DNA of 44,885 nt from Bacillota bacterium (GTDB lineage Bacteria; Bacillota; Sulfobacillia; JAUYEF01). Below the pieces are notes generated by a model. The model was not told the origin of the DNA. It was given only the letters and a program-made list of their open reading frames with translations, and did not search any database. Shown here in pieces: positions 1 to 44,885 of the stretch (the stretch's first letter is position 1; the number at the start of each line of letters is the position of its first letter). The stretch lies in contig JAUYEF010000099.1 of the NCBI GenBank assembly GCA_030691635.1, forward strand, positions 1 through 44,885. The letters are read 5' to 3'. The position numbers and the translations under genes were made by a program.

Positions 1-1
1 A

Positions 2-126
2 TCCATTCCGGTGACGAACAGACTGCCAGGTAGCCCATTCGACGAGCGACCGGTAGTCCCAGACTACACTTGGAGCGAACATGACTGCTGAGCAGTCCAT
101 TCCGGTGACGAACAGACTGCCAGGTA
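2..126. repeat. 31-bp direct repeat pair (2-32 and 96-126)
   Basis: The 31 bases at 2-32 recur identically at 96-126, a 94-bp period. Each copy holds CAGTC and GACTG as inverted arms (partly cut off in the first copy by the window edge), and the spacer holds a 6-bp hairpin GTAGTC-CCA-GACTAC at 53-67. The spacing is too long and the copies too few for a CRISPR array. No coding sequence is evident from 1 to 320. This may be the end of a longer repeat cluster lying upstream of the window. Confidence 0.75.
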
Positions 127-225
127 CGCTCCAGCCTCGACAGGTCCCACTCCATGGGGTGACATTTTCGCTGTTCACTTAGCTATGACTTTATCGCTGT
201 GCGTTCACATGCCCCCAGAAAGCCG

Positions 226-254
226 TTGACAACCCATTTCTGTGGCATTATACT
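226..254 (+). promoter_or_regulatory. Sigma-A promoter of trxA
   Basis: TTGACA at 226-231 and TATACT at 249-254 are separated by exactly 17 bp, a near-consensus housekeeping promoter. Transcription should begin near 261, giving a leader of about 60 nt before the thioredoxin start. Confidence 0.85.
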
Positions 255-264
255 CATTTCAGTG

Positions 265-280
265 ATACCCCGTGGGGTAT
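265..280. promoter_or_regulatory. CsoR/CstR-like operator palindrome in the trxA leader
   Basis: ATACCCC-GT-GGGGTAT is a perfect 16-bp inverted repeat starting about 4 bp after the predicted transcription start of trxA. It has the TACCC...GGGTA layout of operators bound by CsoR-family repressors (CsoR for copper, CstR for persulfide, FrmR for formaldehyde). The position just downstream of +1 fits repression. Which family member binds is an inference; no regulator gene lies in the window. Confidence 0.6.
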
Positions 281-320
281 ATGCGGCGCAAGGCGAACCG
301 ATATCTCTGGAGGTGCTTCG

Positions 321-650
321 ATGTCAGCGTTGGTGCAGAACGTCACGGATCAGACCTTCAAATCCGATGTGCTCGATTCGCAGGTTCCGGTGCTTGTGGA
401 TTTCTGGGCCGCGTGGTGTGGTCCTTGCCGGATGATGGCTCCAGTCCTCGACCAGGCAGCGAAGGACCTCGAAGGCAAGATCAAGATAGCGAAGTTGAAC
501 ACAGACGAGAACCCGGAGACGGCCAGCAAATATGGGATCATGAGCATACCGACGATGATCCTTTTCAAAGACGGCAAACCGGCAGGCAAGATCGTGGGCT
601 ATGTGCCGAAGGCACAACTGACCAAGACGTTGGAGAGCGCGATAGCGTAA
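321..650 (+). CDS. trxA: Thioredoxin
   Basis: This is a 109-residue cytoplasmic thiol-disulfide reductant of standard family length. The active site W32-C33-G34-P35-C36 is intact, and the cis-proline loop S75-I76-P77-T78 and the FWA segment before the active site are present. The start ATG is 5 nt behind a GGAGGTG ribosome binding site at 309-315. It is a single-gene unit with its own promoter at 226-254, a palindromic operator at 265-280 and a hairpin terminator at 748-774. No thioredoxin reductase is adjacent. The operator suggests induction by a CsoR-family ligand such as persulfide or copper, in which case this copy may serve sulfur or metal stress rather than general reduction; that is inference. 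Confidence 0.97.
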
Positions 651-746
651 GCTGACGCTTCGTCCGGGCCACGACGGCCGCCACGAGCCATAACGGATAC
701 ATAACGGATAGTATGTGCGGGACAGCACCTGCAGGCATGGGAACCT

Positions 747-775
747 GGGCCCCCACAGGGTTGCGGTGGGGGCCT
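747..775 (+). terminator. Hairpin terminator after trxA
   Basis: GGCCCCCAC at 748-756 pairs with GTGGGGGCC at 766-774 around a 9-nt loop. The following stretch (TTGTCGTTG) is only moderately T-rich. It lies between the convergent trxA and coaX genes and may serve both. Confidence 0.6.
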
Positions 776-816
776 TGTCGTTGCCAGATTCCATCGTCGG
801 CGTCAACTGCCGGAGT

Positions 817-1617
817 TCACCGCTCGTCGGGCGGTGGCGCTTCAGGCAGGCTCTCCCTGTTCCTTTCCCACACAATCCTGATTCCCTCGAGCACCAGGAG
901 GGGGTCCACCTTGTTGATTACTCTGGTCTCGTACGCTATGAGGGGTGCAAGCCCACCCGTGGCGACGACGAACGCGTTCTCCCCGAGTTCCTCCTTCATT
1001 CGGGCGACGATGAACTCGACCTGACCGGCAAACCCGTACACGATGCCCGCCTGCATGGCCCAGACGGTATTCCGCCCGATCACGCCCCTGGGTCGAACCA
1101 GGTCGATTCGAGGAAGTCTCGCAGCATGCTCGAAGAGCGCCTCAAGAGATATGCCGATCCCTGGCGCTATGGCGCCTCCGAGGTACTGGCCGGATTTCGA
1201 CACCGCGTCAAATGTCGTGGCGGTCCCGAAGTCCACGATTATGCAGGGCCCGCCGTAATTCTCGTATGCCGCGACGGCCCCCGCGATGCGGTCTGCGCCG
1301 ACGTCCTTGGGGCTGTCGTACCGCAGGTCCATCCCCGTCTTAACCCCTGGGCCGATGATCAAAGGCCTGGAGCCGAGGTACTTCTGCAGAGCTGCCTCCC
1401 AGATCGGAGTCAGAGGGGGCACGACCGAAGAGATGGCGGAAGCTTCGATGCCCTTGGCGTCGATGCCATCGACCTCAGCCATGTGCCCGAGCATCAGCCT
1501 GTACTCGTCCCTTGTCTTGCGCCTGTCCGTCGAGACCCGCCATTCGGACATGAGGCGCTTCCCGTCGTATATTCCGATACATGTGTTTGTGTTGCCGATA
1601 TCCAGGGCAAGTAGCAT
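817..1617 (-). CDS. coaX: Type III pantothenate kinase
   Basis: A 266-residue enzyme that phosphorylates pantothenate, the first step of coenzyme A synthesis. The N-terminal phosphate-binding motif D6-I-G-N-T-N, the G-A-D-R segment near residue 107 and the second motif V-D-F-G-T-A-T-T near 130 are all as expected for the ASKHA-fold type III kinases, which are typical of Firmicutes that lack CoaA. It is the last gene of a minus-strand run that includes birA and an ECF transporter S component. Its ATG sits just behind a G-rich Shine-Dalgarno-like stretch that abuts a 17-bp tandem repeat. The adjacent ECF component may import pantothenate, the substrate. Confidence 0.95.
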   Translation of the reverse strand: MLLALDIGNTNTCIGIYDGKRLMSEWRVSTDRRKTRDEYRLMLGHMAEVDGIDAKGIEASAISSVVPPLTPIWEAALQKYLGSRPLIIGPGVKTGMDLRYDSPKDVGADRIAGAVAAYENYGGPCIIVDFGTATTFDAVSKSGQYLGGAIAPGIGISLEALFEHAARLPRIDLVRPRGVIGRNTVWAMQAGIVYGFAGQVEFIVARMKEELGENAFVVATGGLAPLIAYETRVINKVDPLLVLEGIRIVWERNRESLPEAPPPDER

Positions 1618-1630
1618 TGACGTCCCCCCT

Positions 1631-1715
1631 AAGCAGTTTCCACCACCAAGCAGTCTTCACCACTAAGCAGTTTCCGCCACCGGACAGTCTTCACAACTAA
1701 GCCGTTTTCGCCATG
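1631..1715. repeat. Five-unit 17-bp tandem repeat (34-bp higher order) between the ECF gene and coaX
   Basis: Units lie at 1631-1647, 1648-1664, 1665-1681, 1682-1698 and 1699-1715. Units 1 and 3 share AAGCAGTTTCC, units 2 and 4 share CAGTCTTCAC, so the true unit is a 34-bp dimer. The fifth unit is the coding end of the ECF S component, including part of its last codons and overlapping the stop. The array therefore looks as though it grew out of the gene's 3' end. Confidence 0.8.
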
Positions 1716-2494
1716 TGCGCCCGTGACCGCGTGATTCCCCGGTGGATAAGGATAACCAGCAGAGCGGCGACCAGCATCTCCGGTATGCCCTGGAGGATGG
1801 CGATCCCCCACGCCACTGGGGCGGTCAGGTAACCCCTCATGACTGAGAGACCAAGCACACCGGCTGTATTGGTCGCGGTGCCCAGCAGCGCGGCCGCGAC
1901 GGGGCCTGCCTTCGAGCCCGTGAGCACTCTCCAGACTCCGAAAGCGGCGAAGCCGCCGACGATCAGTGCAAGCCCGTAGCAGAACACGGGATACGCAGCA
2001 AGTGGCCCGAACGTTGATACCAGCAGGCCTGCAGGCGAGCCCGCTGATTGCGCTTTCTCGTAGAGGGCCTTGGCGTGGGCAAGCGCGCTGAAGGTCGTGT
2101 ACCCCGCGGTCAGCCCGAACGCGCCCGCAGTCGCCTTCCTGGACAGCTCTCCCGAGACGAGCGCATACGCGTAGTACGCAACCACACCGATCAGGATCCG
2201 GGGAACAAAAGCTATCAACGGGTCGGTGAAGAGCATTCTGGCGACTGGGTTGGCCTGGCTGAACCCGCGGTAGAAGCTGAACAGGCCGAAGATGAATCCC
2301 ACGATGCCGCCGACGACCGGGCCCTCAAGAATGCCGGCCAGGATGGTGGGGATGTGCATTGTGGTCGCGCTCGCGGCGGGAGTGGGGACCGGGATGAAGC
2401 CTCCGACGGGGGAAAGGCCCAAGACCACCGTCAGGCCGCCGAGCAGTCCCGCCACGGCGATCTGGCGAGTGGAAAAACGCTTATGCACTGTCAT
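1697..2494 (-). CDS. ECF transporter S component (substrate-binding membrane protein)
   Basis: A 265-residue integral membrane protein with about six hydrophobic segments and the small-residue-rich N-terminal helix plus H-I-P-T-I-L-A-G-I-L-E-G-P segment typical of energy-coupling-factor S components for vitamins. Such proteins bind the substrate and use a shared ATPase/T module encoded elsewhere; none is in the window. Adjacency to coaX makes pantothenate the most reasonable substrate, but this is guilt by association. The called ATG has GGAGG only 2 nt before it, so a GTG two codons downstream (2488, spacing 8 nt) is probably the true start. The stop codon lies inside the terminal unit of a 17-bp repeat. 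Confidence 0.8.
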   Translation of the reverse strand: MTVHKRFSTRQIAVAGLLGGLTVVLGLSPVGGFIPVPTPAASATTMHIPTILAGILEGPVVGGIVGFIFGLFSFYRGFSQANPVARMLFTDPLIAFVPRILIGVVAYYAYALVSGELSRKATAGAFGLTAGYTTFSALAHAKALYEKAQSAGSPAGLLVSTFGPLAAYPVFCYGLALIVGGFAAFGVWRVLTGSKAGPVAAALLGTATNTAGVLGLSVMRGYLTAPVAWGIAILQGIPEMLVAALLVILIHRGITRSRAHMAKTA

Positions 2495-2504
2495 TACCTC
2501 CGTT

Positions 2505-2527
2505 CCGGTTCCCTGATGGGATACCGG
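2505..2527. other. Hairpin directly upstream of the ECF gene ribosome binding site
   Basis: CCGGTTCCC at 2505-2513 pairs with GGGATACCGG at 2518-2527 with one bulged T and a TGAT loop, a few bases upstream of the ribosome binding site on the minus strand. A second palindrome ATTTCC-T-GGAAAT lies at 2532-2544. They could form a leader control element or operator; I recognise no known riboswitch class. Confidence 0.45.
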
Positions 2528-2605
2528 ACGTATTTCCTGGAAATGTGTGCCTCGTCGACCGGTCGGGCGGGGGGATGCCTGCCCGCCGGGGAAGGCGCTT
2601 CACGC

Positions 2606-2670
2606 GGCTACTGTATGTTCATGTCTGGCTACTGTATGGCCATGTCCTGGCTACCGTGCAGTCATGTCCT
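2606..2670. repeat. Three-unit 21/22-bp tandem repeat carrying the stop codon of the P1 peptidase gene
   Basis: Units at 2606-2626, 2627-2648 and 2649-2670. Read on the minus strand each unit contains a short ATG-three codons-TAG series; the first of them is the actual C terminus and stop of the peptidase gene, the other two are degenerate copies behind it. The 22-bp period places the copied stops in different frames. Confidence 0.75.
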
Positions 2671-3619
2671 GGGCGCTCAAGATCCTACCGGTAGTCTCAG
2701 CTTTCAGGACAGCCTGCACGATCGCCCTGGCCATTAACTCAGCCGCTGCTACACCAATTGTATTCACATCGGCGCTCTTCCTGCCAAGCGACAGACAAAA
2801 AATCGTGTCGCCGTCGTACATCGTGTGAACAGGATTGATCGAACGAGCGAAGCCGTCATGCGCCATCTGGCTGACCTTGTTCACTTCCTCCTTGGTCAGA
2901 GACGCGTCCGTCGCGACGACCCCAATCGTGGTCGAACAGCCACCGGTCAGATCCCCGGCGCCGAACCCGTGCAGCATCAAGCGAGTCGTTCCCGCGATTC
3001 CGCCAGTGACTGGATTCCGTGCGCCTGCCAGGACGTTGCCGCTGTTGGGATCCATCACGTCGCCGAACGAATTCACGACAACTATCGCCCCGACGGTCAC
3101 ACCGTTGCCCAGCACGGTGGACGCCGAACCGGTACCTCCCTTCATCGCCCACTCCATGCCGAACATCTTGCCCACTGTCGCGCCTGTGCCCGCTCCAGCA
3201 TTGCCTTGCGCGATGGGGCCTGTGCCGGCGCCGGCGCAGGCCTGGAAGCCCATCTCGGCGTCCGGCCGGACACGCGGGTCGCCGCATCCCAGGTCAAAGA
3301 TGACCGCGCCTGACACGATGGGCACTCGTACGGTGCCCATGTCATAGCCGACCTTCCGTGATTCGAGGTACCGCATCACGCCGCAGCATGCATCCAGGCC
3401 GTACGCGCTTCCACCCGTCAGCACCACTGCGTGGATTTCCCGCACAAGGTTTCCTGGGCGGAGAAGGTCTGTCTCTCTCGTGCCGGGCGCCGAGCCGCGG
3501 ACGTCGCAACCCGCGACGGCGCCTTGCTCGCACAGCACCACCGTCACGCCGGTAAGAGCGCTCGTGTTCTGGGCGTGGCCGACTCGAATGCCCGCCACGT
3601 CGGTGATATCGCCGTTCAC
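2651..3619 (-). CDS. P1-family (S58, DmpA/NylC-like) aminopeptidase
   Basis: A 322-residue member of the DmpA/BapA/NylC N-terminal-nucleophile family, which self-cleaves into two subunits and hydrolyses N-terminal or beta-peptide amide bonds. The opening motif D7-V-A-G-I-R-V-G-H, the V-V-L-T-G-G-S-A-Y-G-L-D segment and the self-cleavage segment C228-S-T-T-I-G-V-V-A-T-D are present. The predicted nucleophile is T230; the residue before it is Ser, where NylC has Asn. The start is GTG with GGAGG 7 nt upstream. It lies between birA and the ECF/coaX pair; since relatives cleave beta-alanyl amides and pantothenate contains beta-alanine, a role around that metabolite is possible but unproven. Confidence 0.88.
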   Translation of the reverse strand: MNGDITDVAGIRVGHAQNTSALTGVTVVLCEQGAVAGCDVRGSAPGTRETDLLRPGNLVREIHAVVLTGGSAYGLDACCGVMRYLESRKVGYDMGTVRVPIVSGAVIFDLGCGDPRVRPDAEMGFQACAGAGTGPIAQGNAGAGTGATVGKMFGMEWAMKGGTGSASTVLGNGVTVGAIVVVNSFGDVMDPNSGNVLAGARNPVTGGIAGTTRLMLHGFGAGDLTGGCSTTIGVVATDASLTKEEVNKVSQMAHDGFARSINPVHTMYDGDTIFCLSLGRKSADVNTIGVAAAELMARAIVQAVLKAETTGRILSAQDMTAR

Positions 3620-3706
3620 ATGGACACCTCCGGATATGTACCCTGCCCTGCGTCTGGTGCTTCTTGCCCTGCCAGCCTTGAGTCTCTCGTGGCGCGCCCC
3701 TGAGGC

Positions 3707-4453
3707 TCAGGCCTGGGCCAGCCTGAGAGACACGTCGCCGGCGTATACTCTGACCGTGCCTGAGGTTGTCTGGACTAGCAGCGCGCCGTCCTGTGCGATG
3801 TCTGTGGCCAGGCCGCGCAGCGTCTCGGCGGGTCCATGGACCACAACTTCCTTGCCTAGCACAGCGCTCATCTCGCGCCACTCATCGAGCACGTCATGCT
3901 TGGCGCCGGCGTCCATGCGGTCCATCTGCAGGCCGATAGCCTCGACCATTTGCCCTGCCACCTGTGGCAGGCTCCAGGTCTCGCCGGCCTCCACAAGCAT
4001 TGATGTGGCCTGTTCCCTTACCTCCGGCGCAAACTGGTCGGCGGTGAGGTTTACGTTGAGCCCTACACCGATGACCGCAAAGGAGGGACCGGACACATCC
4101 TCACCGGACTCACATAGGATGCCGCATATCTTCTTCCCTCGCACGAGCACATCGTTCGGCCACTTGATCTCGGCCCAGAGCCCCAGAGACCGGAGGGCCC
4201 TCGCTATCCCGACGGCTGTGGCCAGCGTGAGCAGTGGCCATTCGTCCCGCTTCAGTTCAGGCCTGACCAGCAGCGACATCCAGAGCCCGCCGCGCGGTGA
4301 GCTCCAGGAACGCAATTGCCTCCCGCGGCCACGAGTCTGTTCCAGGGCGCAAAAAACGGAGTTGGACGGACACCCCTCAAGGCTCGCCCTGCGTGCCTCG
4401 TCGTTCGTGGACTCCACGCTGTCGAAATAGAAGTATGTCCAGGTCCTGCCCAC
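3707..4453 (-). CDS. birA: Biotin--protein ligase, catalytic type
   Basis: It joins biotin to carrier lysines of biotin-dependent carboxylases or decarboxylases. Visible motifs: S-V-E-S-T-N-D-E-A near the start, the biotinyl-AMP loop G-R-G-R-Q-L-R-S-W, G-G-L-W-M-S-L-L, the K-W-P-N-D-V catalytic motif and I-G-V-G-L-N-V-N, followed by the small C-terminal domain. The frame is open upstream to 4624, but those 57 extra residues are Arg-rich, are coded by a 30-bp tandem repeat and show no helix-turn-helix. I therefore prefer the GTG at 4453, preceded by AAGGTGG, giving 248 residues and a monofunctional group I enzyme without the repressor domain. Confidence 0.9.
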   Translation of the reverse strand: MGRTWTYFYFDSVESTNDEARRASLEGCPSNSVFCALEQTRGRGRQLRSWSSPRGGLWMSLLVRPELKRDEWPLLTLATAVGIARALRSLGLWAEIKWPNDVLVRGKKICGILCESGEDVSGPSFAVIGVGLNVNLTADQFAPEVREQATSMLVEAGETWSLPQVAGQMVEAIGLQMDRMDAGAKHDVLDEWREMSAVLGKEVVVHGPAETLRGLATDIAQDGALLVQTTSGTVRVYAGDVSLRLAQA

Positions 4454-4540
4454 GGCTTTCGCCCACCTTCCCACTCGCTGTGCTGCAGGCACACCCTTAC
4501 CGCCATACCTGTATCCCCCGGGACACGTTTTGGCCAGAAC

Positions 4541-4596
4541 CTGTGCCCACGGGCGCAGAAGCCCCGCCCACTGTGCCCGCCGGCGCAGAAGCTCCC
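4541..4596. repeat. 30-bp tandem duplication upstream of birA
   Basis: CTGTGCCC-N-C-N-GGCGCAGAAGC occurs at 4541-4562 and again at 4571-4592, a 30-bp period. If translated in the birA frame it gives a decapeptide repeat (LLRRRAQWAG then LLRPWAQVLA). This supports placing the birA start downstream of it. Confidence 0.65.
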
Positions 4597-4645
4597 CCGG
4601 CGAGCAGCCGCCCAATCCCGCCATGACCTAGCGGAGCCCCGAACA

Positions 4646-4671
4646 AATGGCGCCCGGAAGCGGGCGCCATT
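4646..4671 (-). terminator. Terminator hairpin after fhs
   Basis: AATGGCGCCCG (4646-4656) and CGGGCGCCATT (4661-4671) form a perfect 11-bp stem with a 4-nt loop, 47 bp behind the fhs stop codon. On the minus strand it runs into TTTGTTC. It separates fhs from birA. Confidence 0.75.
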
Positions 4672-4718
4672 GCGTGCGTTACGTCGTTTGCGCGACCAGG
4701 GCTCGAGGATTCGAGGGC

Positions 4719-6428
4719 CTAGAAGAGCCCGACGACTCTGCCCTGCTCGTCGAGGTCAATGTGAGCGCCCGCCGGGTCCGACGGCAGACCGGGCAGCGTC
4801 CGCATCTCGCCGAGAAGCGGGTACAAGAACCCCGCGCCGACCGACGCCCGGACCTCCCGGATCGGAACGGTGAAGCCTCTCGGGCGGCCCTTGATCTTCG
4901 GGTCATGCGAGAGGGACAGGTGAGTCTTGGCCATGCATACCGGCAGCTTGTCGAACCCGAGCTTGGTGTAGAGTTTGATCTGCCTCTCAGCATCGGGAAG
5001 GTACTCGACGCCGTCCGCGCCGTAGACCTTCGTGGCTATGGTTTCGATCTTCTCCTTGATGGGCATGTCGAGCGGGTACAGGTGGTGGAAATCGTTCGGC
5101 GTGTCGGTGGCCTTGATGATCGCCCGTGCCAGGTCTTCGCCGCCGGCGCCACCCTTGGCCCAGACTTCACTCAGCACCGCATCTGATGCGCCGAACTCCA
5201 TGGCCTTCTTCCTGATGAAATCTATCTCGGCGTCCTTGTCGGTGTCGAACTTGTTGATGGCCACCACGACCGGGACCCCGTGCATGAGCACGTTCTCGAT
5301 CTGCTTCTGCAGGTTCTCGCACCCGATGGCCAGCGCTTCGTAGTTCTCCTTTGCGACGACCTTGGGGTCCAGCGGCCGGCCGGGCACGACCCTGAAGGCA
5401 CCGCCGTGCATCTTGAGCGCCCTGACAGTGCAGACAAGGACCGCGGCGTTGACCTTCAAGCCGCTGTAGCGGCACTTGATGTTGAACATCTTCTCAGCGC
5501 CGATGTCCGCCCCGAAACCGGCCTCGGTGACAACGTAGTCTGCCATCTTGACCGCCATCTTGTCTGCCAGGATCGAGTTGTTGCCGTGGGCGATATTCGC
5601 GAAAGGTCCCGCGTGGACGAAGACCGGAGAGTTCTCCAGGGTCTGGATGATGTTGGGCTTGAGCGCGTCTTTCATCAGGACCGCCATCGAACCCGCTACC
5701 CTGAGGTCTTCCGCGGTCACCGGCTTGCCTTCCCTGCTGTAGCCCAGCACCACTCGGCCGAGTCTCTCGCGGAGGTCCTTCAGGCTGATGGCGAGCGCCA
5801 GGATGGCCATACACTCAGATGCCACGGCGATGTCGAATCCGGTTTCCCTCGGGATGCCGTTTTCCTTGCCGCCCAGTCCGACTATGATTTGCCTCAAAGC
5901 TCTATCGCTGACGTCCACCACACGCGGCCACGTGACGGTGAACGGGTCGACATCCAGAGGATTCCCGTGCATGATGCTGGCGTCAAGGAAAGCCGCAGCC
6001 AGGTTGTGGGCGAGGGTGACGGCGTGGGTGTCTCCGGTGAAGTGGAGGTTGAAGTCCTCCATCGGGACGCACTGGCTATACCCGCCACCGGCCGCGCCGC
6101 CCTTGATGCCGAACACCGGGCCGAGGGAGGGCTGCCTGATGCAGTTGATGGCCTTTTTTCCGATCCGGTTCAGGGCCTGACCCAGGCCTATCGTCGTAAC
6201 CGTCTTTCCCTCACCGAGAGGGGTCGGAGTAATGGCGGTGACCACTATGTACTTGGCGTCCGGCTTGTCCTTGACCTTGTCCAAGACCTCGAGGGACACC
6301 TTGGCCTTGTACTTGCCGTAAAACTCGATATCGTCCTCGCCAAGGCCCATCTTGTGCGCAATTTCAGCGATCGGAAGCATCCTGGCTTCCTGGGCTATTT
6401 CGATATCCCTCTTCAAAACCTGTATCAC
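4719..6428 (-). CDS. fhs: Formate--tetrahydrofolate ligase
   Basis: It makes 10-formyl-THF from formate, THF and ATP, or runs in reverse to gain ATP. The protein aligns closely with the Moorella enzyme as I recall it: G-K-Y-K-A-K-V-S near the start, the nucleotide loop T-P-T-P-L-G-E-G-K-T, Q-P-S-L-G-P-V-F-G-I-K-G-G-A, H-F-T-G-D-T-H-A, T-E-A-G-F-G-A-D-I-G-A-E-K and the C-terminal G-L-F. The frame extends to an ATG at 6452 with no ribosome binding site; a GTG at 6428 has GGAG at 5-nt spacing and gives 569 residues. A TTG at 6416 is a second option. It follows hutI and an acidic membrane protein, fitting formimino or formyl groups coming from histidine. Confidence 0.97.
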   Translation of the reverse strand: MIQVLKRDIEIAQEARMLPIAEIAHKMGLGEDDIEFYGKYKAKVSLEVLDKVKDKPDAKYIVVTAITPTPLGEGKTVTTIGLGQALNRIGKKAINCIRQPSLGPVFGIKGGAAGGGYSQCVPMEDFNLHFTGDTHAVTLAHNLAAAFLDASIMHGNPLDVDPFTVTWPRVVDVSDRALRQIIVGLGGKENGIPRETGFDIAVASECMAILALAISLKDLRERLGRVVLGYSREGKPVTAEDLRVAGSMAVLMKDALKPNIIQTLENSPVFVHAGPFANIAHGNNSILADKMAVKMADYVVTEAGFGADIGAEKMFNIKCRYSGLKVNAAVLVCTVRALKMHGGAFRVVPGRPLDPKVVAKENYEALAIGCENLQKQIENVLMHGVPVVVAINKFDTDKDAEIDFIRKKAMEFGASDAVLSEVWAKGGAGGEDLARAIIKATDTPNDFHHLYPLDMPIKEKIETIATKVYGADGVEYLPDAERQIKLYTKLGFDKLPVCMAKTHLSLSHDPKIKGRPRGFTVPIREVRASVGAGFLYPLLGEMRTLPGLPSDPAGAHIDLDEQGRVVGLF

Positions 6429-6514
6429 TCCTTCTCCGAGACTCGGTGCCATGATGCACGGCTTCTATGTGAAAGGCGTAACTCCTCTCGCCTGCTGCCG
6501 GCGGGTCCGGCGCG

Positions 6515-7009
6515 TCACTTGCAGGAACGTGCCGTATAGAGTCCAAAAAGAAGGCCGAACGCAAGGAATATGAGGTCTGCCTTTGTGAGGAAAGGCTTCT
6601 TCTTGGGCGCCTCAACCGGAGGCGCTTCTTCCTCGGCTTCGCTCGTCTCCTCTACGTACTCCTCGTACCCTTCCTCAGATTCCTCGCCTTCGGACTCCTC
6701 ATCCGTGTACTCCTCATCAGAGTACTCGCCCTCTTCTTCACCTTCGGCGTACTCGCCCTGCTCTTCGCCCTCTTCCTCTTCCGTATACTCATCCTCGGGC
6801 TGCCCAGCTTCGGCCCGAGCACGCTCCTCCTGCTCCCCCTGGCCGGCACGCTCCTCCTGCCCCGAAGGCTCTTCCAGAGGGACTATCTCTGCCGCCTCGC
6901 GCTCTGGGGCCGGGGCCGCCTTCTCCACCCTCTCCTTGCCGGCATCCTCTTCCGCCTGACCCCCAGTTGTCCTGGGTGGGACGGGACCAGGGCCTCTTGA
7001 ATATGTCAT
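6515..7009 (-). CDS. Very acidic C-tail-anchored protein of unknown function
   Basis: A 164-residue protein I do not recognise. Residues 1-45 are Pro/Arg/Ala-rich; about 45-130 are dominated by Glu with regularly placed Tyr (E-E-Y, G-E-Y, D-E-E-Y), surely disordered; then comes a short P-K-K-K-P basic patch and a single hydrophobic helix at about 144-160 followed by R-S-C-K. The topology suggests a cytoplasmic, negatively charged stalk with a C-terminal membrane anchor. The start ATG is 9 nt behind GGAGG, and this site overlaps the hutI stop codon, so it should be co-translated with hutI. Low complexity makes any homology search unreliable. Confidence 0.75.
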   Translation of the reverse strand: MTYSRGPGPVPPRTTGGQAEEDAGKERVEKAAPAPEREAAEIVPLEEPSGQEERAGQGEQEERARAEAGQPEDEYTEEEEGEEQGEYAEGEEEGEYSDEEYTDEESEGEESEEGYEEYVEETSEAEEEAPPVEAPKKKPFLTKADLIFLAFGLLFGLYTARSCK

Positions 7010-7022
7010 CCTATTGTTCCTC

Positions 7023-8357
7023 CTAGAACATGGGCGTGCCTTCCCTTGCTATGACAACGCCCTCCTTGAGAGTAGCCCACGCTAGATTGGATCCCACAAA
7101 ATATGCAATCTCCCTATAGTCTTCCGCATTTGTGATGACTATGTCAGCGCGCCGCCCCGGAGCGAGCGCCCCCACAGAAGAGCCTCTCGCGACCGCGTAT
7201 GCGGCGTTGATCGTCGCCGCCGACAGGGCTTCGGCAGGACTCATTCTCAGGTACGAACACGCCAGGCTCATCACAAGCTGCATCGACAACAAGGGACTGG
7301 TGCCAGGGTTGAAGTCTGTTGCCAGCGAAACCGGGACTCCGCGCGAGATCATCTCACGTGCGGGTGCGGGCCGCGTCTTTCCCAGGAAGAGCGAAGTGCC
7401 CGGGAGCAACACGCCCACCGTCCGATTTCCGGCGAGAAGATCCATGCCGCGTTCCGATACAGAGACCAGGTGGTCACAGGACACCGCACCTAGCTCCGCG
7501 GCGAGTTCCGCCCCACCGGTGGAGCTCAGCTCGTCGGCATGGAGTTTCGGGCGGAGTCCCAGCGCAAGAGCCTCCGACAGGATCCGCCGGGACTGGTCCG
7601 GGGTGAACACACCCTTCTCACAGAAGACGTCACAGAACTCCGCCAGCCGCCGCTGCGCCACAGAGGGCAGCATTTCGGCCAGCAGGTATTCCACGTACCT
7701 TTCTGTCTCTCCTGCAAATTCCCGCGGTACGGCGTGCGCCCCCATGAAGGTCGGCACAAATTCCAGGTCAATCTCGTGGCCGAGCCTGCGCACAACCTCA
7801 AGAATCTTGACCTCGTTCGCCGTGTCGAGACCGTACCCGCTCTTGACTTCCACCGTGGTGGTGCCTGCCGCCGCCATGCGGCGGGCGTACCCGAGGGCGT
7901 TCTGGTACAGCTTCTCCGGCGGCGCCTTCCGGGTCTTATCGACCGTGCTCAATATGCCACCGCCCGACGCCAGGACCTCAAGGTAATCCCGGCCCTGGAT
8001 GCGCTGTTCGAACTCAGCCGTTCTCAGGCCCTCGAACACCAGGTGAGTGTGAGGGTCCACCAGTCCGGGGATGGCGACGCGCCCGCCGGCGTCCAGCGAC
8101 TCCAAGCCGTCTGCGTCCGGCGTCGCTCGCAGCACATCATCTTCTGGTCCGGCGAAGACTATGGCGCCGTCGCGGATGAGCAGCGCGGCATCCGAAACCA
8201 AATCGATCGCGCTCAGGTCCCGCCCGTAGAGAGGCCCATCGCCCGGCACGGGAGTGGCCATCTGCCGAATGCCGGTGATCAGAAGGTCGCGCCCTCGCGG
8301 CTTGGGCCCACTCCTGCACCGCTGACCCAGATCTGGTCCGTCAAAGCAGGTCTCCAA
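7023..8357 (-). CDS. hutI: Imidazolonepropionase
   Basis: It hydrolyses 4-imidazolone-5-propanoate to N-formimino-L-glutamate, third step of histidine degradation. It is an amidohydrolase-superfamily enzyme of 444 residues. The metal-binding D101-P-H-T-H, the substrate segment V-K-S-G-Y-G-L-D, the H-A-D-E motif and the A-T-D-F-N-P-G-T-S-P motif are intact. The start is TTG with GGGAGGG about 10 nt upstream; no later start keeps the beta-sandwich strand D-L-L-I-T-G. A strong terminator (8381-8400) lies only 24 bp upstream, so expression needs read-through. HutH is upstream in the same direction; hutU is not in the window. Confidence 0.96.
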   Translation of the reverse strand: METCFDGPDLGQRCRSGPKPRGRDLLITGIRQMATPVPGDGPLYGRDLSAIDLVSDAALLIRDGAIVFAGPEDDVLRATPDADGLESLDAGGRVAIPGLVDPHTHLVFEGLRTAEFEQRIQGRDYLEVLASGGGILSTVDKTRKAPPEKLYQNALGYARRMAAAGTTTVEVKSGYGLDTANEVKILEVVRRLGHEIDLEFVPTFMGAHAVPREFAGETERYVEYLLAEMLPSVAQRRLAEFCDVFCEKGVFTPDQSRRILSEALALGLRPKLHADELSSTGGAELAAELGAVSCDHLVSVSERGMDLLAGNRTVGVLLPGTSLFLGKTRPAPAREMISRGVPVSLATDFNPGTSPLLSMQLVMSLACSYLRMSPAEALSAATINAAYAVARGSSVGALAPGRRADIVITNAEDYREIAYFVGSNLAWATLKEGVVIAREGTPMF

Positions 8358-8380
8358 AGCTTGTCCACCCTCCCCCTGAG

Positions 8381-8403
8381 AAAAAAGGCCCTTGCGGGCC
8401 CGC
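8381..8403 (-). terminator. Rho-independent terminator between the beta-propeller gene and hutI
   Basis: On the minus strand GGCCC-GCAA-GGGCC is followed at once by six T residues (plus-strand A run at 8381-8386). The hairpin starts 2 bp behind the stop codon of the propeller gene and ends 24 bp before the hutI start, leaving no space for a hutI promoter in between. Confidence 0.85.
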
Positions 8404-9455
8404 TACTTGTCTGCAAGCGCGCGTGGAACCCACTTCACTTCGGATTTCGGCGAATACTTGTCTATGCAACGAGCACTCTCGGACACGCGCGATATGTAAA
8501 GGTTGCCGGCCTGGTCGACTCGGCCTGTAACTTCCCCCGTGCCGGTCACGCCCTTCAGCGTGAACTCCGAGATCCGCTGGCCGGAGGAAGTATACTTCAC
8601 GCAGGTCACCACAGGTTGACGGCCGAGCGCGAGTCCGAAGAGGATGTCACCGTGCGAATCGATCCCCAGGACGCGGCAGCTCCGGATGAACTGCTTCTCC
8701 CGGATGGTGAAGCGCGCGGTTTTACCGGAGGGCGCCACGCGCGTGATGTCGCGGGAATAGGGGTCGGGCGATCCTGAAGCGACCACAAGCGTACCGTCAT
8801 GGCCCACCACGAAGTCATCCACCTCGAACGGCAGCTGGGTCTTTTCTCCCGTCCTGCTGTCTCCACCTTTGGATTTCTCCACCTGTGAAAGCGTCGTGAC
8901 GATCTGCCCCCCGGGCGAGACACGGATCAGTTTCCGGGTGTAGCGATCACGCTCGAAGGTCACATCCTGCACATAGAGCGTGCCGCTGCCGAAGACCCCG
9001 ATGCTCTCGATGAAGTATGCTTCGCCCGCCGCCTGGGAGAACACCGGCAGGGTGGAGCCATCGTTGTTGTACCTGGTGACGACCTTGCGATCGTTGTCTA
9101 TCCCGTAGACGAGCCCTGTTTCGTCGACTTCAATGCGGAGCGGAAGAGGCGCGTCCTGCCCGAGCTTCGTCACCGACCGGCTCTTTCCGTCCGGAGAGTA
9201 CGACACGAGCGAACGCCCTTGCTCATCTATCACAACCAGACTGCCCTTCGAATCCACAGCGAAACCCAGCGGGTTACGGAAACGCTCGCCGATGGGAGTG
9301 TTGGGCTCCTGCGGCCGTATGTCCTGCGACAGGACCGTCCACACCTGCCACGTTTCCGCTTTCTGCGGTTTGAAGTATCCAAGGAAGCCGGCCACAATCG
9401 CCACAGCCAGCCCGACGAGCACGAGGTTCCGGTGCTCCAAGACCCATGACCGCAT
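8403..9455 (-). CDS. Membrane-anchored NHL/beta-propeller-like protein
   Basis: A 350-residue protein with a short basic start, one N-terminal membrane helix (about residues 10-28, L-V-L-V-G-L-A-V-A-I-V-A-G-F) and a large extracytoplasmic region built of repeated strand blocks such as G-F-A-V-D-S-K-G-S-L-V-V-I-D and I-E-V-D-E-T-G-L-V-Y-G-I-D, the pattern of six- or seven-bladed NHL-type propellers. The ATG at 9455 has GGAGG 7 nt upstream; the ATG at 9473 is less well placed. Four Cys residues are in the C-terminal third. It sits between hutH and hutI. No enzymatic motif is visible; binding or sensing outside the membrane is plausible. Confidence 0.75.
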   Translation of the reverse strand: MRSWVLEHRNLVLVGLAVAIVAGFLGYFKPQKAETWQVWTVLSQDIRPQEPNTPIGERFRNPLGFAVDSKGSLVVIDEQGRSLVSYSPDGKSRSVTKLGQDAPLPLRIEVDETGLVYGIDNDRKVVTRYNNDGSTLPVFSQAAGEAYFIESIGVFGSGTLYVQDVTFERDRYTRKLIRVSPGGQIVTTLSQVEKSKGGDSRTGEKTQLPFEVDDFVVGHDGTLVVASGSPDPYSRDITRVAPSGKTARFTIREKQFIRSCRVLGIDSHGDILFGLALGRQPVVTCVKYTSSGQRISEFTLKGVTGTGEVTGRVDQAGNLYISRVSESARCIDKYSPKSEVKWVPRALADK

Positions 9456-9519
9456 ACGCGTCCCTCCAAGCATGATCCTTCTTCGGCTAATCCCTATGCT
9501 TGAGGACGGGCTGGTATGC

Positions 9520-9566
9520 GGGCCTGTCTACTCTCTTCGGGACACCTCCCTGGGGCCTGTCTACTC
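9520..9566. repeat. 14-bp duplication (33-bp period) at the 3' end of hutH
   Basis: GGGCCTGTCTACTC is present at 9520-9533 and 9553-9566. The second copy contains the hutH stop codon (minus-strand TAG at 9563-9561), so the first is a copied gene end. Confidence 0.65.
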
Positions 9567-11069
9567 CACAAAGTCACCCCCAGATACCAGGACGGCGATC
9601 TCATCGATCTCGCCCGAGAGCACACGGTCTCCCTCAAGGGCCGGTGAATGCTCCCGGAGCAGTTTATACGTCCGGCGGCCATGGGGAGAGAGCCGGTCGG
9701 GCCCGAGAAACTCCGCGGCCTGGGCCGCGCACATGAGCTCTATCGCCACGATCTTGCAGGCGTTTTCCACTATGTCCCTGGCCTTGCGGGCGGCTATCGT
9801 TCCCATGCTCACATGGTCTTCCTGCCCGGCGGACACCGGTATCGAGTCCACACACGCAGGCGACGCGAGGATCTTGCTCTCGGACAGGAGAGCGGCGGCG
9901 GTATAGTGCAGCATCATGAACCCCGAGTTCAGGCCGCCTCTCGCGGTGAGGAAGGCCGGCAGGCCGCTGAACGTAGGGTTCAGGAGCCGGTCGATCCGCC
10001 GTTCGGCCATGCCCATCGCGCCGCAGACGGAGAGCCCGAGGTAGTCCATGGCCTGCGAGACCGGCTGGCCGTGGAAGTTCCCGCAGGATACGATCCTCCC
10101 GCCGCAATCCTCAAGCACAACAAGCGGGTTGTCTGTGGCGGAGTTCATCTCAACATGGAGCACGGAGGCCACGTGCTCGATGGCCATCTTCAACGCGCCG
10201 TGCACCTGAGGCACGCACCTGAGCGAATAGGCGTCCTGGACTCTCAGTTCGCCCGGCGAAGTCACGAGCGATGAGCCGGACAGCAGCTCTCGGAGCCGCG
10301 CTCCTGTAGCCAGCGCTCCCGCGTGGGGCCTGGCCTCCAGCGCGCCGGCGTCAAGCGCGGCGGGTATCCCGCGCAGTCCCTCGAAGGTCAGCGCCGCCGC
10401 GATGTCCACCGCATCCGAAAGGTTCTTCGCGCGCCAGAGCGCCAGGGCGCCCACCGACGTCATCGCCTGGGTGCCGTTGATGAGCGCAAGGCCCTCCTTG
10501 GCTGCAAGCACCAGGGGCCTTATGCCACTCTCCTTTAGCACTTTATCCCCCGAAAGCACACGGCCGCGGTACGTTGCCTGTCCGCGGCCGAGCACCACAA
10601 GCACCATATGCGCGAGCGGAGCAAGGTCGCCGCTCGCGCCGAGCGACCCTTTTTCGGGGATCACGGGGCAAACGCGCTTGTTGAGCATGTCGAGGAGCGT
10701 GTCAATGACCTCGGCGCGGACACCGGAATACCCTTTGGCCAGGGCGTTCGCCCGGAGCAGCATCATTCCCCTCACTTCAGCCTCGCCGAACGGGGCTCCG
10801 GTTCCCGCCGCGTGGCTCAGGATCAGGTTCTCCTGGAGAGATGCGACATCCCCGGCAGAGATCACCATGTCCGCGAACTTGCCGAAGCCGGTGGTGATGC
10901 CGTACGACACCTGTCCGGCTGCCACCACACTGTCGACGTGCCGCCTGGACTCGAGCACCTTCTGCCTTGCTCCGTCGCCGAGGGCGACGGGGGCGAAGCC
11001 CAGCGATACGGACACGAACTGCTCCAGCGTCAGTGAGGAACCATCTATCACGACCGGACCGTGTATCAA
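9561..11069 (-). CDS. hutH: Histidine ammonia-lyase
   Basis: It deaminates L-histidine to trans-urocanate. The autocatalytic MIO cofactor triad A-S-G is at residues 145-147 within G-S-L-G-A-S-G-D-L-A-P-L, with the Y-G-I-T-T-G-F-G loop before it and the Q-E-D-H-V-S-M-G segment later, all standard; 502 residues is the usual length. The frame continues upstream to 11126, but a TTG at 11069 overlaps the yfmH stop (TTGA) and has GGAGGAG 8 nt before it, which makes it the coupled start. The gene therefore shares an operon with yfmF and yfmH. Confidence 0.96.
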   Translation of the reverse strand: MIHGPVVIDGSSLTLEQFVSVSLGFAPVALGDGARQKVLESRRHVDSVVAAGQVSYGITTGFGKFADMVISAGDVASLQENLILSHAAGTGAPFGEAEVRGMMLLRANALAKGYSGVRAEVIDTLLDMLNKRVCPVIPEKGSLGASGDLAPLAHMVLVVLGRGQATYRGRVLSGDKVLKESGIRPLVLAAKEGLALINGTQAMTSVGALALWRAKNLSDAVDIAAALTFEGLRGIPAALDAGALEARPHAGALATGARLRELLSGSSLVTSPGELRVQDAYSLRCVPQVHGALKMAIEHVASVLHVEMNSATDNPLVVLEDCGGRIVSCGNFHGQPVSQAMDYLGLSVCGAMGMAERRIDRLLNPTFSGLPAFLTARGGLNSGFMMLHYTAAALLSESKILASPACVDSIPVSAGQEDHVSMGTIAARKARDIVENACKIVAIELMCAAQAAEFLGPDRLSPHGRRTYKLLREHSPALEGDRVLSGEIDEIAVLVSGGDFVE

Positions 11070-12382
11070 GATCCCAACTCCTCCGGCCATATTATGGAAA
11101 TCGCCTGTCTCTCGGGAGAGAGACAAGTCTCGAGCACCTGCTCAACATCGTCCTGCGACACCTGGCGCAAGAGTTCATAGTACTCCGCGAGGCCCACCCC
11201 TTTGAAGACAAGCGAACAGAACGTGCGCGCCAGCCGCTCCGGGGAATTGAACAGGGCTGTGAACTCTCCCATCGCTTTCCTCTTCAGGCGTTTCACTGTT
11301 TCTATACAGGTGCCGTTCTTCCTTGCCTCGACGACAACCGACTGTATGCGTTCCGCCAACCGTCCGGGCTCCGGGGTCTCTCCTCCCAGCAGCGCATGAG
11401 AGTAGGTCTGTTCAGCGTCGAACATGAAGGAGAACTTGTCCGTTATCAGCCCGGATTCATACAGTTCTTCGAACGCCAGAGAGCTCCTCCCGAACAGCGC
11501 CAGCAGCGCCAGGTCGCCGGCTGCCTGCCTGGACGCCAGAGCTCTTTCCCTGAGCCCGGTCACGCCATCCTTGAACCCTACCAGCGCGATGGGCATCGAG
11601 CAAGCCATGCGTTCTTCCACCTTCTGCTTGTGGACGTCGCCCGGCTCGCCTGCCCCGACAATCTTGACCGGACGCCCGTTCGGCCGGCGGAGAGCCCGGC
11701 CTGGTCGGGCCGCACACGCCGCCGACGCCACCTCGAACGCCTTATACGGGTCGGCATCGCCCGTCACGAAAAGCGCCATGTTCTGGGGGACATAGAATGT
11801 CTCATAGCAGTCACGGAGCATCTCGACCGTGATGCTCTTCACCGATTCCACCGTCCCGCCTATGTCCTCACGGACGGGGTGGCGGTGGTAGAGCGCCTGC
11901 ATGAGATTCGTGTCCGCGCGTACCGCAGGCATATCGCGGTACATCCTGATCTCCTGCTCGATGATGCCCTTCTCCTTTTCGACCGTGTCCGGAGTGAGGT
12001 AGGCTCCTGTGACAAGCCGCAGCAGCAGGTCGAGCGCCACGTCAAAATGGTCTGTGGTGGAGACGAGGTACGACGTATGAGAGTAGTTGGTGTACGCATT
12101 CGCCTGAGCGCCCAGCCTCGAGAACTCGTCAAATGCCGAGCCGTCTTTCTGCTCGAACATCTTGTGTTCCAGGAAGTGCGCAGCTCCAGCGGGAACACGC
12201 ACCGCAATCCCGTTCCGTGCAGACACGAACTCAAGGTCTGCCGCGCCGTAGTCCACGGCCAGGGCGGCATGCTTCTTGTTGTAGCCTCTTCTTGGAAGAC
12301 AGTAGAAGCTGAGGCCGGCGGGAGTCGTGCCATGGTACAGGCACTCGCGGAAAACGGACCACTCTGTGCGCTCAAGTGTCAC
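11066..12382 (-). CDS. yfmH: M16-family metalloprotease YfmH (EF-P modification-associated)
   Basis: A 438-residue insulinase-family protein with the inverted zinc motif H69-F-L-E-H73 and the distal E-K-E-K-G-I-I-E-Q-E-I glutamate helix, so it should be the catalytic partner of the pair. In Bacillus the YmfF/YmfH pair is linked to the 5-aminopentanol modification of elongation factor P. It starts with GTG overlapping the yfmF stop (GTGA) and ends by overlapping the hutH start, indicating tight translational coupling. No efp gene is in the window. Confidence 0.9.
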   Translation of the reverse strand: MTLERTEWSVFRECLYHGTTPAGLSFYCLPRRGYNKKHAALAVDYGAADLEFVSARNGIAVRVPAGAAHFLEHKMFEQKDGSAFDEFSRLGAQANAYTNYSHTSYLVSTTDHFDVALDLLLRLVTGAYLTPDTVEKEKGIIEQEIRMYRDMPAVRADTNLMQALYHRHPVREDIGGTVESVKSITVEMLRDCYETFYVPQNMALFVTGDADPYKAFEVASAACAARPGRALRRPNGRPVKIVGAGEPGDVHKQKVEERMACSMPIALVGFKDGVTGLRERALASRQAAGDLALLALFGRSSLAFEELYESGLITDKFSFMFDAEQTYSHALLGGETPEPGRLAERIQSVVVEARKNGTCIETVKRLKRKAMGEFTALFNSPERLARTFCSLVFKGVGLAEYYELLRQVSQDDVEQVLETCLSPERQAISIIWPEELGS

Positions 12383-13662
12383 TCTCGCGTACCTCCACAG
12401 GAGAGTGTGTAGACCGTATCGAGCTCCACTCTGGCCGCCGCCTCCATGACCTGGCCGCGAGTGACAGACTCCAGCCTCTCGAGACGGTCGGCGACACAGG
12501 TCGTCTTGCCGGCCAGGAGATACTCGTACTGCACGCCGATCTGGGCGTGCGGGCTATCGGCGGACGAGCGTATCCTGTGAGAGAGGGCCTGCTTCGTGGC
12601 ATCGAACTCAAAGTCGCTGAACTGGCCTCGCCTGATGGCATCGATCTGTTCTTCCGAGACTTCCTGCACTTCGCGTGTCTTGTCCGGGCCGGTCCCGGCC
12701 AGGATGAACATGAGCCCCTTGTTGATGTCGAGGACGCTCTGGATGAAATAGACCAAACTTCTCTTCTCTCTGACATTGATGAAGAGCTTGGAATGCGGGT
12801 AGCCGCCGAGCAACCCTTCGAACACCATCATGGAGTGGGCGTCTTCCGAGGCCAGCCCGGTGTGAGTGCGGAACCCCATGACGAGTTTAGCCTGCTCTAT
12901 GGGAAGGGACTCATCCACGTTGCGCGTCGGCCTTTCGAGCCGCGGGGCGAGGCTCGATGCTACGGGCTCAGACCGCCTCTCCGGCAGGCCAAGGTTGTCT
13001 TCGAGCATATGCCGGACTGCATCAGGGTCGACCGGCCCGACGACGAACATGTGGACCGGCGCCTGGTCCAGCAGGCGGACGTAGTGCTCGTAGAGTGCGC
13101 CGGGCGTGGCGGCCTGCAGTTCTTCGACCTTCCCCAGCGCGGAAAGTCCGAAGGGCTCTCCCCTGAACATCTCTTCGACGCAACGCATGAAGGCGTACTG
13201 GGTCCTGTCGTTGATGATGGCCTGGATATGCTTGACCTGAGTGCTTTTCTCCTGCTCGACGAAACGCTCGTCAAACACGCCGTTCGAAAGCGCCGGGGAA
13301 GTGATCAGACCAGCCAGGAGCTGCACGCCGTGCTGTAGCAGCGCTCCGGTTTCGCCCACGAGCTCGGGGGACGGCATGTCAAGGCCGAACATGGTTACCT
13401 GCCTGTCGCCCATCTTCGTGACCTCGCTCGTCAGCCTGGACCCGTAGAGTTCCTCGAGCCTCACGCTGATTCGCCGCATGCTCGGGAACTCTCGAGTGCC
13501 TCTTCTCAGCACTCTGGGGACGAGCGCGCCCAGCGACGTGGCCACCGGCCTCAGTTCTTGCTGAAGCAGCACCCTGATGGACACGGTCTTGAACTTATCT
13601 GTGGGGTTGGCGTAAAGATGCGCCCCGTGACCGAGAGTGAACTCAAGGAAATCGGTTCCCAA
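12379..13662 (-). CDS. yfmF: M16-like non-catalytic subunit YfmF (EF-P modification-associated)
   Basis: A 427-residue insulinase-fold protein in which the zinc motif is absent: the equivalent region reads R-E-F-P-S-M-R-R-I-S-V-R-L-E-E-L-Y-G-S. The two-domain fold remains visible, including E-K-R-S-L-V-Y-F-I-Q-S in the second half, as in the inactive halves of two-subunit M16 proteases. The start is TTG with GGAGG 7 nt upstream. It overlaps yfmH by 4 bp. Together they probably form a heterodimeric peptidase. Confidence 0.88.
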   Translation of the reverse strand: MGTDFLEFTLGHGAHLYANPTDKFKTVSIRVLLQQELRPVATSLGALVPRVLRRGTREFPSMRRISVRLEELYGSRLTSEVTKMGDRQVTMFGLDMPSPELVGETGALLQHGVQLLAGLITSPALSNGVFDERFVEQEKSTQVKHIQAIINDRTQYAFMRCVEEMFRGEPFGLSALGKVEELQAATPGALYEHYVRLLDQAPVHMFVVGPVDPDAVRHMLEDNLGLPERRSEPVASSLAPRLERPTRNVDESLPIEQAKLVMGFRTHTGLASEDAHSMMVFEGLLGGYPHSKLFINVREKRSLVYFIQSVLDINKGLMFILAGTGPDKTREVQEVSEEQIDAIRRGQFSDFEFDATKQALSHRIRSSADSPHAQIGVQYEYLLAGKTTCVADRLERLESVTRGQVMEAAARVELDTVYTLSCGGTRE

Positions 13663-13724
13663 ACAGTTACCTCCCGTGCGAGGCGCCCCGGCCGTATCCG
13701 TCTCTGGCGCCGGCGCTTCGCAGC

Positions 13725-14828
13725 CTATATCACGTACCTGGACTTCTGAGTCAGCAGGTTTCTCCTGAAGTTCGTCAAGCTCCGCGCTCCGCCGGGCACC
13801 AGCACGACATCATCTTCGATGCGGACCCCGCCCTTGCCCGGAAGGTAGATGCCCGGCTCTATGGTGAACGTCATGCCTGCCTCAAGCGGCATATCGTTTG
13901 AAGCCACTATGTAGGGCTCTTCGTGGATTTCCAGCCCGAGCCCGTGGCCCGTCCTGTGTGTAAAGTATTCGCCAAAGCCCCTGGACTCGATTATTCCCCG
14001 TGCGATCGCGTCAATGTCCCTGCCGGACATGCCCGGCTTCGCCTTCTCCCTGGCTGCCTGCTGAGCTTCCAGGACGACCTGGTAGACTTGCTGGAGTTCC
14101 GGCGAGATCGAGCCGACCACGAACGTCCTGGTGATATCCGCCCAGTACCCCTCGTGCGACACCATGAGGTCGACCCAGACAAGGTCTCCTTCGGCGATGA
14201 CCCTGGTGCCCGTGCCATTATGGGCCAGCCCCGACCTCGGCCCCGAAGCCACGCTCATGCGGATCGGCCCACCGGCGCCGAGAGCCCGCAGGTCATGCTC
14301 GATCGCGAGCTGCACGTCGAGTTCAGAGACGTCGGGCCGGATGGCCCTGAGCGCGGATTCCATGCCTGCCTCAACCATCGTGCAGGCCTTTGCCATGTTC
14401 GCCATCTCGCGCGCGTCCTTCGTCATCCGGAGCGACGCGAAAAGCGGCGCGGCGTCTGAGTACTGGAAATCCCCCACGACGCTCCTGATTACCTCGAATT
14501 CTTGGAGCCGCATGGACCTGTACTCGAAAGCGAAACTCCGTCCTTTGACGCTCGATAGCGCATCCCGCATGGCCTGGAGCGGGCCTTGCTCATCCTTGTA
14601 GGACAGCACCTGGTCCGCCCTGGCGATTTGCTTGACCTTCAGGGCTTCCAGCTCCGGCGCCACGATGATGGTTTCGCCCTCGGACGGGATGACCAGGACG
14701 GTGGATCTCTCGGAAAGGCCCATCTCGAGGCCGGCGAAGTAGTAGAGGTTCGCGCTCGGGATCAGGAACAGGCAGTCGATGCCTGCCTGCCGGGCACGTT
14801 CTCGAACGACGCTGACTCTGTCCTCCAT
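13725..14828 (-). CDS. M24-family Xaa-Pro peptidase
   Basis: A 367-residue cytoplasmic metallopeptidase that removes residues next to proline (Xaa-Pro aminopeptidase or dipeptidase). After an N-terminal creatinase-like domain, the pita-bread domain shows all five metal ligands: V-D-L-M-V, D-I-T-R-T-F, the H of G-H-G-L-G-L-E-I-H-E, E-P-G-I-Y and V-R-I-E-D-D-V. The ATG has AAGGAGAG 7 nt upstream. It is 62 bp upstream of yfmF on the same strand and may head that operon. Aminopeptidase versus dipeptidase specificity cannot be told from sequence alone. Confidence 0.92.
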   Translation of the reverse strand: MEDRVSVVRERARQAGIDCLFLIPSANLYYFAGLEMGLSERSTVLVIPSEGETIIVAPELEALKVKQIARADQVLSYKDEQGPLQAMRDALSSVKGRSFAFEYRSMRLQEFEVIRSVVGDFQYSDAAPLFASLRMTKDAREMANMAKACTMVEAGMESALRAIRPDVSELDVQLAIEHDLRALGAGGPIRMSVASGPRSGLAHNGTGTRVIAEGDLVWVDLMVSHEGYWADITRTFVVGSISPELQQVYQVVLEAQQAAREKAKPGMSGRDIDAIARGIIESRGFGEYFTHRTGHGLGLEIHEEPYIVASNDMPLEAGMTFTIEPGIYLPGKGGVRIEDDVVLVPGGARSLTNFRRNLLTQKSRYVI

Positions 14829-14849
14829 GAAGCAGCTCTCCTTTTCGGC

Positions 14850-14917
14850 AGTCTATGGACGGCGACCCGCAACCTGTTGCGAAAGTCTATGGCCCGTAAC
14901 CCGCAACCTGCCGCCTA
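14850..14917. repeat. Two-unit 34-bp tandem repeat between the MATE and M24 genes
   Basis: AGTCTATGG followed by ACCCGCAACCTG occurs at 14850-14876 and again at 14884-14910, a 34-bp period. The array occupies nearly the whole space between the two minus-strand genes and ends 5 bp behind the MATE stop codon. Confidence 0.7.
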
Positions 14918-14922
14918 CGCGG

Positions 14923-16317
14923 CTAAAGACGTATTCTCTGCCATTTGCCGGATCGAAAACGCATCCAGGCGAGTGCCGCCCGGAGCGCCCAGTCCGCAAG
15001 CATCACTGCCCACGCTGCGCTCAGTCCCAGGCCCAGTCGCCTGACCACCAGGAATGTGACCGGCACGCGGATGGCCCAGGTCCCAACAAGGGTTATGAGC
15101 ATCGCGCTCCTCGTGTCGCCCGCGCCGCGCAGAGCGCCAGTGAAAACCTCCGTGGTGCCCACAAAGAACTGGGAGAAGCCGGCGATCCTGAGGGCCACAG
15201 CGCCGGTCGACACGACCGCCGGCTCGGCCGTGAAGAGGCCTATGTAGAAGCGCGGGAAGAGGATGAATGTCAGGCCCAGGGTGGCCATGAGCCCTGCTCC
15301 GATCTGCCAGGCCGCCAGCGCGCCCTGGCGTGCCCTGTGGGGGTCCCGGGCCCCGAGTGACTGTCCTGTGACTATTGACGCCGCTATCGCGAACCCGTAC
15401 CCTGGCATGAAGGACAACGATTCGGAAGTCGCGACTATCTGGTAAGCGGCCAGAGCGCTCGACCCGAGCACTCCGATGAGCACCATGTTCACCGTCCTTG
15501 CGCCATCCATGAGAAGCGATTCGAGCCCGGCAGGCAACGACAGCCTGAGCAGCCGGACCAGGTCCCCCCTGTCCGGCCTGGCCAGATCGCGGAAGGCCAC
15601 AGTCGCCGGGGCGCCGCTGCGGAACAACACCCAGGCGGACAGCACAAACCCGAGGAGCATTCCAAGCACTGGCGCCAGGGCCGCCCCGTACAGTTCGAGC
15701 CTGGGTAGAGGCCCCCAGCCGAAGATGAGAACGTATTCGGCCACCACGCTGACCGCATTGGAGGTGGCAGTGATGTAGAGAGGGGTCCTGGTGTTCCCGT
15801 GCCCTCGAAGCACGCCGCTGGCCGTCAGGTTGAAGACCATGAGCGGGATGCCGTAACTGACCGTCCTGCCGTAGAGCAGGGACGCGGTGAACACTTCGGG
15901 TGTCACGCCGGCAAGCCTCAGGACAAGCGGGAGCACCGCCCTGACCGCCACAAAGCCTGCCGCTCCCAGCGCCAGAGCAAGCAGCACCGCCTGGCCGGAG
16001 GCCGCCCTGGCACGCTCATCCTGCCCGGCTCCGACGTATCGCGCGACCAGCGCGGTCGCCCCGACCCCAACCGAGGCGAACACGAACGTGATCATGTAGA
16101 AGACCTGGCCGCCGAGCGCCACCGCGGCGAGGGGTGTTGAACCGAGCCGTGCGACAAGCGCAGTGTCCACAACCCACACTGACATGTGCAGCAGCATTTC
16201 GAGGACTGCCGGCCAGGCCAGGCTGAAGACCTGCCTCCGTAGCGCCGGCATGCCGGCCGGAGCCTGTGCGTCTCTCTTGTCCAGGGCTTCGGGCAAATCG
16301 CTGACCTCCGGGGACAA
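14923..16317 (-). CDS. MATE-family multidrug/Na+ or H+ antiporter
   Basis: A 464-residue protein with about 12 membrane helices in two similar halves, typical of MATE exporters of organic cations. Recognisable segments include W-P-A-V-L-E-M-L-L-H-M in helix 1, A-L-V-A-R-Y-V-G-A-G-Q and the second-half counterpart V-T-G-Q-S-L-G-A-R-D-P. The long frame begins with TTG, but a TTG at 16296 has GGAGG 8 nt upstream and is the better start (457 residues). It lies 3 bp behind the methyltransferase gene, so the two are probably co-transcribed. Substrate unknown. Confidence 0.92.
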   Translation of the reverse strand: MSPEVSDLPEALDKRDAQAPAGMPALRRQVFSLAWPAVLEMLLHMSVWVVDTALVARLGSTPLAAVALGGQVFYMITFVFASVGVGATALVARYVGAGQDERARAASGQAVLLALALGAAGFVAVRAVLPLVLRLAGVTPEVFTASLLYGRTVSYGIPLMVFNLTASGVLRGHGNTRTPLYITATSNAVSVVAEYVLIFGWGPLPRLELYGAALAPVLGMLLGFVLSAWVLFRSGAPATVAFRDLARPDRGDLVRLLRLSLPAGLESLLMDGARTVNMVLIGVLGSSALAAYQIVATSESLSFMPGYGFAIAASIVTGQSLGARDPHRARQGALAAWQIGAGLMATLGLTFILFPRFYIGLFTAEPAVVSTGAVALRIAGFSQFFVGTTEVFTGALRGAGDTRSAMLITLVGTWAIRVPVTFLVVRRLGLGLSAAWAVMLADWALRAALAWMRFRSGKWQRIRL

Positions 16318-16320
16318 TCG

Positions 16321-17175
16321 CTACACCCTCGCGACGAAGTACAGGCGCGGGCTCTCCGGCCTCGCGGGTTGTCTGGCATAGGCTTCGTACACGGTAACCC
16401 GGCCAAAGCCTGCTTTGTCGAGGCAGGCCTGGACCTCGGCAGGGGAATACGCCCGCTCTTCATGGATCTCCTGGAAGCGCCGGTACAGCTCTCCTTCCTT
16501 CACAAAGCCGGAGAGACGCACCTGCCACGTCTTCGTTCTTGGCACCCACCTGTCTTGCCAGAAAAGGATGATCTGGTCACCCTTCTCAAACATCGTGGCG
16601 GGCTTGTTGTGCGACCGGGCCAGTTGGCACTCGGTGTTGACATCGAAGACGAAGACACCGCCACGTTTCAGGTGATCCCGGGCGCAAATGAACGCCTGGG
16701 CGAGGTCCTCTTGAGAACGGAGGTAGTTGATGCTGTCGTAGAGGCAGGTGATGACATGGAATTGCCGGCCGAGGTCGAAAGCCCGCATGTCACCGTGGAT
16801 GTAATCCACAGGGACCGGCATGGCGGACCGGTCAGAGCGCATCTCCTGCGGTGGCACAAGGTCCTGCGTCTTCTTGCGCGCCACATCCAGCATCTGCGGT
16901 GAGATATCGAGCCCTGTGACTCGATAGCCCCGGCGGGCCATCGCAAGCGAGACATTACCGGTCCCGCACGCCAGGTCGAGAAGGTCCTTCCCACGAACGC
17001 CTTCGGCCTGGATGAGCCCCGTGACGTAGTCGGCCCACATCTCATAGTCGACATCGTGCATGACCCAGTCGTAGATGTGGGCGAACTCGCTATACGCAGG
17101 ACTGATGTCCTCACACGTACTCTCGTTCTGCCTTTTCATAAGATGATTAAGGGCCAGCGTGCTCGCTGGCCCCAC
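16321..17175 (-). CDS. Class I SAM-dependent methyltransferase
   Basis: A 284-residue Rossmann-fold methyltransferase. Motif I L-L-D-L-A-C-G-T-G-N-V-S, motif II G-L-D-I-S-P-Q-M-L and the motif around Y-I-H-G-D-M-R-A-F-D are clear; the C-terminal half (F-V-F-D-V-N-T, then a beta-sheet region) resembles small-molecule methyltransferases. The GTG at 17175 has AAGGGTGG upstream but reads through a hairpin at 17151-17172; the ATG at 17139 avoids the hairpin but lacks a ribosome binding site, so the start is open. The MATE gene follows after 3 bp: methylation and export of one compound is possible. Confidence 0.88.
   Translation of the reverse strand: MGPASTLALNHLMKRQNESTCEDISPAYSEFAHIYDWVMHDVDYEMWADYVTGLIQAEGVRGKDLLDLACGTGNVSLAMARRGYRVTGLDISPQMLDVARKKTQDLVPPQEMRSDRSAMPVPVDYIHGDMRAFDLGRQFHVITCLYDSINYLRSQEDLAQAFICARDHLKRGGVFVFDVNTECQLARSHNKPATMFEKGDQIILFWQDRWVPRTKTWQVRLSGFVKEGELYRRFQEIHEERAYSPAEVQACLDKAGFGRVTVYEAYARQPARPESPRLYFVARV
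17151..17172 (-). terminator. Hairpin between ftsH and the methyltransferase
   Basis: GGGCCAGCG (17151-17159) pairs with CGCTGGCCC (17164-17172). On the minus strand the stem is followed by TTAATCATCTT, 27 bp behind the ftsH stop codon. It is a plausible intrinsic terminator, though it would lie inside the methyltransferase frame if that gene starts at 17175. Confidence 0.6.
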
Positions 17176-17198
17176 TTTGCCACCCTTCTGCCCGGTGC

Positions 17199-18998
17199 TT
17201 AGCTCGCCTTGTCAAGGCTCTTGAGGAGCGCTTCGAGCTCATCCCCTTCAAGAGTCTCCTTTTCGAGCAGCGTCTCGGCAATCCTGTCAAGCTTGTGCCG
17301 GTTCCGCATCAATATCTCCCTGGCCTTGTTATGGCACTGGATGATCAGAGAGTGCACTTCCTTGTCTATCGCCGCCGCGACCTCTTCCGAGTAGTTCCGG
17401 TCTCGCGCGATATCGCGGCCCAGGAAGACCAGGTCCTGCTTCGTGCCGAAGGCTATCGGGCCGAGGTCCTCGCTCATACCGAACTCCATGATCATCTTGC
17501 GGACCATCTTGGTCGACTTATCCAGGTCGTCAGAGGCGCCGCTGGAGAGTTCGTTGAACACCATCTCTTCCGCGGCGCGACCGGCCAGCGTGGACGTGAG
17601 CCTGTCCAGGATCTCCGCCTTGGTCACCAGGTACCTGTCCTCGAGCGGCAGCTGGAGCACGTAACCAAGCGCTCCGCCTCGCGGCACGATCGATATCTTG
17701 TGCACGGGGTCGCTGTTCGGCAGCATCTGCGCCACCAGGGCGTGAGCCGCCTCGTGGAACGCGATTATCTTCTTCTCCTTCTCGCTTATCACGCGAGTCT
17801 TCTTCTGAGGCCCGGCGATGACTCTGTCGATAGCCTCTTCCAGCTCCGACATCGTGATCTTGCGCTGGCGCTTGCGCGCTGCCAGAAGAGCCGCCTCGTT
17901 GGCGAGGTTCTCTATGTCCGCGCCCGTGAAGCCCGGGGTCCGCCTCGCGATGACCTCGAGGTCGACGTCCTTCTCGAGCGGCTTGCCCCTTGTGTGCACT
18001 CTGAGGATGGCCACCCGCTCTTTCCGGTCAGGCTTGTCGATGACCACCTGCCGGTCGAACCGGCCCGGCCTCAGGAGCGCCGGATCGAGGATATCGGGCC
18101 TGTTTGTCGCGGCTATCACGATTACGCCTTCATTCACGCTGAAGCCGTCCATCTCGACGAGCAGCTGGTTCAGCGTCTGCTCACGCTCGTCGTGCCCACC
18201 GCCGTACCCTGCGCCTCTCTGGCGGCCGACCGCGTCGATCTCGTCGACGAACACTATGCAAGGCGAGTTCTTCTTCGCCTGGTCAAAAAGGTCTCTGACC
18301 CTGGACGCGCCGACGCCCACGAACATCTCCACGAAATCCGAGCCACTTATGGTGAAGAACGGGACGCCCGCCTCACCGGCGACAGCCCTCGCGACATGGG
18401 TCTTGCCGGTGCCGGGCGCGCCGTAGAGCAGCACGCCTTTCGGGATGCGCGCGCCCATCTCGAGGTATCTCTTGGGGTGCTTCAGGAAGTCCACGATTTC
18501 CTGGAGCTCTTCCTTCACCTCTTCGTATCCCGCGACGTCGGCGAATGTGGCCTTCTTCTTGTCGTTCGACAGAAGCTTCGCCCGGCTGCGCCCGAACTGC
18601 ATCACACGGTTCCCGCTGCCCTGCGTCTGCTGCATGATAAACATGAAAGCGCCAACCACGATGGCCACCGGCAACATGGTGGAAAGCAGACTTGTCCACC
18701 AAGGTGGCTGCGGCGGCAGCTCAAAGGTCGTCGCAACGCCCTTTTCGTCCAGGAGCGCCCAGATGGAAGGATCGTCGGGAATGACGGTCTTGAACTCGGT
18801 GCCATCCTTGAGCTTGCCTGTGACGGTCTTCTCGATTATCTTGACTTCCGATACTCTGGAGTCTTTCAGGGCCTTCGTGAACTCTGTGTAGGTCATCTCT
18901 TTCTTGGCGGGCCCCTGGCCCTGGAAGAAGTTCACCATGGCGATGGACACAAATAGCAGAAGGACGTACAGCAATACGCTGCGTAGCACCTTGTTCAC
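17199..18998 (-). CDS. ftsH: ATP-dependent zinc metalloprotease FtsH
   Basis: A membrane-anchored hexameric AAA+ protease for membrane and regulatory proteins. Two membrane helices flank a short extracytoplasmic domain (about residues 4-22 and 106-122). The AAA domain has Walker A G193-A-P-G-T-G-K-T, Walker B V-F-V-D-E-I-D at 249-255 and the second region of homology A-T-N-R-P-D; the zinc motif H415-E-A-A-H is followed by the acidic third ligand region. The Walker A has Ala where Pro is usual. A GTG at 18998 with GGAGG 7 nt upstream gives the normal M-N-K-V-L-R start; an ATG two codons earlier is possible. It follows tilS directly; hpt, normally between them, is absent. Confidence 0.97.
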
Positions 18999-19104
18999 CC
19001 TCATCCCTCCTTCCTCCAGCATGAAATGCTTATCAATTGTATCACATCGAGCCCTCCGAACACAATTATGCCGGAGCCGGGGCGGCGTCTACACAAAAGC
19101 GCAA

Positions 19105-20538
19105 CTAGCAGGCCTTTTCTAGTCTCAAGACCAGCACTTCTCCGGTCGTGCCGGTCACCCTGACACGGTGGTCGATTCGTAATCCGCCAAGCCACAGTAT
19201 ATTACCATGAGCGTCCACGAAAATGGGGACTGTATCGCGCTCTGCCAACGGAATCTGCTGTGATATGAGGAAGTCCTTCACTTTCTTGGTTCCCTGCATC
19301 CCCAACGGCGAAAAAGCGTCACCGTCGCGTCGCTGCCTTGCCACAACGGGAAGCGAGATCTTGCCGAAATCCAAGTAGGCCCGGTCAGGATCATCATTGG
19401 CGGTGGGGTCTTCCCCGAGCGAAGCCCGTTCGATCACACGTGCCTCCACGAAGCGCCTGGCAGGCGCGAGAAGCGTCCTGCCCGGGCACGCGATTTCCAC
19501 CGGCTCCCAGCATACCGGCTCGCCGTGGCCCGGATGCACGTCACAAACCTCAAAACTGAGCCACCCGCGCTTGTTCCTGACGGTGATTCCACCGGGAAGT
19601 TCACACGCTCCGGCGCGCCCGTTGGCCACGTCGAGCGCCGCATCGATATGGTCTCTGTTGATGCGCAGGAGGTCGCCTTTTGCCTTCTCGATCGCCTGCC
19701 TGGCCAGATACCGCTGGCCGGCGCGAGAAAGCGGTGTGACGAACGACGCCCTTACCCGGGCGCCGCGCCCGGTCACTTCTATGCTATCCACGAGGCCGGG
19801 GACTCGCTCCTCGAACAGCTCCAGCTGCTCGCGGAGCAGTTCGGCCAGCCGGGCGATCGCATCTTCAGCAGACGGGTTGATCTCCTTCAGCAGTGGCATG
19901 ACTCTCAGCCGCATGAAATTCCTGGCGTAGTCCGGTTTCAGGTTCGTCGGGTCCGTCCGGAACTCGAGCCCGTGGCGCTCGATGTATTCCATGATCTCCT
20001 GGCGCGAAGTCCCGAGGAGTGGTCTGACAAGCGTCACCGGGCCGAGCCCGCTCTCCGTCACGAACCTGCGTTTCGGCCATATGCCACAAAGCCCACTGGG
20101 GCCGGTGCCGCGCACCAGCCTGAGCAGCACCGTCTCTGCCTGGTCGTCAAGGTTCTGGCCGACCGCCACCGTGCCTGCGCCGGCTTTGATCGCCTCCTCG
20201 ACCAGGATCTCGTATCGCCCCTGCCTCGCCGCCTCCTGCACCCCGAGCCCGGCGCGTGCGCAAAGAGCGCGCACATCGAGCCGTCGCACGACCGCCGGCA
20301 CGCCCAGCCTGATGCACAAACTCTCGCAGAAGCCCGCGTCTTCATCGGACTGGCTGCCCCGCAACATGTGATTGACATGCACTGCGGACAGCGTAACGCC
20401 GTAATCAGGCGTCAGGTGCAGCAGGAAATGGAGCATGGCCACGGAATCCGGCCCGCCCGACAGAGCTACCAGGGCCCTCTCCCCCCTGGGCAAGAGCCTG
20501 TACGACTCGATTGTCGCAAGACATGTATCCTCAAGCAC
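19105..20538 (-). CDS. tilS: tRNA(Ile)-lysidine synthetase
   Basis: It converts the wobble cytidine of tRNA-Ile(CAU) to lysidine so that AUA is read as isoleucine; essential in most bacteria. The PP-loop S27-G-G-P-D-S binds ATP, with V-H-V-N-H-M-L-R-G, the N-L-D-D-Q-A-E-T motif and the R-P-L-L segment following; the TilS substrate-binding and C-terminal domains fill out 477 residues. The gene sits between spoIIE and ftsH as in many Firmicutes. A spoIIE terminator at 20681-20715 implies its own promoter in the 20539-20680 stretch, where I see no clear -35/-10 pair. Confidence 0.96.
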   Translation of the reverse strand: MLEDTCLATIESYRLLPRGERALVALSGGPDSVAMLHFLLHLTPDYGVTLSAVHVNHMLRGSQSDEDAGFCESLCIRLGVPAVVRRLDVRALCARAGLGVQEAARQGRYEILVEEAIKAGAGTVAVGQNLDDQAETVLLRLVRGTGPSGLCGIWPKRRFVTESGLGPVTLVRPLLGTSRQEIMEYIERHGLEFRTDPTNLKPDYARNFMRLRVMPLLKEINPSAEDAIARLAELLREQLELFEERVPGLVDSIEVTGRGARVRASFVTPLSRAGQRYLARQAIEKAKGDLLRINRDHIDAALDVANGRAGACELPGGITVRNKRGWLSFEVCDVHPGHGEPVCWEPVEIACPGRTLLAPARRFVEARVIERASLGEDPTANDDPDRAYLDFGKISLPVVARQRRDGDAFSPLGMQGTKKVKDFLISQQIPLAERDTVPIFVDAHGNILWLGGLRIDHRVRVTGTTGEVLVLRLEKAC

Positions 20539-20680
20539 CTGAAGTTACCTCAACTGCATATGATTGGCAATACCGCGCTCCAGCATTCGTGTTTCGGGCG
20601 TCGCAGTCCTCTCTGGGCGGCCTGGACCACAGCAAGCTCCCTGCTGGCGCCCAGCTTCTAATGAATCGTACGGCTTTCCC

Positions 20681-20715
20681 AAATTAAAAAGGGGTGAGGC
20701 ATTGCTGCCGCACCC
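20681..20715 (-). terminator. Rho-independent terminator after spoIIE
   Basis: On the minus strand GGGTGCGGCA-GCAA-TGCCTCACCC forms a 10-bp stem with one mismatch and a GNRA-type loop, followed by a CTTTTTAATTT tail. It starts 22 bp behind the spoIIE stop codon. Confidence 0.85.
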
Positions 20716-20736
20716 AGAGCAGGGGTTGGGAGAGGC

Positions 20737-23010
20737 TTAGTCAGCAGGTTCCTTCGGCCTTGCGTCAAGGAACCTCACCGCGACGATAGTCACGTCGTCC
20801 GTGGTGTCCTTGCCCGCCTCGAGAACCTTGTCCAGGAGCCGGCCGGAGACTTCGTCGGCATGCTGGACTTTGAGCCGCGCCATGAAGTTGGCGAAGGGTT
20901 CATCCTTCTTGGTGCTGCGCACCCACTGCATGGCGCCGTCGGATAACATCACAAGCACGTCCCCGGCCTTGAGCAACTTCCGGGTCTTGTCCGCTTCAGA
21001 TTGTCCAACTATACCTATTGGCAACGACGATGCGGTCAGAACCACAACCTCGCCGTTTCTCTTGATGAAACTCGGAGCCGCCGAGCGCTTTATGAACTCG
21101 CCTTCGCCAGTGGCGAGATCTACCAGGGCCATGTCTACGGTGGCGAACGTATCCTCCGGGAACTTCAGACGGACGAAGCTCGACGCCACCTCGACCGCAA
21201 GGTCCGGGTCAAACCCGTTGTCCAGCAACTGGTCCAGGAGAGCCACGGTCGCCCTGGACTCGAGCGCTGCCGAGGGCCCGGTCCCCATCCCGTCGCTGAG
21301 TATCAGGACGAGTCTCTGGTCGCCGGTCTCCTTGTGCAGCACGCTGTCTCCGCAGATGATGCTGCCCGCCTTGGCCTTCCTGGCTATCGAGATCTCATAG
21401 TCCATCGCCCGGGGCCGGTCCAGCGGCGGCAGGGGCATCACCCTGACCTCACCCGCCAGCCCGTCCACGACTTCGGAAATGCCCCTGAGCTGGAGCGCCA
21501 TGACGTCCTTTACCTCGCCGGTGCGGGACATCCAGACACGATGCGCCTTCGTGAGGTCGGCTATGTACGTGATCGCCAGCACCATGTAGCTTCCGCGCGG
21601 GCAGTCTTCGCGGAACTCGGACGGCAGGTCTTCCTGCTTCAGCGCCGCGCTGGCCTCGACTCGCTTCAGCAGTTCGCTGAGCGCCCCGTACTTCTTGAAG
21701 AAACTCCCATTCCAGCACGTCTGGTATTTCTCGCACGGTTCGCATACCCTGTGCGCAAGCCTTTCGAAGTGCCACGGAAGCTCGCGGTCGCTGGAGTCCG
21801 TCGCAGCGATATGTGAATAGGACCGGGAGAGCTCCCGCAGGATCCGGGCGAACTCATGAAGCCTGATAGCGATGATCTCGCCCAGCTTCGGGCCTTGCGG
21901 CGCGTGTTCCGTGCCGTTCTGCCCCAACATCCAGGCGACTTGCCTGGGCAGTTTGGTCGCCAGGAACGCCGCCCCGGCGACAGCGATCTCGATCACCAGT
22001 TTCGTCAGGCCCATCGTGCTCTCGACAGGCACCGTGAGGGCAAGCGCCCCGAGGGCGAAGCCCGTGATCGAGCCAGCCTTGCCTGCGCTCTTCAAGATGC
22101 CTGCGGCGAGCCCAGCCAGGGCCTGCGTTCCCACAAGGCCCGGGGCCATCGGCCTCGACAGCGCGCCCACCAGTCCGACACACGCGCCTGCGGCGGCGCC
22201 GATCCCCGGCCCGCCAGCGTGAGCGAGCGAAAGAGTCACGAAGCTCCCGACAATGTTCCTGAGCTCGACCGGACCGATCCGTATCTCCGAAACCCCTGCC
22301 GTTGCAGACGCAGCCAGGATGCATAAGGATGCCATTTCCGCCTGGCCGAGCCGCCTCTGGGGGCTCTTGACGAGGGGCGCGACAGTGATGAAGGCCATCG
22401 TCAGGCCTGCGATCGCCATGGACTCAAGCCCGGCCATCAAGAAAGTGTAAGGTGACGCTGAACTCAGCGCCGCCCAGGTCACCGAGGACACCAGCCCCAC
22501 CGCGCCTGCTATCAAAGATGCTTTCAGCACCATACCTGGCTTTCCGCGGAGGGCCATGCTCCTGTACACGGAGCTCAACAGCAGCGCGCTCAGGGTCACG
22601 ACAGCGACTCTGCCTGGCAGGCGCGTCGTCGCGGCGCCCACGATGAGGGCAAGCGCGACCGCCACAGTCTTCTCAGGCATGGCGATCGCTATCGCGGCGT
22701 AGTACGCCGGTCCGAACGGCCACAGCACTCCGAGCACAGTGGCGCGTGCCATGAGGGCCCCCAGCGCCGCCAGACCGACCGCCGCACGGTCAAGCGCCTG
22801 CGGCCTCGTGCTCCTGCGCCCAGTGCCACGTATGGCGCCGCGGGCGGTGTTGCCACGTGCGGTGCTACCACGGACAAAACTGCCACGAACTGCGTCACGG
22901 ACAGCGTCACGATGGACGATGCGCAGCGGGCGTCGCTTCTTGCGCATTTCGCTGGGCTTCAGTTCGAGCGCTGGATGGGGCTTCTTTAGCATCGGGCCAC
23001 ACACTCGCAT
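20737..23010 (-). CDS. spoIIE: Stage II sporulation protein E (PP2C-type phosphatase)
   Basis: It dephosphorylates the anti-anti-sigma factor SpoIIAA at the polar septum and so switches on sigma-F in the forespore; its presence marks an endospore former. At 757 residues it is slightly shorter than the Bacillus protein. Order: a basic cytoplasmic N terminus, about ten membrane helices (roughly residues 75-345), a Cys-containing middle region (H-R-V-C-E-P-C-E-K-Y-Q-T-C-W) and the C-terminal phosphatase with G-D-S, S-D-G-M-G-T-G and the final D-D-V-T metal-binding motif. Odd feature: residues about 34-62 are an Arg-Gly pentapeptide repeat. No good ribosome binding site precedes the ATG at 23010. 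Confidence 0.95.
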   Translation of the reverse strand: MRVCGPMLKKPHPALELKPSEMRKKRRPLRIVHRDAVRDAVRGSFVRGSTARGNTARGAIRGTGRRSTRPQALDRAAVGLAALGALMARATVLGVLWPFGPAYYAAIAIAMPEKTVAVALALIVGAATTRLPGRVAVVTLSALLLSSVYRSMALRGKPGMVLKASLIAGAVGLVSSVTWAALSSASPYTFLMAGLESMAIAGLTMAFITVAPLVKSPQRRLGQAEMASLCILAASATAGVSEIRIGPVELRNIVGSFVTLSLAHAGGPGIGAAAGACVGLVGALSRPMAPGLVGTQALAGLAAGILKSAGKAGSITGFALGALALTVPVESTMGLTKLVIEIAVAGAAFLATKLPRQVAWMLGQNGTEHAPQGPKLGEIIAIRLHEFARILRELSRSYSHIAATDSSDRELPWHFERLAHRVCEPCEKYQTCWNGSFFKKYGALSELLKRVEASAALKQEDLPSEFREDCPRGSYMVLAITYIADLTKAHRVWMSRTGEVKDVMALQLRGISEVVDGLAGEVRVMPLPPLDRPRAMDYEISIARKAKAGSIICGDSVLHKETGDQRLVLILSDGMGTGPSAALESRATVALLDQLLDNGFDPDLAVEVASSFVRLKFPEDTFATVDMALVDLATGEGEFIKRSAAPSFIKRNGEVVVLTASSLPIGIVGQSEADKTRKLLKAGDVLVMLSDGAMQWVRSTKKDEPFANFMARLKVQHADEVSGRLLDKVLEAGKDTTDDVTIVAVRFLDARPKEPAD
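22835..22906. repeat. 15-bp tandem repeat coding the Arg-Gly pentapeptides of SpoIIE
   Basis: Degenerate 15-bp units at 22835-22849, 22850-22864, 22865-22879 and 22880-22894, then a 12-bp unit to 22906, share CCACG. In the spoIIE frame they give x-x-x-R-G repeats such as S-T-A-R-G and N-T-A-R-G. Confidence 0.7.
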
Positions 23011-23391
23011 AGGGGACTTGTCCTATGCTAATTGTAGTGTCCCAGCAGGGCACAATCTGTCTAAACGCTGCAACCACGGTACTTATTCGAGCGACACGCA
23101 GTACCACGCAGCTACAGCGTTCGAGCCACATCCCCCCACCGGGGCGGCCCGGCGGTGAGGATTGTAGAGGTGTGGCGCGGGGCGGGGGGTGGCGGGGTAG
23201 GCTACTGCGGCGCATATGTAGCCCTGGAAGTCACTTCTCCGGCGCAACTGCATGCCCGGCAGTCAGTTAGCGGCCACATCTGCATTCCTGGCATACAGGA
23301 GTAGCCTTCGCAGCCGTTTGCCACCAGTCTTGGCCCCAGCATAAGTCTTGCTCCCAGTAGCCAGTCTTGTTCCGGCTGCCAGATATGATGA
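23011..23391. other. Intergenic region upstream of spoIIE
   Basis: Contents seen: an inverted repeat GCATAGG/CCTATGC at 23007-23028 that overlaps the spoIIE start codon; a minus-strand TACAAT -10-like box at 23031-23036 without a good -35; a strongly G-rich stretch at about 23165-23205 on the plus strand; and a 17-20-bp tandem repeat at 23324-23396. No open reading frame with coding character and no RNA gene is recognisable. Confidence 0.5.
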
Positions 23392-23396
23392 CTACC
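23324..23396. repeat. Four-unit 17-20-bp tandem repeat at the 3' end of pcp
   Basis: Units at 23324-23343, 23344-23360, 23361-23378 and 23379-23396. The first three share AGTCTTG-N2-CC; the last is diverged and overlaps the pcp stop codon at 23392-23394. Confidence 0.7.
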
Positions 23397-23997
23397 CGCA
23401 GGCCTCGATAGCCCGCGCGACCGCTGCGGCGATGGTCTCTGCCGCCATGCTGGCCACCGAAGGTTTCGCGACAGCCTGCTCCGGCAGGTAAGGGACATGT
23501 ATAAAGCCGACCTTCACAGGCAGGCCCTTGGACGCCACATGGTGCAGCGCGCTGTAGAACACGTGGTTGCACACGAACGTGCCGGCGGAATTGGATACCA
23601 CGGCAGGGATGCCCGCTGCGTTGATCGCCTTCGCGATTTCCTTCACGGGCACAGTGGCCCAGTAACCGATCGGCCCTTCCTTCGCGACCGGTTCGTCTTC
23701 GGGGCGGTTTCCTTCATTGTCCTGGCCCCGAGCATCGTCGAGGTTCAGCGCGAACCTCTCGACCCTGATCGCGGGCGTCGATCCGGCCTGCCCGACGCTC
23801 AGCACGATGTCCGGCCTGAGTTCGTTTATGACCCTGGCGATGTACGCTCCGGACTTGCGGAACACGGTCGGGACTTCCCGCGCAACCACCTCGAAGCGCC
23901 CTATGACTTTCCCATCAAGTACCTTTACGGCCCGCCACGAAGGGTTGACCGGCTCCCCGCCGAACGGTTCGAAGCCAGTAACCAGCGCTCTTGCCAT
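23392..23997 (-). CDS. pcp: Pyrrolidone-carboxylate (pyroglutamyl) peptidase
   Basis: A 201-residue cytoplasmic cysteine peptidase (family C15) that removes N-terminal pyroglutamate from peptides. The opening V-T-G-F-E-P-F-G-G, the V-G-Q-A-G segment, the catalytic Cys in S-N-S-A-G-T-F-V-C-N-H and the catalytic His in G-F-I-H-V-P-Y-L-P are all intact. The ATG at 23997 has GGAGG 7 nt upstream; the longer frame to 24018 would overlap the preceding amidohydrolase gene. It is the last gene of a four-gene minus-strand group. Product supply (pyroglutamate, then glutamate) fits a peptide-fermenting host. Confidence 0.95.
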   Translation of the reverse strand: MARALVTGFEPFGGEPVNPSWRAVKVLDGKVIGRFEVVAREVPTVFRKSGAYIARVINELRPDIVLSVGQAGSTPAIRVERFALNLDDARGQDNEGNRPEDEPVAKEGPIGYWATVPVKEIAKAINAAGIPAVVSNSAGTFVCNHVFYSALHHVASKGLPVKVGFIHVPYLPEQAVAKPSVASMAAETIAAAVARAIEACG

Positions 23998-24014
23998 CGT
24001 CTCGCCTCCACGCA

Positions 24015-25658
24015 TCACGCCATCCGCGCGTCGTGTACCTTCCGGCCGCCGATGTACGTCGCGACGACCGTCAGGTCCTTGATCCGGTCGGGCTCAACCG
24101 CCGTGATGTCGTCGGACAGCACGGCAAGGTCCGCCAGCTTACCCGCCTCGATGCTGCCCTTCAGGTCTTCCTCGAAACTGAGCTTGGCTCCCTCCAAAGT
24201 GAACAGGGGCAGCATCTCCTCCACGCTGAGCCGCTGCTCCTCCCCCATCACCCGGCCGCGTGGCGTCTTGCGGGTGACTGCCGCGCACATGCCCAGGAAG
24301 GGATTGTAGTGCGCAGACGTCATGTCCGAGTTCGCGGCGACGATTATGCCGGTGTCCAGGTACGTCTTAAGCGGCTTGTAGTCCCAGAGCCTCTTCTCGG
24401 GAAGCGCCTCGTAATAGATGTCGCCTTCCACCCAGATGAAGCCCGGCTGGACAGATACGCCGATGTCGTGCCGCTTCATGAGCTCAAGTGCCCTGGGTGT
24501 CGGGAAGTACCCGTGGACGATGTTGTGCCGGACGTCCTGCCTGGGGTAAGCGCTCACGACTCGTGCGAAAGTCCCAACCGCGATGTCCTGGGCTTTGTCG
24601 CCTATTGTGTGTATGCCGACAGACCAGCCCCCACGGTGGGCCTCTTCGAAGTAGCCCTCGAGTTTGGACATGTCCAGCCGCAGTGGAACGGTGGTGCGCG
24701 TCCCGTCTATCCAGGGCTCATACATCATGGCCGTCTTGCTCCCGAGCCCTCCGTCGATGGCCATCTTCAGGGCGCCGATGCTCAACTGCCGGTCGCCGAA
24801 GCGAGTCCGGACGCCCATCGCCGCGGCCTTCACCGGTATGTAGGGGTCCTCATTTCCTCTCAGGCCCCACCACACAGGCATCATGTTAACGCGCGGAAGC
24901 AGCGCGCCCTCAAGATGAAGCTCCTGGTAGGCTCGCATCGAGTAGGGGTCCGACCCAGGGTCTATGACGCTGGTGATGCCCCACCTGACATACTCGCCGA
25001 GCGCGCGCGTGGCATGCCTTTTGTACTCGGCGACGATGTCCTGAGTCGTGCCCTTGGGAATCGCGTCCCTCACAGAGAGCTGGGCTCCGTCCCTCAGGTA
25101 CCCGTTCGGTTCTCGGCTGTCATGGTCTCGCACGACAGTGCCGACGGGTGGGTCCGGCGACCGTGAAGTGATGCCGGCGGCTGCCAGCGCCTTCGAATTG
25201 CACACAGAACCGCCGAACAGCCTGTTCAGGATGACCGGGTTGTCAGGCGCCGCCTCATCGAGCTCCCAACGGGTGGGCGGCCTGTGCTCGTCGAACTGGC
25301 TCTCGATCCAGCCCGCCCCCTGTATCCACTCTCCAGGCACGGCTCGTGCCACCCGCTTCGCCACGAGTTCCTTGACGTCACCCATGTTCTTGGCGTCGAA
25401 CAAGAGCACACCGTCCATGGCGCGGCCCGCGGCGACGATATGGTTATGCGAATCGATGATGCCTGGTATTACTGTCTTTCCGCCCAGGTCCTCATGCGAC
25501 GTCTCTGGTCCGGTGAAGTCTTGCAGCGCCTCCCTGGACTCGCCGACAGCGATGATCCGGTCGTCCTTCACCGCGACCGCGCCGGCACGCGGGCACCGTG
25601 GGTCTACGGTGATGAACTTCGCGTTATGCAGTAGTAGGTCTGCTGGACCAAATGGCAT
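24015..25658 (-). CDS. YtcJ-like amidohydrolase
   Basis: A 547-residue amidohydrolase-3 family protein, metal-dependent hydrolase of unassigned substrate. The beta-sandwich start L-L-L-H-N-A-K-F-I-T-V-D, the metal motif P-G-I-I-D-S-H-N-H, G-I-H-T-I-G-D-K-A, V-H-G-Y-F-P and the late N-S-D-M-T metal site are seen. The ATG at 25658 follows GGAGGTG at 6 nt; the frame extends five codons further through that site. It lies between the amidinotransferase-family gene and pcp, so an amide or N-acyl substrate derived from amino acids is possible. Exact function cannot be told. Confidence 0.88.
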   Translation of the reverse strand: MPFGPADLLLHNAKFITVDPRCPRAGAVAVKDDRIIAVGESREALQDFTGPETSHEDLGGKTVIPGIIDSHNHIVAAGRAMDGVLLFDAKNMGDVKELVAKRVARAVPGEWIQGAGWIESQFDEHRPPTRWELDEAAPDNPVILNRLFGGSVCNSKALAAAGITSRSPDPPVGTVVRDHDSREPNGYLRDGAQLSVRDAIPKGTTQDIVAEYKRHATRALGEYVRWGITSVIDPGSDPYSMRAYQELHLEGALLPRVNMMPVWWGLRGNEDPYIPVKAAAMGVRTRFGDRQLSIGALKMAIDGGLGSKTAMMYEPWIDGTRTTVPLRLDMSKLEGYFEEAHRGGWSVGIHTIGDKAQDIAVGTFARVVSAYPRQDVRHNIVHGYFPTPRALELMKRHDIGVSVQPGFIWVEGDIYYEALPEKRLWDYKPLKTYLDTGIIVAANSDMTSAHYNPFLGMCAAVTRKTPRGRVMGEEQRLSVEEMLPLFTLEGAKLSFEEDLKGSIEAGKLADLAVLSDDITAVEPDRIKDLTVVATYIGGRKVHDARMA

Positions 25659-25733
25659 CAGATACACCTCCATTGAGAGCGCCGGCGGTCGTCCCGGGCG
25701 TCCAGATAGACGGCCCTGATATCGAGCTCGTTC

Positions 25734-26675
25734 CTAGTCACGCTTCAGGAACGCGGTCATGCAGTGCAGTGAGCCCCAGCCTTTCTCGATTTCGCTCACA
25801 TCGGCTTCTATGATCTCGACCCCATGATCAGCAAGAAGCTCGCAGGTCTTTGGGTTCCCCTTGGACATGACCACTTTTCTCGGAGCGAGAGCCACGAAGT
25901 TCACGGCAGCGGCCTTGACCTCATCCACCGACGGCGCCTGCAGCACCTCAATGCCCCGCTTGCGGAGCTCCGCCCATACCTCGTGGGATGTCTGCCAGGG
26001 GAATATCAGGGCAAGGTCGGGGGCAACCATGTTCATCAGCCCATCGACATGCGCGTGGCCGAACGGTATGTGGAATGGGATGAAGTTCTTGACGCCCATG
26101 TGGCGGAGAGTCTCCATGACCTGCTCGGCGCCTTCCTTGTTGCAGCGGTTGCCGGTCCCCAGGATGATGCTCTCCCTGTCGATCCACATGGCGCAGGCGC
26201 CCTCGAACACACCGTTGCCGCTCACCGTGCGCACGACGGGGACCCCGAGCCGGGCGAGCGCCTTCGCGACATACATCTCTTCACCGCGCCTGGCTGCTAT
26301 GGCCTGACGAGCGAGAATCGCGCCCTCAGGCGTCATGAACATGTTGTCTCGCATGTAGATGGCGTTGGGCCTGTCCGCCCGGGTCTCCTCGACATAGTAG
26401 ACCTGGGCGCCGTGCTCGGAGTATATCCGAGCGACATTATCGTGCTGGGCCCGCGCCAAATCCGGGTTCATCAGCGCCCTGAAGCGCCATTCCGCCGGGT
26501 CTTTCATGCCGTCTATCTCGGGCCCCGGCCGCCGCATCAAGACAGCCCTCAGCTTCCCCACTTCGGAGCAGACGCCCCAGTCCCCGCCCCAGTACTGCTT
26601 CACCTCGTCTTCGAATGGGGTCTCAAGCGCAAACCACTTCTCCACCTGCTCGTCGTACTCCATCTTGGCGGGCAA
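25734..26675 (-). CDS. Amidinotransferase/DDAH-family (guanidino-modifying) enzyme
   Basis: A 313-residue five-bladed propeller-fold enzyme of the arginine deiminase / dimethylarginine hydrolase / amidinotransferase group. Visible landmarks are M-R-D-N-M-F, the F-E-G-A-C segment where the family has F-E-G-G-D, the catalytic His in H-V-D-G-L-M-N, and the catalytic Cys in G-S-L-H-C-M-T near the C terminus. The start is TTG near GAGG; an ATG at codon 5 is an alternative. It is 6 bp downstream of the metallo-hydrolase gene. Hydrolase or transferase and the guanidino substrate remain unknown. Confidence 0.85.
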   Translation of the reverse strand: MPAKMEYDEQVEKWFALETPFEDEVKQYWGGDWGVCSEVGKLRAVLMRRPGPEIDGMKDPAEWRFRALMNPDLARAQHDNVARIYSEHGAQVYYVEETRADRPNAIYMRDNMFMTPEGAILARQAIAARRGEEMYVAKALARLGVPVVRTVSGNGVFEGACAMWIDRESIILGTGNRCNKEGAEQVMETLRHMGVKNFIPFHIPFGHAHVDGLMNMVAPDLALIFPWQTSHEVWAELRKRGIEVLQAPSVDEVKAAAVNFVALAPRKVVMSKGNPKTCELLADHGVEIIEADVSEIEKGWGSLHCMTAFLKRD

Positions 26676-26681
26676 TGGTCC

Positions 26682-27551
26682 TCATCTCCTGTCCGGGTAT
26701 TCAAGCAGGAACCTGTCGAACTTGTACATACGGGTCCCGTCGCTTATGGTGTAGGGCGCCTTCCCGGCGCTGATTTGCTCGAAGCCTTTGAGCGCCACCA
26801 GGATCTCGGCGGCCGGGACCTTGCACTCGTTGTGTGCTGTAGCAAGGAAGGAAACGTCTTTCACCAGACTGGCCAGGTACTTCATCGAGGAGAAGAACAC
26901 CTCGAAGTCGCCGCGCTCAAGATTAGCGTACATCGTGCCGGGGTAATATGTGTCACCCGTGAAGAGTATCCTGTCTCTCGTGTCGTACAGGCAAATGCCT
27001 CCTGGGCTGTGGCCCGGTGTGTGGTGGATGACAAGGCTCCTCTGCCCCAGGTCAATCTGCTCGAGGTGCTTGAGCCGGCGCGTCACGGTACACCTGCGTA
27101 TCTCGTAGGCGCGGGGGTCGAAGCCCGCGGGGAGCGGCGCGCAGATACGGTCCGGAGTCATGCGCGGTGAGGCTTCCTCGACCGTCATCCCACGCTCGAT
27201 CTTCCCCACCTCGAAGTCGCTGGCGTACGCCCATACGTCTCTGAACTGGTAGTTCCCGCCGATGTGGTCATAGTGCCAGTGCGTGTTGATCACCGTGATG
27301 GGCAGGCAGGTGAGCCTCTCGGCCTCGGCGCGGATGTCTCCCACGCCCATGCCTGTATCGATCAGCACAGCCCGCTCGCCGCCCGTGACCAGGAACGATA
27401 TGGTCTCCTCGAAATGGAATGGCTCGACGATCGCAAGAACCCCGTCAGAAACCTCGTACACCTCGAACCAGGGATCCAGCGGAGTGAGTTTCTTGAGAGT
27501 CTTGTGTATCGCCCTCGGAAGGATGGCCGGCCAGCCAAAAGTGTGCGGCAT
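26682..27551 (-). CDS. Metallo-beta-lactamase-fold hydrolase
   Basis: A 289-residue binuclear metal hydrolase with T-H91-W-H93-Y-D95-H96, H-T-P-G-H-S-P-G-G, the bridging Asp in F-T-G-D-T-Y-Y and the final A-T-A-H-N-E. The domain is of the glyoxalase II/lactonase type rather than an antibiotic-resistance enzyme; the substrate is unknown. The frame is open to 27713, but the extra 54 residues are Arg-rich and lack coding character; the ATG at 27551 has GGAGG 6 nt upstream. It heads a run of four minus-strand genes (this, amidinotransferase-like, amidohydrolase, pcp). Confidence 0.88.
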   Translation of the reverse strand: MPHTFGWPAILPRAIHKTLKKLTPLDPWFEVYEVSDGVLAIVEPFHFEETISFLVTGGERAVLIDTGMGVGDIRAEAERLTCLPITVINTHWHYDHIGGNYQFRDVWAYASDFEVGKIERGMTVEEASPRMTPDRICAPLPAGFDPRAYEIRRCTVTRRLKHLEQIDLGQRSLVIHHTPGHSPGGICLYDTRDRILFTGDTYYPGTMYANLERGDFEVFFSSMKYLASLVKDVSFLATAHNECKVPAAEILVALKGFEQISAGKAPYTISDGTRMYKFDRFLLEYPDRR

Positions 27552-27962
27552 TGTGTTCCTCCTTGTTTCTGCAGTCCTGAGTCCTGCGGTCGAGGCGCGC
27601 GAGTCTGCGCGACGGCCAAACGTGCTCTCTGGCATCAAGGAGATTCGGGCGTCAGCGCTCAAGTTCCTATGGCGCCGGGCCGCAAGAGGTGGACAGCGGT
27701 TCCTGGCGAACACGCGGATGCCGCCGCCCTCACCTCCCTGCCCTACCCCCTCACCCTGTGTGTTCTGTCACGCCTTTGCGCCTGCTGCCATAAAGTACAT
27801 CGCTACCTGTGTTAATGGCTCAGGGCACCGGCCCGCAGGCGCCTGATGCTTGCGGACGCCCGACGCCCGCGGATGACCGGCGTGCCGAGCCGCAGTTCTT
27901 CAGGGCGCCTGGCGCGTCACGCTGACGGCGTCCCGCCCCCGCTGGGCTTGTGAGGTGTGACG
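27552..27962. other. Divergent intergenic region
   Basis: This separates the minus-strand hydrolase operon from the plus-strand redox pair and should hold promoters for both. The only candidate I see is a weak minus-strand pair, TTAACA (27810-27815) and TATGGC (27787-27792) with 17-bp spacing. A GCAGTCCTGAGTCCTGCGGTC stretch near 27572 resembles the core of the tandem repeats elsewhere. No gene or RNA recognised. Confidence 0.4.
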
Positions 27963-28934
27963 ATGACTTCCTGGTCTTCCCACTTGTGTTGTGACGCAGG
28001 CAGCGAGTTCTGCCCGTGTTACCTTGCCGAGGTGAACCGCTGCGTCAACTGCTCCCTCCTGTCCGGTCAAGAGCGCTGCGAATGCGCCTGGACCGGGTCA
28101 TGCATCTTCTCAGAGTTCCGCTGGAACGGCAGGACTCCGCGTGCGTTGAGGGGCACTGTGGAGTCCCGGCTGGTGAAGAAGACCACCGTCGGCAAGGACG
28201 CCTTCGTCCTGACAGTCTCTGTGCCTTCATGGCTGGGGCGAAGCCTGCGGGCACCCGGAAGTTTCGTCTTCCTGAGGCCCCAGAACCGGCCACAGATATT
28301 CGATGTCCCGCTATCAACCATGAAGGTCGGGGACGGCGGCCGTGAGATCCACCTGGCAGTGCAGGACGTCGGCCCGAAGACGGCGGCGCTCAACTCCAAG
28401 CATGAGTCATTCGCGTGCCGCGGTCCATTCTTTAGCGGGATGACAGGCCTCGAGAACCTGAAGATGCCCGCCAAGAACGCTCTCATCTTGGCGAAGGGGA
28501 TTTCGCAGGGTCGAGGCGCCCACGTGGCTTGCTACCTGAGGCGGAGGGGCGCCGGCGTGACACTGGTCTGTGGGCCCGGCCCGGTAGAAGCCGTGTTCGC
28601 TCCGCAGTGGCTAGACGCCAGCGGGATAACCCTTGTGCAACTGCCCCGGCGGCCGGACCATAGCCGTCGGGATATCGTTGAACTGGTGCGGTCCAGGCCG
28701 TGGGATTTGGTCATAAGCGCAGGCCCTGACGTGCAACACCAGATGGTTCAAGGCATCCTGGCTGCGCAGTTGCCCGGCGCGCGGCGGGCGTACACCAATA
28801 ACACGCTCATGTGCTGCGGCGAAGGGGTCTGTGGGACCTGCTACTCCTGCGTGGGCGGCGAGACCATCAAGCTCTGTAAAGCGATGCCGGCCGTGTCTAC
28901 TATGAGCTTCCCAGGCGGAGGTGCTGGTGTATGA
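27963..28934 (+). CDS. PyrK-like Fe-S/flavin reductase with Cys-rich N terminus
   Basis: A 323-residue protein related to PyrK, the electron-transfer subunit of dihydroorotate dehydrogenase and sulfide-dehydrogenase-like proteins. The C terminus has the [2Fe-2S] pattern M-C-C-G-E-G-V-C-G-T-C followed by a last Cys in K-L-C-K. The flavin-domain barrel covers about residues 60-160. The usual glycine-rich nucleotide motif is replaced by K-G-I-S-Q-G-R-G. Unusually, residues 9-48 carry nine cysteines (C-C, C-P-C, C-V-N-C, C-E-C, C), probably another metal cluster. The ATG at 27963 follows GAGGTG. It overlaps the next gene by 4 bp, so both should form one complex. It is not next to pyrD, so pyrimidine synthesis is unlikely. 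Confidence 0.75.
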   Translation: MTSWSSHLCCDAGSEFCPCYLAEVNRCVNCSLLSGQERCECAWTGSCIFSEFRWNGRTPRALRGTVESRLVKKTTVGKDAFVLTVSVPSWLGRSLRAPGSFVFLRPQNRPQIFDVPLSTMKVGDGGREIHLAVQDVGPKTAALNSKHESFACRGPFFSGMTGLENLKMPAKNALILAKGISQGRGAHVACYLRRRGAGVTLVCGPGPVEAVFAPQWLDASGITLVQLPRRPDHSRRDIVELVRSRPWDLVISAGPDVQHQMVQGILAAQLPGARRAYTNNTLMCCGEGVCGTCYSCVGGETIKLCKAMPAVSTMSFPGGGAGV

Positions 28935-30214
28935 AACCAAGAGTCATAGTCGTGGGCGGTGGCTGGTCCGGCTGCGCCGCAGCCCTTGCGGCAAATAGGG
29001 CGGGCGCCGAGGCCCACCTGTTCGAGAAGACGGACATGCTGCTCGGTTCCGGGCTCGTCGGAGGCATCATGCGGAACAACGGCCGCTTCGTGGCCACTGA
29101 GGAACTCATAGCCATGGGCGGAGGCGACCTGTTCAAGATCGCGGACCGGAACGCCAGGCACAAGGGCATCGCGTTTCCCGGGCACCAGCATGCAAACCTG
29201 TATGACGTCCACAGGATCGAGCCGGACGTCTCCGCCTTCTTGCGCAAGGCAGGTGTGAATATCCACCTGATGGAGCGCGTGGTCGACGTTGAGCGGGACG
29301 GCGCGACAGTCGTGGGAGTGAAGACCGAGTACGGTGAAAACCTCAGCGGCGATGTCTTCGTGGATGCCACCGGGACCTCTGGCCCCATGGGGAACTGCGC
29401 CAGGTATGGCAACGGGTGCGCGATGTGTGTCCAGCGCTGCCCGACCTTCGGCCCGCGCGTCAGCATAGTGGCCAAGATGGGTGTGCATGAGGCACAGGCG
29501 GCCAAGGCTCCAGAAGTATACGGCGCGATGAGCGGGAGCTGCAAGATCGCAAAGGACTCCCTGGCGCCAGCAATCCAGAAGGCGCTGCAGAAAACAGGGA
29601 TCTACATACAGAAGATACCTGAGACGCTGGTCAACCGCTCCAAGCTCTCGGCCAAGGCCTGCCAGCAGTATGCGCTGCCCGAATACGCCGAGAACGTGGT
29701 GCTTCTCGACACAGGCCACGCCAAGCTCATGAGCCCTTACTTCCCGCTGGAGGACCTGCGCTCCCTCCCCGGGTTCGAGCGGGCCCGGTACGTCGACCCG
29801 TACTCGGGCGGCCGGGGCAATTCCGTCCGGTTCCTCGCGCTCGCGCCGCGGAACATGTTCTTGCAGGTTGATGGTGTGCAGAACCTGTTCTGTGGCGGGG
29901 AGAAGGCGGGTGTGCTTGTCGGGCATACAGAGGCCATCGTCACTGGGACGCTTGCAGGCCACAACGCGGTCAGGCGGGCTCAGGGCCTGCCGCTGCTGGG
30001 ACTGCCGCGGTCCACAGCGACAGGGGAGTTCATCAGCGAGAGCGGCAAGGCGGCGGCGACTGAAGAAGGCCTGGCGCAGAGCTATACCTTCGCAGGCTCG
30101 GTCTTCTTCGAGCACATGAAGGAGAAAGGGCTCTACTCCACCGACGCAGAGGCGATTCACAGGCGCATCGAGCGCGAGGGTCTGGCGGGCGTGCTCCGCG
30201 CGCGCCTGGTGTAG
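28931..30214 (+). CDS. FAD-dependent oxidoreductase, GidA/TrmFO-like, with Fe-S motif
   Basis: A 427-residue flavoprotein. The FAD-binding motif V-V-G-G-G-W-S-G-C-A-A-A is at residues 7-18 with the acidic F-E-K at the end of strand 2; the C-terminal part L-F-C-G-G-E-K-A-G-V-L-V-G-H-T-E-A resembles the FAD site of MnmG and TrmFO. In between is C-A-R-Y-G-N-G-C-A-M-C-V-Q-R-C-P, a ferredoxin-like cysteine series not found in the tRNA-modifying enzymes. It starts with ATG overlapping the PyrK-like gene (ATGA). The pair probably passes electrons from NAD(P)H or ferredoxin to an unknown substrate. It is not an MnmG or TrmFO by length or motif. Confidence 0.75.
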   Translation: MKPRVIVVGGGWSGCAAALAANRAGAEAHLFEKTDMLLGSGLVGGIMRNNGRFVATEELIAMGGGDLFKIADRNARHKGIAFPGHQHANLYDVHRIEPDVSAFLRKAGVNIHLMERVVDVERDGATVVGVKTEYGENLSGDVFVDATGTSGPMGNCARYGNGCAMCVQRCPTFGPRVSIVAKMGVHEAQAAKAPEVYGAMSGSCKIAKDSLAPAIQKALQKTGIYIQKIPETLVNRSKLSAKACQQYALPEYAENVVLLDTGHAKLMSPYFPLEDLRSLPGFERARYVDPYSGGRGNSVRFLALAPRNMFLQVDGVQNLFCGGEKAGVLVGHTEAIVTGTLAGHNAVRRAQGLPLLGLPRSTATGEFISESGKAAATEEGLAQSYTFAGSVFFEHMKEKGLYSTDAEAIHRRIEREGLAGVLRARLV

Positions 30215-30259
30215 GGCCAGCCGCTGGCCCGAGTGCTCCTCGGGCACCGCGCGGCTGGC
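30214..30259. terminator. Convergent-gene hairpin cluster
   Basis: GGGCCAG-CCG-CTGGCCC (30214-30230) and, as an alternative fold, GCCAGCCG (30216-30223) with CGGCTGGC (30252-30259) enclosing CCCGAG/CTCGGG (30228-30244). It fills the space between two convergent genes. No T run follows in either direction, so efficiency is uncertain. Confidence 0.5.
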
Positions 30260-30269
30260 AAATGATCGC

Positions 30270-30725
30270 CTACGCCTGGTAGTACTTCCTTCCGTTTTTC
30301 GCCGTGACGACCAGCCGGCCGGTCTCATCGAGCCTGCGGAGCGCCTCCAGCACATCGCCGCGGGAGGGTTCGCCGAAGTGCTTTATGATCTCGGCCTCTG
30401 TCCTTGGAACGGCACAGAAGCCAAGTATGGATTCCCACAGGTTCGTGCCGGAGGACGGAATCGGCCGTTGTGGGTACACGAGCGTCGAGCCAGGGTTTCC
30501 TTCCGCTTCCTCTCCGGGCACCCACTTCGCGCAGTGGGGGTGCCTACGAAGGAGGGAGCGCAACGCCTGTTTTGTGTCGCCCCCGGCACCCCCTGAGCCG
30601 TAGCCATGCACGACCCTCACACACGAGCCGAGGTTGGCGTTCAAGACACTGACAGCGTAGCCGAGCGCCTCCTGCGTCCTCATCCCGTGCAAGTCTATTT
30701 CGTTGGTTCTGCCGCGACTCTTCAA
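30270..30725 (-). CDS. Smr-domain protein with C-terminal winged-helix-like region
   Basis: A 151-residue protein. Residues about 8-85 match the small MutS-related domain: I-D-L-H-G-M at the start and V-V-H-G-Y-G-S-G-G with a downstream Lys, a fold that binds or cuts branched DNA or RNA in other proteins. Residues about 95-151 (E-A-E-I-I-K-H-F-G then a helix and G-R-L-V-V-T-A-K-N-G-R-K-Y-Y) look like a winged helix. The start is TTG, 5 bp behind the M20 peptidase stop codon with only a weak ribosome binding site, so it probably depends on translation of that gene. Function unknown; nucleic-acid binding is likely. Confidence 0.72.
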   Translation of the reverse strand: MKSRGRTNEIDLHGMRTQEALGYAVSVLNANLGSCVRVVHGYGSGGAGGDTKQALRSLLRRHPHCAKWVPGEEAEGNPGSTLVYPQRPIPSSGTNLWESILGFCAVPRTEAEIIKHFGEPSRGDVLEALRRLDETGRLVVTAKNGRKYYQA

Positions 30726-30730
30726 GCCGG

Positions 30731-35691
<4,961 letters not shown>

Positions 35692-35812
35692 GTGTACTGG
35701 CACGGCCGAACGAGCTGCGCGGAGGCTGCTGTGCGACGGGCGCGCTGTAGCCGGTGCGGGCACCACAGCCAGACGGAGGCGGGCCCGCGAACCAGCAACT
35801 GAAAAACAAAGC

Positions 35813-35849
35813 ACTTGGGGGGTAAGAGCAACGCTCTTGCCCCCCAAGT
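35813..35849 (+). terminator. Strong bidirectional terminator after nifJ
   Basis: ACTTGGGGGGTAAGAGC (35813-35829) pairs with GCTCTTGCCCCCCAAGT (35833-35849) across 17 positions with one wobble and a 3-nt loop. CATTTCTGG follows on the plus strand and GCTTTGTTTTT on the minus strand. Confidence 0.88.
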
Positions 35850-35934
35850 CATTTCTGGTATTCGGGATCGCGCCGGCGCCGAAGGTCACACACGCAGACC
35901 GTCTGAATGTGACGACCGGCCACAGGAACGGTCA

Positions 35935-36004
35935 GTGTTGCACAGTCGAACGCGGTTTCAGTCCGGCGTTCTACGGTAGAACGCAACACGCGATCCGCGT
36001 TCGA
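35935..36004. repeat. Nested palindrome with four symmetric GAACGC half-sites
   Basis: The half-site GAACGC/GCGTTC occurs at 35948-35953 (+), 35966-35971 (-), 35979-35984 (+) and 35997-36002 (-): spacings 18, 13 and 18 bp. The middle pair lies in a perfect 19-bp palindrome GCGTTCTAC-G-GTAGAACGC (35966-35984); the outer pair lies in TCGAACGCGG/CCGCGTTCGA. GTGTTGC at 35935 has a reverse complement at 35983-35989. It stands between convergent genes, where no promoter is needed. Confidence 0.75.
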
Positions 36005-36077
36005 TGGTGGAACTCAGGGGTCGCGTGCGTCCACCGCGCGCCGGTACCGCGAGTCAACCGAGATCTGCCGTGCTCCC

Positions 36078-37871
36078 CTACTTCCGCCGGCTGCCCACTC
36101 GCAGCACGTCATCCACGCTCATGACTATCGATTCCTGCAACGCCCTGCGCGCTTCGGTGAGGGCCCAGACGACCGAGTTGCGTTTCCTTGTCAAGGATGT
36201 GACCAGAAAGCGGTGCTCGTCCGAGGACGGGTCCATCTTCTCAAGGCTCGCGGCGGGAACCAGCGCTGGAACCGGCTTGATCGGTGTGGCCGGCCCGTGG
36301 TCAAACCGGTCGACCGGCGAGTACAGCACCGGCGTCAGCGTCTTGACCGCACGCAAGGTGGCCTGGTTCGCCGCAGATTTCGCCTTCGCCAGCGCCGGGC
36401 CGACGATGGCCCCGCCGGCAGCCACGAGCTTGTCCAGCGCTCCTTCGAACCGGACAGCGACCTCCAGCAGCGATTTTGCCTCAGCGAGCGCCGGGGCCAT
36501 GTCAAAAGACGGCGCGCTCTGGCACATCGACTCAAGGGCCATCTCTATCTCGCGTGCCTGCCCGGATACCTTGAGCGGCAGAACGTCGCATGTGCAGAGC
36601 CGGTACGTGGCCAGCGCGTATACCTTCCAGTCCTTTTTAAGGACGCCCATTTCCACCTTGTCCAGCGTGTCCTGCTCGGTGTGCCACCACCAACCCATGC
36701 CTGACCCGCCCACCTGCGCTCGTTGTCCCGGTGGCCTGTTCGAGAGCAGCATGAAGAGTGAAGATACTCCGGGGCCCCAAAACGACTGGTCGCCGGCGCG
36801 TGATGGGCGCTCAGCTTCCGGTGTCTGCCCGGTGATCTCGGTAACGATATCCGCCGCGAACTGCTCGTTCTCCGCGACCGCGGTGACCGCGGAATAGTCG
36901 TAGGCACCAAGCACGCCGGGCGAGTCTATGTTGATGTAGGTGACGCAGTTGTCCCTCAGTTCCTGCCAGAACCTGTCGCAGTACCAGGTCGAGCCCGCGT
37001 ACCTGCCGGTGGAGTGGCCGGGCCACCACGCTATCTTGACCCCCCGCGCCAGGTTATCCCTGTGAAGGTTCAACACCCGGGCGAGTTCCAGGCATGTGAC
37101 GTTGCCGGTCACGTTATCCGTCGCGCCAATGTGCCACGAGTCCAGGTGTCCGCCTATGAGCACGTACTCCGGTGACTTGCCGGGAATCACCGCCTCAGTG
37201 AGGGTGACCTTCTGCCACCCGGTCTCGACGACCGTATTGATGCGCGCCGTGACTTTGCGCTCATTGAGCAGCGCCTTGATCTTGAGCGCGTCGCCTTTGG
37301 TAATAGAGATCACAGGGATGTGCGGTAAGGTGTCGATTGTGCCGGGCGTGGGGGTGCCCCAGATGGGCGTGACTATCCCCTCGTGAATCACATCCTCGTC
37401 GCTCGGCCACATGTGAATGTAGCCGACCGCGCCCTTCTGGCGGGCGACGAGCATGTTCTGCCTGCCGCCGCCCTCGCTGAGCACGATCTTCCCGGACAGG
37501 TCGAGCGCCTTGATCCGCTCGACAGTCTCGGTATCGGTGAACATATCCACCGCTCCGGGCACGTAGCACACCTCGCCAGTGACGCCCCCGGCTGGGGCGG
37601 GTTCCGAGAACGCCCTGGTCTTGGCCCTTATGGCGCCGAGGCCCTCGACCTCCAGACCAGCAGACTTCGGGTAGCTCAGGTACGCGTCGAAGGCATAAGT
37701 ATGAGTCTCCACGCCATAGGACTTGAGCGTCTCCGCAATGTAACTCGCAGCCCTGGCCTCTCCCTCCGTGCCGGAAGTCTTATCGAAGCCGCATAAGAAC
37801 TCAACATGCCTCCGCATCTCAGCCAGGTCCACCTGGCCAAGAAGTGCGGTCTCATCTCTCTCAAGCGCCAT
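36078..37871 (-). CDS. M28-family aminopeptidase-like protein with PA domain, altered catalytic motif
   Basis: A 597-residue protein. An N-terminal region, a protease-associated domain (about 90-215) and an M28 peptidase domain (about 215-500) are followed by a helical C-terminal extension. Metal ligands H242 (in G-G-H-L-D-S-W), D252 (in G-A-T-D-N), D316 (N-I-D-S-P-G) and H397 (W-W-W-H-T-E-Q-D-T) are present, but the catalytic Glu and the neighbouring metal-binding Glu (normally E-E-x-G) are replaced: the segment reads W-W-P-G-H-S-T-G-R-Y-A-G-S. There is no signal peptide. The ATG at 37871 has GGAGGAG 6 nt upstream. It may be an inactive homologue or use different chemistry. Confidence 0.85.
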   Translation of the reverse strand: MALERDETALLGQVDLAEMRRHVEFLCGFDKTSGTEGEARAASYIAETLKSYGVETHTYAFDAYLSYPKSAGLEVEGLGAIRAKTRAFSEPAPAGGVTGEVCYVPGAVDMFTDTETVERIKALDLSGKIVLSEGGGRQNMLVARQKGAVGYIHMWPSDEDVIHEGIVTPIWGTPTPGTIDTLPHIPVISITKGDALKIKALLNERKVTARINTVVETGWQKVTLTEAVIPGKSPEYVLIGGHLDSWHIGATDNVTGNVTCLELARVLNLHRDNLARGVKIAWWPGHSTGRYAGSTWYCDRFWQELRDNCVTYINIDSPGVLGAYDYSAVTAVAENEQFAADIVTEITGQTPEAERPSRAGDQSFWGPGVSSLFMLLSNRPPGQRAQVGGSGMGWWWHTEQDTLDKVEMGVLKKDWKVYALATYRLCTCDVLPLKVSGQAREIEMALESMCQSAPSFDMAPALAEAKSLLEVAVRFEGALDKLVAAGGAIVGPALAKAKSAANQATLRAVKTLTPVLYSPVDRFDHGPATPIKPVPALVPAASLEKMDPSSDEHRFLVTSLTRKRNSVVWALTEARRALQESIVMSVDDVLRVGSRRK

Positions 37872-37992
37872 GTCAGGCTCCTCCTGCTTGCCCATTGCGC
37901 AGATGGGTTAGCAATCTCCTCATGCTCACCCCTACGCCGGTCGGTTCTCGTCGTGCACTTGCCTGCCTGCGTGGGCGACTCCTGGATACTGA

Positions 37993-38631
37993 TTAGTAGC
38001 CGAGCGCTTCGCCCACGACAATGACAGTAGTATCTGTAGAGCTGGGCTTCTTCCTCAAGATCGAGTAGACATTGCAGATCCGGGTGCCGCCTTCGCAGTC
38101 CATGCAGGTGCCAGACTTGACGCACGGGTTCGGCCTGGCCAGGCGCTTGTTGTTCATCGGCGAAGCCACTTGCTCAATCCTGTCGAACGCCGCATCCAGG
38201 TCCGCGACCACCTTGTTGATGCCCACCACGATGACGACCTTCTTGGGCCCATAAATCATCGCCGCAACGCGGTTCCCAGTCCCGTCGACGTTCACGAGCT
38301 CGCCGTCAATGGTCAGGGCATTGGTGCCGCTGATGAACACATCGCATGTGAGCTGCTGCAGCCTGACCTGCGCTTTCTGGTCCGCGTCGAGTTCCGCCGA
38401 CTGGTGATCGAGCACGATGGCTCCGGCCTTGAGCACCTTTTCAGGGAGCTTGAGATCCCTGGTGGTTACGGACCCTCCAAATCCCACTTTTGCGCCAGGC
38501 GTGATGAACTTCATCACTTCGGTGACCGCAGTTTCCCCATCTGGGCAATAGATCGCGTCGAAGTGATTCTTCTTCAGAGCCTCGACTACGCGCTTTCCGG
38601 TAATCTCGTTATGCCACTGGTAGACGTCCAT
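37993..38631 (-). CDS. LUD-domain (LutC-like, DUF162) protein
   Basis: A 212-residue protein with the LUD fold: F-D-A-I-Y-C-P-D-G-E-T-A near the start, K-V-G-F-G-G-S-V-T-T, S-G-T-N-A-L-T-I-D-G-E-L-V-N-V-D-G and G-N-R-V-A-A-M. LutC-type proteins act in lactate oxidation with LutA and LutB, which are not here, so the role is unassigned. The C-terminal part has N-P-C-V-K-S-G-T-C-M-D-C and a fourth Cys in R-I-C-N, a possible metal site. Two adjacent ATG codons (38634, 38631) follow AAAGGGGG; the second has the better spacing. It lies upstream of the M28-like gene on the same strand. Confidence 0.87.
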   Translation of the reverse strand: MDVYQWHNEITGKRVVEALKKNHFDAIYCPDGETAVTEVMKFITPGAKVGFGGSVTTRDLKLPEKVLKAGAIVLDHQSAELDADQKAQVRLQQLTCDVFISGTNALTIDGELVNVDGTGNRVAAMIYGPKKVVIVVGINKVVADLDAAFDRIEQVASPMNNKRLARPNPCVKSGTCMDCEGGTRICNVYSILRKKPSSTDTTVIVVGEALGY

Positions 38632-38831
38632 CATGTTCCCCCTTTGAGGCCTGAAGGGCTGGCATCCCGGCATCCGGTCTGCGGGGCGCAGGATCCCGCC
38701 AGCGCTATCCGGCTTACCGGGTGCAGGGTACGCGCCCGGCAGCCCACGGTATTACGCTCAGGACTATTCACTGTCGCCAGGCGCTCGACCTGCTGCTATG
38801 CGACTTGCCCCGGAATCCACCTGCCCGCCCC

Positions 38832-38861
38832 TTGACTACCCCGGCAAAATCCAGCAATAAT
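38832..38861 (+). promoter_or_regulatory. Sigma-A promoter of the kinase gene
   Basis: TTGACT (38832-38837) and AATAAT (38856-38861) are 18 bp apart (17 if CAATAA is taken). Transcription would start near 38868, leaving a leader of about 20 nt that contains the GGAGG site. Confidence 0.7.
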
Positions 38862-38887
38862 CACCTGCAAGCATGGAGGTAATGGGG

Positions 38888-39679
38888 ATGCAGAAGGGCC
38901 GGCTGGTAGGTCGCGGAGCGCGATCGGACATATATGAGTGGGGCAAAGGCCGTGTGCTGAAGCTGATGAAGCCCGGCATATCGCTTGACGCAGCGAAGAA
39001 CGAGGCCCGAAACACGGATCTGGCCTTCGCGGCCGGTCTCCCCGTTCCCCGCGTCTATGAGGTCATAGAGATGGAGGGCCGCCCCGGCATCGTCTACGAG
39101 CATATCAAGGGTGATCCGGTTGACCGTCACATAAAAGCGGCCACGTGGCGGACGGGCGAATTTGCCAGGCAGGCAGCGGAGGTGCACACGCGTGTGCACC
39201 AGATTACGGTCGCAGGGCTCCGGGACGTCAAGCACCGGTTGCGTTCTGCGGTGTTGCGTTCCAAGCTCGGGGAGGCAGTTCAAGGGCAGGTGCTTCAGCG
39301 CCTGCAAGGCCTCCCGGATGGCACCGCCCTGCTGCATTTCGACTTTCACCCGCTCAACCTCGTGCTGAGCGGGCAGAGAATCTACATAATCGACTGGGAC
39401 AACGCCTGCACCGGAGACCCCCTGGCAGATGTGGCCCGGACCTGTCTGATTTCCTCGCTGGCCGAATATCACGTTCGCCCCGGTCTGAAAAGGATTCTCG
39501 TCAGGCACTTTAGCCGCGTGATGCGCGATGAGTACGTGAAACGCTATGCGGAGATCTCAGCAAAGGGAACAGAGAGCCTGCGCCATTGGATCTCGGTGGT
39601 CGCCGCTGCGCGGATGGCCGAGGGGTTTGCCGAGGAGGTCGAACCCCTGAAGTGCCTGGCCGCAGCAGTTTCTTCGTGA
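38888..39679 (+). CDS. APH/choline-kinase-family phosphotransferase
   Basis: A 263-residue protein-kinase-like small-molecule kinase. It shows the ATP loop L-V-G-R-G-A-R-S-D-I-Y, the Lys in V-L-K-L-M, the catalytic loop H-F-D-F-H-P-L-N-L-V and the metal motif I-I-D-W-D-N. The ATG at 38888 follows GGAGG at 8 nt; the frame opens five codons earlier through that site. It has its own promoter. The substrate may be a sugar, choline-like alcohol or aminoglycoside; nothing in the context selects one, and it should not be called a resistance gene. Confidence 0.88.
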   Translation: MQKGRLVGRGARSDIYEWGKGRVLKLMKPGISLDAAKNEARNTDLAFAAGLPVPRVYEVIEMEGRPGIVYEHIKGDPVDRHIKAATWRTGEFARQAAEVHTRVHQITVAGLRDVKHRLRSAVLRSKLGEAVQGQVLQRLQGLPDGTALLHFDFHPLNLVLSGQRIYIIDWDNACTGDPLADVARTCLISSLAEYHVRPGLKRILVRHFSRVMRDEYVKRYAEISAKGTESLRHWISVVAAARMAEGFAEEVEPLKCLAAAVSS

Positions 39680-39755
39680 GTAGGTTCCAGGCCAGGTTAC
39701 GGGGCGGAAATGGAAGTGCTGTCCTGAATGGATTATCTGTCCCAGTGGTGAACGG

Positions 39756-40211
39756 TCAAGATCCATACAGCAGGCGCACGTACTCAGGTGGCTCTTGGCC
39801 GAGGCTTTGCACCAGTTCACGGTCAGCAGTCCAAAGCTCGACTGCGTTCCACCTGTCCTCAGCAGAGACCTCGGAAACCGCGAGGAAAGCAGCGTCATAC
39901 ATGCCGGCAAGGGTGAACTTGGCCGCGATCTCCCAGGTTATCTCCTGGATCCTCCTGTCCTCCAGGTAGTCTATCGACAATGAAAGAAAGCGAGCCCACC
40001 TGGCATCCGCCTCAGACTCGCTGAGGAGTCCCGCCTTCACTTTCTTTCTGAGGACGGTACCGACCTCAGCCCACGCGAAAGCCGGCGCAACCAGCCTGTG
40101 TCCTCCGCTGACGATGCGCCTCAGGAGAGCAGTGGCTTCGGCACTACCCTCTTCAGGCACCAGGACCTTGACCAAGACGCTGGTATCCAGACAATAGGTA
40201 GCTCTAGCCAC
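39756..40211 (-). CDS. PIN-domain ribonuclease toxin (VapC-like)
   Basis: A 151-residue PIN domain nuclease with the four acidic catalytic residues in place: D9 (L-D-T-S-V), E49 (A-W-A-E-V), D106 (Y-D-A-A-F-L-A) and D130 (T-A-D-R-E-L). VapC toxins cut tRNA or rRNA when free of their antitoxin. It overlaps the upstream antitoxin gene by 8 bp and is transcribed with it. Target unknown. Confidence 0.9.
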   Translation of the reverse strand: MARATYCLDTSVLVKVLVPEEGSAEATALLRRIVSGGHRLVAPAFAWAEVGTVLRKKVKAGLLSESEADARWARFLSLSIDYLEDRRIQEITWEIAAKFTLAGMYDAAFLAVSEVSAEDRWNAVELWTADRELVQSLGQEPPEYVRLLYGS

Positions 40212-40458
40212 GGCGGGTCGTCCTTGTTCTCAGTTCCCTTATGGTTGGAGTGGAATCCGGCTGAAGGCCACGCTTCTCCAATAGCAGGCGTTCCTGCTCG
40301 ATCTGGTTCAAGAGACGGATCTGCGCTCTCATCGAGACTTCCTTCTCCACCGCAGCCACCATGAGATCATTCATCGAACCGCCGTAAGCGGCCGCTTCTT
40401 CGCGGACTTTATCAAGGAGACCTCTCGGAACTCGGATAGTGAACTGCTCACGCTCCAT
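40204..40458 (-). CDS. Ribbon-helix-helix antitoxin
   Basis: An 84-residue protein whose first 45 residues form an RHH fold: the strand E-Q-F-T-I-R-V-P, helix L-L-D-K-V-R-E-E-A-A-A-Y and a second helix after G-G-S-M-N-D. The remaining C-terminal tail would wrap the PIN toxin. The ATG follows AGAGG. Upstream are a sigma-A promoter (40505-40533) and an overlapping palindrome, the expected autoregulation. Confidence 0.88.
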   Translation of the reverse strand: MEREQFTIRVPRGLLDKVREEAAAYGGSMNDLMVAAVEKEVSMRAQIRLLNQIEQERLLLEKRGLQPDSTPTIRELRTRTTRRG

Positions 40459-40496
40459 ATCACTCGTACCTCTCGAGTTCAGGCGAATTCCACCTC

Positions 40497-40533
40497 ACAT
40501 GATCATCATAGAGCATGATGTCATGTTCTGCAA
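40497..40533 (-). promoter_or_regulatory. Autoregulated promoter of the toxin-antitoxin pair
   Basis: On the minus strand TTGCAG (40533-40528) and TATGAT (40510-40505) are exactly 17 bp apart. An inverted repeat, ACATGATCATCAT (40497-40509) with ATGATGTCATGT (40515-40526), one base unequal, covers the -10 box and spacer, where an antitoxin-toxin complex would block RNA polymerase. Confidence 0.75.
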
Positions 40534-40857
40534 CCATAGCCTGTTGTCGTTGTGACGATCGGGGGCCCAGTCGTTTGCTTTGACGCACGGTGAATTTGCG
40601 GCTGGCTTGGCGCCCTTTCACCTGGTCAAGAGCTTAATGATCGACCTGGTGAACCCGTGCATGAAGATGCAGGTGTAAGCCCCGATAGTTTAGAAATATC
40701 CTCCAGCACATGCAGTTCTTACTACACGGCCAGTGCCCTAGCGAGGAGGTGGTCGCCCCTCACACCGCCCAGACGAATGCATCGCAGCGTCACTGCTGGC
40801 AGTCGCCCTATTTCCCATGCTCATAGGCACATATCCGATCCAGATGGAGGTGGAAAC
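40534..40857. other. Divergent intergenic region between antitoxin and the DUF6754 operon
   Basis: It holds a hairpin TTCACCTGGTC (40617-40627) / GACCTGGTGAA (40643-40653), one mismatch in 11, with a third GGTGAA copy at 40589-40594 that could pair alternatively. An open frame from 40657 into the next gene lacks coding character. I find no convincing promoter for the operon downstream, although one must exist here. Confidence 0.45.
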
Positions 40858-41637
40858 GTGTTCATAGCGACTCGCGTTTACGCGCTCCTGACCGCCGTCA
40901 TCATCGTCGTCGCCATGTTCTATAACCTGAACCTCGCCAAGAAGGGCAAGAAGCTCTACCTGCGGCGCATCGCGGGCCTCGACGCGCTCGACGAATGCGT
41001 CGGGCGCGCGGCCGAGATGGGCCGCCCGATCCACGTCACCCCAGGCCTGGGCGGCCTGACTGGGACTTCCGCGCCGCAGATCCTTGCCGGGCTCGAGATC
41101 CAGTCGTACCTGGCCAACAAGTGCGCGACCTACGACGTCAGGCTTTTCTGCAGCGTATCCGAGCCTGAGGTGCTGCCGGTGGCCCAGGAGATCCAGAAGG
41201 CCTCCCATGTAGCCGCCGGCCGTCCTGACACCTACCGAGAAGAAGACGTGCGCTTTCTGTCGCAGAGCCAGTTCGCTTTCGCCAGCGCCATCATCGGCAT
41301 CATCGAGCGAGAGCGTTGCGTCGCCAGCGTCATGATCGGGGCGTTCGCCGCCGAAGCGCTCTTCCTAGCCGAGAACTCCGCGCAACTCGGCTGCATAACC
41401 ATCGGAGGCGCGACGAACCTTTACCAAATCCCGTTCTTCATCGCCGCGTGCGACTACACACTCGTGGGCGAAGAGGTGTTCGTCGGTGGAGCGTACGTCT
41501 CGCAGGACCAGGCCAAGATCGCAGGACTCAGGGCCCAGGACATCGGCAAAGCCCTGACGATAGCGCTGCTGATCGTGGTGGCCCTTTACACCACCTTTAC
41601 CGGCGATAAGAGCCTCGTCAAGATCCTGAACATGTAG
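40858..41637 (+). CDS. DUF6754-type membrane protein (operon gene 1)
   Basis: A 259-residue protein matching the family annotated as DUF6754, whose function is not known. One N-terminal membrane helix (about 8-22) and one C-terminal helix (about 238-254) flank a Rossmann-like alpha/beta region with characteristic stretches H-V-T-P-G-L-G-G-L-T-G-T, S-E-P-E-V-L-P-V-A-Q-E, G-A-F-A-A-E-A-L-F-L-A-E, I-G-G-A-T-N and F-I-A-A-C-D-Y-T-L-V-G-E-E. The start is GTG behind GGAGGTGG; the frame opens earlier at 40657 but without coding character. It leads a four-gene operon with 4-12-bp junctions. No catalytic residues can be named. Confidence 0.8.
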   Translation: MFIATRVYALLTAVIIVVAMFYNLNLAKKGKKLYLRRIAGLDALDECVGRAAEMGRPIHVTPGLGGLTGTSAPQILAGLEIQSYLANKCATYDVRLFCSVSEPEVLPVAQEIQKASHVAAGRPDTYREEDVRFLSQSQFAFASAIIGIIERERCVASVMIGAFAAEALFLAENSAQLGCITIGGATNLYQIPFFIAACDYTLVGEEVFVGGAYVSQDQAKIAGLRAQDIGKALTIALLIVVALYTTFTGDKSLVKILNM

Positions 41638-41648
41638 GAGGTGAGGAC

Positions 41649-42269
41649 ATGCGAAAAGCGCTGCCCACAGCGATACTGAGTTTTGTGGCGACGATCATCC
41701 TGGTGGACTACTGGTTCAAGGTGCCCGTGATCAACAACACGGCGAAGGACATAACCACCTGGGTGAGCCTGATAGCCAATGTGGCCCTCGGCCTGGGCGC
41801 CGTGAACCTTCTGCTGGTCCACTCGCGCCACATACGGCTGAAACGGCAGGAATGGGGCAACAGCGCCGTGCTGATAGCGCTCATGCTCTTCGTGGCGGTC
41901 GTTGGCATCGCCCGGTCGAGCAACAGCCCGACGTACCGCTGGCTCTACGACAACATCAACGTGCCGATCGGCTCCACCCTGTTTGCGACGGCGGCTTTCC
42001 AGATCGCCTCTGCCTCCTACCGGACCTTCCGGGCAAGGAACGTCGAGGCGGCCCTGCTCTTGCTCACAGGCATCTTCGTGATGCTTGGTAAAGTCCCGCT
42101 CGGCGAGATGATCGCTTCGTGGATGCCCACTTTCGCGCAGTGGATCCTCGACGTATGGAACACCGCAGCGCAACGAGGCATCATGATGTGCACGGCCATC
42201 GGCTTGATCATCATCTCGGTCCGCGTCATCACAGGCATGGAACGCGGCCACTTCGGCTCGGGCGAGTAG
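41649..42269 (+). CDS. Polytopic membrane protein of unknown function (operon gene 2)
   Basis: A 206-residue, very hydrophobic protein with about five to six membrane helices and a basic loop H-S-R-H-I-R-L-K-R-Q near residue 60. I do not recognise a family. A conserved-looking loop W-L-Y-D-N-I-N-V-P-I-G-S lies mid-protein. The ATG follows GGAGGTG at 5 nt, 11 bp after gene 1. It probably forms a membrane complex with the other three products. Confidence 0.78.
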   Translation: MRKALPTAILSFVATIILVDYWFKVPVINNTAKDITTWVSLIANVALGLGAVNLLLVHSRHIRLKRQEWGNSAVLIALMLFVAVVGIARSSNSPTYRWLYDNINVPIGSTLFATAAFQIASASYRTFRARNVEAALLLLTGIFVMLGKVPLGEMIASWMPTFAQWILDVWNTAAQRGIMMCTAIGLIIISVRVITGMERGHFGSGE

Positions 42270-42281
42270 GAGGGGACAACC

Positions 42282-43130
42282 GTGAGCACATACGAGAAGT
42301 TGCAGGCCATCGACAAGCGTGTGATCTACATCCTCCTGGCACTCTCGATCGCGGTGCCACTCCTGTTCCCCCTCGGGTTGCCCTTCTCCGTGGGCGCCGA
42401 AGTCAAGAACTCGTATGACTGGATCGAGAAGAACCTCAACAAGGACGACCTGGTCCTGTTCTCTTACGATATTTCCACGGGAGCGATGCCTGAGCTCGGG
42501 CCCATAACCACAGCCGTGATGGCGCACCTGGCCAAGAAGAGCGTCAAGATCGTGGGCATAGCCACGATGACGGACGGCGTCATGATGGCGAGACAGTTGT
42601 ACGCGCCGTTCGCGAAAGACCTTCCTTACGGTGAGAAGTTCGTCAATCTGGGCTTCCTGGCAGGCGGCGAATCGGGCCTGTCGTCGTTCCTCCAGAACCC
42701 CTACAACGTGTTCAAGGCAGACGCGGACGGCAAACCCATCGAGTCCATGCCGGTCATGAAGGGGTTCAAGGACGTCAAGGACATCAAGGTGATGATCTCG
42801 GTGAACTGCGGGCCGGTCGGCGGCGCTTCCATCGAGCAATGGGTCCGCCAGGGCTTCGTGACTCACAAGAAGCCTGTTTGGGTCGGTCTGAACGCGGTCA
42901 TGGCTCCAGGGTCGATGCCCTACTACCGTTCCGGGCAGTTGACCGGGTATATCGCCGGCATCAGGGGCGCGGCCGAATATGAGACACTGGTCGGGCGCGC
43001 CGGCCTTGGGACTTCCGCGATGGACGCCCAGTCCATAGCACACGCCCTGATAATCATCTTCATCGTCCTCGGCAACGTGGGCATGATGGCCATTAAGCGC
43101 AGCAAGGCCAAGGGGGGTGCGATAAAGTGA
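42282..43130 (+). CDS. Membrane-anchored alpha/beta-domain protein (operon gene 3)
   Basis: A 282-residue protein with a helix near residues 15-35 and a second near 255-275, enclosing one soluble domain. The domain alternates strands and helices (D-D-L-V-L-F-S-Y-D, S-V-K-I-V-G-I-A-T-M-T-D-G, K-V-M-I-S-V-N-C-G-P-V-G-G, P-V-W-V-G-L-N-A-V-M), a Rossmann-like pattern. Gene 1 has the same layout of two terminal helices around an alpha/beta core. The start is GTG behind AGGAGGGG. It overlaps gene 4 by 4 bp (GTGA). No known family recognised. Confidence 0.78.
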   Translation: MSTYEKLQAIDKRVIYILLALSIAVPLLFPLGLPFSVGAEVKNSYDWIEKNLNKDDLVLFSYDISTGAMPELGPITTAVMAHLAKKSVKIVGIATMTDGVMMARQLYAPFAKDLPYGEKFVNLGFLAGGESGLSSFLQNPYNVFKADADGKPIESMPVMKGFKDVKDIKVMISVNCGPVGGASIEQWVRQGFVTHKKPVWVGLNAVMAPGSMPYYRSGQLTGYIAGIRGAAEYETLVGRAGLGTSAMDAQSIAHALIIIFIVLGNVGMMAIKRSKAKGGAIK

Positions 43131-43723
43131 ACAACAGTCCTGCCATCCTGGCGGCCGCCGCCTGCACAATCGTGACCTTCACGTTCCTGTGGAAGTCCAA
43201 CCCGGCCTATCGTCTGGCGGAGCACGTGCTACTGGCCATCTCTGCCGGGCATGCCATAACGATGGGGTACAACAACCTGCGGTCGATAGCATGGATCCCC
43301 ATCACTCAGAAAGGGCAGTACTCGCTGCTCATCCCGCTCATCCTCGGCGCGCTCCTCTACGCGCGTTACATCAAGAGCGTCGCCTGGCTGAGCCGCATTC
43401 CGCTTGCGGTGATGATCGGCTGCGCGTCGGCCCTGGCGCTCAGAGGTTCCATCCAGTCCCAGTTGCTGCAGCAGGTCGCGGCAACGGCCAGCCTCCAAAA
43501 CCTTGACGCCATCCTGGTCTTCCTCGGGGTGATCGTGACTATCTCCTACTTCACATTCACGTACAAGATCAAGGGCTCGGCCGCCGCAATCCCCATGCTG
43601 GGCAGGTGGGTCATGATGATCGGGTTCGGAGCGGCCTTCGGCGGCGCCGTCATGGGTCGTCTGTCGCTGGTCGTCGGCCGTTTCCAGTTCCTCTTCGGCG
43701 ACTGGCTCGGCTGGATGAAATAG
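43127..43723 (+). CDS. Polytopic membrane protein of unknown function (operon gene 4)
   Basis: A 198-residue protein with about six to seven membrane helices, similar in size and character to gene 2 but without obvious identity. A loop G-Y-N-N-L-R-S-I-A-W-I-P lies after the second helix. The start is GTG, overlapping the stop of gene 3. A terminator hairpin at 43738-43761 closes the operon. Confidence 0.78.
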   Translation: MNNSPAILAAAACTIVTFTFLWKSNPAYRLAEHVLLAISAGHAITMGYNNLRSIAWIPITQKGQYSLLIPLILGALLYARYIKSVAWLSRIPLAVMIGCASALALRGSIQSQLLQQVAATASLQNLDAILVFLGVIVTISYFTFTYKIKGSAAAIPMLGRWVMMIGFGAAFGGAVMGRLSLVVGRFQFLFGDWLGWMK

Positions 43724-43737
43724 CGGGAGTCGTGGTC

Positions 43738-43770
43738 GGGGCCGTCCATCTGGGCGGTCCCTCTCTTATT
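43738..43770 (+). terminator. Terminator of the four-gene membrane operon
   Basis: GGGGCCGTCC (43738-43747) pairs with GGGCGGTCCC (43752-43761), ten pairs including two wobbles, loop ATCT, followed by TCTCTTATT. It starts 14 bp after the last stop codon. Confidence 0.75.
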
Positions 43771-43801
43771 CGCACTCATATTCGCACCCTTATTCGCATC
43801 T
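43766..43801. repeat. Three-unit 12-bp tandem repeat
   Basis: TATTCGCA recurs every 12 bp in units at 43766-43777, 43778-43789 and 43790-43801, directly behind the operon terminator and 36 bp before the next gene. Confidence 0.75.
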
Positions 43802-43837
43802 TCAGGCCGCGATCGTGGCCAGGAAGGGTGGCCGTAC

Positions 43838-44885
43838 TTGACCAGATATGACTGGAAATCCCTTGAACAGGCCGTACGATGCTCGATGGACGAGCATCAC
43901 ATACCGGGCGTCGCCATCGCCGTCGCAGAGAAGGGGCACGTCATCTACGAAGGCGCATTCGGCGTGCGGAACCTAGAGACTGGCGAACGGGTCAGCCCGG
44001 ATACTGTGTTCGGAATAGCCTCTGTCAGCAAGTCTTTTACCGCGATGGCCATAATGCAGCTCCAGGACCAGGGCCGGCTTTGTGTGGACAACCCCGTCGC
44101 CAGGTACTTGCCGGAGTTCAGGATCCGCGGGCTTGAGGATGCGAGCGCGGTGCGCCTGCATCACCTGTTGTCCCACAGCACAGGTCTGCCGCCCTTCAAG
44201 CGTCACCCGGAGTACAACGTGCTCAGCCAGCACATCGAGTACATCGCGACAGCGGACTACGAGCTGCTGGGGAAGCCGGGCCAGTACTTCAGTTACTGCA
44301 ACGACTCCTTCCTGGTGCTGGGGGCGGTCATCGAGCGGGTCATGGACAAGCCGTTCACGGACCACATGAGGGAGAGGGTATTCGAGCCCATAGGCATGAC
44401 GCGCACGACCTACTGGACGGAAGATCTGGCCCGCCTCGGCGACGTCACAGATCTGTACCAGTACGACAAGGAATCCCGCAGCCATGTCCGACAGGAATGG
44501 CCGGACCTCGGCAACCACAGGGTGAGCGGAGGAATCCGTTGCAGCGTCAGAGACCTCTTGCGCTATGCGTCGGTTTACACCACGGAAGGTGTCATTGACG
44601 GAAGACGCATCATCTCTGAGCACGCGATCTGGAGGATGCGCCAGCCGGTGGTGGAGGCAGGGCGTAACAGCCACTACGGCTACGCGCTGAACATCCACCC
44701 AGGATACGAGGGCGTCACCCTGGTCAGCCACGGGGGCTCTCTGCCGGGCGTCGCGTCACATTTCGGCTACCTGACCGAGAAGGGTATTGCTGTCGCGGTG
44801 CTGACGAACGTGGGAGGCGCGCCATCGAAGGCTCTGTGGCTTATGGCGGTGAATGCGGCTCTCGGCCTGCCTGTGAAGCAGAAGC
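43838..44885 (+). CDS. Serine hydrolase, beta-lactamase class C/esterase family (partial)
   Basis: The reading frame from a TTG at 43838, behind AAGGGTGG, runs open for 349 codons to the window edge, so the 3' end is missing. Family motifs: S62-V-S-K65 (the nucleophile S-x-x-K), Y153-C-N155 (Y-x-N) and S-H298-G-G (in place of K-T-G). Such enzymes include D-aminopeptidases, esterases and penicillin-binding-like proteins; most are not resistance enzymes. No signal peptide is seen at this start, so it may be cytoplasmic or have an earlier start. It is separated from the membrane operon by a terminator. Confidence 0.88.
   Translation, partial: MTRYDWKSLEQAVRCSMDEHHIPGVAIAVAEKGHVIYEGAFGVRNLETGERVSPDTVFGIASVSKSFTAMAIMQLQDQGRLCVDNPVARYLPEFRIRGLEDASAVRLHHLLSHSTGLPPFKRHPEYNVLSQHIEYIATADYELLGKPGQYFSYCNDSFLVLGAVIERVMDKPFTDHMRERVFEPIGMTRTTYWTEDLARLGDVTDLYQYDKESRSHVRQEWPDLGNHRVSGGIRCSVRDLLRYASVYTTEGVIDGRRIISEHAIWRMRQPVVEAGRNSHYGYALNIHPGYEGVTLVSHGGSLPGVASHFGYLTEKGIAVAVLTNVGGAPSKALWLMAVNAALGLPVKQK

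Follow-up and report, generated by a model that had tools for sequence, protein, structure and literature searches.

A recurrent four-gene cassette headed by a DUF6754 gene very probably encodes an obligate membrane complex, with about 28 diverged copies in one Bacillota genome and a possible role in the uptake of amino-acid derivatives

A contig of 44,885 nucleotides from a Bacillota bacterium (the window, i.e. the whole stretch of DNA that was analysed) carries a compact operon of four genes, G1 to G4, and the question raised by this locus is what its four products, only the first of which belongs to a catalogued family, do in the membrane. G1 is a full-length member of DUF6754 (PF20539), matched above the gathering score over profile positions 6-249 of 257 (E 2.4e-77, 260 bits, cut-off 27), and Pfam covers this one protein only. 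No Pfam or NCBIfam family above cut-off was found for the window proteins G2, G3 and G4. When relatives were scanned singly against Pfam, those of G2 gave scattered weak matches to unrelated membrane families, none of them consistent, the 85 relatives of G3 gave no family, and one of 45 relatives of G4 gave a weak match and the others nothing. A sequence search of the PDB with all four families returned nothing useful, G2 having no match and G4 no convincing one. The literature search found no paper mentioning DUF6754 or PF20539, and no description of the partners G2-G4, the cassette, its topology or its expansion was found in the literature or databases searched. An anti-phage defence system was rejected for lack of any PADLOC match (0 families for all four proteins). 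Long open reading frames that looked like G2-G3 fusions in four loci (L014, L063, L065 and L068) proved to be long G3 genes with extensions or insertions.

Table 1. Features of the operon and of its downstream flank (positions in the window)
Feature	Position	Strand	Remarks
G1, DUF6754	40858..41637	+	259 aa ORF
G2, polytopic membrane protein	41649..42269	+	206 aa ORF
G3, anchored Rossmann-like protein	42282..43130	+	282 aa ORF
G4, polytopic membrane protein	43127..43723	+	198 aa ORF
Terminator-like hairpin, operon end	43738..43761	+	10 pairs, 8 G-C; T-rich tail
PF00144 serine hydrolase (beta-lactamase/aminopeptidase-like)	43886..44884	+	E 1e-69; runs off the window

The layout had been read from the sequence as four genes, the first three separated by 11 bp and 12 bp and the last two overlapping by 4 bp, closed by a terminator, and the coordinates of the open reading frames agree with it exactly (Table 1). 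The stem and T-rich tail of the hairpin behind G4 bear out the terminator; folding of the 86-nt stretch around it gave z = -2.5. Shine-Dalgarno-like sequences were seen by eye upstream of G1, G2 and G3 (GGAGGTGG, AGGAGGTG and AGGAGGGG, respectively). The four-gene arrangement is not due to chance, since the same order recurs about 28 times in the own genome of the window and in most of the loci fetched from other phyla.

One scan of genome contigs confirmed 348 relatives of G1, and 79 loci from it were kept for comparison. These loci span Bacillota, WOR-3, Poribacteria, Armatimonadota, Zixibacteria, Fermentibacteria, Coatesbacteria, Thermotogota, the archaeon Culexarchaeum and others. A six-frame profile search found the exact order G1-G2-G3-G4 in 52 of the 79 loci, the rest being tandem, contig-cut or shortened. 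The distribution is patchy, with G1 present in 18 genomes of a wider draw of 250 from the phylum. Among 61 genomes of the class, G1 and G3 occurred together in 24, G3 only in one and neither gene in 36, and the G1/G3 counts within the class were closely matched (7/7, 4/4, 9/10 and 10/11, with 27/29 in the own genome). The two counts were also equal in all but one (3/2) of 16 genomes from other groups, and the archaeon carries seven of each. Where the operon has been split into G1-G2, G3 and G4 (genomes G307, G309 and G311) or G4 has been detached (genomes G313 and G314), all four genes remain in the genome. The sequence-only reading had staked its proposal of a dedicated membrane complex in part on the co-occurrence of G2-G4 with G1 across genomes, and this preset prediction held. 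Conserved order, matched counts, persistence after splitting and the correlated divergence described below all favour such a complex, and we infer that the four proteins very probably assemble into an obligate four-subunit membrane complex.

The own genome (G000; 3.84 Mb in 451 contigs, 96.8% complete and 5.3% contaminated) gave 27 matches to G1, 29 to G2, 29 to G3 and 32 to G4, with a few fragments among them. The genome holds about 28 diverged cassettes, which make up about 2% of it, in comparison to 0-11 copies in relatives. Gene calling on 25 fetched stretches of this genome always gave the order G1-G2-G3-G4 unless a contig end intervened; one tandem pair was seen (L100), and the median intergenic gaps in cassettes were 17, 13 and 3 bp. 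The median pairwise identity between paralogues was 43% for G1, 36% for G2, 34% for G3 and 38% for G4. The distance matrices of G1-G4 over 25 paralogous cassettes correlate with each other (r 0.48-0.70; p = 0.0005 each, 2000 permutations), so the cassettes duplicate and diverge as units. In the G1 tree (FastTree; many branches weak) the own copies form no single clade and are mixed with copies from other families of the class, with 17 changes in comparison to 24.7 in shuffles, which indicates old subfamilies and not a recent burst. Recent duplication or spread by mobile elements was rejected for most copies because the paralogues are mostly 26-50% identical and intermixed with those of relatives. 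Contamination is an unlikely source of the copy number, as the fetched cassette contigs resemble the window in composition (mean dinucleotide distance 0.039, compared with 0.124 for other genomes). A partial relic with G2, G3 and G4 (G000:C66:13413-14555) and a G4 with an internal stop (G000:C177:5335-5682) suggest birth and death of cassette copies; two further partial matches (C228:714-968 and C252:95-262) lie near contig starts and are possibly just cut.

Confident AF2 models were obtained for G1 (pLDDT 94.5, alignment of 82 relatives) and G3 (pLDDT 95.5, alignment of 85 relatives). The G1 model comprises a membrane helix (residues 4-28), a six-stranded Rossmann-like domain whose first helix is 39-54 and first strand 58-63, and a C-terminal membrane helix (218-248). 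The G3 model likewise consists of a membrane helix, a six-stranded Rossmann-like domain (first helix 39-51, first strand 57-63) and a membrane helix. The common order of elements, i.e. membrane helix, helix, six strand-helix units and membrane helix, confirms the earlier impression that genes 1 and 3 have a common architecture. G2 has about six spans by the hydropathy and K/R profile of 116 relatives and about six are also predicted for G4, so the claimed likeness of genes 2 and 4 holds as well, in size and in number of predicted spans; the two models and the family-wide hydropathy together uphold the alternation of anchored alpha/beta proteins with polytopic ones. The origin proposed for this design, duplication of a two-gene unit, did not find such support. 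Profile-profile comparison was significant neither for G1 with G3 nor for G2 with G4, whether with own paralogues, with family alignments or against column-shuffle nulls; G2 and G4 showed a weak in-register similarity with a probability of 6%. One profile score above all column shuffles was discarded, as it came from 40 columns aligned end to end out of register. Since sequence profiles give no significant homology within either pair, the duplication is unproven, as is common descent of G1 and G3, for which the modelled fold order is the evidence. A fold search of both models against the PDB gave no match at E <= 1e-3 and retrieved generic Rossmann-like folds only, a glycosyltransferase and a ligase among them.

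The orientation of the four proteins was predicted from the K+R bias, taken as the N-side minus the other side, with span limits set manually from family hydropathy in 97-128 relatives. By this measure the G1 domain lies inside in 113 of 128 relatives and the G3 domain outside in 96 of 112 (mean bias of the domain side +2.4 for G1 vs -2.6 for G3), and the bias of G4 is opposite to that of G2 in 83 of 97 (means +4.9 for G2 vs -2.4 for G4). G2 is accordingly predicted to be N-in/C-in and G4 to be N-out. In several G1 relatives from other phyla the first helix is preceded by a signal-peptide-like start and an FN3-like domain, extensions that would put the N-terminus outside and leave DUF6754 inside. 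The sites of large insertions in G2 (L018) and G3 (L063, L065 and L068) are predicted to be outside, in agreement with the topology. Because of the opposite K/R bias of G1/G3 and of G2/G4 the unit resembles a pair of antiparallel halves, and G1+G2 and G3+G4 probably have opposite membrane orientations. In WOR-3, Poribacteria and Fermentibacteria (L012, L020, L036, L058, L077 and others) the extra N-terminal segment of the DUF6754 proteins resembles a signal peptide followed by an FN3 domain.

Paired antiparallel subunits have a precedent in the paired SMR genes, where more than 95% of adjacent pairs show opposite K/R bias and an antiparallel heterodimer is formed (PMC9574504). Like the paired SMR and the Fluc-type dual-topology proteins (PMC9574504, PMC3755343), in which such a bias sets opposite directions of membrane insertion, the cassette encodes subunits of opposite K/R bias in one operon, both in G1/G3 and in G2/G4. 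Unlike them, it has subunits of about 200-280 aa, two kinds per half and alpha/beta domains on both faces, and it bears no sequence relation to either. There was no SMR Pfam match, and the polytopic proteins, at about 200 aa, are predicted to span the membrane 6 times, in comparison to about 100 residues and 4 spans in SMR proper. A second likeness, in proposed logic, is to the ABC, TRAP and TTT importers (the latter two reviewed in PMC5812351), in which an outer binding domain is combined with two polytopic subunits. The cassette differs from such binding-protein importers in that G3 is anchored by two helices and the predicted cytosolic G1 has no recognised ATPase. No ABC ATPase Pfam match was found in the four proteins, and no DctM/TctA or DctP/TctC match in the four proteins and the relatives of G2-G4. 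Apart from the DUF of G1, the cassette thus resembled none of the known families and systems it was compared with closely enough to be assigned to them. A large paralogous set devoted to scavenging is known from the Bug binding proteins of Bordetella (PMC11452294).

The gene neighbourhood offers hints of a metabolic role. In the window a PF00144 hydrolase gene follows the operon co-directionally, 163 bp downstream and behind the terminator, and is a candidate metabolic partner; PF00144 genes also adjoin the cassettes in L092, L109 and L136. In 8 of the 17 own-genome cassettes that could be scored, the first downstream gene encodes an amidohydrolase, of D-aminoacylase or other type, or a PF00144 protein. 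With own genome and relatives taken together, hydrolases of six families occupy the first downstream position in 17 of 61 cases, as against 8 of 125 genes at least three positions away (p = 1e-4). As the hydrolase seeds were chosen from own-genome neighbours, only the test on relatives alone is independent, and it gave 9 of 44 against 5 of 97 at the same distance (p = 0.008). Examples are L095 (26 bp downstream), L102 (73 bp) and L142 (43 bp; from a different family of the class), while in the archaeal L134 a hydrolase lies upstream and divergent. The hydrolases inspected (L095 and the PF00144 protein of the window) start without an evident signal peptide. Other cassette neighbours include M20, M28 and S9 peptidases and the amino-acid catabolic LamB_YcsF (5-oxoprolinase type) and FTCD. 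Most cassettes adjoin genes other than hydrolases. The hydrolase link is weakened by the richness of the own genome in amidohydrolases, 81 pieces of it matching family PF07969, which is striking for 3.84 Mb. The window also encodes an aromatic amino acid lyase, an amidohydrolase, a formate-THF ligase and SpoIIE, and its gene content would fit a spore-forming amino-acid fermenter of the Bacillota type. On the upstream side, a PIN-domain gene with an Arc-like gene upstream, their ends overlapping (39756-40458, minus strand), is likely a toxin-antitoxin pair beside the operon, and a long predicted gene (about 1170 aa) lies at 32179-35691 on the plus strand.

No conserved functional neighbourhood was found in the loci fetched from groups outside the class, where the neighbours are unrelated (DHQ synthase, sulfatase, C25 peptidase, AdoHcy hydrolase and M48). 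The G1 open frame of two WOR-3 genomes is preceded at 0-2 bp by the end of a gene for a gingipain-like peptidase (C25) that bears a secretion sorting tail (L020:3084-6590 and L035:2-2698). In five loci from WOR-3 and Thermotogota MAGs (L007, L008, L010, L021 and L027) a G1-G2 pair is followed by the next gene 2-4 bp on, which in L007 encodes a class I/II aminotransferase; G3 and G4 lie elsewhere in the genome for pairs of this type where checked. L001 (11018-13941) and L002 (11017-13931) carry a MutL/GlmL-type gene (PF13941) and then a gene for a 370-aa protein without a Pfam family, relatives of which are also found beside the cassette in three loci of other phyla (L050, L067 and L077).

The best explanation of these observations as a whole, one we hold at somewhat below an even chance, is a two-half antiparallel uptake complex for amino-acid derivatives. 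G1, with its predicted cytosolic domain, would pair with G2 (6 spans, N-in), and G3, of the same architecture with the domain outside, would pair with G4 (6 spans, N-out). A small substrate would be bound by the outer domain of G3 and translocated along a pseudo-symmetric path of G2 and G4 in inverted orientation, and the strongly conserved cytosolic domain of G1 would free it or couple transport. Each paralogue might serve one substrate of a related class, likely candidates being derivatives of amino acids, for example N-acyl or D-amino acids, lactams or small peptides. The predicted cytosolic hydrolases encoded next door would then open these compounds. We infer transport by the four-protein complex with confidence that is evenly balanced; its direction and energy source are presumed, and the assignment of amino-acid derivatives as the substrate class is tentative. 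No energy module was recognised, Pfam finding DUF6754 only, in G1. The presence of recognised transporter genes (MFS, MatE or solute-binding protein) beside some cassettes weakens the transporter reading.

The transporter reading is also weakened by the conservation of G1, which would suit an enzyme too. Among 82 relatives of G1, 8 positions are invariant and many others nearly so (R50, E53, D199 and E206, with Q also among the near-invariant residue types), and the conservation of G1 exceeds that of G3; in G2, R125 is invariant in 51 relatives. In a membrane-bound enzyme complex G1 would be the catalyst at the inner face, working on a substrate that is lipid-linked or delivered by the membrane; G2-G4 would serve as a scaffold, and the paralogues would act on different substrates. 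The enzyme-like residues and the glycosyltransferase and ligase among the fold matches of G1 agree with such a role; no catalytic family was recognised by sequence or fold, and two like domains on opposite faces would be unusual for one reaction, so we consider it unlikely. One alpha/beta domain per membrane face, many paralogues and a G3 more variable than G1 would also be compatible with a transmembrane sensor, in which G3 binds a ligand outside and signals via G2 and G4 to G1, the paralogues being receptors. This appears rather improbable, given that no output domain (kinase, cyclase or HTH) was recognised in G1, no regulator gene recurs beside the cassettes and two 6-span subunits seem excessive for the purpose. 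An ion or membrane-energetics module of general use (channel or pump), its hydrolase neighbours incidental in a hydrolase-rich genome, would agree with single copies in many genomes, unrelated neighbourhoods and the retention of one copy even where the operon is broken up, but it hardly explains about 28 diverged copies in one genome or the downstream hydrolase enrichment also seen in relatives, and is similarly improbable.

Returning to the uptake complex, it is possible, though doubtful, that the cassette represents a new class of membrane transporter, with antiparallel hetero-halves, an alpha/beta domain on each face and an expansion in one bacterial lineage to about 28 versions, each specific for its own substrate, that scavenge amino-acid derivatives. 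If the complex is a transporter, its architecture would be new and would provide a natural instance in which a whole operon is built of inverted paired halves; demonstrated transport would define a new transporter family rather than a new kind of process, and the hydrolase neighbours suggest concrete substrates. If it is not a transporter, it would still be an obligate membrane complex whose roughly 28 paralogues lend themselves to the mapping of specificity. Three of its four families are without a database model, and yet all four are inherited together with great strictness, in different phyla as well as in an archaeon.
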